64,000 nucleotides of DNA from Planoprotostelium fungivorum. Taxonomy: Eukaryota > Evosea > Variosea > Cavosteliida > Cavosteliaceae. The notes under the pieces are model-generated. The model searched no databases and was not told where the DNA came from. It worked only from the letters and a program-made list of their open reading frames with translations. The position numbers and the translations under genes were made by a program. Positions 1 to 64,000 of the stretch are shown one piece after another; position 1 is the stretch's first letter, and every line of letters begins with the position of its first letter. Location: the NCBI GenBank assembly GCA_003024175.1, contig MDYQ01000064.1, positions 1 to 64,000 on the forward strand, in the 5' to 3' direction.

Positions 1-767
1 GGAAAATTCAGAGACAAGTTGAACGACAGCCGATGGAAACCAGGAAAAGAAGACAAGGGCGTCACACAATTCTCATGGTTGGGCGACGTGAGAATCTTTA
101 TTTCCTCTCTCCTTCTAACTCGACGCTGCAGGGAGTGGCCACGAGAGTGGACGCGATCATGAAGGGGGACGTCAACATCATCAGGAAGATCGTCGAACAA
201 GTCTTTCGTGATATGAAGTTATTCTCGGTAGGTTTCGATTTAAACATCTTTCACAATGGATTTCGATCGACTCTCGCATGACACGAACACATGATGTGCA
301 TCTCTGATAGATACGACAGAAACAAGAGATAGAAGACGTGGACAAAGACACGAGCATGCTTCAGTTCAGAGTCAACAGTCCCTTCCCTTTCTCACCTCGA
401 TACGTCAGCGCGGACGTTCAATATCACATGACTTCATCATCAGAGAGTTCGGCCGTAATCTACGATTCAGACAGGAGAGCGACACCGTCTGGTCATCAGA
501 GAGCCAAGATGGAGAGTGAGTGACATCACATCACGATCCGATCATGTGTCGATGTGACGGATGGATAGCGTCTGGGGTCTACATCATGAGAAAGGAAAGG
601 AATAGTGTCGTGGTGTCCGTGATGATACACTTGGACATGCGTTCGAGCGTTCCAAATTGGGTGAGCACGTCACGATGAGAGATCGACTGAAGAAAGAGCA
701 GGCGTTGTCTAGCCAGAGCTCAGCTTTGAAGAAGAATCTGTATAAGATGATGAAAGCCCGAGCGTAA
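1..767 (+). CDS. START-like lipid-binding domain protein, 3' part
   Basis: This is the 3' end of a gene that begins left of the window. The exons read through the blocks RWKPGKEDKGVTQFSWLGD, FRDMKLFS and SPFPFSPRYVSADVQY, then ATPSGHQRAK. A later exon reads VDMRSSVPNW, a close match to the C-terminal START signature (hVDlrGWlP). The last intron is 661-701, and the final exon reads ALSSQSSALKKNLYK and stops at 767. START domains bind sterols or phospholipids in a helix-grip pocket, and this assignment rests on the motif alone. The same exons recur in order at about 2.2-3.1 kb with strongly conserved protein sequence, so the two genes are tandem duplicates. If the first copy has the same layout as the second, a RasGAP-like region should lie upstream, outside the window. 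Confidence 0.6.
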
Positions 768-1021
768 CTCTGAGATGACGATCGTGAAGTGGTGGTCTCG
801 ATAAATTTACTTTTGGCTGCTGTGTGCATTTTTACAAGTACTGAAAAAGATATAAAATACGGGTGTCAGTGTGCAGTTCTCCAAACAAGGGACATTACAC
901 CTTGGACAAGGACAAACAGTTAAGGTCCGCGGTGATATCGGCATCTTGTTGTCATCAGCGGCCGCTGATCTGTACACAGCGTTCGGCAGTGAGAGTACAC
1001 AAGAGTCCGATACCACTACCG

Positions 1022-3107
1022 ATGAGATCATCTCCATCTTCAAGTCGATCGAGTGACATCGAGCGTCACATCAGAGTGAGTGGCATTCACCATGCATCGC
1101 GAACCTGACTTTAATAGGCCATCCTCCAAAACGATTTCTCTTCGCTTCCTAACCTTCTCTCTATCATCCCGCGGGAAGACTGGAACGTCTTCGCCGATCT
1201 TCTGTATGGCTACCACCTAGAAACCGACGCGTGGCCTCTCGTCTTGTGGTCCATGCAGCAGAGAACACAAGACGACCTTTCACTTGATGAAGAGACTTTT
1301 CACGGGATGATCAGTAAGAGGAACCTCTATTCAGACGTCACAGTGAAATGGAATCGAACAATCATCGAAGAGTTTCACATGAAGGCAAAAACCATCTACG
1401 AAGAGATAGAGGTGAAAGGTGTCACAGATGGGGTTGTCTGAAGGATCGACAGAATTTCGATGGTGAAGAAGAGAAGCAGAAGATCTGTGATCTCATCTCT
1501 TCCATCTTGCGAAACCAAGCTGAAGCGGACCGAGAAGATATTCCCATGTGATTCCTCTGTGACTCCATCGTCGCTCATCCTCCATACAGCATGGCGCTCA
1601 AGAACGGAGCTCTCTTCAATCAATTCGTCGGTCTGGGTGATGACTATTTAGACAACACCGATTACTTCTGGCTGAAGAACATCGTCACACCTCTCATCAA
1701 AAATCCGACCCTGGTTGGCATCGATGATCTCAATTGTGAGCCATCATGTCTAATCACTCTCCAAATGCGACACTTTCAACTTTAAATGTATGAAGCTCGA
1801 TCACATATTTACGTTCTTAGATGTACGGCCCGTCAAATTACAAGCTCTGTTGGATGAATGTGGAAGGTCATCATGCTTCATCTGCTCCTTCTATATTTCT
1901 CAACAACCAAATCTCACGTCGCTTCAGATTGATCCACAGATACGGAGAGATCAAGAAGAATCCCATTGGAGAACCTTACCAGTCGGTCATGGAGCATTGG
2001 GCAAAGGTGACCACTCACGGTGTGCCTCACCGTTACTCGATGGAGAATGCAGAGAAAATGGAGAGAATATGGAGGGCTCAAGTGAGCGATCCACTATTCC
2101 ATCCATCGACGATCGTCGCGATCGATGATGACGGTCAGAGATGGCATCGGCGTCGTGTTGATGATGATGACAGGTCGTTCCAAACTCGAAGAAAATGAAT
2201 CAATTGGAAAAGGAAATCAGAAAGCTAATCGAAGGATATACTGGCTCAGACGACTCTTCATCGATCGATCAGGTAGGTGATGATGAGATCATGTCAGCAG
2301 ATGAACTCGTAGAAGAAACCACTCCTCATCAATTCCAGTATGATATTGGAACATTCAACGAGAAACTGAAAGATAGCCGATGGAAGGCAGGTAAAGAGGA
2401 AAATGGTGTCACACAGTTCACATGGTTGGGTGATGTAAGATCTTCTTCTATCTTCAAGGAACATAGAAAAGGAAAATGAATTATGTCCATATGCTTTTAT
2501 TTTCCTTTTAATCATGTCTTTAGGGAGTTGCTGCTAGAGTGGATGCAGTGTCGAGAGGGGACGTCGACATCAGAAAGATCGTCGAGAAAGTCTTCCGCGA
2601 TATGAAGTTATTCTCGGTGTGCCGACGTTGATCATCCACATGATGATCTCTAACGTCGAGCAGAAACAAGAGATGGAAACGATCGGTGATGACGCCGCCA
2701 CGATGCATTTCAGAGTCGACACACCTTTTCCTTTCTCTCCTAGATACGTCAACGCCGACATCCTCTATCGATTGTCTTCGTCGGACAGCTCGGCTGTGTT
2801 CTATGACTCGAACAGAAGAGCGACACCGTCTGGTCATCAGAGAGCCAAGGTGGAGAGTGAGCTCGTCTTTATGATGATGTGATGGAGTAGCCGATGCTGA
2901 TGCGCGAAAAGCGTCCGGGGTGCATATCACGAGGAAGGGAAATGAACAAGTGGTGTCTGTGATGTTACACGTTGACATGCGTTCGAGCGTTCCAAACTGG
3001 GTGAGCCTCTTGAATGGGAGACATGAACTGAAGAAGAGCAGGCGTTGTCTAGCCAGAGCTCAGCTCTGAAGAAGAATCTGTATAAGACGATGAAAGCCCG
3101 AGCGTAA
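1022..3107 (+). CDS. Multi-exon protein with possible RasGAP-like region and C-terminal START-like domain
   Basis: The first ATG in a usable frame is at 1022 and gives an exon to 1075. The frame before it is open from about 863, so an upstream exon is possible. Joined exons give a helical stretch (DFSSLPNLLSIIPREDWNVF, then KNGALFNQFVGLGDDYLDNT) that loosely recalls the N-terminal half of RasGAP domains. The FRGN-type arginine finger is not evident, so that part is tentative. The exon ending at 2081 joins 2174 in phase 0, linking this region to the START-like part (HQFQYDIGTF, then VTQFTWLGD, SPRYVNADILY and VDMRSSVPNW). The last exon ends ALKKNLYKTMKARA and stops at 3107. It is a tandem paralogue of the preceding gene. 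It would be a cytosolic lipid-sensing signalling protein if both domain calls hold. Confidence 0.5.
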
Positions 3108-3204
3108 CTCTGAAATACTTTATAAACGTTCTTATGTCCTCTCTATCTGTTTGTCTGCTCTTGCTACTTCTTCATAGACAGTCTGCAGGAACTCGACATG
3201 CTTG

Positions 3205-3852
3205 ATGATGGACCGGCGTCTCATGTTCTCTCGGTTGGACAATACTCCTCAGTCGTCCTTCTCTTCCGATTCTCCTACGTTCCTTCTTTACAATCTTATC
3301 GTCTCCCTCAGCATCATGGTGTTCGTCTGATGCCCTCGTTGGTGTTTCGTATGGAATGGGAAGGCCGCACGCCATGTTATAGACCGTCAACCTTCAGATC
3401 TCCTGCCACAAGACAGATCTGAAGGCCGACACACTTGAGAGGAGAGGACTTTTGGGTAGCTCATGAGCTGACAAGTTTCACGTGAAATGTCTGCAGACCT
3501 GAAACCGAAACTATTAAACCTCTCTCATTCAGGCCACCACCCATGGAAGCTTACGCTGGGAGACTTGGATGATGGAGGTAGAGACGAGAGCTGACAGCCT
3601 CTCCTTTGCGTATTTAGACCTGGACCGCGTGAGTGTAGACATAAACTAAGTTCGGATCTGACAGAAGCGTCGAATTGGAGGTGTGAAATCTATCGTGAGT
3701 GGTCGATGGAGAAGAGAAAGAGCTGACGATCGCTCGCGCAGAGAAAACCACTGGTGAGGTGATGTCGAAGATTTCCACCATGTCAGATCACGTGGGCTTC
3801 TATTATTCCAGACGAGAACGATGACGAACGGTGCTCTCATGTAAATTCATAG
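3205..3852 (+). CDS. Hypothetical small protein, several tiny exons
   Basis: I do not recognise this gene. A chain of short exons with GT-AG introns keeps one frame from ATG 3205 to TAG 3852: MMDRRLMFSRLDNTPQ, a hydrophobic stretch FLLYNLIVSLSIM, TVNLQISCHKTDLK, LKPKLLNLSHSGHHPW, KLTLGDLDDG and a charged tail TTDENDDERCSHVNS. The total is about 115 residues. One intron of about 36 nt contains a CTAAG branch-like site. Each exon is too short to stand alone, and the call rests on consistent phase. A start at ATG 3487 would give a shorter product. Confidence 0.35.
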
Positions 3853-3973
3853 ATGCTTCACGTTCATTGAAATCCATTCCGCCCAAGCCATTCGAGGATC
3901 GTTCGTTGTAGAGCCAACCTTTTGGCGGGAGAACAGCTTCGAATTTGTATTCATCATTCCCCTCAACCCCAAC

Positions 3974-4413
3974 ATGTCCAGCACCCTCACCAGCGCAGAT
4001 TTCGTTCAGACGTGGGACATCAGCTTCATCATCTCCTCCTGACCTCTTTAGACGTCCCGCCATCCGAGCTCAAGCTCCCCCCGGCGGCGCCTCTTCGAAC
4101 ATCTTTGGAGGTGGTAACGACGACGATCGTTTTGCCAAGGTAAACAAGTCCATCTCTTCCAAGAGGAACTCATCCTCTTTAGAAAGCGGCTCCCGTCCCA
4201 GCCCCGACCCCAGCTCCAGCTCCAGTAGCTGCTCCCGCTCCTCAAGCTGCCCCCGTCAGGGTGAGACGACACCGACATCATGAGATAGCCTCTTAAGATG
4301 ATCTGCAGAGAGATCACAACGCGAGAAGCGAAGAGCCACAAAAGTCCAACGCCCACACTTCCGTCAAGGTTCGCGCTCCTCCAGGAGGTGCCAGCAGCAT
4401 CTCTTTCGGCTAA
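3974..4413 (+). CDS. Jupiter/HN1 (JPT)-like microtubule-associated protein
   Basis: Four exons (3974-4011, 4052-4139, about 4184-4259, about 4309-4413) read MSSTLTSADFVQTRPAIRAQ, then APPGGASSNIFGGG near residue 20, a proline/alanine linker (PAPTPAPAPVAAPAPQ), and at the C-terminus APPGGASSISFG followed by TAA. The paired PPGG-x-SS-x-(I/S)FG boxes are the hallmark of HN1/Jupiter (JPT1/2) proteins, which are small, disordered and associate with microtubules or calcium channels in animals. The product is about 100 residues, short like the family. A GTTGTAG-type half-site occurs about 65 bp upstream of the start (near 3904-3917). Function outside animals is not established. Confidence 0.65.
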
Positions 4414-4667
4414 TGATCTTCACTCGATCTCCACATCACGTGCTGAATTGTCGTGTGATGGTGGAACATAAAATGTTTATTTTGTGTAATCATCCAACAT
4501 GATTCATCTAGATCCTCGCATCCATCTATGTTGTCATCTGTTCTCACAACAATGACAACATCATCCACACGATCATCACGTAAAAGTCTTTATCAAGGAT
4601 CGAGCATGAGAGACATCCTATAGTTGTGCTTCCGCGTGACACGATGATGCAGCTCTCATCGTCTCCC

Positions 4668-7062
4668 TCAGTTGGTCGTCGATGTTGAATCAGGGAGAAC
4701 TCTCTTTTGCTTCGTATCCGTCTCCAAATCGACATACACTGCCTCCGGCACCTGCAACGTCCATCAGCTCTGCATGCGTGACATCGATGAGGAATCATGA
4801 TGACTCACAGATCTCTTGATGTTGTCTTCAATGCGGTCGACTTCTCTGCCCAACTGATCGATGACGCCATCACCTTCCGTCCCATCAGCAACATGCATCA
4901 TCACATCATCGACCGTGTCGGTCTTTCAGTGCCTCTCACCGTATTTCAACAGGTAAGCTCTTAATTTCTCTGGTGTGTCTAATTGCTTCTGCAGCTCTTC
5001 TATGTCGGGGACGGTTCTCTGCAGGTACAAATTCGAAATTTCTTCTCCGTTGAAAGAGATGTCCGCCTGGAATCTCAACATGTTCGTTCCCTGTGGAGAG
5101 AGGATCAGCATGATGTGATCGTCATCGACATCGTCTCTCGTTCAGACATGATGATGAGATGGAGTGTCGAAAGTATGACGTGGAAATGATGATGCAGACG
5201 ATGACGCCGATGATCGAGTCGTGATGTGCGTGATGCAGATGAGCCGTGATGTGACACGATGTTCATGAATAAAATGAAATAAAAGACACGCGATGAATCA
5301 AACATCTCACGATTGAAACGGCCTTGACATCTCTGATGTGGCTGACGACAGGATCAGCCTTCATTAAATTGGTAATTTTGTTCTGTTGGTCTGGTGGTAT
5401 CGTTCTGCAGGCGTCACAAACATTCGAGACGATCTACAACTCGCCTGCCGACGAGAATATCCTTGTTCTTTCGGATCAAGAAGATGGCCGTGGCTCCCAA
5501 AATAGCTCCTGCCGTTGCGGTCGGTATTCATCCGTCTACAACGTTGTAGATGGATCGTCTCACCCACGCTGATGGATCCGAGAGAATCCCACATAGGGTT
5601 CCCCGTCCAGTGAGTCATCCCCACACAGAAGGCTACGTACGTGAGAAAAATAAAATGAAATAAAATCGAATCATACGATTCTCAGACTCACCCGCAATGG
5701 CTACGCCGGAGACGGCGGCAGCATCCTCTAAGAGGACGGCCACGTTAGAAGTGTCGGGGCCGTCGTTGATGTAATCTCGAAAAGTCATGCCCAGTTCCTT
5801 TGCACCTGCAACGTCTGAGCGAAAAAAAACGGAGGGAGCGGGTATCGAAAGGTGGGCTCACCCTTCTGGCACTCCAAGAGGGCCACACCGAGAGTGCCTC
5901 CTTCTAAGACGAGAGAGATACTCAGGATGGATAGAGCGACACCTGTGGATTCCACCTGATGTTCGTTCAATCGTCTCATCATTTGTCGATCCACGGGGGC
6001 AGGTGGGAGATGTATAACGATGGGATGGAATGAGATTTCGTTTTTCCTCCTCGAATGGAAAAGAAATTTTAAATTAAAAAAAAAGAAAATTCACTGCGTG
6101 AGAAGAATTCTTTCGAAATAAAATAAATCTCTCACCGTATGATTTGAATCCCACAATGTGCTGAAACCATGATACATAGACAGACCACTTCCTAAGAAGA
6201 AGACACTCACTGCCGATATCTGTCAAAGTCAGTGACTCTTTCTCGTGTAGATCCTCCATACCAAGGCCCACACGAACTGCTCTGGACCGTAACCGTATGG
6301 ATGATCTTTCGTGGGTGCTTTCAAACTGCTCCTGATGCCGACGTACAGTAATATCTGATTCGTCGTATCGGCCACGGAGTGGATGGCTTCGAAATTTGAA
6401 TCATCGATTTTGGCGGGAACGACGCACCTTCAGAGAGCATGGCACCTGATCCGGTGTAGAGGAAGGCACCGAACTGATGTGTTTCAATTGGAGATGGAAA
6501 TGTGATGGACATGACATACCTTGGCGACTGAGAGGATGGCGTTCGTGAAGATGGCAGTGAGAACGGCTTTCATTCCAACTGTCTACGTCTACATGAATCA
6601 TCTCCGTCACGATGGGATGGAGGATTGTGATGATGATTTGCATTTCGCTTCACCTTGTGTTCGATGGCAGGGATAGTGACTTCTTTCTGTGTTTTCTTCA
6701 CGGTTAACATCACTTTGAAGGGTCCTTCTCTCGCTTGTCTCACTGATGTCTTCATCAGAATTCGTGAAGAACATTGGATCGGACAAGTCAGATCGCTCAC
6801 TCAGGTTCTTGAGAAAGCCCATGTTTCTCTTCTGGATAGCGTTGGCCGCATCGAGCGGAGGCGATGTCGGTGATTTCAGGATGGTCTGTATGTGATCCTT
6901 TGTCAGCTTCTCTTGATCTCGCGGTGGGTGATGATTGAATTTACGTAGTGGTTGTAGGCGATGAGAGAGACCATTCGATATGGTTCTACATCTAAATGGC
7001 TGAAGGGGTATAGGTGGTGAAGACAGATGAACCTGTCCACATCTTCCTGCTAGCCGCTGCAT
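4668..7062 (-). CDS. SLC30A9: SLC30A9-like (ZnT9) mitochondrial zinc transporter
   Basis: On the minus strand, ATG 7062 opens an arginine-rich, acid-poor N-terminus suited to mitochondrial import. Next comes KLTKDHIQTIL and DAANAIQKRNMGFLKNL. The membrane domain keeps the family blocks TLGVALLECQKG, AVLLEDAAAVSGVAIA and GNPMWDSLGSISVG. The cytosolic C-terminal domain reads RFQADISFNGEEISNLYLQ and then LLKYGDGVIDQLGREVDR, and ends VPEAVYVDLETDTKQKR with TGA at 4668. These blocks match human SLC30A9, a cation-diffusion-facilitator member that exports zinc from mitochondria. The reading frame looks whole across about ten exons. The intron after SISVG holds a full copy of the dispersed palindrome (5533-5552) next to its donor. 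The gene lies head to head with the BTB-TLDc gene, 221 bp apart. Confidence 0.8.
5533..5552. repeat. Dispersed intronic palindrome, copy 1
   Basis: CGTCTACAACGTTGTAGATG lies in the SLC30A9-like gene, in the intron that follows the SISVG exon, about 10 nt from the 5' splice site. It is palindromic except at one outer pair. Confidence 0.85.
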
Positions 7063-7283
7063 TATCTATGTTGTGGGTGATGTGTGATGTGTTTGTTGTG
7101 TTCGACGTCGTTGTAGTCAAAACAAAGTGACATCTTTTATTGCTCTTCGCTGCAACCAATCAAGCATGAGTTAGGCATCTAGCTCTTCGTATCTGTGACC
7201 CTCTATAGCTGTTGTTGATTCCGTTTTTGTGATTGGGCTCTCAAATGGCTTCGACTTTTTCTTCCGCTTGACAGGCCAAGAAA

Positions 7284-8825
7284 ATGTGCCCGGCGAACAA
7301 TCATCAAACATTCCACCACATCATCGACATGTCGGTTAAGAATGCTAGCATGAATCGAGAGAGGCAGCACTCCAGCTCCTCCACATCTTCAGGTCCATCG
7401 CTGCATTCTCTGCAGCTACCAAAGAACTTGGAAAATGGACAGCTGACGCCACCATTAGAGAGTGCGCACGAAGGAGACAGTATCACGGACATGATGAGTG
7501 GATTCGGTCATGCTTCTACAGAGTTAAGCTCTCTAACGGATCGTATGAAGACGATGCTGTCTTGTTTAGAGGAGAGGATCAATGGTCGATTACAGGTGCA
7601 TGATACTCTCTGATCGTGCAGTGCCTCATCTACTTATTAGGAGCTCAACGAGAAGGAGAAGAAGTGGGAGAAGATAGAACAGCAGATGAGAGAAGGTGTC
7701 GCGAAGGCAAAGTAAGCTGGCAACAGATAGATCATCCCATCCATCGATAATACAACAGACACTGATCAAAATCAGAACCCGCATCGATCTTAATGTGGGC
7801 GGTAAAAGATTCTGCACATCGAAAGAGACTCTCTTAAAACACAAGTTCACTTATTTTACCGGACTATTGGAGGGTAACCATTGGGTACCAGATGGTGAGA
7901 CATGAGACACCCGCACGGAATTTACTCTGATGTAGAAGATGGATCGTTCTTCATCGATCGCAGTCCGAAGCATTTCGGTATCATCTTGGAGTACTTTCGA
8001 TCGGGTCGACTTCTCATCAGTAATCTCAACGATGAACAATTAGACAGTCTCCGTTCTGAGTTGGACTATTATCAAGTGAGTCTTTCCGTCTCGGTGTCAT
8101 CTCCCTCCTTCTAAACGAAGATCTCCAGGTGGCAGTCCCTGAGAGTGCCTTCACTGTGATGAAGCGTGCCTCTTTCGGTCCAGAACATGTCATCGAAGGG
8201 TGGTTAAGAGGGAAACGGTTGGGTAAGCTTCTATACAAAGCCACGAAACACGGGTTCAACGGGGACGTCTTCCATCAAAGATGTGATGATGCCGGAGCCA
8301 CCATCACACTCATCCAAAGTTCAGAAGGTGTGTTGGTCATCTCTTCTCATTAACTTCTCATCACCTTCTCTTCTCCTCTATACGAAGGGATTTATACCCA
8401 ACAGGTTGGTTGTTTGGAGGTTATGCACCGGCCCCGTGGCAATCATCCGATGATTACCACTCCAGCAGCGACGCTTTCCTCTTTACCCTGACAAATCCAC
8501 ACGGAACCGCTCCCACAAAGTTCAACATCTTCTTCCATGAGAAGGCACAATACGATTTAAGAGGTCACGGCCCCATCTTTGGCGATGCCCGAAAACCAGA
8601 TCTGATGATCTGCACCAACTCCAATCGCATCGACAAGTCGTGCATCAACTTTCCCGGGTGTTTCGTTGACCTCATGGGCCTGGGCAACAACACCTTCACC
8701 GGTTCATCTTCTTTCATGACGAAAGAGATCGAGGTGACGATGCAGACGGAAACATCATCACGATGAGTGACGATGAACAGGTGTGGCAGGTGCAATTACC
8801 GAGCAAACCTTCTGTGGAGGCGTGA
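7284..8825 (+). CDS. BTB (KCTD-type T1)-TLDc domain protein
   Basis: From ATG 7284 the first about 110 residues are low-complexity with a helical stretch (ELSSLTDRMKTMLSCLEERI). A T1-type BTB domain follows: IDLNVGGKRFCTSKETLL, FTYFTGLLEG, DGSFFIDRSPKHFGIILEYF and LNDEQLDSLRSELDYY. The second half is a TLDc domain with WLRGKRLGKLLYKATKHGFN, FHQRCDDAGATITLI and LFGGYAPAPW. It continues with SSDAFLFTLTNPHG and CINFPGCFVDLMGLGN, and closes at EIEVWQVQLPSKP; TGA is at 8823-8825. The last junction uses a 47-nt intron that would otherwise give a premature stop. BTB-TLDc combinations are common in amoebae; T1 domains oligomerise or bind Cul3, and TLDc domains are linked to V-ATPase regulation and oxidative stress resistance. 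The role here is inferred from the domains. AATAAA follows the stop. Confidence 0.8.
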
Positions 8826-9143
8826 TATGTCTGTATATAGAATAAATTGTCTAAATTGTATCTTGCGCTCATGATGGTGTGACCTCTTAGATGATCTCCA
8901 GCTGTCGGAATCGGACCCCTTTTAAATGGATTCATCCATAAAACGAGACGATTCGGCGTCATCTTCTCATCGAATCTCGAAGCCACTCCTCTTCTGTGGT
9001 CCATTGAACTGCGTATTTGATTCAAATAGACAACTTGTTTCGTGTCTATACAGCAGAGTATCTTCTATCCTCGTGCAAAAACCCAACCGTGCGCGATCAC
9101 ATCGCCCATTTCGTCATTCCATGGAGTCGTGGTCAAATTGTTT
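8826..9143. other. Intergenic stretch between convergent genes
   Basis: This holds the 3' ends of the BTB-TLDc gene (+) and the PH gene (-). Short frames on both strands here lack splice continuity or recognisable motifs. No gene is supported. Confidence 0.6.
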
Positions 9144-10570
9144 TTATTTATCTGCGTAAAAGTGGAATTGAGTGTAATGGTTGGCTGCGTTGGCGATATC
9201 TGACACTTCTTCCTGCAGGCTGTTGTCTTGGAATATTCTCAACAGACGATCCGCATCACTCAGGTAGGAGATCGTGTCTTGCACCATCTGTACATTCTTC
9301 TGTTTCAAATGGGCGCCCAACAACTGGAGCGTGTCATCATCATCGTCTTCTCTTTCATCGTGAAGATCGTCACGATCACACGATCGCGATGACGATCGTG
9401 TCCATCTCTTCACCTTTGTAAGAATGTCCGTGGCGATTGCCGTCTTCTCTGAGATGATCTTCAATTTCTCTTTAACGAGATCGATGTTGACGGTAGGTGA
9501 GTATTTGATGTGATCGTGGCACTTGATGAACACTTCGAAAGCTGAAATTGTCAGTGACGTCAGACTACAACGTTGTAGATTCACCCTCTCGCACGGGCTG
9601 ATCGGCTTTGAGCAGGTCGTCCGCTTGTAATTTTCCAGAGTCAATGAGGAAGTAAACTTTGACTCCGAATTTGTAAATGTTGTCTGTCGGTGTGTTGAAA
9701 AGTGTTTGGAGAATAGAATAGAAGAACTCACCTTCCATCTCTTGTCCCTTCTTTGGGTTCTTCGATTCTCTCTCTACCATCTTTTTGATGGATGCAATCA
9801 TCTCCTTCACCTGCTCGGAATCAGACTACAGCGTTGTAGATGGGCACGAATATTCGAGGCGCTGCATGGAGACACATGCGCGTGTGCATCATCGTGACGA
9901 TGGACAGGGACAGTGACATGAGCGATGAGATGAACCTTCGTCTCACCTCTTCTGGGGCATTATCTCGGATGAGCTTCTTTCCAATGGAGGAGTTTGCAAC
10001 TTTGCCTCCGACGTTCTTCTTCGTCTTGTAAGCGAGCGTCTGCATCTTTCCCATCTTCTTGACTCTCTTGAGGGGAGGCTTGGGATCTTGACCCACATTG
10101 CCTTTGATCTTGGTGAACCACTCATTGTACTCTTCTTCGGTCTCGAAGGCGAAGACGATATCTGTTTATGTTGATGAGAATGTTGAATGACGGAGAGAGG
10201 TCGATCGATTCGAGTGAATACTGGATGACGATGGATGATTGGTTGGTGAAGAGAAGTCGAGGACATACCTTCGGCTTTGTTTTGGAAAGTCATGACGAGC
10301 TTTTTTGTGGATCCCTCTGTTGCTGATTGGTCCTTATCTAAAATCTTGAAGCAAGAGATCTCAATACTTCTCTTGGGCTTCGAATCCTACGACGGCTTAA
10401 CTTCCTGTAGACAGCCGAAGACACTAATGCATACTCACGTCTTCATCTGCATACCAATGAAGAGAGCCACCCGTGAGGGCGACATACACTTCATTCCACT
10501 TCTTTCCAAAGGTAGATTCGGTCGTGGCCTTCTTCAGTAAGAAACCATCTTTATCCGCCTCCTCAGTCAT
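9144..10570 (-). CDS. PH-domain protein with helical C-terminal region
   Basis: ATG 10570 (minus) starts MTEEADKDGFLLKKATTES, then FGKKWNEVYVALTGGSLHWY, SIEISCFKILDKDQS, KKLVMTFQNKAE and DIVFAFETEEEYNEWFTKI. This is a complete PH domain with the C-terminal Trp helix, about residues 5-120. After a basic linker (LKRVKKMGKMQTLAYKTKKN) comes an all-helical region of about 230 residues that I do not recognise (FYSILQTLFNTPTDNIYKFG, FEVFIKCHDHIKYSPTVNID, QMVQDTISYLSDADRLLRIF). PH domains bind phosphoinositides or proteins, so a membrane adaptor role is likely. Two introns carry the dispersed palindrome beside their donors (9565-9578 and 9826-9839). The stop codon TAA overlaps a minus-strand AATAAA. 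The gene is head to head with PCNA, 160 bp apart. Confidence 0.7.
9565..9578. repeat. Dispersed intronic palindrome, copy 2
   Basis: CTACAACGTTGTAG, a perfect 14-bp palindrome (core of the 20-bp motif), lies in an intron of the minus-strand PH gene. Confidence 0.8.
9826..9839. repeat. Dispersed intronic palindrome, copy 3 (imperfect)
   Basis: CTACAGCGTTGTAG is a one-mismatch palindrome next to the 5' splice site of another intron of the same PH gene. Confidence 0.75.
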
Positions 10571-10730
10571 CTCGGTACTCGTTCAACGATAGAAGAACTC
10601 TTTCTATCTAATGAGAGAGCTGCGGTCTCTCTATCGTCTGAATGATGTCCTATGGCCGTTGGTGTTGTAGACCTGGGACACCTCACGGATCGCTCCATTT
10701 CATTTTTAAAAGTTTATCAGGGGAAGTGTC

Positions 10731-12052
10731 ATGTCCAAGTTCAGAGCCGTGTGAGGACGTCTGTCGTTAGATCGTCTCACGTTCGTCTGGATGACGAATG
10801 GATCAGGTTTAAAGATGCCAGACTGTTGTCTGATGTTTTGTCACTTTTCAAAGACATGATGGAGATCGTACAGTTCGACGTATCGAAGGAAGGGATTGGA
10901 TTCATCTCCGCAGATAGTGAGTCTTCACCTCTTCGATTTACAGATGTTCATGCAAATGCAGACGCCAGTGTCTTTCTCATCGACCTCTTATTGGCCCCGC
11001 ACATGGCTTTTCATGTCTTCGACAAGTAGCTTCTCTCCGTATCCTCTTGTCTCTCCGTCTCTGAATTCATCACAGCCCGACAGAACCCGTTACCGTATCC
11101 GTGTCTCTCAAATGTCTCTGCGGTATCTTAAAGCAAGTCCAACCCAACGAATCTCTCACCATGGAGGGTGATGGCCAAGATGAAGTCTTGACGCTGGTGA
11201 TGTCATCGTCGCCGCTCTTCTCTCGAACTGAAGACATTCAGGTCGTCACTTCTCCCAATAAGAGGAAGGAGTTCAAGCTGAGACAGGTGAACATTGGCGG
11301 GAGATTCAAAATTCAACTGACAAAGTAACAGATGGACATCATGCAGAGCGATCGTATCTACATTCCTGATATGGAGTACCCTTGCGGTGAACATCGATCT
11401 ACAACCAGCCATTCATCATCCTTCAGAAGTCCTCATCCCTCCCCACGAGCTAGTCATCGTGCGTTCTGAGTTCGTAATTCAAAATTCAAATGAAATCGGT
11501 TTAGGTGGGAAAAGAGCTCTCCGTCACAGGCGACGCCGTTCTCCTCAAGATCGATCGCGAGTCAGTCCTCTTCAACGGTGAAATTTCCGCGAAGTCTCTG
11601 ACCCCACTCCCGACCTCTCACAGCCTCGGAAGACCTGTTGGAGAGTTCCATTCAATTGTTACCTCACAGTGAATTCGTCATCCAGTGCAAGCAGAGTCAA
11701 TCTCTCAGGCTGAAGAACAAATTTTTCGCCAGAGGTGACGATCGCAACGTTGCCTCTGATCATCAGTCGTCATCATCTAATCAACAACTCTAATCAACGT
11801 CATCATCTCTAATCATCGTCATCGTCTCTAGTCATTGTGTCTTCAAAGAATGAACGACGTACAGTGACAAAGATGGCCTCACTCAAGCCCACTGCAGTCT
11901 TGATCCAATTGAAAAACAATTTCCCCCTCTCCATCTGTTTGTGAGCCAAAGATTTTCTTCTTCTTCACAAAATCTTTTTCTTCTCTTCTTTTTTTTCTCT
12001 CACATTTTCTCTCGAAGGATTTCCTTTCTTTTCACTCTTTAGAGAAGAATGA
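10731..12052 (+). CDS. PCNA: Proliferating cell nuclear antigen (sliding clamp)
   Basis: ATG 10731 gives MSKFRAVFKDARLLSDVL, like the PCNA N-terminus. Spliced exons continue FKDMMEIVQFDVSKEGIGFI, SADNASVFLIDLLLAPHMAF (family: SMDSSHVxLVxLxLR), VSLKCLCGILKQVQPNESLT, SPNKRKEFKLRQMDIMQSDR and IYIPDMEYPCEVLIPPHEL. Then comes GKELSVTGDAVLLKIDRESV, matching RDLSHIGDAVVISCAKDGV. The C-terminus reads KMASLKPTAVLIQLKNN and FPLSIC. The stop is either TGA 11942-11944 or, after one more intron, TGA 12050-12052 giving an acidic LEE end. The canonical LAPKF-type ending is not seen, so the clamp is divergent at the C-terminus. PCNA trimers encircle DNA and tether polymerases. At least nine short introns are present, and one contains an ATCTACAACCAGCC half-site (about 11393). 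Confidence 0.82.
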
Positions 12053-12292
12053 CAATTTCTCAGCTCTTTTTCTGGCTTGGGAAATATCAATCTTCACCTC
12101 GCTCCTCTTCTGGACGAAGAATCAACTCGTTGTGAATGAAGAATATCTGTACATGTTTTGTTCACATTTTCTTCACGTTTTGTCCAATTTTTATCGATTT
12201 TGGAAATAATTTCGATGATTCGTGAAATCGTGAGAAAAAAATGAAATCGAAATGTGAGGAACAACGACACACCCGATCGGGACCGATTGGCG

Positions 12293-13848
12293 ATGATCGA
12301 GAGTGAAGACGTGAAGTCTTCCGCGAGAAAGAAAATCTTGGGTACCATTGCCATGGTCGCAGTGGTTGTCTTATGGTGACGATCGTCACATCATACGATC
12401 TGAAAATGATTCGCAGGGTTACCACGAGTGAAGCCATACAGGTGATTCGTCTTCTTTCGATTGTTCTGACACTGAAAAGTATATCTTTGTCAAGTGTGAT
12501 TATAACAAGCCATTCTTCTTGACCCTCTTTTCCTCTTCTCTGTTCAGCATATATCTCATCGGTTTCTTATTCATTCCCAAGTGGAGAAAGATCCAATGGA
12601 CAAGAGTTGATGCGACTGAAAATCGAGTGGAGATGGAAGGTGATGATACACCTTATCTTCTCGTATTGAGGTTATATTCAGAAAAAACGGAAGATCGCAC
12701 GATCGATGAAGCACAATCGAACAAGAAGGAAGATGATCTCACTCTTCGTGAGGTAATGACACTCGTTTCACAACATTCATCCTCTGATCTCCACAGGTCA
12801 TCAAGATCAGTGCCATCTTCGCACCCATCTGGTGAATGCATCATCACCATCGTATGATCATTCACCCTTCTCATTCTAGATCAGGTTTGCCGCGAATTAC
12901 AGTTTCAACCTATCTCTTACATTGACGAGTGTATCATCAAATACGATCCTATCCACCACTTCCAGTCTTTTCATCTTGATCATCGGCATCATCTTGAAGA
13001 CAGAAAAGTTCACACTGGTCAAATTAGCAGCCGTCATTCTCAGGTGAAAACGCATTAGAGAGAAGATTTTCTTTTTCTCTCATCATTTCTCATTGATATT
13101 TCAATATCACAAATTCTTTCATACCATAATTTCTCTTTCAAATCTACATCTTCTCTCATTTCTCTTCTATACTTTCACACTCACATTCCTCTCGTTCTCA
13201 CATGTCATAGTATCAGTGGAGTAGTTCTGGTCAGCTTATCTGACAGACAAAAAATGGCGGGGAACAGCCTCGTCGGTAACGCTCTCTCCCTCCTATCCGC
13301 CGTACTGTACGCAGCTTACGTCTCCCTCCTCAAGCATTTCATCGGCTCAGAGGATCGAATGAGCATTCCCATGTTTTTCGGTGATTTTATTCTCCATATA
13401 CAACCCGCCAACTTTCTCAGGCTTCCTCGGTCTCTTCAACTTGTTCTTTTTGTCTCCCCTGCTTCCCCTCCTCCATGTGACTCGAATCGAGAGCTTCATC
13501 TTGCCCGATGCAGAGACATCACTCTTCCTCACCTTCAACGGGTTGTTCGGAACACTCCTCTCCGATTACCTTTGGATGTTGTCCATTCTCATGGCAGGTC
13601 CTCTCATCGCGACGTTGGGTCTAAGTCTTACGTCTGTATTCGCCATGGTGGGCGGTATGCAACGTGGCTTGCTGACCAAGTGGCAGGTTGTAGATCTCAT
13701 TTTTCGCCATGCGAGATTTTCGACGGGATATGTGACGGGAGCGAGCCTCATCGTCTTAGGGTTTTTGTTCAGCAACTCGGAAGTCATGGAGAAATCTGTC
13801 GAGAAGATGTTTAGAAGGCAAGAGGAGAGGAGAGAGAGGGAGTCGTAG
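12293..13848 (+). CDS. SLC35F5-like drug/metabolite-superfamily transporter
   Basis: ATG 12293 gives MIESEDVKSSARKKILGTIA, then a first membrane helix MVAVVVLWVTTSEAIQ, the position equivalent to the W-V-x-S-SE motif of SLC35F5. Further helices read TLFSSSLFSIYLIGFLF, LVKLAAVILSISGVVLVSL, NSLVGNALSLLSAVLYAAYV, FLGLFNLFFLSPLLPLL and LFGTLLSDYLWMLSILMAGP. The final ones are IATLGLSLTSVFAMV and GYVTGASLIVLGFLF, about ten in all. A charged cytosolic tail RRQEERRERES ends at TAG 13848. This fits the EamA/SLC35F fold of Golgi or vacuolar membrane transporters with unsettled substrates. The gene ends 220 bp from the convergent unknown membrane protein. Confidence 0.75.
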
Positions 13849-14068
13849 GAGATGTGATGATGGAGAAGAGATGGATGATGGAGGAAGTCAAAGTGATGAC
13901 CAAGAAGTATCGCACGGATGGAATGAAGAGGATCGTGTTTGACGTTCTCTTCTGTATTTATAACGGAACAGGGTGGATCGGTATTAGTCATCGTGCATTA
14001 TGTCATGACGATGTCCATCAGTCGACTCCTCATCTCATCTCTACATACATTTTATAAACAGAAATTCG

Positions 14069-15399
14069 TTATTGTGGCGTCATCTCAAAATCGTGGCTGC
14101 TGAGGTTGGCTTTGTAAATCTTCCACAGGAGGGTCATGGACACGGGTCCCCCATTCTCCGTCAGCTTCTGTGCAAACTCCTCTTGGTTTAACATGCCTCT
14201 GATCTCTAAGAACTGAATGGCTCTCGCGTAATACTCTATACTCGACTCGATCGACCCCCCTCTGTTCTGTTCGTTCTGTGAGACGTGAGAATTTATTTCA
14301 TTTTATTGTTTACGCTCACTTGTAAGTTGCGCAGCATGAGCTCGGAGAGTGCCTCAGCTAGAGTACTCGTCTCTACTCTTCTTCTCGTCATCGAAGGCCA
14401 ATCCTTCGTCTCACTTTTTCCCCACGAATGACTCAGCGATGCCTGATTACCATCCATCAGTCGCACGTCGAGCACGATGAACTCGTCTCACCCTTCGTAT
14501 TCGATGGATCTCTAATAGTTTGACGCACAGCGAGCCCATGTACCTCAAGAAAGTCTCTTCTGTCTCTGTCACCTTCCTCGGTTGAACGTCCCACAAGCAG
14601 AAAGAGCCTTGGATGATGAGTCGATGACGACAACAGTTGATATTCTCACCGATGTTGTGTCCTTTTGATGTGGTGAGTGGCACTCCACAGTACATCTTCA
14701 TGTAATTCAATTTCACGGATGGATGTTTAGACCACATTGCATCCTAGCAAAGGTGAGAAGAGTTGAGGTGCTGATGAAATAAATAATGACTGTACGATGT
14801 TGTACATTTTCACAATCTTCCACGATGGTCATTTTAGGTCTTAAGATGGTCCAGCTACATGGCATCTTTCTGGGATATTGTGTTTTTTTCCACTGTGTTT
14901 GCCGCGTCGTTAATGCAAAGACAGTCTGTTGATCCTCCTCCATAGAAGATATTGAACTGCCCTCCACTCCCAACAACTGGAGGCGGTCAGTCGTCTCTCT
15001 TCTTTTACATCTCAATCAACCCACCCGAAATGTCAAGTCTGATATGAATTGCAGATCATCATCGCAGTCTTCGAACTGTTCTGTGTGATTCACGTGTCAC
15101 CTTCTGAGCCTTATTCTCCCACCTGGAATGTTCTCAACTCGGCACATCGCTCCACATCGTCGATCAACTTAGGTGCATCTTCCCAGCCTTTCCATGGGTC
15201 GGCCTCAGCGGCAGTCGCCATTTCACCTCTTCCAATGCTCGCGGAGATGGACAGTAGGAAAATGGATAGGATAGAGCAGATTACAGGAACCACAGCAACA
15301 AGGGTAATCGCAGAAAACTGACTGAAAACGCGCAAACTCGGCTCTATCTGCCGCTCAAATTCTACGGCCCACGACCAGACTCCGAGGAGGGAGATGAAG
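14069..15399 (-). CDS. Unrecognised protein with N-terminal membrane segment
   Basis: The most 5' exon found (to about 15399) reads LLGVWSWAVEFERQIEPSLR and then a hydrophobic helix FSAITLVAVVPVICSILSIF LLSIS. No ATG was found for it, so the true start may lie in an upstream exon. A fallback is the ATG of MATAAEADPWKGWEDAP. Later exons include LLGVEGSSISSMEEDQQTVF and MKMYCGVPLTTSKGHNIG. The last reads SIEYYARAIQFLEIRGMLNQ, then EEFAQKLTENGGPVSMTLLW, ending DFEMTPQ with TAA at 14069. I do not recognise the family. The single membrane helix and soluble C-terminal helical domain suggest a membrane-anchored protein. Confidence 0.45.
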
Positions 15400-16221
15400 G
15401 AGGACCTCTTCTATAGACGAAGAGAGGAGACTTCCTGTATCATCCACGGAGACACCTTTTGTTGTTAGGGTGGGTGAAATGATATATCACTATATATTAA
15501 TTCTGATAGCATCCATGGTAACTATGTAGATCAGACGAGATTTGTACAATCGAAGATCTAACTCCAGGGTGATTTATATGAGATAGAGAAAAAGGACAAC
15601 GTTACGACCCGATGCTTTGTGGTATCATCTGTACGCTAACTTTTGTTTGCGTCAAAGGAAGAAACGGTGACCTCTTATTCAGTGGGGCAGACTGCCCCCA
15701 GGGAGTGGAGGACACACTTTGCCCTCAAAGAGGTAGAGACGTTCAGACATGTCTACCTCTGTTTTGATGCAATTGTGTGCTAATGCTTTGATCTACTGGA
15801 TGACCTCCGGTCTAGGAAGTAAATAAATTCAATCGAGGAAAGAATTATTTGTAACCCTTCTATCATTTTGATGCCAAGACTCGATTGTACTAGCCAGACC
15901 TGTTTCAACACTCGAGCTCCATCGCGGGTGTCCCTCGGACAGCTGCGTTCAACAGCACCAGGCTTTTTACCGGATTTTCTTCCTCTTTCTCGAGCACGTG
16001 ATTCGGTTTTTCCGGTTGGTAGTCAAATGGTGCATTGAGAATGGATCACTTCTCTCCCGACTACTGGAATATGCATGACAAAAAAATTAGTGATCCAAAT
16101 GGGTGGACACCAACCAGAAAAACCAAATCACGTGCCACAGAACAAGAAAAAGAACGTGTAGGCATCAGATGTGAGTAGTCTATGTTCATCAGAAGAGGTC
16201 CAGCATCACATCAGACACACC
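15400..16221. other. Intergenic region carrying a MITE
   Basis: No gene is supported here. It holds AT-rich sequence near 15480-15500, an imperfect hairpin (GAGGTAGAGAC paired with a GTCTACCTC arm, about 15731-15761), and the MITE at 16000-16129. The remainder would serve as upstream sequence of the SH2 gene and of the minus-strand membrane-protein gene. Confidence 0.55.
16000..16129. mobile_element. 130-bp MITE, copy A
   Basis: This is a 130-bp non-coding element that begins GATTCGGTTTTTCCGGTTGG and ends CCAACCAGAAAAACCAAATC. The ends form terminal inverted repeats of about 21 bp with two mismatches. It is flanked by a 4-bp direct repeat ACGT (15996-15999 and 16130-16133), a target site duplication. 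An inner inverted pair TGGATCACT / AGTGATCCA extends the potential fold-back. A second copy at 48967-49096 differs at one base. No transposase lies in the window. The superfamily is unassigned; 4-bp duplications are seen in Sola-type and a few other DNA transposons. Confidence 0.9.
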
Positions 16222-16743
16222 ATGGCCGTGACAAATTCTCAGACGTTGTCTCCCGATGCTGGTCCCGAGTCACCGTGAGTGCCACCGTCTTTAGAGGATG
16301 TGATTGTGATCGTCAGCCGCAGGTGGTTCTTTGATGTAGAGCCGACTGCTGTATCGCCTTCTCTAAAGAAGAAAGCGGAGGGGACATACATGATCCGGCG
16401 GAGCAGCAGCCACGCGGGTGATTATGCGCTCTCAGTCGTCATCGGTGGAAGGGTCAGACACTATCGCATCGTGAAGAGAAAAGATGGACGACCCATGTTC
16501 GCCCTCGTGTTGATCCAAGGCACCGTCTACTTTCACTCATTGGACAAACTGGTGCAGGCCTGTACAGAAACGAATCTCCTCATGACGCGAGATGGTCAAC
16601 TCTGTGGTTCGGGGAGATTGACTCTGCCATTGTCCAAAGAAGACATCAGATCATGTGAAAATAGATACAGCGAACTGTATCGTTTATTTTGGGAGAACCG
16701 TAACTTGAAGATGAGAACAGTGAAGAGAGTTCAGAACATGTGA
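16222..16743 (+). CDS. SH2-domain protein
   Basis: ATG 16222 gives MAVTNSQTLSPDAGPES, joined across one short intron to PWFFDVEPTAVSPSLKKKAE. The SH2 core follows: GTYMIRRSSSHAGDYALSVV (the FLVRxS strand, here YMIRRSS with the phosphotyrosine-binding Arg kept), GGRVRHYRIVKRKDGRPM and YFHSLDKLVQACTETN. The C-terminus is basic and helical (YSELYRLFWENRNLKMRTVK) and stops at 16743. The product is about 158 residues with no kinase domain visible, so it is a stand-alone adaptor or a short member of the amoebozoan SH2 set. SH2 domains bind phosphotyrosine peptides. In family terms RR-S-S in place of the usual R-E-S is a mild deviation. Confidence 0.8.
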
Positions 16744-16790
16744 CTTTATTGCCGGCAGCTGCCCAATGGATGTGCACATGTCTAAGCCCG

Positions 16791-16818
16791 GCGGTGGTGG
16801 CGGTGGTGGCGGTGGTGT
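16791..16818. repeat. GGT/GGC microsatellite
   Basis: GCGGTGGTGG-type triplets repeat for about 28 bp downstream of the SH2 gene stop. It lies outside any supported coding exon. Confidence 0.8.
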
Positions 16819-16946
16819 GTGCATGTTGAAGAGTTACACGTCTCTGTGTCCATTGGTGGAAAATCCTACGCTTGTGGTTGGTCCGAGAGACGGTCTCCCA
16901 CTCTGGCTACGTGATGTCTGATATGATGTCCATGGCTTTGTATCTT

Positions 16947-17210
16947 TCAAGGGTCTGATTTCCTCTTCTTCTCTCTCGGTAGAGATGGAGGTGGCATCAA
17001 CTCTGAGTCGCTCTTCGACTGTCTCAACGTCCTCTTCTTATTGGTCTCACTGATCAACGCGCTGATACGATGCAGCTGTTCGTCCCATCAACATTCACTC
17101 ACTCTCACTAGCACTCACCCGTTGCAATCGCTCATACAATGTGACCACATCAGGTGAACTGAATCCATCTCTCATCTGCTCTTTGTCTGGCACTACTGTT
17201 TATGCTTCTC
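16947..17210 (-). CDS. Hypothetical small protein, C-terminal exons
   Basis: On the minus strand two exons join in frame across a 42-nt intron: VPDKEQMRDGFSSPDVVTLY ERLQR, then LHRISALISETNKKRTLRQS, KSDSELMPPPSLPREKKRKS and DP, with TGA at 16947. The product is basic and serine-rich with one short amphipathic helix. No start could be fixed. Candidate ATGs upstream (around 17225 and 17360) do not give a clean frame. I do not recognise a family. It follows the SLC37-like gene on the same strand. Confidence 0.35.
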
Positions 17211-17436
17211 AACGAGACCGTCATCGTTCGCAAGGTATAGAGGGAGGCGGCTTTGTGTGTCGGGTTCTCTAATCAAATGAACTCCTCCAATCACGTTATT
17301 TACCGTGGACGATCGCTTCACGTCAGGCCGATATCTACACGCGAGCGGAACCTCAATGGAGACATGTCTCTAGTCGATACTACTTTAGAAGTCTGGGAAG
17401 GGATTGGAGGGAGATCATGCATGAGGCACTGTCTCT

Positions 17437-19576
17437 TCAACGTTTACTCTTTGTTGGTTTGTCAGAGACATAGCCGAGGTTGATGCATGTGAGAGAGAGG
17501 GTGAGGAGGAGACTGAAGAAGACGACCATGGCGCAGTAAGCATCCCAACCGTATTTCTCCCGGAAGAATCCTGAAGAGTGTCACCTCTTTCTTTCTGCTT
17601 CGGATGTATGTTTCAGATGATGTCGATGTGAACAACAGGGTGAGTGATGTGTCACGCTCGATTCTATGATGAAGAACGTATGGTGGAAGTCGGTGATGAA
17701 ATGACTTGACATCGAATGTGATGTAAATCACCGAGAGGCATTCCAGCGAAAACAGATCCCAGTCCAGAAAAGGCACCGACGAGACCCAAAATGGTTCCTG
17801 ATCTCTTCAATTCAAATTCGCATGAGGACATCACCCGTCGCCCTTCGGTCGACCAATTCGGTGGCAGCGACTGTCAGCAGAGTCTGTGGGCCGTAGATGA
17901 AGAATCCGATGATGGAAACAACCAACCAGTTGTCGAAGAAACGATCTGAGGGAAATTTCCAGAGGACATAAGTCTGTGAGTGGGTCACTTATGGTGACGA
18001 TCGCGATGATCATCATGGACTCGATTTTGATGATATGATGAGTGTGTGATGTGATGAGTGTGTGATGTGATGATGCATGGATCGATCGACTATACGTATC
18101 GATCACTGCGACATCTATGACGCGTGAAGCTCACCGATAGAACCAGTCCCCAAGACATGTAGACGATGACAGGTATCCGATTACCCAGCCAAATCTTATC
18201 GCTCGATATACTCGCCGCGAAGCCACCTATAAAGTCGCGTGAGACGTCTACAACGTTGTAGACGAGCAGATATTCACCCAAAAATCCAAATATCTCGAAC
18301 CAAAAGATGCAAGAGGCAGCTTGCGCCTGGGTCAGTCCTCTGGATTCCATCAGCAGTAGGATGACCCTGTCACGTGATCAATCGAGGTTTCATCCGATTT
18401 TCCATCAGTTTACCAGTCGAGTACGGCCGTACGTACTACGTACAGGGAGAAGGTAGCGAAAGCCAGGAACCAACTGATGGGCTGTCTGTAGACGAGATCG
18501 ATTGCGTTCACTCGGCCTCCCTTGTCTCCCTCGTCTTGTTCTCTCTGTCTCTCGTCAGTCCCAATATAATTTTCCCGCAGTCTCAAACGACGTTTCCCGC
18601 CGGAAGATGGAGGCTCACTGGAGAGGGAGTGGCTGATTCGGTCTTGACGAGGGAGAGGCCTTCAGATTCGGGTGACTCAGACATGAGACGATGAGGCACC
18701 AGAGCGGCCATGGCGATCGCGGCACCGCTCATCATCATGGTCGACCTGATGACCTTTTAGACGTTAAGGTCTCGGACAACTCTTCACCTCCAACCGAAAT
18801 TGCCGGTGATCCATGATCCTGAGATGGCGATGAAAGCACCTCCCAGCTGTTGGGCAGAAGAAGCTATGGCCCATTTTGTGGCCCTCTCTGATTCTAAGAA
18901 CCATCTCGTCAACATCTACTCGTGTGAGAGGAGATCATGATGATCATTTGATGTCATATCACCTTTGCAATGGGAATCCATGATATTCCCTGGGCGAGGC
19001 CGTTCATCGTCCAGAAGAAGGTGAAGAGAAAGACCTGCTCTAGTGAGATGGGATGTCTGTATGGTGTGTTGATGCCACCTGCGAAGATAGACCGAAACAG
19101 ATGGCAGCAGAGCCAGACAGCGTGAGAGCGACGACGAGCATGGCACGAGGTCCAAAGTAGTAATCAGCTGCCATGCCACCAAACAGCTTACTGAGATCCG
19201 GTGAGAGGTGAACGAGGTAATCCTCACCTGAAAGAATACGCGGCGGACTGACAACTGCTAAGGACTCCATATTGTGTCTTTGGTAGTTGTTGATCCTGTA
19301 TGATGCATTACAAACGGTTACTGATCGCGACATCTGATAGTAGCGAACTCTCACCTGCAACAGATCCGACAGACATGAGTTCAGATTTCTCCTACCTACG
19401 TTGATGAAGAATGTGCTTGCAAAAGCTCCCAGGACTATGAGAGATTGGCGATATACGAGTTGAGTTGAGTTGTTCGTTGCAGTGCCTGCAACATCCAGAG
19501 TCATCCCCTTGTTACTACCTCTCGGATGGGTCGTATTAGAGGATGGCTGCTGTGACTTCGTCGGTCCGTTAGTCAT
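17437..19576 (-). CDS. SLC37-like sugar-phosphate/phosphate antiporter (MFS)
   Basis: ATG 19576 (minus) opens a short polar N-terminus, then QSLIVLGAFASTFFINVGRR NLNSCL, LFGGMAADYYFGPRAMLVVA LTLSG, and in the second half SWFLAFATFSLYVVRTA. Next come LMESRGLTQAQAASCIFWFE and IFGFLGGFAAS, where FLG joins GFAAS across an intron. The last parts are WLVVSIIGFFIYGPQTLLTV AATELVDR, GLVGAFSGLGSVFAGMPLG and FFREKYGWDAYCAMVVFFSL, ending KPTKSKR at TGA 17437. These are signatures of the organophosphate:phosphate antiporter family (GlpT/UhpC/SLC37), including the helix-11 YGPQTL motif. About 12 membrane helices are expected. One intron carries a perfect 20-bp copy of the palindrome (18245-18264). The start codon lies 65 bp from the divergent THOC2 start. 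Confidence 0.8.
18245..18264. repeat. Dispersed intronic palindrome, copy 4 (perfect 20 bp)
   Basis: CGTCTACAACGTTGTAGACG is fully palindromic. It lies in the intron of the SLC37-like gene between FLG and GFAAS. Confidence 0.9.
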
Positions 19577-19641
19577 CGTGGCTGGAGTAAAATTTCGATT
19601 TTCGCAACATCAGATCACCACCACCCGAAAAGATCAATCAC

Positions 19642-22600
19642 ATGTCTGAGGAATCCTCCGTAGAGAGTCTCAGAGAAAAGTTCTTGAGGGTTGGAGATGA
19701 AAACAATGGACAATTGCATTCGTTCATCTTGGGTTTGGTCCAAGATTGTATCGAGGGAAGATTGACGACACAGAACTTTCAAGACGTTGTGAAAGCCAAA
19801 AGCGAACATGAAGCACCGACTGCTCAGGTGAAATTGAAGATCTCGGTGAATGTGATCTGATTCATCCAGTTGGACTCGATCATCGCAGATTGTCTATGGG
19901 CATCAGGTGAGATACGTATAGGGTCGCTTCTCTATAATCATCTCTCCGACGACCCAACCGAGAAATACGAGCTGACGAGCACTTTTAGGCATACAAGTCG
20001 AAGATAGCCCAGACAAGATACCCGCTTACATCACCCTCGTCAGAGAATTTGGGGTGATTATCATACATTTACCTTCCACGATATCTCATCCACCGCAGGA
20101 ACAATCGGTGGTTCCCAAAGCCATTCTCAACGAGAGACTCGATAGCCATCTCATGTTGAAGGGAGAGATGACTATGACACCCAAGGCATTTCAGAAGCTC
20201 GCCGTCGAATTCAACAACAAATACCAGTGAGTGTTTTCTTCCTCCACTTTCTCTCTCCTCTGCATAAGAGATAGACAAAATCTCATCCCTCCTCCATCTC
20301 TTCCAGTCGATGAAAGTTTCGAGCGCTGATGATTCTCTCAGATACGTCCAACAGAAATTCAGTCTCTTTTCAGAAGAGAACGAAGGCTACTCCAAATTGA
20401 TCTATATCCTCAACCGAACGACCGATCAGAGAGAACCCGAGTTCCTGTGGAAACTGATCACCAACCTCATCGGTAAGATTCCGTCGGGAACCACTATCCC
20501 TTCCCAGGGAACTGAAGAAAATTCCAGGAACGTTCAGGTTAGACCCCAGTCGAGTGATCGATGTCATTTTGGATGCCATAGAGAATCACCCTGGTAACCA
20601 TTCGAATCTGGAAATTCTGAGAAATTTCAACGGAGAGCATCTGGTGCACATACTCGGTTTCCGATTCCAGTACTACCAGGTGAGAAATTTCAGAGATTTT
20701 TCTCTTTTGTTGTGGGAGGATAGTATATATTCACTCTACAATTCTAATAAAATCGAAAACTTTCTATTTCTCTCGATTTGAACGAACAAAATTTCCATAT
20801 GTTTTCTTTCATTTCAATTATCGATCGAAAAGCAAATTTCTTCTCTCTTCTCTCATTTCACGTGACTGATTCTTCTAGAAACCTGACGTACTCAAATCAA
20901 CACCCGAGGGGCTGTTTCACATCGCCGCTTCCCTCATCCAGAAAAAGATCATACGATGGGAACAGATCTACCCTCACGTGAGCCATTCGTGGAGAATCCG
21001 TGGGAACCTCTGACGTACCACCAGCTGTACCCCTCCGACGAAGACATGGAGAAGAATTTCAGAGATGAATTGAGACAAGCAGGGAAGAAGGGAGGAGGCA
21101 GAATCATACCTGCTGCACTGTCCGCCGTGAGTGAAATTTCATTGAAATCTCACTGAAATCTCTTCGAAATCTCATCGAAAGGTTGTCTCAATATCTGATT
21201 GTAAATAGGAATCAGAAGAAGGAGAGACGACACCCATTCCACCCGTGAAGAGAGAGGAAGTCATCGGTGGAGCTGCAGCTCCATTGGAGGAGGCGAAGGC
21301 CCAGAAGATCGTGGAGAATCAGAAATTCCTCTTGGTGGCTGATCTATTGAGAATCAGGGACATGGACGATGCCGTCGTGTTGCTCGATAGATTGTCCCAC
21401 GTGGACGTCGCTGGTGATACTGCAGTGAGTTTTCCATCCCATTTCTTCGAAATTTCCAATCTCCTCGGAATTTCCGTCACATTTCCCGAAATTTTCCATA
21501 CGTGTCGTTGACTTGTTGAAGGTGTCGACGCAATTGTGTGCGATATTGAGGGAGAGAATCAATTCGATCTACAAACGGAACGAGTTGGGTGATTTCACGG
21601 TCACCCCCACGGAACTACCTGCCCTGTGGTCTCATTTGAATGAGAACGTGTTTCCACTGCTGAAGCACTTGAAGCACCATCTACAACACGATATCATCCT
21701 CTTTACTAAACTGTGCAGGATCTTCAAAGAGGTGATATACTTTCTATTTTATTCTGTTTTATTGTCCACATCTCATCCTTCGAGGGGAGACCATCTGACT
21801 CGTTGTAGATCATCAAATTTCAAGTGGAATACGTCAGAGAAGGAACGGAAGATATCATGACGTCCATCATCTTCCCCACCCTCTCCATCATGCCTCCCAT
21901 TCCCGCCTCCACCTGCGAGGTGACCCCCATCTACAACGAGCCACTCCACCCCCTGACCCCCCTAGGTGTGGAACATCATCCGGGGTCTACCCTACGAAGA
22001 CCGCTACCGAATGTACGGAAGATGGAGAGATGAAGGTTTCAACAAATTTCCCGCCTTAGCCAAGGTGAAGCAGAACGTCACGACAGAAACGAGAAAGATC
22101 CTCAGGTGATCCGCTTGAGGCTATTTATAGATCGTAACTGACTCTAAATATAGACGTCTGACGGAAGAGAACACGAAGCTGCAGGGGAGGCAGCTATGTA
22201 AGTTCTCACACAGCGCCAGCATCATCTTGTTTGCTGAGATTGTAGACCAAGCACAGCAGTACGAGAGCTTGTGCTCTCCCATCGTGGAGGCCATCAAATA
22301 CGCGACACCTCTATCACTCGACGTTCTAAGCTGTATCCTTTATCTCACTTGTCGTGAGTCTATTTATAGACCTTGACCGGGGGAAGACGTTTTGTTGATA
22401 TCGTTTGCGGCGGGAAAAGAGAAAGTGAAGAAGGATGGAGTCAACGAGGCTGATTGGCTGAGAACTCTCAGTGCTTTCTGCGGCACTCTGTACAGGAGGT
22501 GAGATGCACCGTGATATTTTAGACGATGACGTCATCGTACATATCGTTACGTACGACATCATATCGTGACGTCATTTTTCTGATGCTCCAGCAGACACAG

Positions 22601-25600
22601 CATGGAAGTTCAGGGTCTCTTACGCCTGTGTGTGTCCCTGTTGATGGACGGACAATCTGTAGATCTCATCATACTGAAAGATCTCCTGTCAAAAATGGCG
22701 GGAATCGAGATCATCGACGATCTTTCACCCGAACAACTCGCCGCTCAGGCCGGAGGGGATACCCTCAAGCAGGAGGTAAATTTCTCGGAAAATTCGCGGA
22801 AAACTCATCGAAAATTTCAGTCGGTCGTGTTCGCCACGGACAACAGTGCCGTCAACGGAAGATTGAAGAAGGCCGCCGCACGTCTCAGAGACGCTCTTCT
22901 CAAGGGAAATCTGGTCACACCTCTATTGGTACTCATCGCTCAGCAGAGAGACGTATGGTGAGATCCATCTACAACGAGCCATTTCCGACGAAATGTCATC
23001 GGATTCACTCCGACGAATATCACGTGACCTCGATCAGTATCTATCAATCGAGAGTCAAGCACCTTAAGCTAGTGGGTGATGCATTCGACAAGTGCCATGG
23101 TACTCTCCTCCAGTATACCGAATTCATTTCCGTGAACATTCCTCACGCTCAGTTTCCCGCCATTATTCCTGGAATCGAGAAGCTGTGCACGGAACATCAG
23201 ATCGGGCCCGAATCAGCCTTCCATGCACTCCGTCCCGCTCTGTCCCAATTTTACGTGCGTTGTAGACGGAATTTTCCGAGAAATCTGACGACCGACAGGA
23301 CGACAAGACCGCCGACGTCGCGCCCATGGTGAGCGTTTGAATTTCAAATTTCGACGGTTACGTGGTCGTTTCTCATCGCGACAGAACATCGACGGTGAGA
23401 GGTGTTTAGACACTACGGTGAACACCATCGTATCAGAAGAGACGTTCAAGCACATCACGCCCACCCTCTACAAGGCCTTCTGGTCCATGGCCCTGTACGA
23501 TATCGAGGTGAAATTTCCATACGAAGGATGAAATCTACGTGGAAAATAGAAAACTCACGGAAAATCAGTTGCCCGTGGAGCAATACAAGGCGGTGATGAA
23601 GAAATTGGAAGCTGCCATAAAAACCATCGACCAGACTCACGCTCATTATACCGTGAGTTATATCGTCTACAACGTTGTAGATGACCCGAATAGGAAGCGA
23701 GAAAGAAGAGGAAGGAGAAGGAAGAGATGACTGCCACCATGAACAAATTGCAGATCGAGCAGAACAAGCAGAAACAGAACCAAGAGAAGGTAATCAAACT
23801 GTTCTCATGACATCATTACATGAGCCGATCACCACAAGCACATCATGAACTCGACTCGATCCATCTGTAACATACGTACCGTACGTACCAACTGTCACAG
23901 GTCCAACAGAGGATATCAGAAGAGAAGGACAGTTACTTCAGAGAGGGAGACCCAGACGCCTCTATCGATCAATTCCTACGCAACTGTCTCCTGCCCAGGG
24001 CCGTATTCACCACACCCGACTCCTTGTATTGCGCCAAATTTGTCACCATGCTTCACACTCACCGTGCGAAGAATTTTCCCACCTTCCGGTACTATGAGAA
24101 GGTGGCTCGTTGTAGATCGAACCGTTCTTGACATCTGATAGGTCTGTACCGGTCTCATCCCCTTCTTGTCTTGCTGTACCGAGAACGAAGCCGCACGATT
24201 GGGAAGGTAAAAGACGTCTCGTTGTAGACGGAATATTCACCGAAATCTCAGATTCGTCTACGAGACCCTCGCCGTTGTAGAGAGATGGAGGTGACCGTTC
24301 CGCGAAATTTTCCTTCTCACTCGATCGACAGAAGTACACCCAAAGTCTACGAGCAAGAGTGTCTCGACACACCTGGTTTCCTCCGTCGCGACGGCACGTC
24401 CATCACTCACTCTCAATTCACCGAAGAAGTGTCAAAGTGGCAGATCAGAATGACGAACCACTTCAACGCCTGCCTCAAGGGAAAAGATTACATCATCATC
24501 AAGAACGCTCTCATCGTGTTGGGAAAGATCACCGAGGTGGGACGATTCGATCTACAACGTGCCAGTGAAGTCGAGACTGAGACGAATGTAGGTCTTTCCT
24601 CTGTTGGAGAAGACATACAAGAGTTTGGAAAATACGACGAGGAAGATCAGAGAGAACGACGAACGTTCCGATATCAAACGACTCGCGGGCAGGTGAGCGT
24701 CCTCTATCGCCGTCGCTGTCGAAACACTGTATCACCTCTTGTGATTGACCAACGTTCAGCTATCGCGATCTACTTCAGAGAAATCAAGCCAACGTGTATA
24801 CCGATGAAGAGTATCTGTTGAGAGTGGCAAAAGCACCGCGAAAGACGTTGGAAGAGCTGAAGGAAGAGAAGGACAAGGAGAGGGAGAAAGAGAGAGACAA
24901 GGAGAAGGAAAAGGAGAAGGAGAAAGAGAGGGAGAGAGAAAAGGAGAAAGAAAAGGAGAGGAAGGAGAGAGACAACCGCAGAGAAAAGGAGAGAGAAAAG
25001 GAGAGGGAGAGAGAGAAAGAGAAGAGGGATGGAAGGGAGAGGAGCATGGATGCATCAGAGAAGATTGCAGCGAGAGAGAGAGACAGAGAGAAGGCAAAGA
25101 AGGAAGCACAGAGAGAGAAGGAGAGGGAGAAGGAGAGAGAAAAGGAGAAGGAGAAGAAAGAGAAGGGCAGTAGGGAAGAGAGATTGGGCCTCGCCATTCT
25201 GAAGGAGAAGACGAGAGAGGGTAGTCCAAAGATATCAGAGGTAAGACAACTATATATGGACGTAGACATGCATGTTGTCTTCGATGTTATGTGTGAAGCT
25301 AACGCACTATTCGATTTCATTCGATTTTATTTTTTGTGATTCTCACTTCTCACAGCAAGACGAGAAGGATTCCACAAAGAGGAGAAAAGTGGAGGACAAC
25401 CGGTCGACGAGAGAGAAGGAGAGAGAGAGAGAAAAGGAGAGAGAGAGAGAAAAGGAGAGAGAGAGAGAAAAGGAGAGGGAGAGAGAGAGAGAAAAGGAGA
25501 AGAGAGAAGAGAGAGACAGAGACAGAGAAGCGAGGGACAAAGAGAGAGAGAAGGAGAAGGAAGCACAGAGAGAGAGAGAAAAAGAGAAGGAGAGAGAGAA

Positions 25601-26917
25601 GAGGAGGAGTAGAGAAGCAGAGGCACACGACAACTCATCCTCTCAGACGAGAAGAGAAGACGACAGAGACCTGAAGAGGAGGAGGACAGAAGGTGATGGC
25701 AGGTTGTAGATCGTCTCGATTGAACGAGACGCAGACTCGTCACGTGACCGCCACTCGCACGATTCAGATCCGCGAAAGGGCCGCGAACTCTCTAGTTTGG
25801 GTAACAACAACAGCAGCCACAGCGCTAGGAGAAGAGAAGAAGAAGAGAAGAAGGAGAAAGAAGAGAAGAAGGAGAAAGAAGAGAAGAAGGAGAAAGAAGA
25901 GAAGAAGGAAGAGGTGGGCAGGAGATAGAGAGGAGAGAGTGATATTGAATAGGGGAAGAGAGGAAAGAGAGAAGAGAAGAAGGAAGAGGTGATGTCATGT
26001 ATTGTGATGAATGTGAACGATTTGTAGAAGATAGAGAGGAAGATAGAGAAGCAGCCAGAGAAGAAGGAAGAGAGGAAGATAGAGAAGCAACCAGAGAAGA
26101 AGGAAGAGAAGATAGAGAAGCAGCCAGAGAAGAAAGAAGAGAAACAACCAGAGAAGAAAGCAGAGAAGCAGCCAGAGAAGGTAGAGAAGAAAGAAGAGAA
26201 ACAACCAGAGAAGAAGGAAGAGACGGTTATGGTGAATATCATCCATCTACAACACTGAGGACAGCAGGATCCAAACAAGCTCATCATACAGAGATTGAGA
26301 GGTGCTTCAGCTGCTGCTAACGAAGGGAAAAAGAAAGAAGAGAAGCCAGTAGAGAAGAAGGAAGACAAGACAGAGAAGAAGGAAGAGAAGCCAGTAGAGA
26401 AGCAGGAAGAGAAAGCGATAGAAAAGAAGGAGGAGAAGAAAGAGGAGAAGCAGCTAGAGAGGAAGGAAGAGAAGAGAGAAGAGAAGGCAGAAGTCAAAAT
26501 CGAGCGAGGGGAGGAGGTGTGTCTCGTGGTAGACGTGCAACCTCCTCACTACAACCAGCCAAAGAAGATGGAAGTAGAAAAGAGGGAAGAGAAGAGAGAA
26601 GACAAGGAGGAAGAGAAGAAGGAAGAGAGAAAGAGAAAAGAAGAGAAGAGAGAAGAAGTAGACGAACCTGCTACAAAGAAACCAAAGGCAGAGGTGATAT
26701 TCGATTTCATCTCGCCTTTTATTGTATTTTATTCTCATCACACCCAGACAACCGAACCTGGCCCACGCATGATCAAATTATCCAGTTCAAAGAGGGTGAG
26801 AAGGTTCATCTACAACGAGCCACGTCTGACTCCACCCAGTCTGAACCTTCACCTCCTCCGGCGGCAGCAGCACCCCCTCAGCCTTCTAAGAAGATTGTGT
26901 TTCCCAAATCAAAGTGA
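19642..26917 (+). CDS. THOC2: THO complex subunit 2
   Basis: ATG 19642 starts MSEESSVESLREKFLRVG. More than 20 exons give blocks found in order in THOC2: VTPTELPALWSHLNENVFPL, LPYEDRYRMYGRWRDEGFN (family LPYxxRYRLYGxW), NTKLQGRQLCKFSHSASIIL FAEIVDQ, DLIILKDLLSKMAGIEIIDD LSPEQLAAQAGG and VNGRLKKAAARLRDALLKGN. Then come VTPLLVLIAQQRDVW, HLKLVGDAFDKCHGTLLQYT, VYCARFVTMLHTHRAKNFPT and CLDTPGFLRRDG. THOC2 is the scaffold of the THO/TREX complex that couples transcription to mRNA export in the nucleus. The tail from about 24830 is Lys/Glu/Arg-rich, as in animal THOC2 but longer, and includes an 11-residue repeat (KIEKQPEKKEE). The last exon reads PSKKIVFPKSK and stops at 26917. Many introns hold CTACAAC/GTTGTAG sites. 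Confidence 0.85.
22966..22980 (+). repeat. Intronic half-site CATCTACAACGAGCC
   Basis: This half-site lies 8 nt after the donor (22958) of a THOC2 intron. The same 15-mer, or CATCTACAACGAG variants, occurs near 21939, 26807, 42194 and 45157, and as CTACAACGAGCC at 42831 and 47207. Confidence 0.8.
23664..23683. repeat. Dispersed intronic palindrome, copy 5
   Basis: CGTCTACAACGTTGTAGATG lies about 12 nt from the donor of a short THOC2 intron. One outer base pair is mismatched. Confidence 0.85.
24853..26700 (+). repeat. Long purine-rich coding tract (THOC2 tail)
   Basis: Over about 1.8 kb the + strand is overwhelmingly A and G, with repeated GAGAGAGAGAAAAGGA units. It is broken by one intron zone (about 25240-25355), a mixed segment (about 25690-25820) and short non-purine patches. 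It encodes the charged tail of THOC2. Long open frames on the minus strand here (Ser/Phe/Leu-rich) are mirror artefacts of this composition. Confidence 0.85.
26040..26222 (+). repeat. Coding minisatellite, about 33-bp unit
   Basis: About six degenerate copies encode KIEKQPEKKEE or shorter EKQPEKKEE units in the THOC2 tail. Internal copies differ in length by whole codons, so the frame is kept. The exon ends just after the array at a donor followed by a CATCTACAAC half-site. Confidence 0.75.
26807..26821 (+). repeat. Intronic half-site CATCTACAACGAGCC
   Basis: This sits in the last THOC2 intron, 11 nt after its GTGAGA donor, and matches the 22966 copy exactly over 15 bp. Confidence 0.8.
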
Positions 26918-27594
26918 GAGAGATAGAAGAGAGGGGGAATTGATGATGATGCAGGCCGGTGGTAGAGACACCATCAGAAGACTACAACAGGAAGAGAGAC
27001 GACAAGAGAGACAGCAGGAGGAGAAAGAGATAATAAATTTCGAAAGAGGTTCGTGATGATGTGAAGATGAGAAGAAGAAAACAAAAGAGACGGAGAGGTC
27101 TTTGTAGAGAACCATAATCCACGAAGACGCGAAAATAAAGAGGTCGACCCCAAAACAATATTATTGAGGAAGAGTTTTGTGATGTCTTTGATTAGTCTTT
27201 AAGACAACTACATGGTTCGAAATGCAATGGCTGAAAACTCTTTATGTCTTCCAAAGATGATGCGACGATCATCACTCTCCAGATGCGACCTCTCGTTGTA
27301 GTTTCATCCACGGATCATTTTTGAAAATGGCCAAGCTTTTTGTGGAAGTCTGCTTTCTTGCAACCATGAGCCTGATCTTCTAACGGAAGTATCATTTAAC
27401 CATCTCCTTGTCTATCTTTACCTCTTTACGTCGGTTGTCGTGGGGGGAACCTCTTAAAACCTTCGTATATCTATCAATCCAATTGTAAACTGCGACCGCA
27501 ACTTTTCAACCGTTAAACTGAACGTCTCCCTGACGATAGAAACCGCGGCAGTTGCAGAACTGGACGAGAGCTACTCTCTGCAGGTCGATAGAAG
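26918..27594. other. Intergenic region, THOC2 3' side to RhoGEF 5' side
   Basis: It holds the THOC2 trailer (purine-rich, with AATAAA near 27034) and sequence upstream of the RhoGEF gene. A CTCGTTGTAG half-site lies at about 27292-27301, outside any intron. No gene or RNA is supported. Confidence 0.55.
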
Positions 27595-29947
27595 ATGTCG
27601 GTGTCCCTCTCTGTGAGTGATTTCGATTATCAGGATGGGTACCCATCTTGTAGCATCACCTCCGCTTGGGGAGTGTCGAACATGTGGCCCTGACACGATG
27701 TTCAGAGCTATGATGTGAACAAAGTCATACGAGCTCAGAAGGTGTGGAGAAGGTTTCGAAAGCAAAAGATACCAAGAGCATGGCACAGATTATGTGAGCC
27801 GATGGAAACTCCATTTTCCTTCTTCATCGGTCTGATACAATCCACAGTGAGAGAATATGCGGTAACGGATGAGGCAAAGAGCGCCAGAAGAAGATTCAAG
27901 TTGTGGAATGAGATCATATCGACGGAGAGAACATACAGGACGGGTTTAGAATTCGCCATCACGGTACAAAATCTACCCTCTTTACCTTGCATCTTCCAAT
28001 TGACATCTGTGACACCCCATCGTGACCACTTCTAATTCCCTTTAGAATTACAAACCGAAATTGAGTGAGAGCGAACTGGTTACTGTGGCTGAGCTCAACA
28101 TGATGTTCGGTAACGTTCAAGAGATGAAGAACATCTCCGAGTTCATTTTGGAACAACTCGTCAAGCAAGTCTTACCCACCACATCCGCCGCTCCCCTCGG
28201 TCGTGTCTTCATCAAAACGGTAACTTGTCTGCGACATCGAACTCCGTCTCATCTTGGAGTCAGCTACCTTTTTTGAAGATGTATATCACTTACACCGTCA
28301 ACTTTGAACGATTTATCACCGTCTACGGTAACCTCAAACAGAACAAGAGCTTCATCGACATGGAGAAGGTGAGCGAGAGATCTCACGATGCAACCTCACC
28401 CAACCCAGGACATCGCCTCAGGCCAACAACATCTCAATCTCGGCGATCTACTCATCACACCAGGTGACGATGGACACATCATCACCATCATCTCCATCAG
28501 CCGCCGAACGATCACTCACACGTGACAGTTCAACGTATTCCCAGATACAAGATGCTATTCGACCAATTGGTCGTCTTGACACCGAAGGACTACCAAGGCT
28601 ACGACGAGCTCGTCCAGTGCAACACCGAGATCACGACTCTATGTGGAACGATCAACGAGAGCAAGAAGAAGGGAGAGGCCATGCATCACTTGTTTCGCAT
28701 ACAGAGAGTTCTCACTGGAAATTACGGGGTGAGGATAACAATGGAAATCACGATTTTATTTCGATTATTCTGACGAAAGACGTTTCATCGACGTCGATGA
28801 AGAGGGACGAGATGAAATAGACTGAAACGAGACAGGGTCTGTTGGGTCAGGGTAGACAGTTCTTGAAAGAGGGTCCCGTTCAGATCCACGTCCGAGTGAA
28901 AGAAGTATCGAGCAATTTTCCCGCCATTTTTCTCAGTCTGTCCGGAGAATACTACCTCTTTGGATTCAACGACATCCTCATCATCGCCGGTCCCAAAGAC
29001 GGAAAGACGTGCCAATTCGTCTGCTCTCTCAATTTAGAACAGATCCAATCCATCAACGTCATATTCGGTGAGACATCATCTCACGTGTCATCATCTGATG
29101 TGGATTTCGTTCTTTTTTATTTCATCTACATCGTTGTAGACGGATGGTGACGTGAGAACAGAGAAGGCGGGCGCTTTGTCTTTTCAGATGAGAGTGAAAC
29201 CGGAGGATCCGACTGGAGCGACGATGTACTGGCTGCTGGGATCTACTGAAGAAGCTCAAGGTTGGACGGATGTCATGACAACCGAGCACAAGAAAGTGAG
29301 TTCCTCTTCACTCTTCATCATCATCATCCATCACAATCACATCATCCACTCTCCATCATCATCATCCATCACAATCACATCATCATCACATCATCATCCA
29401 CTCTCCATCATCGTCCTGATATCATCACCATACTTCTATAAAGAAGATGACTGAGACGATCAATAGATAGAGGTCACCTCCAACCCCGATGATGACATCG
29501 AAGACATCGCGGCCATGTTGGGTCCTCGAATCGGTATGTCTCGTTGTAGATCGATCATTTATTTATATTTTCTCGCAGTCATTCCCGCCGATTCAAAGTT
29601 GACAAAGACTGGTACGACGAGAACACGAACACTTTCGACAAAGAGGTCTTCCCTCCGTCTCTTCTCGTCCACAGACAAGGACAAGAACTCGAGAAGTCTA
29701 AAACCCGGACTCTTCAGCCCTCCCGAGGTATAGACTTGGATTTCGATTTTCACACGAGATGATGATTCATCATCGATCGTATGAGATGATGATGATGTGA
29801 GAACGACATGATGACTTGATGTAGGAGACGATGTCGAACGAGAGCTCTCCGGAGGTTCCCAGACATTCACCCATTCTGCCTCCAGCATCTCCCGTCACAC
29901 AGAAGAAGAGGTCTCTGTCCTCCAAGTTATCCAAGTTATTCACATAA
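27595..29947 (+). CDS. Rho guanine-nucleotide exchange factor (IQ-DH-PH)
   Basis: ATG 27595 opens a short N-terminal exon. After it comes an IQ-like helix VIRAQKVWRRFRKQKIPRAW. The DH domain covers roughly the next 200 residues: WNEIISTERTYRTGLEFAIT, LNMMFGNVQEMKNISEFILE, YTVNFERFITVYGNLKQNKS and PRYKMLFDQLVVLTPKDYQG YDEL. The T-E-R-x-Y start and the PRYKMLFDQL helix (family: P.QRI.RY.LLL.EL) mark it. A PH domain follows: FLKEGPVQIHVRVKEVSSNF, EYYLFGFNDILIIAGPKDGK and TMYWLLGSTEEAQGWTDVMT. The Ser-rich C-terminus ends KKRSLSSKLSKLFT, TAA 29947. DH-PH proteins activate Rho/Rac GTPases at membranes to drive actin remodelling. Two introns hold copies of the dispersed motif. Confidence 0.8.
29123..29142. 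repeat. Dispersed intronic palindrome, copy 6 (imperfect)
   Basis: CATCTACATCGTTGTAGACG lies in a RhoGEF intron. Confidence 0.75.
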
Positions 29948-30247
29948 AGAGATTTGTAAGTTTTCAAATTAACCACATCGTGTCACCATCGAGTAGACGA
30001 GATTATCATCATCACGGACCATCATCATTCTTCGTTCTTAAACTGGTGAGTGAAGAGACTATTGGAGGAAAGAGGTCCGACCTCACTTGGTGATGAATCA
30101 ACGGAAAGATCGTCATTCGGTCCTCTTCATTCTCCTCTTTAGAAATGAGTTCTCGTGTCGTTGTGAAAGTTCAATGAAAGAAAATTGAAAAAAAGTCGCT
30201 CGCATCTTCTGACACAGCATCTTCCCCAATCAACTACATTACACATC

Positions 30248-30729
30248 ATGGCTGGGGAGGTCGGGGAGGTTGTCTTCTCCTTCTTCATACTTTTCTTAGG
30301 CACAGCCATCGATATTCTAGGCGTTCTCTTATGGATGCGACGAGTATCTCCAAATCGATGGGTGGGCATTCGTCTGGCAAACATGGGAGGAGAGAATGGT
30401 GAGTCGATTGACCGTCTTCGCATTCTACCGTCCAAGATAATACAAATGAATCGATCGATTATTGTCGGCAGTCTCTGATAATCGACGCAGCAATTTGGTA
30501 TGAAGTGAACAGTTTCCTCGGTCGATTATTGGTCGGAGAGGGTCTCTTCATTGTGGCATTATCCATCTTCTACATGATTTTGCCAGTCACTTTCACATTG
30601 GTAGGGAGAGTGCTGGTATTCCTCGTTCTATTCCTCCTCTCATTCCTATTGGTCACCTTCCTGGGTATCTCACACGCACGAACATACTCGAGTCCTACCA
30701 TCTCATTCTATAACGACAATGATCTGTAG
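30248..30729 (+). CDS. SdpI/YhfL-family membrane protein
   Basis: ATG 30248 gives MAGEVGEVVFSFFILFLGTA IDILGVLLWMRRVSPNRWVG then IRLANMGGEN. After one intron the second exon reads AIWYEVNSFLGRLLVGEGLF IVALSIFYMILPVTFTLVG, VLVFLVLFLLSFLLVTFLG and a polar tail ending at TAG 30729. The GIR-x(n)-W-x-x-x-N-x-x-x-G pattern is the signature of SdpI-type proteins, small polytopic membrane proteins known mainly from bacteria and archaea, where one acts in immunity to a secreted killing factor. The protein of about 130 residues has about four membrane helices. The intron between the two signature halves shows it is a resident nuclear gene, not contamination. Function in a eukaryote is unknown. Confidence 0.65.
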
Positions 30730-31138
30730 AGATGATGGATAAAAACAATGTTTTCGTATGAGGCACTCTTTAGTGTGCATCGAAAGAGTATGATGAATGG
30801 TGAGGAGCCACTTTTGCGACAGCTACATTATCGAGATCAGAATCAGCAAGACCATCCATTGAGAGTACAGAGATAATCTCTCATGTGAAAATGCATGATG
30901 TTTCGACACATCGTCATTCACCCCATTATGTCATCTTTTACATTTATAAACCGCCACACTACCACCAACTCCCCAAGCACGTTGAGCTGACCTAGGTTGG
31001 AGTTCAATCATGAGAGTGAGTTGACCTCACGTGAAGCAGTTGAGAAAAATTCATAAGAATAATCTTCCTGGCTTCCCTCTTCCCAGATCCACCAAAAAAC
31101 GGGAACCACCACAAACCTCATCATCTCAACCTCTTTCT
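30730..31138. other. Intergenic region
   Basis: It contains the 3' side of the SdpI-like gene and the upstream region of the sugar transporter. No open frame with splice continuity, RNA or repeat was found. Confidence 0.5.
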
Positions 31139-33443
31139 ATGCGAAAAGGTGGAGCTACATGTTCGAAAGCATCCACGGCACACACCAGTATCGAAGATGT
31201 CCACGCGAGAGCGGACGATTTGGCATCGACGCATGGGATATGGGAGTACTCAGACGTCTTAAAGAAGGGAGCCACGTTGCATCACTTCCCCAACAAGATG
31301 ATCGTGAGTGTCTTGACACATCGTTGCGAAATGATACCTGATCCAAACGACAGACACTGGTGAATTTAGATGAAGAGGACAAAGAAGAGATTGCGTGTGA
31401 AATGGAAGGAAGAAGAAGGTGGGTACAGCCGTATGCACTCTATTGGATGGTTATCATGTCCGCTCTGTCTGCATTCTCGATGGGAATGGACGAAACTGTC
31501 GTCAACGGAGCTCAACTCTTCTTCGCAAGTGAACTTGGTATATCAGATAGTCCATCCATATTGTGAGTCTGTAACATGTCTCCACATCATGAAACTTGTA
31601 ACAGAGGCATGGTAGTGGGAGCACCGTATCTATCGGCGTCTATCCTGGGTACCTGGATGAGTGTCCCTCTCAATCAGTTCTTCGGGCGTCGAATGGCCAT
31701 TACGGTCGCCATGATAATCAACATCGCCGCCTCCATCTGGCAGGCAACTAGTTCTACGTGGCAGCTCCTCTTCTGCGCTCGATTACTGTTGGGTGATCGA
31801 CATTAACATCGTCATCGGTTTTCACACATTGCAGGTCTAGGGATTGGCATTGTCTCTTCCACCGTCCCCGTTTGGACTGCAGAATGTGCACCCGTTTACA
31901 TCAGAGGAGGTCAATCGTCATTCACATGATCCCACGTGTCAACCGATCTCACAGGTGTCGTCATGCTGTGGCAGACTTTCGTTGCATTCGGAATCATGGT
32001 CGGCTACGGTGTCTGTGTCGCCTTCGTTCACACGAGTGATGTGTCTCTCGGATGGAGGTTCATGTTGGGTGTGTCCTCATCGTTCATCTCCAACCTCCAT
32101 CTTTAAACTGAAGAGGAAAGGATCCACTTGTGTCATGCCCGTGTTCGTAGCTGCCTTCATCATGACAGCACCGGAATCACCTCGGTGGCTCATCAAAAAC
32201 AATCGCATCAAAGAAGCATTACACGTGAGATCATCATCACGATCGACACCTCTTCCCATCGAGATGACGACGATCTTCGCGTCACCATCATCTGATGATC
32301 TCATTCAGGTTCTCATCCGATTGAGAGGCAATGACATTTTGGCCGCTCGTGATCTATTCGCCATATCTTCCGCTCTGGAGGAAGAAGATCATCTGCGGAG
32401 ACACAGGTTTCTCATCATGGAGTTGTTCGTCTATCCCCGGAGCCGAAGAGCGAACGTGTCGGCATGCATCCTCATGATCCTCCAACAGGTGACATTCTAA
32501 CGACACGATGATGATCGTCTGATCGATGGAGGCGTGCGGCATCAACATCATCATGTATTTCTCCAGTGAAATATTCGTTCAGTCTGGTGTATCCACTAAC
32601 GATGCTCTCATCACCAGTCTCGGCGCAGGTATCCCTCCACATTCATCACTTATTGTTCATCGCAGCCACCTTCTCATCCTCTATCTCATCTTCTCATCAT
32701 GAATGCAGGAGTTCTAAATCTCGTCCTCTCTTTCCCAGCCATTCCTCTCATCGATCGCATCGGACGTCGATCGCTCATCCTCTGGACGTTTCCATTCATG
32801 AGCCTCTTCCTCTTCTTAACGGCTCTCTCATTCAACATCCACGATGAGACGATGAGAGTCGGTCTCGTAGCCACAAACATCTACCTCTTCGTCATCGCTT
32901 ATTCGCCTGGAGAAGGTGGGAGAGATGGAGAGAAGGAGAAGATGAAGAGGTGTAGGTCCGGTTCCGATGACGTATGCTGGAGAGTGTTATCCCATGCACA
33001 TCCGGTGAGATCGCATCGATGTGATCTCCATCAAGATCGGTAGATGTTTATATCTCCATCAACAAAATCGTCATTCTCATCGACAGCACCTCATACTCTT
33101 TAGATCACTCGGCATGAGCTTCGCTACCACCGTCTGTTGGTTCTTCAGTTTCTGTCTCAGCATCTCTTTTCCCTCCCTCCTTCGTGCCTTTCACGTGTCC
33201 GGCGCCTTCTGTTTCTACGGGGCATGTTGTCTAATCGGCTGGTTTGTCATCTTTCTCATCATACCGGAGACGGCAGGGCTCACCCTCGAACAACTCGATT
33301 CCGTCTTTCACATCCGAACTCGAGATCACGCACGATATCAGATCGACATGATGGTGTGGCGCTATCGATTCTGGCGAGAGAGAGCCTGCGTCACAGACAT
33401 GCCCACGCTGGACGACAAGAGAAAGAGAAAAGGGAGGACGTAA
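31139..33443 (+). CDS. MFS sugar (polyol/hexose-type) transporter
   Basis: ATG 31139 gives a cytosolic N-terminus MRKGGATCSKASTAHTSIED. An acidic stretch LVNLDEEDKEEIACEMEGRR precedes helix 1, RWVQPYALYWMVIMSALSAF. Later blocks are GMVVGAPYLSASILGTWMSV, NQFFGRRMAITVAMIINIAA, LLFCARLLLG then GLGIGIVSSTVPVWTAECAP VYIRG and VVMLWQTFVAFGIMVGYGVC. The last are FIMTAPESPRWLIKNNRIKE, FPAIPLIDRIGRRSLILWTF and IPETAGLTLEQLDSVFHIRT. These are the sugar-transporter signatures (GRR, PESPRWL, P-E-T-x-G), 12 helices in total. The N-terminal layout resembles fungal MFS sugar transporters. TAA is at 33443. It likely sits in the plasma membrane; the substrate is unknown. An earlier in-frame start cannot be excluded. 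Confidence 0.8.
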
Positions 33444-33994
33444 AAAGAAGTTCGAAATGTGTATAAAAATGTAAATGATTGTAGATGACGGAACGCGCAA
33501 AATGAGACCGCGAGCTTCAAGCTTTGTCAACGTAACAACCCTGCGATTCAATGTTTTAGAGGTTTGGAATCACAGTGTGGATGTCTCTGGCCGTCTTTGT
33601 ATTGGTCTCCATCGAGCGGAAGCGCAAGTTTCGTTCGCATCATCAACCTGATTTCTTATTCTCTGATGAGCGGTATTCCCGATATCAGAACACCTAAAGA
33701 ATAAACTCGACAAATCATTGAACGAGAATGTACGGCATCACCATCCATTGCACAGGTTCTTACTTACTGTTTGCTGCATTGAAATGAGAGTGTTCCTGAA
33801 TAAGGATGCTGCTTTGTATCCTTCTCTGAGGCTGTCACCTTTGCTCCTGGAGCGTCAGCCTGTACGGTATCGTCACGTGTACCTCCACCTCATTACCGTG
33901 TCACCTACTAGTAGGTGAAGGTCCCCCCGAATAAAAGGTGAGGAAAAGGTCCTCCACCGGCATAGATCATTTCTATCGCCGCCGACATTCGAAC
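33444..33994. other. Intergenic region
   Basis: Contains an AATAAA near 33702. No supported gene. A frame from 33938 runs into the next gene but begins in an untranslated leader; the signal-peptide ATG at 33995 is preferred. Confidence 0.5.
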
Positions 33995-34759
33995 ATGCTC
34001 AACACTTTTCTCCTCTTTACGCTATTCTCTGCTGCCGCCGCTCAATACGGAGTCGAATACGGCTACCCCAACGCCTCCTGCACCGGCGCCACCACCGCAT
34101 CTGCCTCCGTCTTCAATGCATGCATCAACGTTCCCATCAATGGCACTCTAGGGTCCACCATCTTGACCAATTTGAGCGCAACTACGGTCGTCCGTTCCCT
34201 CTATAACGTCAGTGCTTGCCAGGGACCCATCCTCACCAACTACACTTACACCATTGGATCGTGCCTCGCCAGCCCCGCCCCCGCCGGATTTGAATCTCCC
34301 TTCTACTTTTTCACCATAGACGGTACTTTCTCTCGTAGGACGGCTTCGTCTCAAGATTCCATCACCGAATCATACTCGAGCAACACCACATGTTCTAATG
34401 GAACTTTCGTCGGAGCCGTCCTCTCCTACGGTAACTGCAACTCCACTCTGAATCACACCTGCCAAGCCGATGCATCTTCGAACAATGTAACCAGCAGCAC
34501 CGTCAGATGTGGAAACAACGTTTACGTTCTCCCCGGGGGTGTCGTCACCACATCAACCTCTTCTACTGCCACGACATCCACCTCTACTTCTTCTACTTCC
34601 ACGACTTCTACGTTCACCTCCTCCACCACATCTGCAGCTTCCACCCAGACTAATACCAACGTAAACACCTTGACGAGCACCCACACCTCCACCGCAGATG
34701 GAGTGACCATCGTCGCTTCTGCTTCTCTCTTGGTCTCGATCATCTTCTCCGTGATTTAA
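33995..34759 (+). CDS. Secreted or GPI-anchored mucin-like surface protein
   Basis: This is a single-exon gene, rare in the window. ATG 33995 gives a signal peptide MLNTFLLFTLFSAAAA. The ectodomain has even-spaced cysteines and many N-glycosylation sequons (NAS, NGT, NLS, NVS, NYT, NTT, NGT, NST, NHT). It is followed by about 60 residues of Ser/Thr repeats (STSSTATTSTSTSSTSTTST), then a hydrophobic end TIVASASLLVSIIFSVI at the stop, typical of a GPI attachment signal. The product is about 254 residues. The fold of the ectodomain is not recognised; similar proteins are numerous in amoebae as coat or adhesion proteins. The ORF could be extended upstream to 33938 without a signal peptide at the very start. 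Confidence 0.7.
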   Translation: MLNTFLLFTLFSAAAAQYGVEYGYPNASCTGATTASASVFNACINVPINGTLGSTILTNLSATTVVRSLYNVSACQGPILTNYTYTIGSCLASPAPAGFESPFYFFTIDGTFSRRTASSQDSITESYSSNTTCSNGTFVGAVLSYGNCNSTLNHTCQADASSNNVTSSTVRCGNNVYVLPGGVVTTSTSSTATTSTSTSSTSTTSTFTSSTTSAASTQTNTNVNTLTSTHTSTADGVTIVASASLLVSIIFSVI

Positions 34760-34937
34760 AAGATATATGAAGTTTATTGAAAAACACAAGCAGAGACTCT
34801 TTTGATTCTTTTCATAGACGTCAATAGACAAAGAAGAATCCATCGTCCATCTCATCATATCGCACCGTCTCCCAATTCCATCATCACATCTTTTCCTCGA
34901 ATGAACAGACGAATGACACAGACGTTTATGTATACAT

Positions 34938-36480
34938 CTAAGCGAAAGCCTTCTTGAAGGCAGATGTCTCTCTTCCCTCCAAGATGCGAGTCACCGGAGT
35001 GTATTCCGGTAACTTGTTCTCCTGCAGGTAACGAGTGGCAAAGTTGAGAGCTTGCTTCTGCTCTCCCTCAGATGCCTCTTTACCAATCCAAGCGAAGACC
35101 TCCTCTCCATTGTCTACAACGAAGGCGTCGCTGCTGCTGAGCTGCTCTCTCTTGAAAGAACCGGAGGCGACCTGAAGAATAAAATCAATTTCTCGTCATC
35201 TACAACGGTGTAGATCATCACCTCCTCGAAGCGGAAGCCGTCTGCCTGCTCGGAGACGCGGACCAATTTTTTGGGACCGTGGGGGGCTTCAGTGTCTGGA
35301 CCAGCCTCTGCAGCAGACTTGATGTCTCCCTTACCTCCAAGAGCTCCCCAGAAGTTCTAATCGACGTTCAGTGTCTTTCAACTTTCGCATGCGCGTGTGA
35401 TGGAGGACGTGTCGCACGATGTGTGACTCTATCGTCGCGATGATCTTCATCGCGATCTGATGGGATCGTGGATGTGTGAAGAGAGATGATCATGTCCTCA
35501 CCGCTTCATCATCGTTCTCCGATAGAGTCTGAGCTCTCGCCTTTCCGTTTCTCTCCGACTCAATGGCCTCTCCCACCTATGAAACGGATGAGTCTCATCT
35601 TCATCTCATGTGATGTCACCTGCACGGCCTTCGTCTTCTCAAAGACACCGGCCTCCTTGCCGATCCAGACGTAGAGACGAGTACCCAGATCGAGAACGAA
35701 GCAGTCACCGCTGTTGAGAGAGTCACGAGAGAGAGGTACTTGAGTGACGCGGACCTGATGTGACAGGTCAATGGATGATATGATATGATGGGACGGACCT
35801 TCTTCTTTCCCTTGATGTGGAGGAGTCTGGGTTGGTACTCTTCTGGCTTGACGTGACGGAATCCTGATTCGATGCCTCCCTCCAGGATGATGATGGGGTT
35901 CTTAAAGTAGGACAAGAAGAGAGCAGACTCTACGTCTTGGACCTGCGAACATCAATGATCACGTCTTTGAGTGTCTGTGCGGTCGATGTGATGCATTATC
36001 ATATATGACGTCACCTCTCTGTGTTGAACTGGGCCTCCTCCAAGATGATCGTCAAGCTCGACGGTCTTGTAAGCGGCAGTTCCTGCCTCGTCTTGAGTTG
36101 TCTCGTCTCCCAGCCAAAAATGGATGTCCCAACGCAGAGCATTCTCCTCCTTCTTCTTGTAGGTATTCAGCAGGATGTACGAGTCTCCCTTGTAGAAGGT
36201 ACCTGGAGAGATTTAGAGGATCGGAGGGAGGTAGCATCTTACCGTATGAATCCTTTGGCCAGGACTTCACATTGAACTTCTCGATTCTCCAAATCTGGAG
36301 TCCAACCTCCTTTCCTGCGTTCTTCCATGCGGGCTCGTTGTGAGCGGCAGCCTCTCTTACCTTCTTCTCCAAATCAGACCCCAAGAGGGCAATGTTCGTC
36401 TCTACATCAGATCAGATCTCGGAGAAGGTCAAGTCTTCACCTGCGATGTTGTACTTGGTCTGCTTGCGAAGTCCAGCCAT
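34938..36480 (-). CDS. sevA: Severin (gelsolin-family actin-severing protein)
   Basis: ATG 36480 (minus) gives [20 protein letters not shown]. The first gelsolin repeat reads [56 protein letters not shown] and [20 protein letters not shown]. The second has [35 protein letters not shown] and [20 protein letters not shown]. The third reads [20 protein letters not shown] and [20 protein letters not shown], ending AFKKAFA at TAA 34938. Three gelsolin repeats and about 360 residues match Dictyostelium severin or Physarum fragmin, which cut and cap actin filaments in a calcium-dependent way. All residues of the repeat signatures appear present. One intron holds a near-perfect palindrome copy at 35197-35216. 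Confidence 0.88.
35197..35216. repeat. Dispersed intronic palindrome, copy 7
   Basis: CATCTACAACGGTGTAGATC lies beside the donor of a severin intron, on the minus-strand gene. Confidence 0.8.
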
Positions 36481-37119
36481 GATGTTCCTGTTGTTGTGTT
36501 TGGTCTGTTGTGTTTGTCAACCTCGGGAGACTGGATCCAAGTATGGCGTCATCGTGCACGGTAGTTAAGCTGTACACTCCCATAGCTGTCGAGCAACAAC
36601 TCGCCGACATTATCTTGACATGGTGGCATCTCATCAGAGAAGGACAAAGTTGAATGCATCGATCAGAAGACTTTAAAGCGATGAAGGTACAGCCTCTCAG
36701 CCACTCCTGCCTCCGTCGCTTTTGAAGTCCTGGCTGGCGCTAGAAGTAATTCATACTTTTAATTTGTCGAAACGCTCAAGGTTCGGCAGGTTTGTGTTGG
36801 TGTGCCCACACCGAACCTCGACTTATATCCTTTTCGAATGATATTATCTCTATCTCAATGCTGGCACCCGCCTGGCGAATCAAAGATGCTCTTCAGTCTC
36901 CAGAGTGTTGTCATGTCTTCGATCGAATCGAATATTTCAGTCCTTAGAGGTCCTCTGGCTGGGTTTTATCTTTCACACTCGGCAGGATGACAGATAGGGA
37001 GGTGTCGCAAAAAGACATTTGAGTCGGGTGTCGACAAACGATCCGCCCAGCGACTGAGCCATTCTTCGGGACAGCCGCAATCCTCAACACGGGTAGAAGT
37101 CCATCTCTGATCGTCTAAC
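36481..37119. other. Intergenic region between divergent genes
   Basis: This is upstream sequence of severin (-) and of the tetraspan gene (+). No frame with splice continuity or motif, and no repeat of the dispersed type, was seen. Confidence 0.5.
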
Positions 37120-37976
37120 ATGGGTTTCTTTGGAAGTGCTAAATCTCATGGTCTGAGAAGGGGTGCCATTGGTCTATCTATCGCCACCACCTGTCTCATT
37201 ATCTTCTCACTGGCTTTCCCCTGGTGAGTCAGGGCCTCTCATCTCTCGATGTCCGTCTCATTTTATACAGGTTCTATGATTCTCAGAAGACGACCAACGG
37301 CAACAACGAGACGTGCACTACCCTCTATCTGACTGGATGGTTTCAAATCTACTGCTACAATCATGGTAGCTGTACCAACAGCCTCACTGGTAAAGACACC
37401 TGTGACGGCTATCCTGTAAAATGGAACCCCACTGCCTGTGACAACTACAAGAACAGTTTCCTCTCCAATGGAGACGATGACTATTACTACTGCCAGGTCC
37501 AGAAATTCTACAACGTTGGCTTCGCCCTGATGCTGATTGCCCTCCTCACCTCTATCCTCGTGGCTGTCATCTCTTTCATCTCCGGAGTCCATTCTTCCAG
37601 TGAGAAATACCATTTCATCTCTTGACGGATGCTGATACCCCCAGTGATTCGTGCTGCAGCATCCATGTTCACGACTGTCTTCATCATCAGTGAGTCTCCT
37701 CTTCCTCCCCTCCTCTAACTCTACTAGTTGCCGTCATCGCATGGTCAGTCGGTGTCTCAAAGAACATCCAGAAGTACGACATCTACTCGGGCGTCTTTCA
37801 TTGTGATGACAACTGCGACAACTTCTGGTACACATGTGAGTGGTTCGTCGTCTCTTCTTTTCACTCATCTTCCTACAGCCAACGACAAATACACCCACGG
37901 TCCCGCTGGTTGGTACATCGCCATCATCGCTGCCGCTCTCGGTGGTGTCGCTCAACTCATGTTCCAGTTTGCTTAA
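37120..37976 (+). CDS. Four-helix (tetraspan) membrane protein
   Basis: ATG 37120 gives MGFFGSAKSHGLRRGAIGLS IATTCLIIFSLAFPW (helix 1). A large Cys-rich extracellular loop follows, with 8 or more Cys including NNETCTTLYLTGWFQIYCYN and CQVQKFYNVGF. Helix 2 is ALMLIALLTSILVAVISFIS, helix 3 AAASMFTTVFIIIAVIAWSV, then a second Cys loop (HCDDNCDNFWYT), and helix 4 GWYIAIIAAALGGVAQLMFQ, ending FA. TAA is at 37974-37976 with AATAAA immediately after. The topology recalls claudin/PMP22-like or amoebal tetraspan proteins, but no CCG or W-GLW motif fixes the family. It is probably in the plasma membrane. Confidence 0.65.
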
Positions 37977-37982
37977 AATAAA
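37977..37982 (+). terminator. Polyadenylation signal AATAAA
   Basis: AATAAA starts directly after the TAA stop of the tetraspan gene, implying a very short trailer. Confidence 0.5.
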
Positions 37983-38160
37983 TATTGTATCTGCTCAGCC
38001 TCGTGCTCTTCTTCCTGTGGAGATATAGAGGATGAAGGAGAGATCCTCGCATGGTCTCATCGGATGGATTGATTTACTCTTGTAGAGTGGATGTGACATT
38101 CGCAGATCGCATTTGACGGCGACATCGATCTTCACATCGGCTCGCCAGACAGCAGCCATC

Positions 38161-39329
38161 ATGGAGATCAATCCTCTAAATAGTGCATCTGAATTTGCCC
38201 TCAGTCAACCTTCACGTGGTTGGGATTTCGCTCTCTATGCTTCATCGGACGACGAGGATTATACCCCACCGGACCGTCCAGTTCCTTTACCTCCAACCAT
38301 CACAGACGTCAGTAGCTCTGACAGTGATACAGAGAGTCCACACTCCTCCCTTCGTAAGAGTACCGGAGAATGCAGTGAGATGTCTTTAACATCGGAGTGG
38401 AATGCTTCCGAACTGATCCTGATGAAGCACCGAACAGCCCAAGGAGCCCGAATCAGGCGAGCACCACATTGGCTCAATTGAATGACGTTGGAACGAAGAA
38501 AGACACGGGAGCTCTACGTACAATGTATAGAAGGGTGAATACGTGTGATCGTGGAGGGCGATTCGTGATGGACATCAGATGTCCAAGATGTCTCTATCGG
38601 AACTCCCTGATCCAGCTAAACCGAAGGCAGCCATAAAGGAGGGATTTTTATCCAAGAAAGGACACAAGAGAACGAATTGGTGAGTCATCCATTCACATCG
38701 TACATTGACTCGACCAGGATGGTTCGGTGGTTTCGTCTCACAGACACCGAATTGACTTATTACACGAAAGACACAGTGAGTTCCTCTCCCGTTCCTATCA
38801 TCGACAAAGACCTGTTAACGATCACAAGGCCAATCACAGGAAGGGGATGATACCATTAGACGTATCCGAAGAGGTCAAGATCGAGAAAGTCACCGATTAC
38901 GATGCCAAATCAAAGAAGAGAAGTTTCTGCTTCCGTCTCACCTTCATCGTAAGTCGAGCTCGTGATGAACGAGATCTCTGAGACGTTCCAGCCGAAAGAG
39001 AAAGAGCTATTGGTCGACGCTGGATCAGCCGAGGACGTCGATGCCTGGGTCACCTGCATACTGAAGGTCCGTGTGATTCCCCTTTTATTCTTCATCTACA
39101 ACGTTGTAAATCGAAGCAGGTCATAGAGGACAACGTGGGTAAGCCGAGAGTACCGAGACCGACTGGAAAAGAGAAGAAGGACAAGTCACCGAAGGTGGAC
39201 ACAAAGAGCCCAGAATTGAAGATTTCTGAAGTGAAGATATCCGAACCAAAGTCCTTCGAGTCAAAGAGTCCTGAACTAAAGAGTCCGGGGAGTCCAAGGA
39301 GAGAGAAAGAGAGTAAAGAGAAGAGTTGA
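38161..39329 (+). CDS. PH-domain protein
   Basis: ATG 38161 opens an acidic, proline-rich disordered N-terminus (SDDEDYTPPDRPVPLPPTIT). The PH domain begins AIKEGFLSKKGHKRTN and continues WMVRWFRLTDTELTYYTKDT, ITGRGMIPLDVSEEVKIEKV and KSKKRSFCFRLTF, with the closing helix AGSAEDVDAWVTCILK (invariant Trp present). A Lys/Ser/Glu/Pro repeat tail, with KSPELK-type units repeated about five times, ends at 39329. The basic beta1-beta2 loop (KKGHKRTN) suits phosphoinositide binding. The last intron contains a palindrome copy at 39093-39112. Confidence 0.72.
39093..39112. repeat. Dispersed intronic palindrome, copy 8
   Basis: CATCTACAACGTTGTAAATC, one mismatch from the palindrome, is in the last intron of the PH gene. 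Here it lies nearer the acceptor. Confidence 0.8.
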
Positions 39330-39466
39330 ATGTGTTCGAAATGTTCGTCGAAATAAATGAAATGTATTCTTGGTTGTATTTCGATTGATTGGTGAGTGCT
39401 CTCGTCAATGGGAGGGGTGAGTTGAGTATCGATTGAAGGATAGTCTCGTTCAACCTCAACAGCTGC

Positions 39467-40468
39467 ATGGCTCTCACTATACAAGATAAAGAGAAGATCA
39501 ACACCATCTTGGACATGCTTCATAATGAGGAGGATTTAGCTACACTGGCCGGTGATCTACGCAGGAGTGTTGTCAGCCTCACAGAGAAGACACATTACAG
39601 TGGTATCCGAGAGGTGAGGAAGCACATCCGATGCAATCTGATCCTTGTTCAGTTCTTTCCGTTCTTTAATTTCGAAAAGGGGGATTTCAAACACGCATTT
39701 CTCAATCGTGATGACATCATCACCAGTATCGAGCTGGGATTGAGAGTTCACGTCCATGCGGTTCGATCGTTGGCGATCGACCTGACGTGCGAGGTCTCTG
39801 CACCGTCCATAAAGAGGGAGAATGAGACGGCTCAACAGCTGACGCTGCAAGATGTCTTCGATCGGACTGTTTTACGAGCTTATCAAGAGATTCTCACAAA
39901 TTATACATCCTTTCCCAGTGAGCTGTGGACGATCAATCGAATCACCAACGCTTGATGATGCAGGCATATCCATTGGGGAGTTCAATAAGTTCTGGAAGAA
40001 GAGGAAGATGGTGGATTACTCACTCGACTCTGATAGTCTGGCCATCTTCAAGAGGGAAATTAGATTTCTCGTCAAACGCATCTTGAAGCGACCCACCTCT
40101 GTCGACTGTAACCAGCGATTACAGTCCGTGCATCAGTGAGCTCGATGAAGTTTATCCATTAGACGTGACATCACACAAGATTTCTCTTTGGCATAGCCGT
40201 TTCTGTTTCACTGAGAGCCATCAACTGTGCAGCTCAACAACTTCGCGGAATCGATCTGCTCCGCCAGACCAAATACCCTCACAGATACTGCGATCATCTT
40301 GACGTCCAAAGGGCAGCAGTCGATCAAGAACGAGTCAAGAGAGACTTTGGTCTCATGGACTCTCCACCCTGTCAGAAGACGTTCGTTCTGCCCAGCATCG
40401 AGTGGTCCGACATCATCGCAAGAGTCGAGGACGGATCTACCATCTTCCCCCCCACATCATCCGAATAA
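39467..40468 (+). CDS. Hypothetical helical protein
   Basis: Five or so exons keep one frame: MALTIQDKEKINTILDMLHN EEDLATLAGDLRRSVVSLTE KTHYSGIRE, then AFLNRDDIITSIELGLRVHV HAVRSLAIDL, LRAYQEILTNYTSFPSELW, GISIGEFNKFWKKRKMVDYS and QQLRGIDLLRQTKYPHRYCD. The last exon ends with EWSDIIARVEDGSTIFPPTS and SE, with TAA at 40466-40468. The composition is that of a soluble helical protein of about 250 residues. I do not recognise a family. AATAAA overlaps the stop codon (40464-40469). Confidence 0.5.
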
Positions 40469-40469
40469 A
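40464..40469 (+). terminator. Polyadenylation signal overlapping the stop codon
   Basis: AATAAA overlaps the TAA stop of the preceding gene. The next gene starts about 335 bp downstream. Confidence 0.45.
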
Positions 40470-40802
40470 ATGTCTTTGTCCTTAGAGTCTCCGCCTGCCT
40501 CTACGTATATCGATATCATCAAGGATGAAGGATAAGAGCTCTATGTTGGAAAGAATGCAGTTCAATTTTCTTCCTTAGAGATAAGGGTGTTCGTCCGTTG
40601 GAAGTGCTTGACAGTTTCGGTTAGCTGGCGCCAACTTTTTTCGTGCGGCGCATCATCCAGCACACACGCCACTTTGACTCTATAGACACAAGGTGAGGGG
40701 GAGAGTGTCAATGTTACTCGAGACGTCAATGTCTCCTACCGAGAGATTTTGCTCATGTTCTTCGTGAGAGACATACTGACGGATGGAACAGGAGGTCTAA
40801 AG

Positions 40803-43800
40803 ATGAGGAAGACTCTCTTTCGGAAGTCTTCCATCATCGATAAAGACAAATCGATCACCCGTTCCATATTGTTGGGGCAACCATTTTCTGAATCGAAAGA
40901 GAGGACGAATCAGGTATGTCTTCTTTTTTTCCTCTTCATGTCTCCCGACACTCGATGTAGCTGCAACATTCCGGAACATCGGATGATGGATCACCCGACT
41001 CAAGTCCACAACTCGAGCCAAAGGCCTCCAAGGCCCGCATGAAAGATGGGGCACCACAGGTATGTCCATCACTACTTTTCACATGATACATTCTAATTCC
41101 CACACAGGCAGTCGTCGTTAAAAATCCATTGCAAGAAATCATCGGTGAGATTCGATATATCTGTGCTTTCAAATGCACCCATATATCATCGCACGATGTT
41201 CTGAATGATTGACATGAACAGCCGCTCGTACCTTCATGGTTCAAATTGGAGAGAAAAATTATCGTCTCGAATCTGAGATCAAGAGTTTGAAGAAGTTGCG
41301 TTCCATCATCACAACCAGCTACAATGTAGATTACGAGTTCGATTTAGAATACTACGACCAAGAATTCGAACAATATGCAGCCATCAGCACATGGTCGGAC
41401 CTTCCATCTGGTGCTAATCAAAAGCTCATCAAATTGAGAGTGGTGGCGAATCAAGCTCGTGAGTCGTTCGGATGGAATGGGCGGGAGATTAAAATTCGAA
41501 ACAGTGGTGAACAAGTCCATCAACGCGGAGCAGATTCAAGATGAGACGGGGGTGAGTCTTTTCGTTCTGAGGGCCCGAGATCTCATAAGATCTGTGTCAT
41601 CACTCAAACCACCCTCATCATCACATCATCTTACAAGATCATCATCACATGCTCTCTACACCCTCATCATCATCATCATCATCGTCATCTCATACTTCCC
41701 ATCGCGATGACCGTCATCACCCTCCACCCCATCATCCTGCTCCCCTCGATCATCATGAAGTCACCGACACATCACAGAACGAGTTGGTCATGTGCAGCGA
41801 GAACAAAGCGGACAAGACCATGCGTGTCGGTATCCATCCCATCAACTACACGAAGATGAGAAGACAAGCCAGCGACGAATACGTGCCCGTCATTTCCTTC
41901 CTAGGCCCCACTGGAGGCGGCAAGAGCTCTCTCATCTGTAAATTCAATCCGTCCAAGTGAGTTGTAGATGGACGAGGCGAGGGATCTAAAGATAGAACAG
42001 GAAACCCGTCGTAGCCTTGGAATCGCAGCCGATTCCGACGACATCGAACATCAATTCATTTCTAACGGGAGGATTCGATGAAATTCCGCACTTACGTATC
42101 ATGGATGTGGAGGGAGAGGATGGTGGGCTACCACTCATGGAGTATTGTAAATCGGAGGGAATTTCTCTCGATTCCATACCGGGTGAGTGCATCCATCTAC
42201 AACGAGCCGTTCTTCATGACTGTGGATCACGATCGGTCATCACGACCGAGATCATCGTCACCATCATCACCATCATCACGATCGAGACCATCAAGATCAA
42301 GATCATCAACATCAACGTCATCAACATCATCACACATCCACATCTTCATCACACGATGATGATGACATCCACTCACCTCTCACAGGCAACGACGTCTTCT
42401 CTCTCTCATCTGATGACGTGGTCGAATTCGTCGAGACGGTATTCCAGCGCTGCGACATCAAGGACCTCAATCAATACATGGAAGCCAGGAAGAAAGTGAC
42501 AAAGAACGATTTCACGCGACTCAGCTACATCATGAGCGATGTCATCATCTACGTCAACACTGTTCCTCCAAAGAGGGAGTCTGAATATCTAGAGAGGGTT
42601 TTAGAATTCACGTCGGCGGCACAGAGGGTGAGATTTGCATCGTTGTAGATGGAGAAATGGTGGGTTGTAGATTGACGTAATTAGGGAATTTCGAGTGCGG
42701 AGCGACCGGCGCTCATTATGGTCTTCAATCAATGCACGAAGAGAGAGACACCGTTCGATATAGAGGACTCGACGAGACAATTCTTCCTCTTGGTCGATCG
42801 TGAGAAGAAACTACTGGGTGGGATATCACACTACAACGAGCCACTCATTCGAAATTTCAGAGAGTTTCCGCACGGTAGATTTCGTGAAATTACCCGATTG
42901 GGACCACACGGAGCTGTACAAGAAACAATTCTCCGCATTCGAAAATCGATTGAGACGACGTATCAAGGAGACAAAGGCATCTAAATTAGCACAAGGTGAG
43001 AGAATAATAATACTTTTTCGAAATTGGATTTATTTCTTCACGTGGGAGAACATCTATTATATATTATACCACAATAATATAAAATTGATTTTATCTTAGG
43101 CACGTTGTTTGCTGAATCAGCTTGGTTCTCTATCTTAGAGAAAGTGGTTGCCAACTTTGAATCCCAGCAGTTGTCCATGTCCAGAATATTTAACAAATTC
43201 ATCCTCAGTGAATCTTCCCTCGTCAACCGAGCTTATTCCTTCTTCGAGGCTATTTATGGCTCCGGAAGTTCGGATAAATTGCGCTTCCTAAAGTGCAGAG
43301 AGATCAGCATCAAGACCCTGGGTGTCTACATCATCATGCACAGCAAAGAGAAGGGCCACCAGAGCATCTTGGAGGTACGTCATCTACAACGTTGTAGATG
43401 ACGAATTTATTTTTCCGCAGAATCAAGAGACGACGATCCACCTGTTGAGAGAGCTCTTGGCCAGGATTCACAGACGAACACCTTGCGAGGTCGTCTTAAG
43501 AGGTCACACCTGCACACAGGAGTCTGGAACACACGACGTCCATCGTTTCAACATCACACAGGGTAGCATCCATTCTGGTTACGTTCCCAGCAGATCCATA
43601 TCTTCACCGGTGAGAGAAATTTCGGTGAGATTTCGACTTACGTACGGGCAGATCACTCGTACGGCGTCACAAGCCTCTTCGGCGAACCAAGGAAGTCAGG
43701 TGAGAAATTCATCCGATTCTCCGGTGTCTCGTTGTAGTTGAACGAACGTGAATTGACGGACAAAAGATGAACATGAAGAGAGATCTGTCGATGTCCCCTT

Positions 43801-46800
43801 CTCGCAGTGGCATTTTTAAGAGTTTCGCAGCCAGCGTCACCAGCTCCTACTCTGACGATAATTTCGCGAGGAATCGCAGGAAACAGTCCACGGCGCAGAC
43901 GGGTGAGTCACGTGACCGATGACGTCATAGAGATATTGACCGTCTACAATAGAAGTGGAAGAATTATTGGGAGCTCATCGATTTGATGATCCATACCCGG
44001 AAGATCAACTGCGTGAGACAATGCTCGCCACCATCTCTCGTCTCAAGAAGGTATTTTATTTGATTTTATTTTCCATCTATAACGAGTCATTCTGATCGTT
44101 GTAGATGAGCGGAGTGGAGTTTTACAAGGAGAGGCTCTTCATCTTCCGTCAGGGAATACTGAACGGATGCGTTCAGGATTCAAATCTGCCAAAGCACAAG
44201 TGTTTCTTGTGTCTGAAGAACAAACAGGACTGTCTGTTGACTTGTTCTCATACCTTCTGCCGGTGAGACGATCATCCCATGACATCCTCCATCATGACTC
44301 TTCATCATCTGCATCCGATCGACATCGCATCGTCTGATGATGATGATGATGACGATCTTGATGATCTTCACCATGATGGAAGACACTGACACTTCTCAGA
44401 TATTGCATCCTCGAATTCTACACCATCGATCAGATTCAGAGAGGAAACGATGCCAACTCTGACGACGAAGACATCTTCTCCATCGCCTGTCCCCTCTGCT
44501 TAGAAGAAGCCGATTTGATTCCGAATATTCCAGGAATTCCCGGAAGAGGTGCCGTACGAGTCCTCAGGTGATGACGTCATCCGTTCAGTGAACGAGAAAT
44601 TTCGCGGAAAATTCTAAAGAATAACAGTCTGGACGGAGGAGGTTTCCGCGCGGCATTGCAAGTGCAGATGCTGGAGAGGCTGACACAGTTGACCGGATTC
44701 GAAGTGTCTCAAATGTTTGATCTCATCTGCGGTGTGGGAGCTTCCGGTCCATTAGCCCTGTCTTTCTTGGTACAGGTGAGATGTCGTACGAGATGTCTTT
44801 CGGTTGACGTGGGGTAGCAACAAGCGGCGAGATTCCCGATCAACGTTCATTCCGCGCCAAATTCACCGATGCGTCCCAAATCAATCATAGGAGACGAGAG
44901 TGAGTGAGATTTCCGCGAGTTCCCCCGTCTCGATTCGTATCGATTCAAATGGATTTCGAATTGATTTTATTGTTCAGGGGCCAGTACTCTCTCTTTGCAT
45001 CCGGGTATGGGTGGTGGAGGACACTTGTCGACATTTGGGACGGGAGGTCCCAATTTCTCCTCTATCGATGACCACAGAGAGGTCTTTAGAACTCTACCTT
45101 CTCTCCTGAAGAAGAAGCCTCTGCTCCAAAAACTCATCGGTGAAAATCATTCTCACCATCTACAACGAGGCTGACGACCGAAAAGGTAGCCGAATCTTCG
45201 GTGCTATTTTTGGCAGCAAGTACAACGCGGAAGATTACGAGAAAATTCTGAGAGACAACGTCTTCGGTGACAATCCGGACCTCCTCACCTCTGCCGCCCA
45301 CAATACCACCCCCAAGGTGACCATCTACAACCCGCCATTTCCCACGAAATCCCGATGAAATCTCGCAGGTGTTCGTCGTGGCCGGTGACGCGAACTCGCT
45401 GCAATGTCCCGTCTTGCTATCGAATTATCCGAACGCCAGGAGGACGTATCTCCGTGTGGAGAACAAGTACAAATTGTGGGAAGCCGCTCGAGCTACAACG
45501 GCCACACCCGGTATCTTTCCCTTCTTCCAGAGAGGTGAGAATTCGCGGAAATTCCATCTACAACCCGCCCGCACGATCATATCTCGAAATCTTCCATCTA
45601 CAACCCGTCCGCGCGATCATATCTCGAAATCTTTCATCTACAACCCGCCCGCGCGATCGTATCTCGAACTCTTCTGATGGAAGACAGACGAACATTGTTT
45701 CGTGGACGGGAGCGTATTCACATCATCACCGACCGAGTTAAGCATCACTGAGGCATACAACATCTGGGGCTACGAGAGGGACATAGACATGGTCATCTCC
45801 ATGGGAACCGGAATTCGCTCCACGAAGCAGATGCAGGGAGACGGTTTCATCAGGTGAGTCGGTCCTTTCTCCACCGTTTCGAAAACATTAAAATGAAATA
45901 AAATGTCTGACGGAATTCAGCTTCCTGAACGAAGTCATCGATCTGGCTTTGGCATCAGAAGAGACGCATACGATCATCAAGTCCATGTCGTCGAGATATC
46001 ATGACAGCAATCGAGGCGAAATTTCAACGGATTCTCCGCTCGATGACAGGCCACTCTTCTCTTACTTCCGTTTGAATCCCGAACTGAAGAAGAGGGAAAA
46101 TCTGGCGAATTCCGCGCAGAAGAAGGTGAGAGAGTTGCATCTACAACGGTGTAGATGACCATCTTGGTAGAATCTGAACGCTCTGATGAATCGAACGGAG
46201 GAGTGGATCAAGAGAAACGATGATCAGTTCAGGAAGATGGCAGAGATAGTTCGAGCTAGAGGTGCGTTACATTCTCATAGATGGAGGATTTTTCTTCACG
46301 TTTGTACGATATTCTTAGAAATGCAAAAAAAGCCATGTTTTTGATTCATTCGTACAAAAAACTGGATGGAAAAGAATCTTATTTCTTATTTTTTCAACCT
46401 TGTAACAATCTCAGTTTACGTCTTCGATGGAGAGGGTGCCCGCCAGGCCACCCGCGGAAATTTCGCCGAATTCTCCGTATTTTCCCGCCTAAATCTCAAT
46501 CACCAACCTTCCAAGGGCCAGAAATTGGGACTCATTGTAGAGATCGAAGACGAGACCGACGTCCTCGTGGAAGGTTCCCCGGAAAACTCGTGGAGAATTC
46601 GATACGTACCCACCCGCCTCGGTCTACACCATTGTAGTGTGATGGTCACCACGAACGAAGAGGGAGCTGTGGCCAGACACATCAGTGGCAGTCCCTTCAT
46701 CATCAACGTCGTAGAGAGGGGTGAGGGTAATTGCTCCTCTTTCGTATTGAAATTCCGCAGAAAACTCGGAGGAATGTGACATGGATATCCCGCCCGAATT

Positions 46801-48570
46801 GTACATACCCTTCCACGAGTTCATCCAGTACACCACGTTCGCCGGTGGGTTTCATTCGATTGCAACGGTCTCATTCAATTGCGACGGTTTCATAAGAATA
46901 GAACTCACTCGTTGTAGATGGCAACCCCATTCCAGTAGAAGAGAGCCGATCAGAGCAGCAGAGGAAGATCCTCATCGATCGCATGGAGCCTCTCGGTGTC
47001 ATAGGTGACAGCTATGACGTCATAAGACGTAACTCACCCTTCCCAGCGGATCCCTCCTACATCTCACACGACACGGACAATTTGATGAAATCTCTCTCTT
47101 CTCAATTGTTTTACGACCAAGTCAGATACAATTTCGTCAGGAAGTCAATCGCGGGCTGGTTGACCAACCACCCACACCACAAGCTGGTGAGTCACCCTCC
47201 ATCGTCCGACTACAACGAGCCACAGGGAGACGGTAGCATGCTGTGCGAGTACGTGTCGTCCTGGGACGATTATTGTGACAGCGTCGAGACGGAAGGAAAA
47301 TGGCCCGACGCCTTCTCCCTCGTCGCAGCCTGCGAATTCTTTGGTGTTAGAATCGTTATCGCATCTGCGAAAGAAGGAGCGAGATACATCACATCCATCA
47401 AACCGAGAGTCTACAAGAGAAAGAGACCCCTGCTGATCGGTGATATTTCTCATCTTTTTCTCATCTTTTTCTCGGCGGGAAGACGAGGGGGCTCGTTGTA
47501 GATGGACAGATCGCTGAAGGGTTCAGGTCACTGGTCGGATTTCTGTTACGGTTCGTTGATTCCGTGGACTGAACCGTCTCTGTTGAGAACATCGACTATA
47601 CCATCCACCCCCATCCGCAGGAGCAAGGCCAATTCTCTCGCTTTCTCACCCAGAAACGCCAGATTCAACATCAAAGAGGTGATGAGATGCGTTTCGTCAT
47701 TTTTCTCAACTGTTCCAAGGCGGAAAATTCGCCCAACATTTCTCCGGTCAAGGGTAACGTGTCGACGACCTCGTCGCTGTCGACGAGATTCGATCATCTA
47801 GACATCGATCAACTGTTGGAAACCGAAAACCTCCACACACTCTCCCAACGTAAGTCGAAATCTCCGCGAGATCTCCTCACCCACATTCAGTCGATACCAT
47901 GACCGAATCCATCGGTCTGACACCCTTCCGATGCGTAGAGTACGGTCCGGCCCCCCTCATCAGAGCACTCCCCACACAGAGGAGAGTCGTCGGCAAGTGG
48001 AGACAGCTGTTGGACCCCACTTATATCGAGATCACTCACGAAAACGAGGACGACGATCACACGGAGGAGGTGAAAATTTTCATTCGACAGTAGAAGAGAA
48101 GAATCGAGAGAGAAATGATCGGGGGAGGCTGATGATGAACAGGTGGAGACGGAATCGGAAGAAGAGATGACGGAAGACAATCGATCGGAAGTGTCTGCAC
48201 AGTTGTCACCCACGGCCATCAGGTCCATACAGCAATCCATGCCCCCCGCCCTCGTGCAGGAGCCAAAGTCCACAAAGAGGTGAGAGAAACGAGAGAGCAA
48301 CACTCGGATTCTGACGCCGCCAACAGAGTGACGTCCATCATTCCTGTCATGCAGACACCACAGGTGAGATTGTTTTCTATCGGAGAAGAGAGTGACACAG
48401 GACAGAGCCAACCCACTTCGACACCGGTTGTCATTCCAACGAACAACAGCTCGAACAGTTCGAGTGCATCGACGTCTCTGGCGTCTTCACCATCGAAGAA
48501 GGACACGAGCAAGAAGGAGAGTAAGAAGGAAGTCAAGGGGGAGAAGAAGAAGAAGGGATGGTTCTTTTGA
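40803..48570 (+). CDS. Giant multidomain protein: large GTPase, RING, patatin-like, filamin repeat, OTU-like
   Basis: About 35 exons keep one frame over 7.8 kb, from ATG 40803 (first clear start) to TGA 48570. In order: (1) unknown helical N-terminus. (2) P-loop GTPase, GPTGGGKSSLI at about 41904-41935, PTTSNINSF as switch I, MDVEGEDGG as G3 near 42100 and LIMVFNQCTKRE; the order resembles GB1/dynamin-type GTPases. (3) RING finger C3HC4, CFLC at 44201, TCSHTFCRYC, CPLC ending 44499. (4) Patatin-like domain, VLSLDGGGFRAALQ, MFDLICGVGASGPLAL at about 44716, and the Asp motif FVDGSVF at 45705. The nucleophile position is Gly. (5) Filamin-type repeat, about 46420-46720 (YVPTRLGLHHCSVMV, GSPFIINVV). 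(6) OTU-like fold, about 46960-47580, PADPSYISHDTDNLMKSLSS QLF and KWPDAFSLVAACEFFGVRIV. The Cys position is Asn. (7) Ser/Lys tail. A role in ubiquitin- and membrane-linked signalling or defence is inference. Confidence 0.75.
43381..43400. repeat. Dispersed intronic palindrome, copy 9 (perfect 20 bp)
   Basis: CATCTACAACGTTGTAGATG, the exact consensus, starts 6 nt after the exon end in an intron of the giant gene (donor GTACGT). Confidence 0.9.
45555..45674 (+). repeat. Three tandem 40-bp units inside one intron
   Basis: Units at 45555-45594, 45595-45634 and 45635-45674 each start CATCTACAACCCG and end near CGAAATCTTC. They differ from one another at a few bases. The array fills most of one intron (about 45534-45688) in the patatin-like part of the giant gene. 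Each unit carries one copy of the dispersed half-site. Confidence 0.9.
46138..46157. repeat. Dispersed intronic palindrome, copy 10
   Basis: CATCTACAACGGTGTAGATG, one mismatched centre pair, sits about 14 nt from the donor of an intron of the giant gene. Confidence 0.85.
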
Positions 48571-49174
48571 TATAAAATACGATGATCTGCTGAAATGATG
48601 AGATAGACAAGTTTCTTGGTGTTCATATTGATCGATATCTCGAAGTTTGCATCCTTTCATCTCCCGGTGGCGCTTCGTCACGGTATTCTCTTCTCAACAC
48701 GGTGAGGGGAAGGAGAAATACAACATTGCATGTTCCATGGTCACTAAGCATGAAAACAAAGAGTCGCCTGACAAGTGAATCAGACTCGTGGGATGCTGAA
48801 TTCATTCGTCATTGATTGGCGTAGATAAGAGTAGAAATACACATCGCATATTCACAGTGATTAAAAATCAACACATAGAGTGCACAAACCGGGCACGACT
48901 GCAGTTGTCCCTGCTCGTAGATGCAACTGGGACGGAGGAATTCCCATCGCGGCTGGTGGAGCAGATGATTCGGTTTTTCCGGTTGGTAGTCAAATGGTGC
49001 ATTGAGAATGGATCACTTCTCTCCCGACTACTGGAATATGCGTGACAAAAAAATTAGTGATCCAAATGGGTGGACACCAACCAGAAAAACCAAATCAGAT
49101 GTCTGTGAAATTGGGAAAAGAAATAGAACACCCATGTGATAGCAAAGGATTAATCCATTCTTATTCGAATTCAA
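48571..49174. other. Intergenic region carrying the second MITE
   Basis: It lies between the convergent ends of the giant gene (+) and the PAN gene (-). Apart from the MITE no gene is supported. Confidence 0.55.
48967..49096. mobile_element. 130-bp MITE, copy B
   Basis: It is identical to the element at 16000-16129 apart from one A/G difference in the GAATATGC(A/G)TGAC segment, and is in the same orientation. It has the same 21-bp imperfect terminal inverted repeats. It is flanked by a different 4-bp direct repeat, AGAT (48963-48966 and 49097-49100), so it is an independent insertion. Confidence 0.92.
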
Positions 49175-51122
49175 TCACACCATCTGGATGGTAAAGAAGC
49201 AGGCTGCATCTGCCACAGTTCCTCCGTTAGGCCACAGACTACCCCCAACTTGTCCTTGTACCTTGACGTACTGCTGTGCGGCATCGCTAAATAGGGTGAA
49301 GCTGTTGTCCGTCTGCCTCTCCAGATAGAACGTCTCCCAGCCTCCAAAGTTGAGCGAAACAGCCTCCAACGTGGCCACACCGTAACGGGCCCAAACATAT
49401 GAGCCGTTGTAGACGATGGAAAAGGTTCCGTCGGCATTGACGTTACCCTTGAATACGGAAGCTGTGGTACCCGTGGCTGCTGTCTTCAAGCTGTTGTCCG
49501 ATGATACGACAACGGGGTAGCCTCGATTGTACAACTTGAAATTTCCACTTGAAAACCGGTTGAGAACTCCACTTGTACGATATCCTCTCTTCTGGTACGC
49601 TCCCGCCTTGACTGATTTGAGCCAACAGGAATTGGACCCCTCGTTGTTGTTATCGTAGGCCCACGCGTTGCAATTGGAATTTCCCTGACATTTCATCTGA
49701 CAGTCGTAAACGTTTGAGACGGTCGTGCTGGCGATGTCGGCCCCGGGGAGGTCGTAACCGAATCGGATCGGGCCCAAAGAATTGGTCCGGGCAGACTTTG
49801 CGGTGTCATCGGACCTCTTTAGAGTGGCGCGGACGGGAAAAGGCAGCATGATGTAACGAGTGTTTCCGTTTCCGTCTATCTTGAAGTCGGGCGAGGTCGA
49901 TTGGAGGGACATGCTGTTGGTCGTGAACATCATCTGATCTGCATTGGCGGATGATACGAATGCATCATGTGAAGCGGCTTGGTAGCAGTAGACCCAGTCG
50001 GTGAAAGGCTTTTGGATCTCCCAGAAGGTCTTTGTCTCTGTCCAGGGGCCGGTCATCTTATCGGCCGTTCGGAGTTGCAATGAGCAGATGGTGGCCTGTG
50101 TGCTGACCCATTTCTGAAGGTAAGGGTTCCAGACGGTGTTCATGAGGTTCGACAGCACGTACATCGAGTAGAGAGGTTGAAAGTTGGCCTCGGAGTCGCA
50201 CGATCTCGACCACGTTCCGGGTTTCACCCAGCAGTAGAGGTTGCCAAAGTTGTAATTGACAAAGTCCGATAGGGTGTATCGAGCGATGCGAACGGTGGAG
50301 TTTGTGGTACCTCTGAGGTAGACGTAATTCTCATCGTGATGGATGTGATCCCATGTCAGAGGTAACTGGTAGTTCTTCTCTGATGTCCATTTCTGTCGCA
50401 CGTGTGAGAAGATGGGGAGAAGATGGACGACACACCTGCATGTCATTTTCGAATGGATTGGAGATGACGAGGATGTAGGCGTGGTCGCACCACTCTCCTC
50501 CGTCTTTGAAGAAGCAGTGGTGTTGCATCGAGTAAAACTTTCCACCGTAGACGAAGCCACCACCAGACCATAGCCAGTCATTACCGTTCGGGGCATAAGT
50601 GAAGGGCTTCATCCAACTTCCGGGGGTGTGGTTGGGCTTGTTACCCTTCGGTTTACCGTCGATCATTTCGGTCTGTGTCGAAGTCAATGGGTGTCGTAAT
50701 GTCTTGTGAGAGGAAATGAGGTGAGGGGATAAACATACCGTCATGTAAGAAGAGTGAGAGAAACCCATCGGAGAGTTTTGTCTGATAGGGTGTGATTTGT
50801 CGGTGACATTGATGATTCCATCTATCCTTGATTAGAAGAACCCTTCGTAACCCTCTCACAAGACGTATCGAAGAAAGACATGAGGGAATGTGTGGAGTTA
50901 TAGTCGTAGGTGAAGAAACCGTCTGCAGCAGTCCAGCCCTGACCGACACCACCGGGTGCATTCGCCCACGGGTCACTGCAAATCGTCAACGTTTCACATT
51001 AGAACATCTCATCACTTGAAGAACTTGCTCTGCAGCTCCCAATCATCACTGACCGTCTTGACGGTGAAGTCGACTGCTATCGCCAGAGACAGACAACAGA
51101 GGAGTATGTGGAGGGACCTCAT
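49175..51122 (-). CDS. Secreted protein with PAN/Apple domain
   Basis: ATG 51122 (minus) gives a signal peptide MRSLHILLCCLSLAIAV, then DFTVKTVSDDWELQSKFF. The middle region looks like a carbohydrate-active or lectin-like beta domain (WLWSGGGFVYGGKFYSMQHH, WDHIHHDENYVYLRGTTNST, YNFGNLYCWVKPGTWSRSCD). A PAN/Apple module follows: VSNVYDCQMKCQGNSNCNAW, AYDNNNEGSNSCWLKSVKAG. The C-terminal about 130 residues resemble a beta-trefoil (SLKTAATGTTASVFKGNVNA, FYLERQTDNSFTLFSDAAQQ). TGA is at 49175. The first two-thirds of the coding sequence is in two long exons. It is likely extracellular or lysosomal and sugar-binding; the enzyme class is not recognised. Confidence 0.65.
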
Positions 51123-51261
51123 CCTCGCGTGTGTTTTGATTTGTCGGATGTGAAAAGTAGAGCAGGAGTAAAGTCTTGACTTGTGTGAGACAGCAGACAT
51201 CTGCCCGATAAAACATGACATACCGGTTTGTATCATCATCATGCAAGAACCAGACACCTCT

Positions 51262-55089
<3,828 letters not shown>

Positions 55090-55226
55090 TGGATGATGTG
55101 ATGTGATGTGATGTACGAAGTCATACTACAACGGCATCCATACATTTCGAATAAAATTTGAAATTCAAACATCCGAACAGACTCCAAACTAGAATACATT
55201 CTATTCATCATCCATCATCCTTTCTC

Positions 55227-56621
55227 TCAATTCGGCTCAGACCGTTGAGACATGGACGTGCTGAGGTTAATCTTGATGGGTGTATTCTCCTCCCTCGATG
55301 ATGGGAGGCTGGTGTGTTGACTCTCTAGACTGGCTTTCGATTGTCTTCTGCGGAAGAGGAAGAGAGCAGACAGACATAAACCGGCCTCAAGCGCTGTCTT
55401 TGAGTCAGCGCTCGATCGGTCGATCATCGTCATGATGTTTAGAGGTTCAAAGACGGATTGTCACGTGTTTAGACTCACCACAGATGACCCACCAGAAAGC
55501 GATGAATGCATATTTGGTTCCGCGATTTTGTCCCACAGTCGCAGTAAGAGTCACCGAGAAGACCAAGATGAGACAACACAAGATGGAGATGGCAATCATG
55601 TGCTTGATGATCTGACACGGACATCAGACGAGAAAGGGGAAAGACACTCACCCGCATCATGAAGGAGCGCATGTTGGACAACTTCGAATCCTTCATCTGC
55701 CGAGTGAGCTTGACTCCGAACACGATGGTGAGGACCATGTAGATGGTCACAACGAAGACACAGATTGTCGCATAGAAAATGTAAGAGCTGGGACCTGTCA
55801 TCATCTCAGCGAGAAAAATCACTTCGCGATGAGGTCACCTGGAATGAGAGACACCCAAATGGAAGAAGCGATAAGAAGAGCCCAAGACATGACGATCATG
55901 AAGGCGAGGAGGGGTTTCAAGCCGTGCAAGAATGTGATCTGATTCTTACCGCGTGACGCATTCAATTGGACCCTTTCATGTCGTCAGAATATCTGGAATG
56001 GAGATGAACGACTCTCACCAGAAGAGGGCGATCCCATATGCGGCGCTGATCCACATTGCGATGCAAATGGTGCTCAATATGAAGAAGGCGCTGGGGCTGA
56101 TGATATTTCTAAGGCCGTGGGGGTCGATGGCGTAGATGATGGAATAAACTGAATGAATGAGATCGCATCGATCAATTAGATCGACAAAACTCACGTAAAG
56201 CTCCAAGACCGAAGATGCTGATGCTGTATGTGATGACAGAGATCTTCTCCCATCCATTATCATTAAAGAAGGCCTTATAGAGTTCCCAACCACACCAAGC
56301 GGCCACAAGGGCGAATGTAAGTGCCACAGTCACTTGATACGCTACGACGAATTGCATGAAGCTACAGTTCTCCGTCAGTGTTCCGTTATCAAAGGTGAAT
56401 CGGATGTTGGATCATCGTTCCGGCACTCACCTCTTGTTATCCGACCACGGGAACTCACAGTGGATGCCCTCGTGGAAGGGGGTGCAATCACACGAGGCAT
56501 CGGTGCCGTTGGTGAATCGGCACGTTCCACCGTTCTGACAAGGAGCGTCGCAGGTCTGCCCCCAAGCCGGTGTCAGCGACACGAGAAAGAGGAGGGCCGA
56601 CAGAGTCGCGATGCACCTCAT
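55227..56621 (-). CDS. EGF-like plus seven-helix receptor-type membrane protein
   Basis: ATG 56621 (minus) gives a signal peptide MRCIATLSALLFLVSLTPAW GQ. One EGF-like module follows with six Cys (TCDAPCQNGGTCRFTNGTDA, SCDCTPFHEGIHCEF). Then seven hydrophobic helices: FMQFVVAYQVTVALTFALVA, ISVITYSISIFGLGALREF, AFFILSTICIAMWISAAYG, LLAFMIVMSWALLIASSIWV, YIFYATICVFVVTIYMVLTI, HMIAISILCCLILVFSVTL and a last one containing TALEAGLCLSALFLF. The cytosolic tail is Ser-rich (SSREENTPIKINLSTSMSQR) and ends at TGA 55227. The layout is that of a 7TM receptor with an extracellular EGF module. No GPCR family motif (DRY, NPxxY) is evident, so G-protein coupling is unproven. It lies 137 bp upstream of the helicase on the same strand. 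Confidence 0.65.
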
Positions 56622-56974
56622 GTTTCGTCGCGTGGCGAAAATATGAGGCGGGTGAGGAGTTTTCAGATGATAAGGTCTTGACGTTCCGAACGTCACACCG
56701 ACGCATACACTTCGAACAATATGTTATAATAGAGAGAATAGGAAACACGGTGGATTGGCGCCGAAGGCCTTCCCTGAATGCAGCGGATGGGTATACAATT
56801 ACACGATACAGAACAGGAGGAGGGAACACAGGTGGCCCGTGTGACACATGGGAGGAATTGTCCAACGATAAAGGCAGGGTCTATTTCTCAAGAATTACAA
56901 GCTCCCCGTCGGTTTGTATGTTCAAAATTGCCTATCCGTTGGTGGCCTCTGAGGGAAAGGTCTCCTCTCACGGT
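56622..56974. other. Region with no supported gene
   Basis: It lies upstream of the EGF-7TM start and downstream of the small minus-strand gene. A long plus-strand frame here is antisense to both neighbours and shows no family motif. Confidence 0.5.
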
Positions 56975-57214
56975 TCAATACATCTCGTCCTCCATCAACT
57001 GTTTGCTCAGCACAAACTCGGCACCCATCCTCTGAAACCACTTCGCCTGCCGCGAGATCAGATCCCTTCATCGCTTGGCCGCGTGCATCACCTCCAGTGC
57101 CGAACACTCCAAAGTGATCAACTTCTGTCGCTTCTTCAATCTCAGGAGCGCTTTCCTGGCCTTCAGGTGTCCTTCGCTCTGTTCTCGCCTCGATGATCTC
57201 ACTTCGCTCTTCAT
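56975..57214 (-). CDS. Small helical basic protein
   Basis: ATG 57214 (minus) gives MKSEVRSSRREQSEGHLKAR KALLRLKKRQKLITLECSAL E, joined across one 45-nt intron to AKWFQRMGAEFVLSKQLMED EMY and TGA at 56975. The product is about 64 residues: a basic amphipathic helix then a short second helix. No family recognised. It is 348 bp from the divergent DUF2237 gene. A longer 5' frame exists but has no ATG. Confidence 0.5.
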
Positions 57215-57562
57215 TGTGATCTTTGCCTGTGCTCCTTTTGGTTTCCCTCTTTTATGGGTGTTGTTGGGCAGGGAGTGAGACGCCTCCAGGATACGGAAGC
57301 TACGTATCAAATGATGCTATCACTATCCTAATGAATTCGTTCTCTCCGCCCTCCAGTCCGCCAGATATTGGGGGTTCAGTCGGGAGATCCACGTATGCAT
57401 ATTTGATATTTGATGAGCCTATAAGGAGGTTTCTCAGTAGAAGGTGCGTCTCCCTGCGTGTCGTCTGTCCATGCATTGGCGGATTTGGGCGTCTCAAATT
57501 TAAATGTTTTTTGTTGAGATTTCTGTCACGTGAGTGACGGTGTGGCAACAACGCACGCAAGC
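57215..57562. other. Divergent intergenic region
   Basis: Shared upstream sequence of the small helical protein (-) and the DUF2237 gene (+). No gene supported. Confidence 0.5.
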
Positions 57563-58215
57563 ATGCACAGCAACGTACGACTCATCACACTCTTCATCTT
57601 CTTTGTGGCCGTCACATCAGTAAAGGTGCGACATCAAATGCGACCTTTCGAGATCTCTGACGTCATTTCAGCAGAGCGACGAACATCACGACGATATAGA
57701 CATGAGTGGCAAGGTAAACGAATCATCTTTATTGTGTGGATTTGTGTGAACGTGACAGGCATTTAATGTATTTGGAAGACCTCTAACCAAATGTGGATCC
57801 AATCCTGTAACTGGTTTTTATAGAGACGGCTTCTGTAACACCGGCCCAAACGGTGAACGCTCATCTTCAACCTCACAATCTCATCCTCTTCTAAGACTTT
57901 GGCACGCACACCGTCGCAGCCGTTGTCAGTGATGCCTTCCTCCAATTCTCGAAGAAGAGAGGCAACGATCTTACGGCCCCTCACCCTTCATTTCCTGGAT
58001 TGAAGGATGGAGATAGGTGGTGCCTTTGTGTCTCTCGCTGGAAGGAGGCTTATGACGCCAGAAAGGAAGAGGGAGAAGCAGTCGTGCCCAGGTTCGAATC
58101 ATGTGCATCGTATCATCATGCACTGACACAACGCGATAGACTAGACCTCGAGGCAACTCATCAGAAGACACTCGAGACAGTAGATTTGGATATACTGAAG
58201 AAGTACCAACTCTAA
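57563..58215 (+). CDS. DUF2237-family protein with signal peptide
   Basis: ATG 57563 gives MHSNVRLITLFIFFVAVTSV (signal peptide or anchor). Later exons read AFNVFGRPLTKCGSNPVTGF YRDGFCNTGPN, then FGTHTVAAVVSDAFLQFSKK RGNDLTAPHP, FPGLKDGDRWCLCVSRWKEA YDA and LEATHQKTLETVDLDILKKY QL; TAA 58215. The blocks N-V-x-G-x-P-L-x-x-C, TGFYRDG-x-C, HTV, RGNDL and PGLK-x-GDRWCLC define DUF2237, a mostly bacterial family of unknown role. All the conserved Cys are present. Several introns show it is an established nuclear gene. The N-terminal hydrophobic segment suggests secretory targeting, which is unusual because bacterial members are cytosolic. Confidence 0.8.
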
Positions 58216-58299
58216 GCAATCCATAACAATAAAATAGAATAAAACCCCTCTCATTTCATCGTCATTCATTCGTATCGTGCTATGTTCATACTTACATCT

Positions 58300-59319
58300 T
58301 CACAAGCTCTTGAGCTTTGTTTCCACTTCCTGTCTCATCTTCTTATCCATCTCATTACTCGTTGGTAATGACAGTGCCTTCTCATAACATCTGGACTCAC
58401 ATTAGTCCATCAATCTCATGTTCTCTCGTCCATACCTCTTGGCTTCCCCTCTGTCGCTCAGAGCGAGAAAAGTGTCTCCCAAGAAGATGTTATTCCTCAG
58501 CATGGAGCCGTTTAGACGTTCTGCCTTCTGAAGGTCCTGGAGTGCCTCGCGGTAGTCTGTCTGTGGCAGTTTCGCTGCCATGCGTTCCATCCAACCAACA
58601 GAGGCCACATTGTACTTCCATCGCCCGAGAAGATAATGGACATCTGCATCTAAAGGGTTGAGACGGGCGGCCTCTTCGGCGTGTTTCTGGAAGAGTTAGA
58701 AGATGATGTGGGAGGTGTTCGTGATGGGTTTCACCTTGACGTCGAAAGCACTTTTGATCTTCTCATCTCTGGGTTGAAGAGGAGTGAGGCCGGAGGTGTT
58801 GAATGCCATCCACTTGTGAAGAGCTTGGTGTTCAGGATGTTCTTCGAGGGCAGATGATGCAACCTCCCTTCCCTTCTGAAGCCACTGTTGTCTCCACTGA
58901 TTGTCTTCTGGCTTTGTCTCTGAGAGGTCAAAGTATGTTTTACTCAATCTGCAGGATGGCGTGAGAAATCAGTGTGATGCAAGATGGATCCATCACCTCC
59001 AGGATAGTTCTGGATCGTTCGTGTGTTGTGATGCGTTCTCTAATAACATCTTGGCATCTTCTACCTTCTTCTGTGCGAGTAAAGTGTCCGCCTTCTTTAA
59101 AATGGATCTGTCTATGGGTTGCACGATGTCTTGCCTCTGTTCGTCCTTGATGATGGGTGTTGTGACTTTCACTCTCAATAAAGGAGACCCTCCGCTCAAC
59201 ATCATGTGATTGAAGAACCTGTCGGTCGATTTGATATTCGGCTCGATGGGTTGGATGGGGTCGGCCTCCATTGCCATGAATTGAAGCATGCTGGTCGATA
59301 TATCACTGAAGAAACTCAT
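58300..59319 (-). CDS. RMDN-like TPR protein (regulator of microtubule dynamics)
   Basis: ATG 59319 (minus) gives MSFFSDISTSMLQFMAMEAD. After an N-terminal region come helices SILKKADTLLAQKKVEDAKM LLENAS, ELSWRW, RLSKTYFDLSETKPEDNQWR, HPEHQALHKWMAFNTSGLTP and DEKIKSAFDVK. Then KHAEEAARLNPLDADVHYLL GRWKYNVASVGWMERMAAKL, YREALQDLQKAERLNGSMLR and LGDTFLALSDRGEAKRCYEK. The end is ALSLPTSNEMDKKMRQEVET, with TGA at 58300. The HKW and HYLLGRWKY blocks are typical of RMDN/FAM82 TPR proteins, found on microtubules and at ER-mitochondria contacts in animals. The last junction uses a 45-nt intron with a CTAAT branch-like site; reading through it would stop early. Confidence 0.72.
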
Positions 59320-59765
59320 TTCGTCTTGTCTCGATGTGTCTTCTAAACGGAATGCCGTGAGATCTACGATTCGGACTCTCAATAAGGCCGAGGGCCGAGC
59401 ATCATGTGAAGCGTCTGCGTGACCTCGCAGGTCCGAAACTGATAGAATCTACTCCGAAATTTCTCATCTACAAACAGATCGTGTGTTTTGTGATGTAAAT
59501 TACATTTGTATTTCGCTGGTATTCATTCTAGGATGGAGTTTCAGATGCAATCAATCCATTCATCAGATCGTCTGAGTTCTTCTTTGTGACCGGTGGAAAC
59601 GATCAACAACCGATCGGCGATCAACATTTGAGTGATGGAGAACACTCGCTCTTCGCTTTGTCATCGTCTAACTGATCTGATGATCGATGAACCAAACACA
59701 GAGAATTCATTGTGAATATTGAATACCAAGAAAATATCGACACTTGGCTTTCATTATCATTGACA
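59320..59765. other. Intergenic region
   Basis: Upstream of the RMDN-like gene and downstream of the fucosyltransferase, both minus strand. No gene supported. A CATCTACAAAC near-match to the dispersed half-site occurs at about 59467. Confidence 0.5.
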
Positions 59766-61448
59766 TCACGTCAACTCTTTCCTCCTGAAGGCTTGCAGCA
59801 CGGCCACTTGTTGACACAGGCTGCACAGCGTGGACTGCTGATGACCTGCTCTCATGATTGACAGGAACTGTCTTGATGGTGGATGTTTCCTCCACTCTAA
59901 GTAACTCTTGTAGAGTTTCTCGTCGTTGTAGACTTTCTTCATGTAATCCGCCAGATGTCGAGGTGTTTTGTAATCCTTGGCCTGTCGCATGTCATCTCAT
60001 CTGATGGAATGCATGATGAACGCGTCACTCACAAATATGGCGCACGGATATTCGTTGGGACAGAAGAGGTGAGCGTTAGGTGCACCGAAGACGATGGGAA
60101 CGACTCCGACTTCGAGAGTGAGCCAGAACTTCTCTGTGACGTAAGATTCTTGAAACGTGTTCTCTGCGGCAAAGTGGAACTTGTATTTCCTCATGATGCA
60201 GACCTGATGTCTTCCATCATCGGAGAAATAAAATCGAAGGAAAATGTTTTTTTTGTTTTTCGTACCTTTCTGGGCCAGTACCAGCTACCAGCACTCTCAC
60301 AATCAGGGTACATGGATTCGTTGGCATTATTCAACACTTGGCCGAAGCTGTGGGTGCTGATGCCTTCCGACATCAATTGGCTCAGATAGCTCGCCCTCTT
60401 TGACGTGTCTCTAGCGTTGGATATCATGGCGCTCATCATCACCTCTTCGATGAGAATTGAGAATGTGAATGTGAATGGAATGCAACTCGAGAGTGGTGAT
60501 GTTCGAAATCACCTGAATAACTATCCTCGGGAGCGTCCATCTTGATGAAAGACTCCCAGCTCGCGTAAATGAGGTAGTTCCACGTGTGATGGAGAAACTT
60601 TCTCCTCTCTCTTCTCAGAGAACGAATCTTCTCGTCACTTGAAAAATGGAAGTTGGAGACGATGTCGAATCGGTGGCCTGCATCATATCACTCACGGGTT
60701 ATGGTATGTTTAGAAGGTACGCACCGACTTCGTCGTAGCGTGTCGTGGTCCAGTGATTATCCCACCATGTTCCATCGGCTTCCAAGGAGAACGCGATCCA
60801 CACCTGCATTACTCAATGATTAACCAATATCGAACAACTCTCACCTGGTCTGGTTTCACAGATTGACGGTTCACCTCCAGTGGATTGAAGATTGCATCTA
60901 GATTTTTGACCCCTTCACCCGTGTTGTTGTAAGACAAGACACATTGGACGATGCAATCTTCGTTCGTTCTCTGATTGTAACCCTGAGACAAGAGTTTAGA
61001 ACGCACAAATCACGTTTGTTTGCATTATCACCGTTCTGGGTGCCAGCCAACCGATGTTCAACTTCTTACCCTTTATCAATTGGGCAGCAGCTCCTACGGC
61101 ATCTGGGTTCCCTTTTTTGCGGGTTAGACGAAGATCTTCAGACATCTCGATCTCACCGACTAATGCGAGGTCCTCTTCCCCCTTTCTGGGGCTGAAATGT
61201 TTATCGTAGGGATTGATCCAATCCAATTGGCGCCCGACGGTCACATCGTCCTGTAAGTCCTCTGTGATGATCTTCGGTGTGACTGGGGTCTCAAACATTA
61301 GAACTACTTTCGACTGTGGCCCGTCAGATAGACACTCCCATGTTTTCACCTCTTCCTGTCTAAAATGGCTGGGAACCACCTCTAACAGGAACAGACAAGC
61401 GAATAGGATGAGACACAGCATGAAGACATTCCTGACCCGGGGTATCAT
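59766..61448 (-). CDS. Alpha-1,3-fucosyltransferase (GT10 family)
   Basis: ATG 61448 (minus) gives MIPRVRNVFMLCLILFACLF LLEVVPSHF, a type II signal anchor. The luminal domain includes TVGRQLDWINPYDKHFSPRK, VWIAFSLEADGTWWDNHWTT, HRFDIVSNFHFSSDEKIRSL, LIYASWESFIKMDAPEDSYS, ISNARDTSKRASYLSQLMSE and MYPDCESAGSWYWPRK. Next comes the GT10 signature RKYKFHFAAENTFQESYVTE KFWLTLEVGVVPIVFG, matching YKFYLxFENSxxxDYVTEKL. The tail reads YKTPRHLADYMKKVYNDEKL YKSYLEWRK and stops at 59766 after a short Cys-containing end. GT10 enzymes add fucose from GDP-fucose to N-glycans or other glycans in the Golgi. The length of about 430 residues is normal. Confidence 0.82.
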
Positions 61449-61684
61449 CGTCGGTCTCTGAGGCGTTTGAAAGAAAAAGTAGGAACACTGAGACGGGTCA
61501 CGTGACCATTGCGACCTTCAAAGGAACGCGGCCGCCTTGAGAATCAACTTCAACTTCTTGAGGTGCCTGAAGGTCCCTCATCGATGGTGCATCAGAACAT
61601 CAAAATCATTCAATGGACCTTGTATTGAAGCCTGAACGGTCAGCTCACGTGAACTGCGATGAAGAGAGGAAAAGTACAACACAT

Positions 61685-62262
61685 TTATCTGGCGGTCATA
61701 ATATTCACAAATTCCCCGTAATCGATAGAACCGTCACCGTTCACATCAGCCGCTGCAAAGAGATCCTGATCGCATTAGAACCGCTATCGTCTATCAGCCT
61801 TCTGCTTCTCACTTGTGCTTCTTGTGCTGGCTCGCCTAACCTCTTCATGACTCTCAATACATCGGCTTGTGTGATGTATCCCTTCTGATCTTCGTCGAAA
61901 ACTCCAAAGATCTGCTCGACGTCATGATGATTCGCTCCCGTGAGCACACCATCACCTCTAGCGTGACATCCTCGGAGCCGGCCTGCATCACTCGACTGGC
62001 CATCATTTCCAAAAACTCGTTGAAGTCGATCTCACCATTTCCATCTTCGTCAAACTCTTTGACCATCTCTTCTATCTCTGCTTCTGAAGCTGTCTGGCCT
62101 ATTGTCATATAAGAGAATGGAGGACGTGAGAGCATTACCGAGGGATTGCATTACAGAACCGATCTCTTTCGTTGTGATGGTACCACTACCGTCTTCGTCA
62201 AACAGAGAGAATGCATCTTTAATCTCTGCCAGCTGTTGGGGCGTCAAGTGAGCCACGGCCAT
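61685..62262 (-). CDS. Calmodulin-like EF-hand protein
   Basis: ATG 62262 (minus) gives [20 protein letters not shown], then EF1 loop [38 protein letters not shown]2 [27 protein letters not shown]3 [20 protein letters not shown], and EF4 [23 protein letters not shown] 61685. Four EF-hands in about 150 residues match calmodulin/centrin. EF1, EF2 and EF4 have full ligand sets. EF3 has Asp in place of Glu at loop position 12 and Lys at position 5, which should weaken calcium binding. The divergence from true calmodulin (usually near invariant) marks it as calmodulin-like. A CTCGTTGTAG half-site lies about 45 bp upstream of the start. Confidence 0.82.
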
Positions 62263-62854
62263 GATCAATGAGCCGATGTGTGTCTCCAGGCTGTCTTTAG
62301 GCTCTCGTTGTAGTTAAGGTGGGGGATTAAAAGCATTTCTGTGGGGTATGGTGTCAATCGAACTGATATTAAAAACAGCTTCGCGAGGGTATCGAGTCAT
62401 TCATTCACTCTGATAGAGGACCTCCTCTCGGCAAGTCATCCATTTCACATCGACCAGACAGTCATCACACCAACCGTCCTCCATGCACCATATCCTCTCA
62501 CGAGCCCCACTTCCCCACTTTACAGATACAAATCCTCTCATGCTTCCAAGCGGCATATCTAAGAAGGAAGGAGTGTGTCAAAAAGTCAACGAGTAAAATT
62601 CCGTGTCCAATTATTTGAGATTTCAAGCGAAGTCTTCTTCATAGATAGAAGATGTTTCTCTCTATTACTGCAGAACAACAAACACCACACTTGGCTGTTA
62701 GACAGCCCAAACAACACTTTTTTCACGAGCACACCACAGTTTACATCACGGATTCCAGTGGGTTTGATGGTTGCGGTGTGGGTACATAGCTGATGACGAT
62801 GGATCAGATTCCAACGCAACGCTTCACGATAGACATCACCTCCTCACAGACAAC
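62263..62854. other. Divergent intergenic region
   Basis: Upstream sequence of the calmodulin-like gene (-) and the F-box gene (+). Contains a CTCGTTGTAG half-site at about 62305-62314. No gene supported. Confidence 0.5.
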
Positions 62855-64000
62855 ATGGGAAACACTTCATGTGCACAACGGACGTTGCAGACACCTCGAG
62901 AGAGGACGTTATCTCACTCCCATTTACGCACGAGTCAAGAGAAGAAGATTCTCTTCGACATGTACGATCCAGTCACGTTGAGAGAGAACCCAAATTGTAC
63001 CTATTACGGGGTATCACTTTTGGGCTCTTTTGAGAGGTGACGTCATTTCTGCGCCTCTTAAGACGTTATCTCACGATAGATACAGCTTTCCCTTCGAACT
63101 CATCGAATACATAATGTCTTTCCTTGATTACCAAGACATGTGTAAATTGGCTCAAGTCAATTGGTGGTTTAACGTTCGCTCTGAATCGAACATTTTTGTG
63201 AGTCTATTTTACCATCCACTTCAGGCGACTGACGTTCCATCAGTGGAGGGATCTGTACTCTAAATCCTTCACCGGAGTCGATCTCAACAGAATCAAAGGA
63301 AACTGGAAATTTGAATTCAGAGAGAGCCTCTTCCACGATGGTGACTTTCAATCATCGCCCATACGATCCACTCATCTCAAATAGACGAGTGGAACACAGA
63401 GAGGAGATCGAGACAACTCGCAGTCATCAATGGCCGCCAGATCATGATTGAAAAGGGATATGAGTGGTCCACGTGCCAGATCGGCCACAAGTTTGTATCG
63501 GATTACAAGAAGAAGAGATGGACGTTGAGAGTCCTCGGCACCGTCGGCCTCATGGTCGGTCTCGTGGACAGCAGATGGGATTTTGTAGACTCTTACCCGG
63601 GCACAGGGTGAGTCCATCTACAACGTTGTAGACGACAGATTCTCACAATTTCACAGGTATTACGGCTGCACGGTCAGGATGCCTTCACCCCACGTTGAGT
63701 CCAAGAGGGCCAACCAAAATTTATTCTCGTTAGCTTGCTACGAGGTGATCATCCATCTACATCGATGTAGATCGTGACATTTTTCGAGGTTTTCGACCGA
63801 TACGACAAGGTCGAGATGGAAATCAACACGAAGAAGAACAGAGTTCGCTTCTATCGAAACGATCAACTGCACGGACAATTAGAGTTCAACGGGCAGCAGT
63901 TCACCTCTTTGATCCCCATCTGTGCCCTGTGTGGTCCCTCTTCTTCCCTGGAAATCATGTCACCCGTGAGTTTCATCGCAGTGAAGCGTTGTAGATGGCT
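62855..64000 (+). CDS. F-box protein with SPRY-like region, N-myristoylation motif, 3' end outside window
   Basis: ATG 62855 gives MGNTSCAQRTLQTPRERTLS, a good N-myristoylation signal (Gly2, Ser/Thr near 5-6) with a neighbouring Cys suitable for palmitoylation. After EKKILFDMYDPVTLRENPN comes an F-box, FPFELIEYIMSFLDYQDMCK LAQVNWWFN, then WRDLYSKSFTGVDLNRIKGN W. A beta-rich region follows with WTLRVLGTVGLMVGLVDSRW and RYDKVEMEINTKKNRVRFYR NDQLHGQLEF, resembling SPRY/B30.2 strands (RNG-type turn as RND). F-box proteins recruit substrates to SCF ubiquitin ligases; the lipid signal would place this one at a membrane. Two introns carry palindrome copies (63615-63634, 63754-63773). Confidence 0.7.
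63615..63634. repeat. Dispersed intronic palindrome, copy 11
   Basis: CATCTACAACGTTGTAGACG lies 6-7 nt after a GTGAGT donor in the F-box gene. Confidence 0.88.
63754..63773. repeat. Dispersed intronic palindrome, copy 12
   Basis: CATCTACATCGATGTAGATC has compensating changes in the arms (CATCGATG centre), so the palindrome is kept although the sequence differs from the consensus. It sits in the next intron of the F-box gene. Confidence 0.85.

Follow-up and report, generated by a model that had tools for sequence, protein, structure and literature searches.

A predicted amoebal protein combining a P-loop NTPase, a RING finger and a filamin repeat with patatin and OTU-like folds that appear non-catalytic

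The predicted protein described here carries, in this order, a P-loop NTPase, a RING finger, a patatin fold, one filamin repeat and a faint OTU-like fold; from the alignments, the catalytic residues seem to be missing from both enzyme folds. The protein thus resembles a scaffold built around a RING more than it does a machine of several enzymes. Our best reading, which we hold tentatively and with less than even confidence, is that of a single protein acting as a nucleotide-regulated RING ligase or scaffold, in which a pseudo-patatin and a pseudo-OTU would serve as recognition modules. If the single chain is real, enzyme folds of the lipid and ubiquitin worlds have been turned into non-catalytic parts beside a RING, providing a testable case of a dead lipase and a dead OTU as recognition modules of a RING ligase. 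It also carries a caution, because the domain list alone would mispredict phospholipase and deubiquitinase activities.

The gene lies in a window of 64,000 nucleotides, the whole stretch that was analysed. Its features are:

40803..48570, plus strand: whole gene model, 34 exons, 33 GT-AG introns, 1779 aa, curated by hand
41144..41454, plus strand: N-terminal region, aa 83-160, perhaps a ubiquitin-like (PB1 type) fold, seen by eye only
41844..43107, plus strand: P-loop NTPase region, aa 200-470, from motifs, with large-GTPase families unmatched
43700..43766, plus strand: intron 13, with acceptor AAAAG and the least secure of the joints
44201..44499, plus strand: C3HC4 RING, aa 749-802, split by an intron at 44263-44399
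44554..45794, plus strand: patatin core, aa 821-1090, from a profile and structure-sequence alignments
44737..44739, plus strand: codon GGA for Gly862, aligned with the nucleophile Ser of patatins
46261..46698, plus strand: one filamin/ABP280 immunoglobulin-type repeat, aa 1209-1303, its first codon crossing an exon junction
47055..47564, plus strand: OTU-like fold, aa 1385-1512, from a sub-threshold profile and MAFFT
47187..47225, plus strand: intron of 39 bp within the large exon of the OTU, a late addition to the model
47565..48567, plus strand: C-terminal tail, aa 1513-1779, Ser- and Lys-rich towards its end, last residues GWFF

Gene model and the joint at intron 13

The gene opens with an ATG at 40803 and closes with a stop codon ending at 48570, in agreement with the ends given in a preliminary description of this DNA. 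That description also spoke of one continuous multi-exon frame, which holds as a frame open through the 34-exon splice model, not as a proven transcript: the 1779 spliced codons contain no in-frame stop, in a model that was built to avoid stops. All 33 introns of the final model are GT-AG and measure 39-226 bp (median 52). Curation was manual and followed splice motifs and the continuity of domains. It replaced an automatic splice model (30 introns, start at 40755) whose exons still included segments rich in His and Asp as well as some of the intron at 45535, and which had removed the patatin elbow as an intron. Twenty-one of the 30 automatic introns are unchanged in the final model, and the remaining joints come from the manual curation.

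Codon usage moderately backs the reading frame. With stops unweighted, the model frame comes top in 25 of 34 exons and totals +21.1, against -119.4 and -91.8 for the other two frames; its own score is below zero in 17 of the 34. When stops were penalised, the frame of an earlier model version came top in 31 of 33, a figure that flatters the model because it was chosen to avoid stops.

What becomes of the single chain if intron 13 is retained? An in-frame TGA then appears at 43739-43741 and the next ATG at 43767, so that the locus could hold two adjoining genes, the first encoding the NTPase and closing near 43741, the second opening at 43767 and encoding the RING, patatin, filamin and OTU parts. 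Besides the poor AAAAG acceptor, this arrangement would fit the low codon scores at the joint (0.8, 1.8 and -1.8 for exons 13, 14 and 15) and the slightly better score of another frame in exon 15. We nevertheless consider two genes unlikely: the gap from stop to start would be only 25 bp, intron 20 of the model has an AAAAG acceptor as well, and the automatic model picked the identical intron 13. AATAAA and ATTAAA are also absent from 41489 to 45886, a weak point that counts little, because past the modelled stop the next one is also 290 bp off, at 48860.

NTPase, RING finger and filamin repeat

Of the five folds named in the preliminary description, four find profile support of varying strength, OTU being the weakest, and the GTPase stands only as a P-loop NTPase. 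In the HMM searches, Patatin passed its cut-off both in the whole protein and alone, Filamin and zf-C3HC4 only as isolated regions; OTU fell below its cut-off, and for the N-terminal domain the GBP, RHD3 and Dynamin_N profiles were unreported at a Pfam limit of E 10, under which HMMER filters still discard most matches above about E 0.1. With those families unreported, the proposed GB1/dynamin-like character is unsupported, and what survives of the "large GTPase" is a P-loop NTPase that also carries DxxG. Its motifs, checked by eye only, are GPTGGGKSS at aa 220, of the form GxxxxGK[ST], and DVEG at aa 272; FNQC at aa 392 is at the likely G4 place, which reads NQCT and not the standard [NT]KxD that marks specificity for GTP over ATP. 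Profile matches of the region are all sub-threshold (AAA_PrkA, 0.0028; RsgA_GTPase, 0.086; COG2p_C, 0.098), and among solved structures it matched a single entry, an ABC protein, at E 1.2. Upstream, aa 83-160 had no reported Pfam match (limit E 10).

The RING finger is complete. All eight ligands (C749, C752, C763, H765, C768, C771, C799 and C802) stand in C3HC4 order and spacing, a pattern that arose in none of 200000 shuffles of aa 684-824, and zf-C3HC4 scores 22.5 bits for the isolated region against a cut-off of 21 (16.1 in the whole protein). The finger keeps the hydrophobic residue of C-x-L-C and the Pro of C-P-x-C, which are usual E2 contacts. By the linchpin rule for RINGs, an Arg or Lys follows the last Cys; here Leu803 takes that place. 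Further downstream, the filamin repeat (PF00630) reaches 28.7 bits as an isolated region against a cut-off of 26.9, and 23.3, below it, in the whole protein.

Patatin and OTU-like folds

The patatin fold is recognised by its profile (PF01734, 57.7 bits, E 2.4e-15, cut-off 27.7; whole protein, 51.4). Among the patatin models of NCBIfam, a bacterial CBASS lipase, NF041079, comes nearest, at 5.2e-21 and 75.2 bits, well under its cut-off of 200. The oxyanion motif DGGGFR is intact, and the catalytic Asp is kept as Asp1061 in VDGSVF, opposite VDGGLF and LDGGLL, with Ser as the residue following DG where the DG[GA] motif has Gly or Ala. The nucleophile elbow, in contrast, reads GVGASG, with Gly862 where Ser is expected and GxSxG thereby lost. 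Gly862 stands opposite the nucleophile Ser in all five alignments shown, of seven solved-structure matches, these five being four near-identical CBASS-type chains and iPLA2beta. The iPLA2beta alignment has no gap between residues 426 and 479, a span that takes in the elbow, and extends weakly to about aa 1204 (YFRLNP motif); taken alone, the elbow segment is weak in the patatin alignments, at 10.6 and 16.4 bits. Phospholipase activity is thus not expected by homology, because the nucleophile Ser is replaced by Gly862, and this contradicts the phospholipase-type part of the preliminary description.

The OTU-like fold is fainter: PF02338 gives 20.9 bits (E 5.5e-4), below its cut-off of 23.3, and no OTU came up when solved structures were searched by sequence. 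A small OTU profile of our own scored 17.3, a value reached by none of 2000 shuffles (1210 scored, best 4.9). With the 39-bp intron removed, the best OTU domain of the whole protein scores 13.9 bits on the profile instead of 9.6. An AlphaFold model of the OTU exon alone, from an input that retained this intron and ended before the last strand, had a mean pLDDT of 42.6, too low to be of use. In a MAFFT alignment with OTUD1, OTUD3, OTUD5, Otu2 and a typed consensus, the places of the catalytic Cys, His and Asn/Asp appear as Asn1393, Cys1506 and Gly1508. The latter two are placed by MAFFT alone, the HMM alignments ending before both, and depend as well on the splice acceptor at 47526, chosen partly for restoring the OTU ending; moreover, one of the five yardsticks is itself without the catalytic Cys, since Otu2, as printed, carries Ser there. 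As aligned, all three triad positions look replaced, so that deubiquitinase activity is not expected by homology and the deubiquitinase-type label is contradicted too. Downstream, Pfam gave nothing at E 1 or better for the C-terminal tail (aa 1513-1779).

Could these substitutions be sequencing errors? The Gly862 codon is two bases from the nearest Ser codon, and the Asn1393 and Cys1506 codons are two bases from Cys and His codons, respectively. A single-base error therefore explains none of the three; for Gly1508 (GGT), a single change would give Asp.

Relatives were sought in viral, phage and prokaryotic collections, where absence means little. With six short peptides as query, the patatin part had no pattern match in viral contigs and 31 in prokaryotic genome contigs, none confirmed, and the OTU part had five in viral contigs, again none confirmed; the NTPase had no match in phage records. 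Paralogue searches of the window outside the gene gave three weak matches at E<=1 and five at E<=5, which we judged to be chance. Because no relatives were found in these collections, conserved and decaying substitutions look the same. A fusion in decay or confined to one lineage, with little function and with enzyme domains that have drifted, would account for the loss of catalytic residues from both enzyme folds, the sub-threshold OTU, the lack of relatives in those collections and the negative codon scores of half the exons. It seems to us unlikely, since the spliced frame stays open over its whole length (in a model built that way), the folds are otherwise recognisable, every RING ligand is kept and the relative searches covered viral, phage and prokaryotic sequences only.

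A possible mechanism and comparison with known systems

To explain these features we propose that the protein works as a RING-centred ligase or scaffold. Nucleotide binding by the N-terminal domain would drive self-association or membrane recruitment, the dead patatin fold would hold a lipid or nucleotide-type ligand with no cleavage, the filamin repeat may act as a spacer or dimeriser of the chain, and the dead OTU fold would bind ubiquitin or another protein. The RING would then recruit an E2 and ubiquitinate the gathered material. E3 activity, ligand binding, location and a single transcript are all predictions from sequence.

The preliminary description had likened the protein to immune or membrane-damage sensors and suggested a possible amoebal system of defence or vesicle surveillance, an idea for which we see pointers but no direct evidence. 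A sensor of membrane damage or of pathogen vacuoles, with an NTPase coat and a RING ligase like guanylate-binding proteins with RNF213, would suit the joining of NTPase and RING in one chain and the CBASS lipase, from a bacterial defence family, as nearest NCBIfam patatin model. We find it improbable: no guanylate-binding or dynamin family match was reported at the Pfam limit of E 10, the C terminus ends in GWFF with no CaaX prenylation motif, the family nearness of one domain is uninformative on function, and the patatin site is broken. We can also envision that amoebae have a so far undescribed class of E3 ligases for membrane surveillance, in which an NTPase switch would assemble on damaged or foreign membranes, the dead patatin would read lipid, the dead OTU would read a ubiquitin-like signal and the RING would ubiquitinate the target, but this is a long shot. 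As for an active patatin lipase with its nucleophile shifted to Ser864, two residues past the usual place in GVGASG and preceded by Gly-Ala much as in the GASAG that occurs in animal PNPLA proteins, we set it aside as very improbable, for the elbow aligns gap-free with the GTSVGG and GTSTGG that solved patatins and iPLA2beta have there, a two-residue insertion would be required, and the residues around Ser864 (G-A-S-G-P) do not form GxSxG.

How does the scaffold that we favour compare with known systems? The preliminary description knew of no characterised protein with this order, and our literature searches on the architecture and on inactive patatins turned up none; the likenesses noted here are to parts of the chain. 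Guanylate-binding proteins are large GTPases that act on membranes; no match to that family was reported here (Pfam limit E 10). RNF213 has an NTPase and a RING in one chain, as here, with an AAA tandem that is not seen in this protein. TRIM2 and TRIM71 are RING plus filamin proteins in which, as here, one filamin repeat lies downstream of the RING; in this protein, however, their B-box and NHL are unmatched in the Pfam scan and a patatin stands between RING and filamin. With the CBASS phospholipase and iPLA2beta (PLA2G6) the protein shares the patatin fold, the GGG oxyanion motif and the catalytic Asp of DG, and with iPLA2beta also the YFRLNP stretch further on, whereas the nucleophile Ser is Gly here and the domain is embedded in a multidomain chain.

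The OTU-like region resembles OTUD1, OTUD3 and OTUD5 in region order and in a GxW-x(5)-LxAxxE stretch, and differs from them in its sub-cut-off score and in having Asn, Cys and Gly at the Cys, His and Asn places. To our knowledge, the pseudo-deubiquitinase FAM105A/OTULINL carries no RING, NTPase, patatin or filamin part. Compared by description only, its broken-triad OTU fold is alike and the substituted residues differ: FAM105A is an ER-membrane protein with Asp139, His350 and His352 at the triad (PMC7862380). It does not bind ubiquitin (PMC7862380), and ubiquitin reading by the dead OTU proposed here is therefore a guess. In favour of our reading, FAM105A is a known case of an inactive OTU located at a membrane.

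Domain composition

The preliminary description of the gene at 40803-48570 (+) had joined a GB1/dynamin-like GTPase, a RING, a patatin, a filamin repeat and an OTU fold in one chain. Profiles support the last four folds, one of them weakly. Numbered on the final 1779-aa model, the order is:

aa 200-470, P-loop NTPase
aa 749-802, RING
aa 821-1090, patatin (57.7 bits, E 2.4e-15)
aa 1209-1303, filamin (28.7 bits on the isolated region; 23.3 in the whole protein, under the cut-off)
aa 1385-1512, OTU-like (20.9 bits, below the cut-off of 23.3)

In the N-terminal region, a P-loop and a DxxG motif are present, but no GBP, RHD3 or dynamin model was reported to a limit of E 10, so that a P-loop NTPase of unassigned family is supported and the GB1/dynamin assignment is not. 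Sub-threshold matches were AAA_PrkA (0.0028), RsgA_GTPase (0.086) and COG2p_C (0.098), and the sole match among solved structures was an ABC protein (E 1.2).

The RING has all eight zinc ligands (C749, C752, C763, H765, C768, C771, C799, C802), a pattern found in 0 of 200000 shuffled sequences. zf-C3HC4 scores 22.5 bits against a cut-off of 21 on the isolated region, over the first part of the finger, and 16.1 bits in the whole-protein scan; the best solved-structure match, RNF141 (E 0.0011), covers only that first part. Searched by sequence against solved structures, the OTU region matched no OTU. A small profile built from OTUD1, OTUD3, OTUD5, Otu2 and one typed consensus gives it 17.3, a score attained by 0 of 2000 shuffles (1210 scored at all).

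Elsewhere in the window, two similar reading frames near its start (365-475 and 2655-2816), apparently from two related tandem genes as judged by eye, have in common with aa 1374-1392 a motif, NSPFP or DTPFP followed by P-x-Y-V; their similarity to this segment is weak (E 0.11 and 0.18). Other reading frames are:

9147-9773 (-), TNFAIP8-like (E 0.0008; sub-threshold, 19.8 bits vs 22.5)
33935-34756 (+), CfaA_B_C (PF11912; E 0.00036; sub-threshold, 21 bits vs 28.6), the counting factor-associated protein A/B/C family, originally described in Dictyostelium; this match and the shortness of the introns would be in keeping with an amoebozoan
49178-50608 (-), 477 aa, PAN domain (E 2.2e-9), directly downstream of the gene on the opposite strand
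51482-52084 (-), OB_NTP_bind (PF07717), usual in DEAH helicases (E 1.4e-12)

Patatin and OTU catalytic positions

The lipase and deubiquitinase parts, previously presented as phospholipase- and deubiquitinase-type, appear from their sequences to be dead. Patatin had seven solved-structure matches with five printed alignments, four of which count as one because they are near-identical CBASS-type chains. At the nucleophile elbow (GxSxG in patatins, GVGASG here) the CBASS-type alignment reads FDLICGVGASGPLAL vs FDLITGTSVGGIVAL, and that with iPLA2beta runs ungapped through 54 residues with GTSTGG; both place Gly862 (codon GGA) at the nucleophile Ser, the elbow segments alone scoring just 10.6 and 16.4 bits. 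Asp1061 is retained, in VDGSVF. The automatic model (the first software splice prediction) splices the elbow out entirely, so there the nucleophile is likewise missing.

In the OTU, HMM and MAFFT alignments agree that DTDN replaces DGNC, with Asn1393 for Cys; Otu2, a yardstick sequence, has Ser at this place as printed. The MAFFT alignment alone puts CYG (Cys1506, Gly1508) at HYN, and the Cys1506 exon depends on acceptor 47526, picked because it restores the OTU ending. A single sequencing error accounts for none of Gly862, Asn1393 and Cys1506, whose codons each differ by two bases from the catalytic one; for Gly1508, one base change would give an Asp codon.

Gene model and the joint at intron 13

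Once short GT-AG introns are taken out, a single protein can be read. An earlier curated version had 33 exons and 1792 aa; placing an extra 39-bp intron (47187-47225) in the OTU exon brought it to the final 34 exons and 1779 aa. Each of the 33 introns has GT-AG borders, with lengths of 39-226 bp and a median of 52; 21 of the 30 automatic-model introns recur in this version.

With a codon table from reading frames elsewhere in the window and stops weighted zero, the model frame scores best in 25 of 34 exons and totals +21.1, against -119.4 and -91.8 for the other frames, but its score is negative in 17 of the 34. A stop-penalised count on the 33-exon version (31 of 33) flatters the model, which was constructed to avoid stops. 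In that version G+C is lower in introns (0.434 vs 0.504).

CTACAAC or its complement GTTGTAG, which occurs 67 times across the window, may be an intronic repeat signature. It is found in 14/33 introns and 1/34 exons, a count that is not independent, since the extra intron was later placed in one of two motif-bearing exons (33-exon version: 13/32 and 2/33). Examples are:

43375-43420 (+), intron
45140-45185 (+), intron
45535-45687 (+), intron, the copy within a repeated stretch

The continuous frame claimed earlier reads through as a splice model; the alternative of two genes would turn on one joint. Intron 13 (43700-43766) is the weakest, with a poor acceptor, AAAAG; if retained, it brings a TGA at 43739-43741 and then an ATG at 43767, which would set two genes only 25 bp from each other. 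Against this split, AATAAA/ATTAAA is absent from 41489-45886, an argument weakened by the modelled stop, which also has none nearby (next at 48860). A single gene is the likelier reading.

Proposed function and precedents

With lipase and deubiquitinase apparently dead, the NTPase and the RING are likely the remaining predicted activities. We envision that this single protein could be a nucleotide-regulated RING ligase or scaffold, in which the pseudo-patatin would bind lipid or another ligand and the pseudo-OTU would bind protein. Two cautions apply. RING linchpins are basic residues after the last Cys, and here Leu803 takes this place; the other caution comes from the OTU precedent below.

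Literature searches on the architecture or on inactive patatins listed no protein with the same domain order. The sequence collections searched were viral, phage and prokaryotic, so the same order could exist in other eukaryotes. Among fungi, fusions of patatin to a RING or to an NTPase may exist. For the OTU, a precedent is FAM105A/OTULINL, a dead OTU protein with Asp139/His350/His352, located at ER membranes. It shows no ubiquitin binding (PMC7862380), hence caution in assuming that the pseudo-OTU reads ubiquitin.
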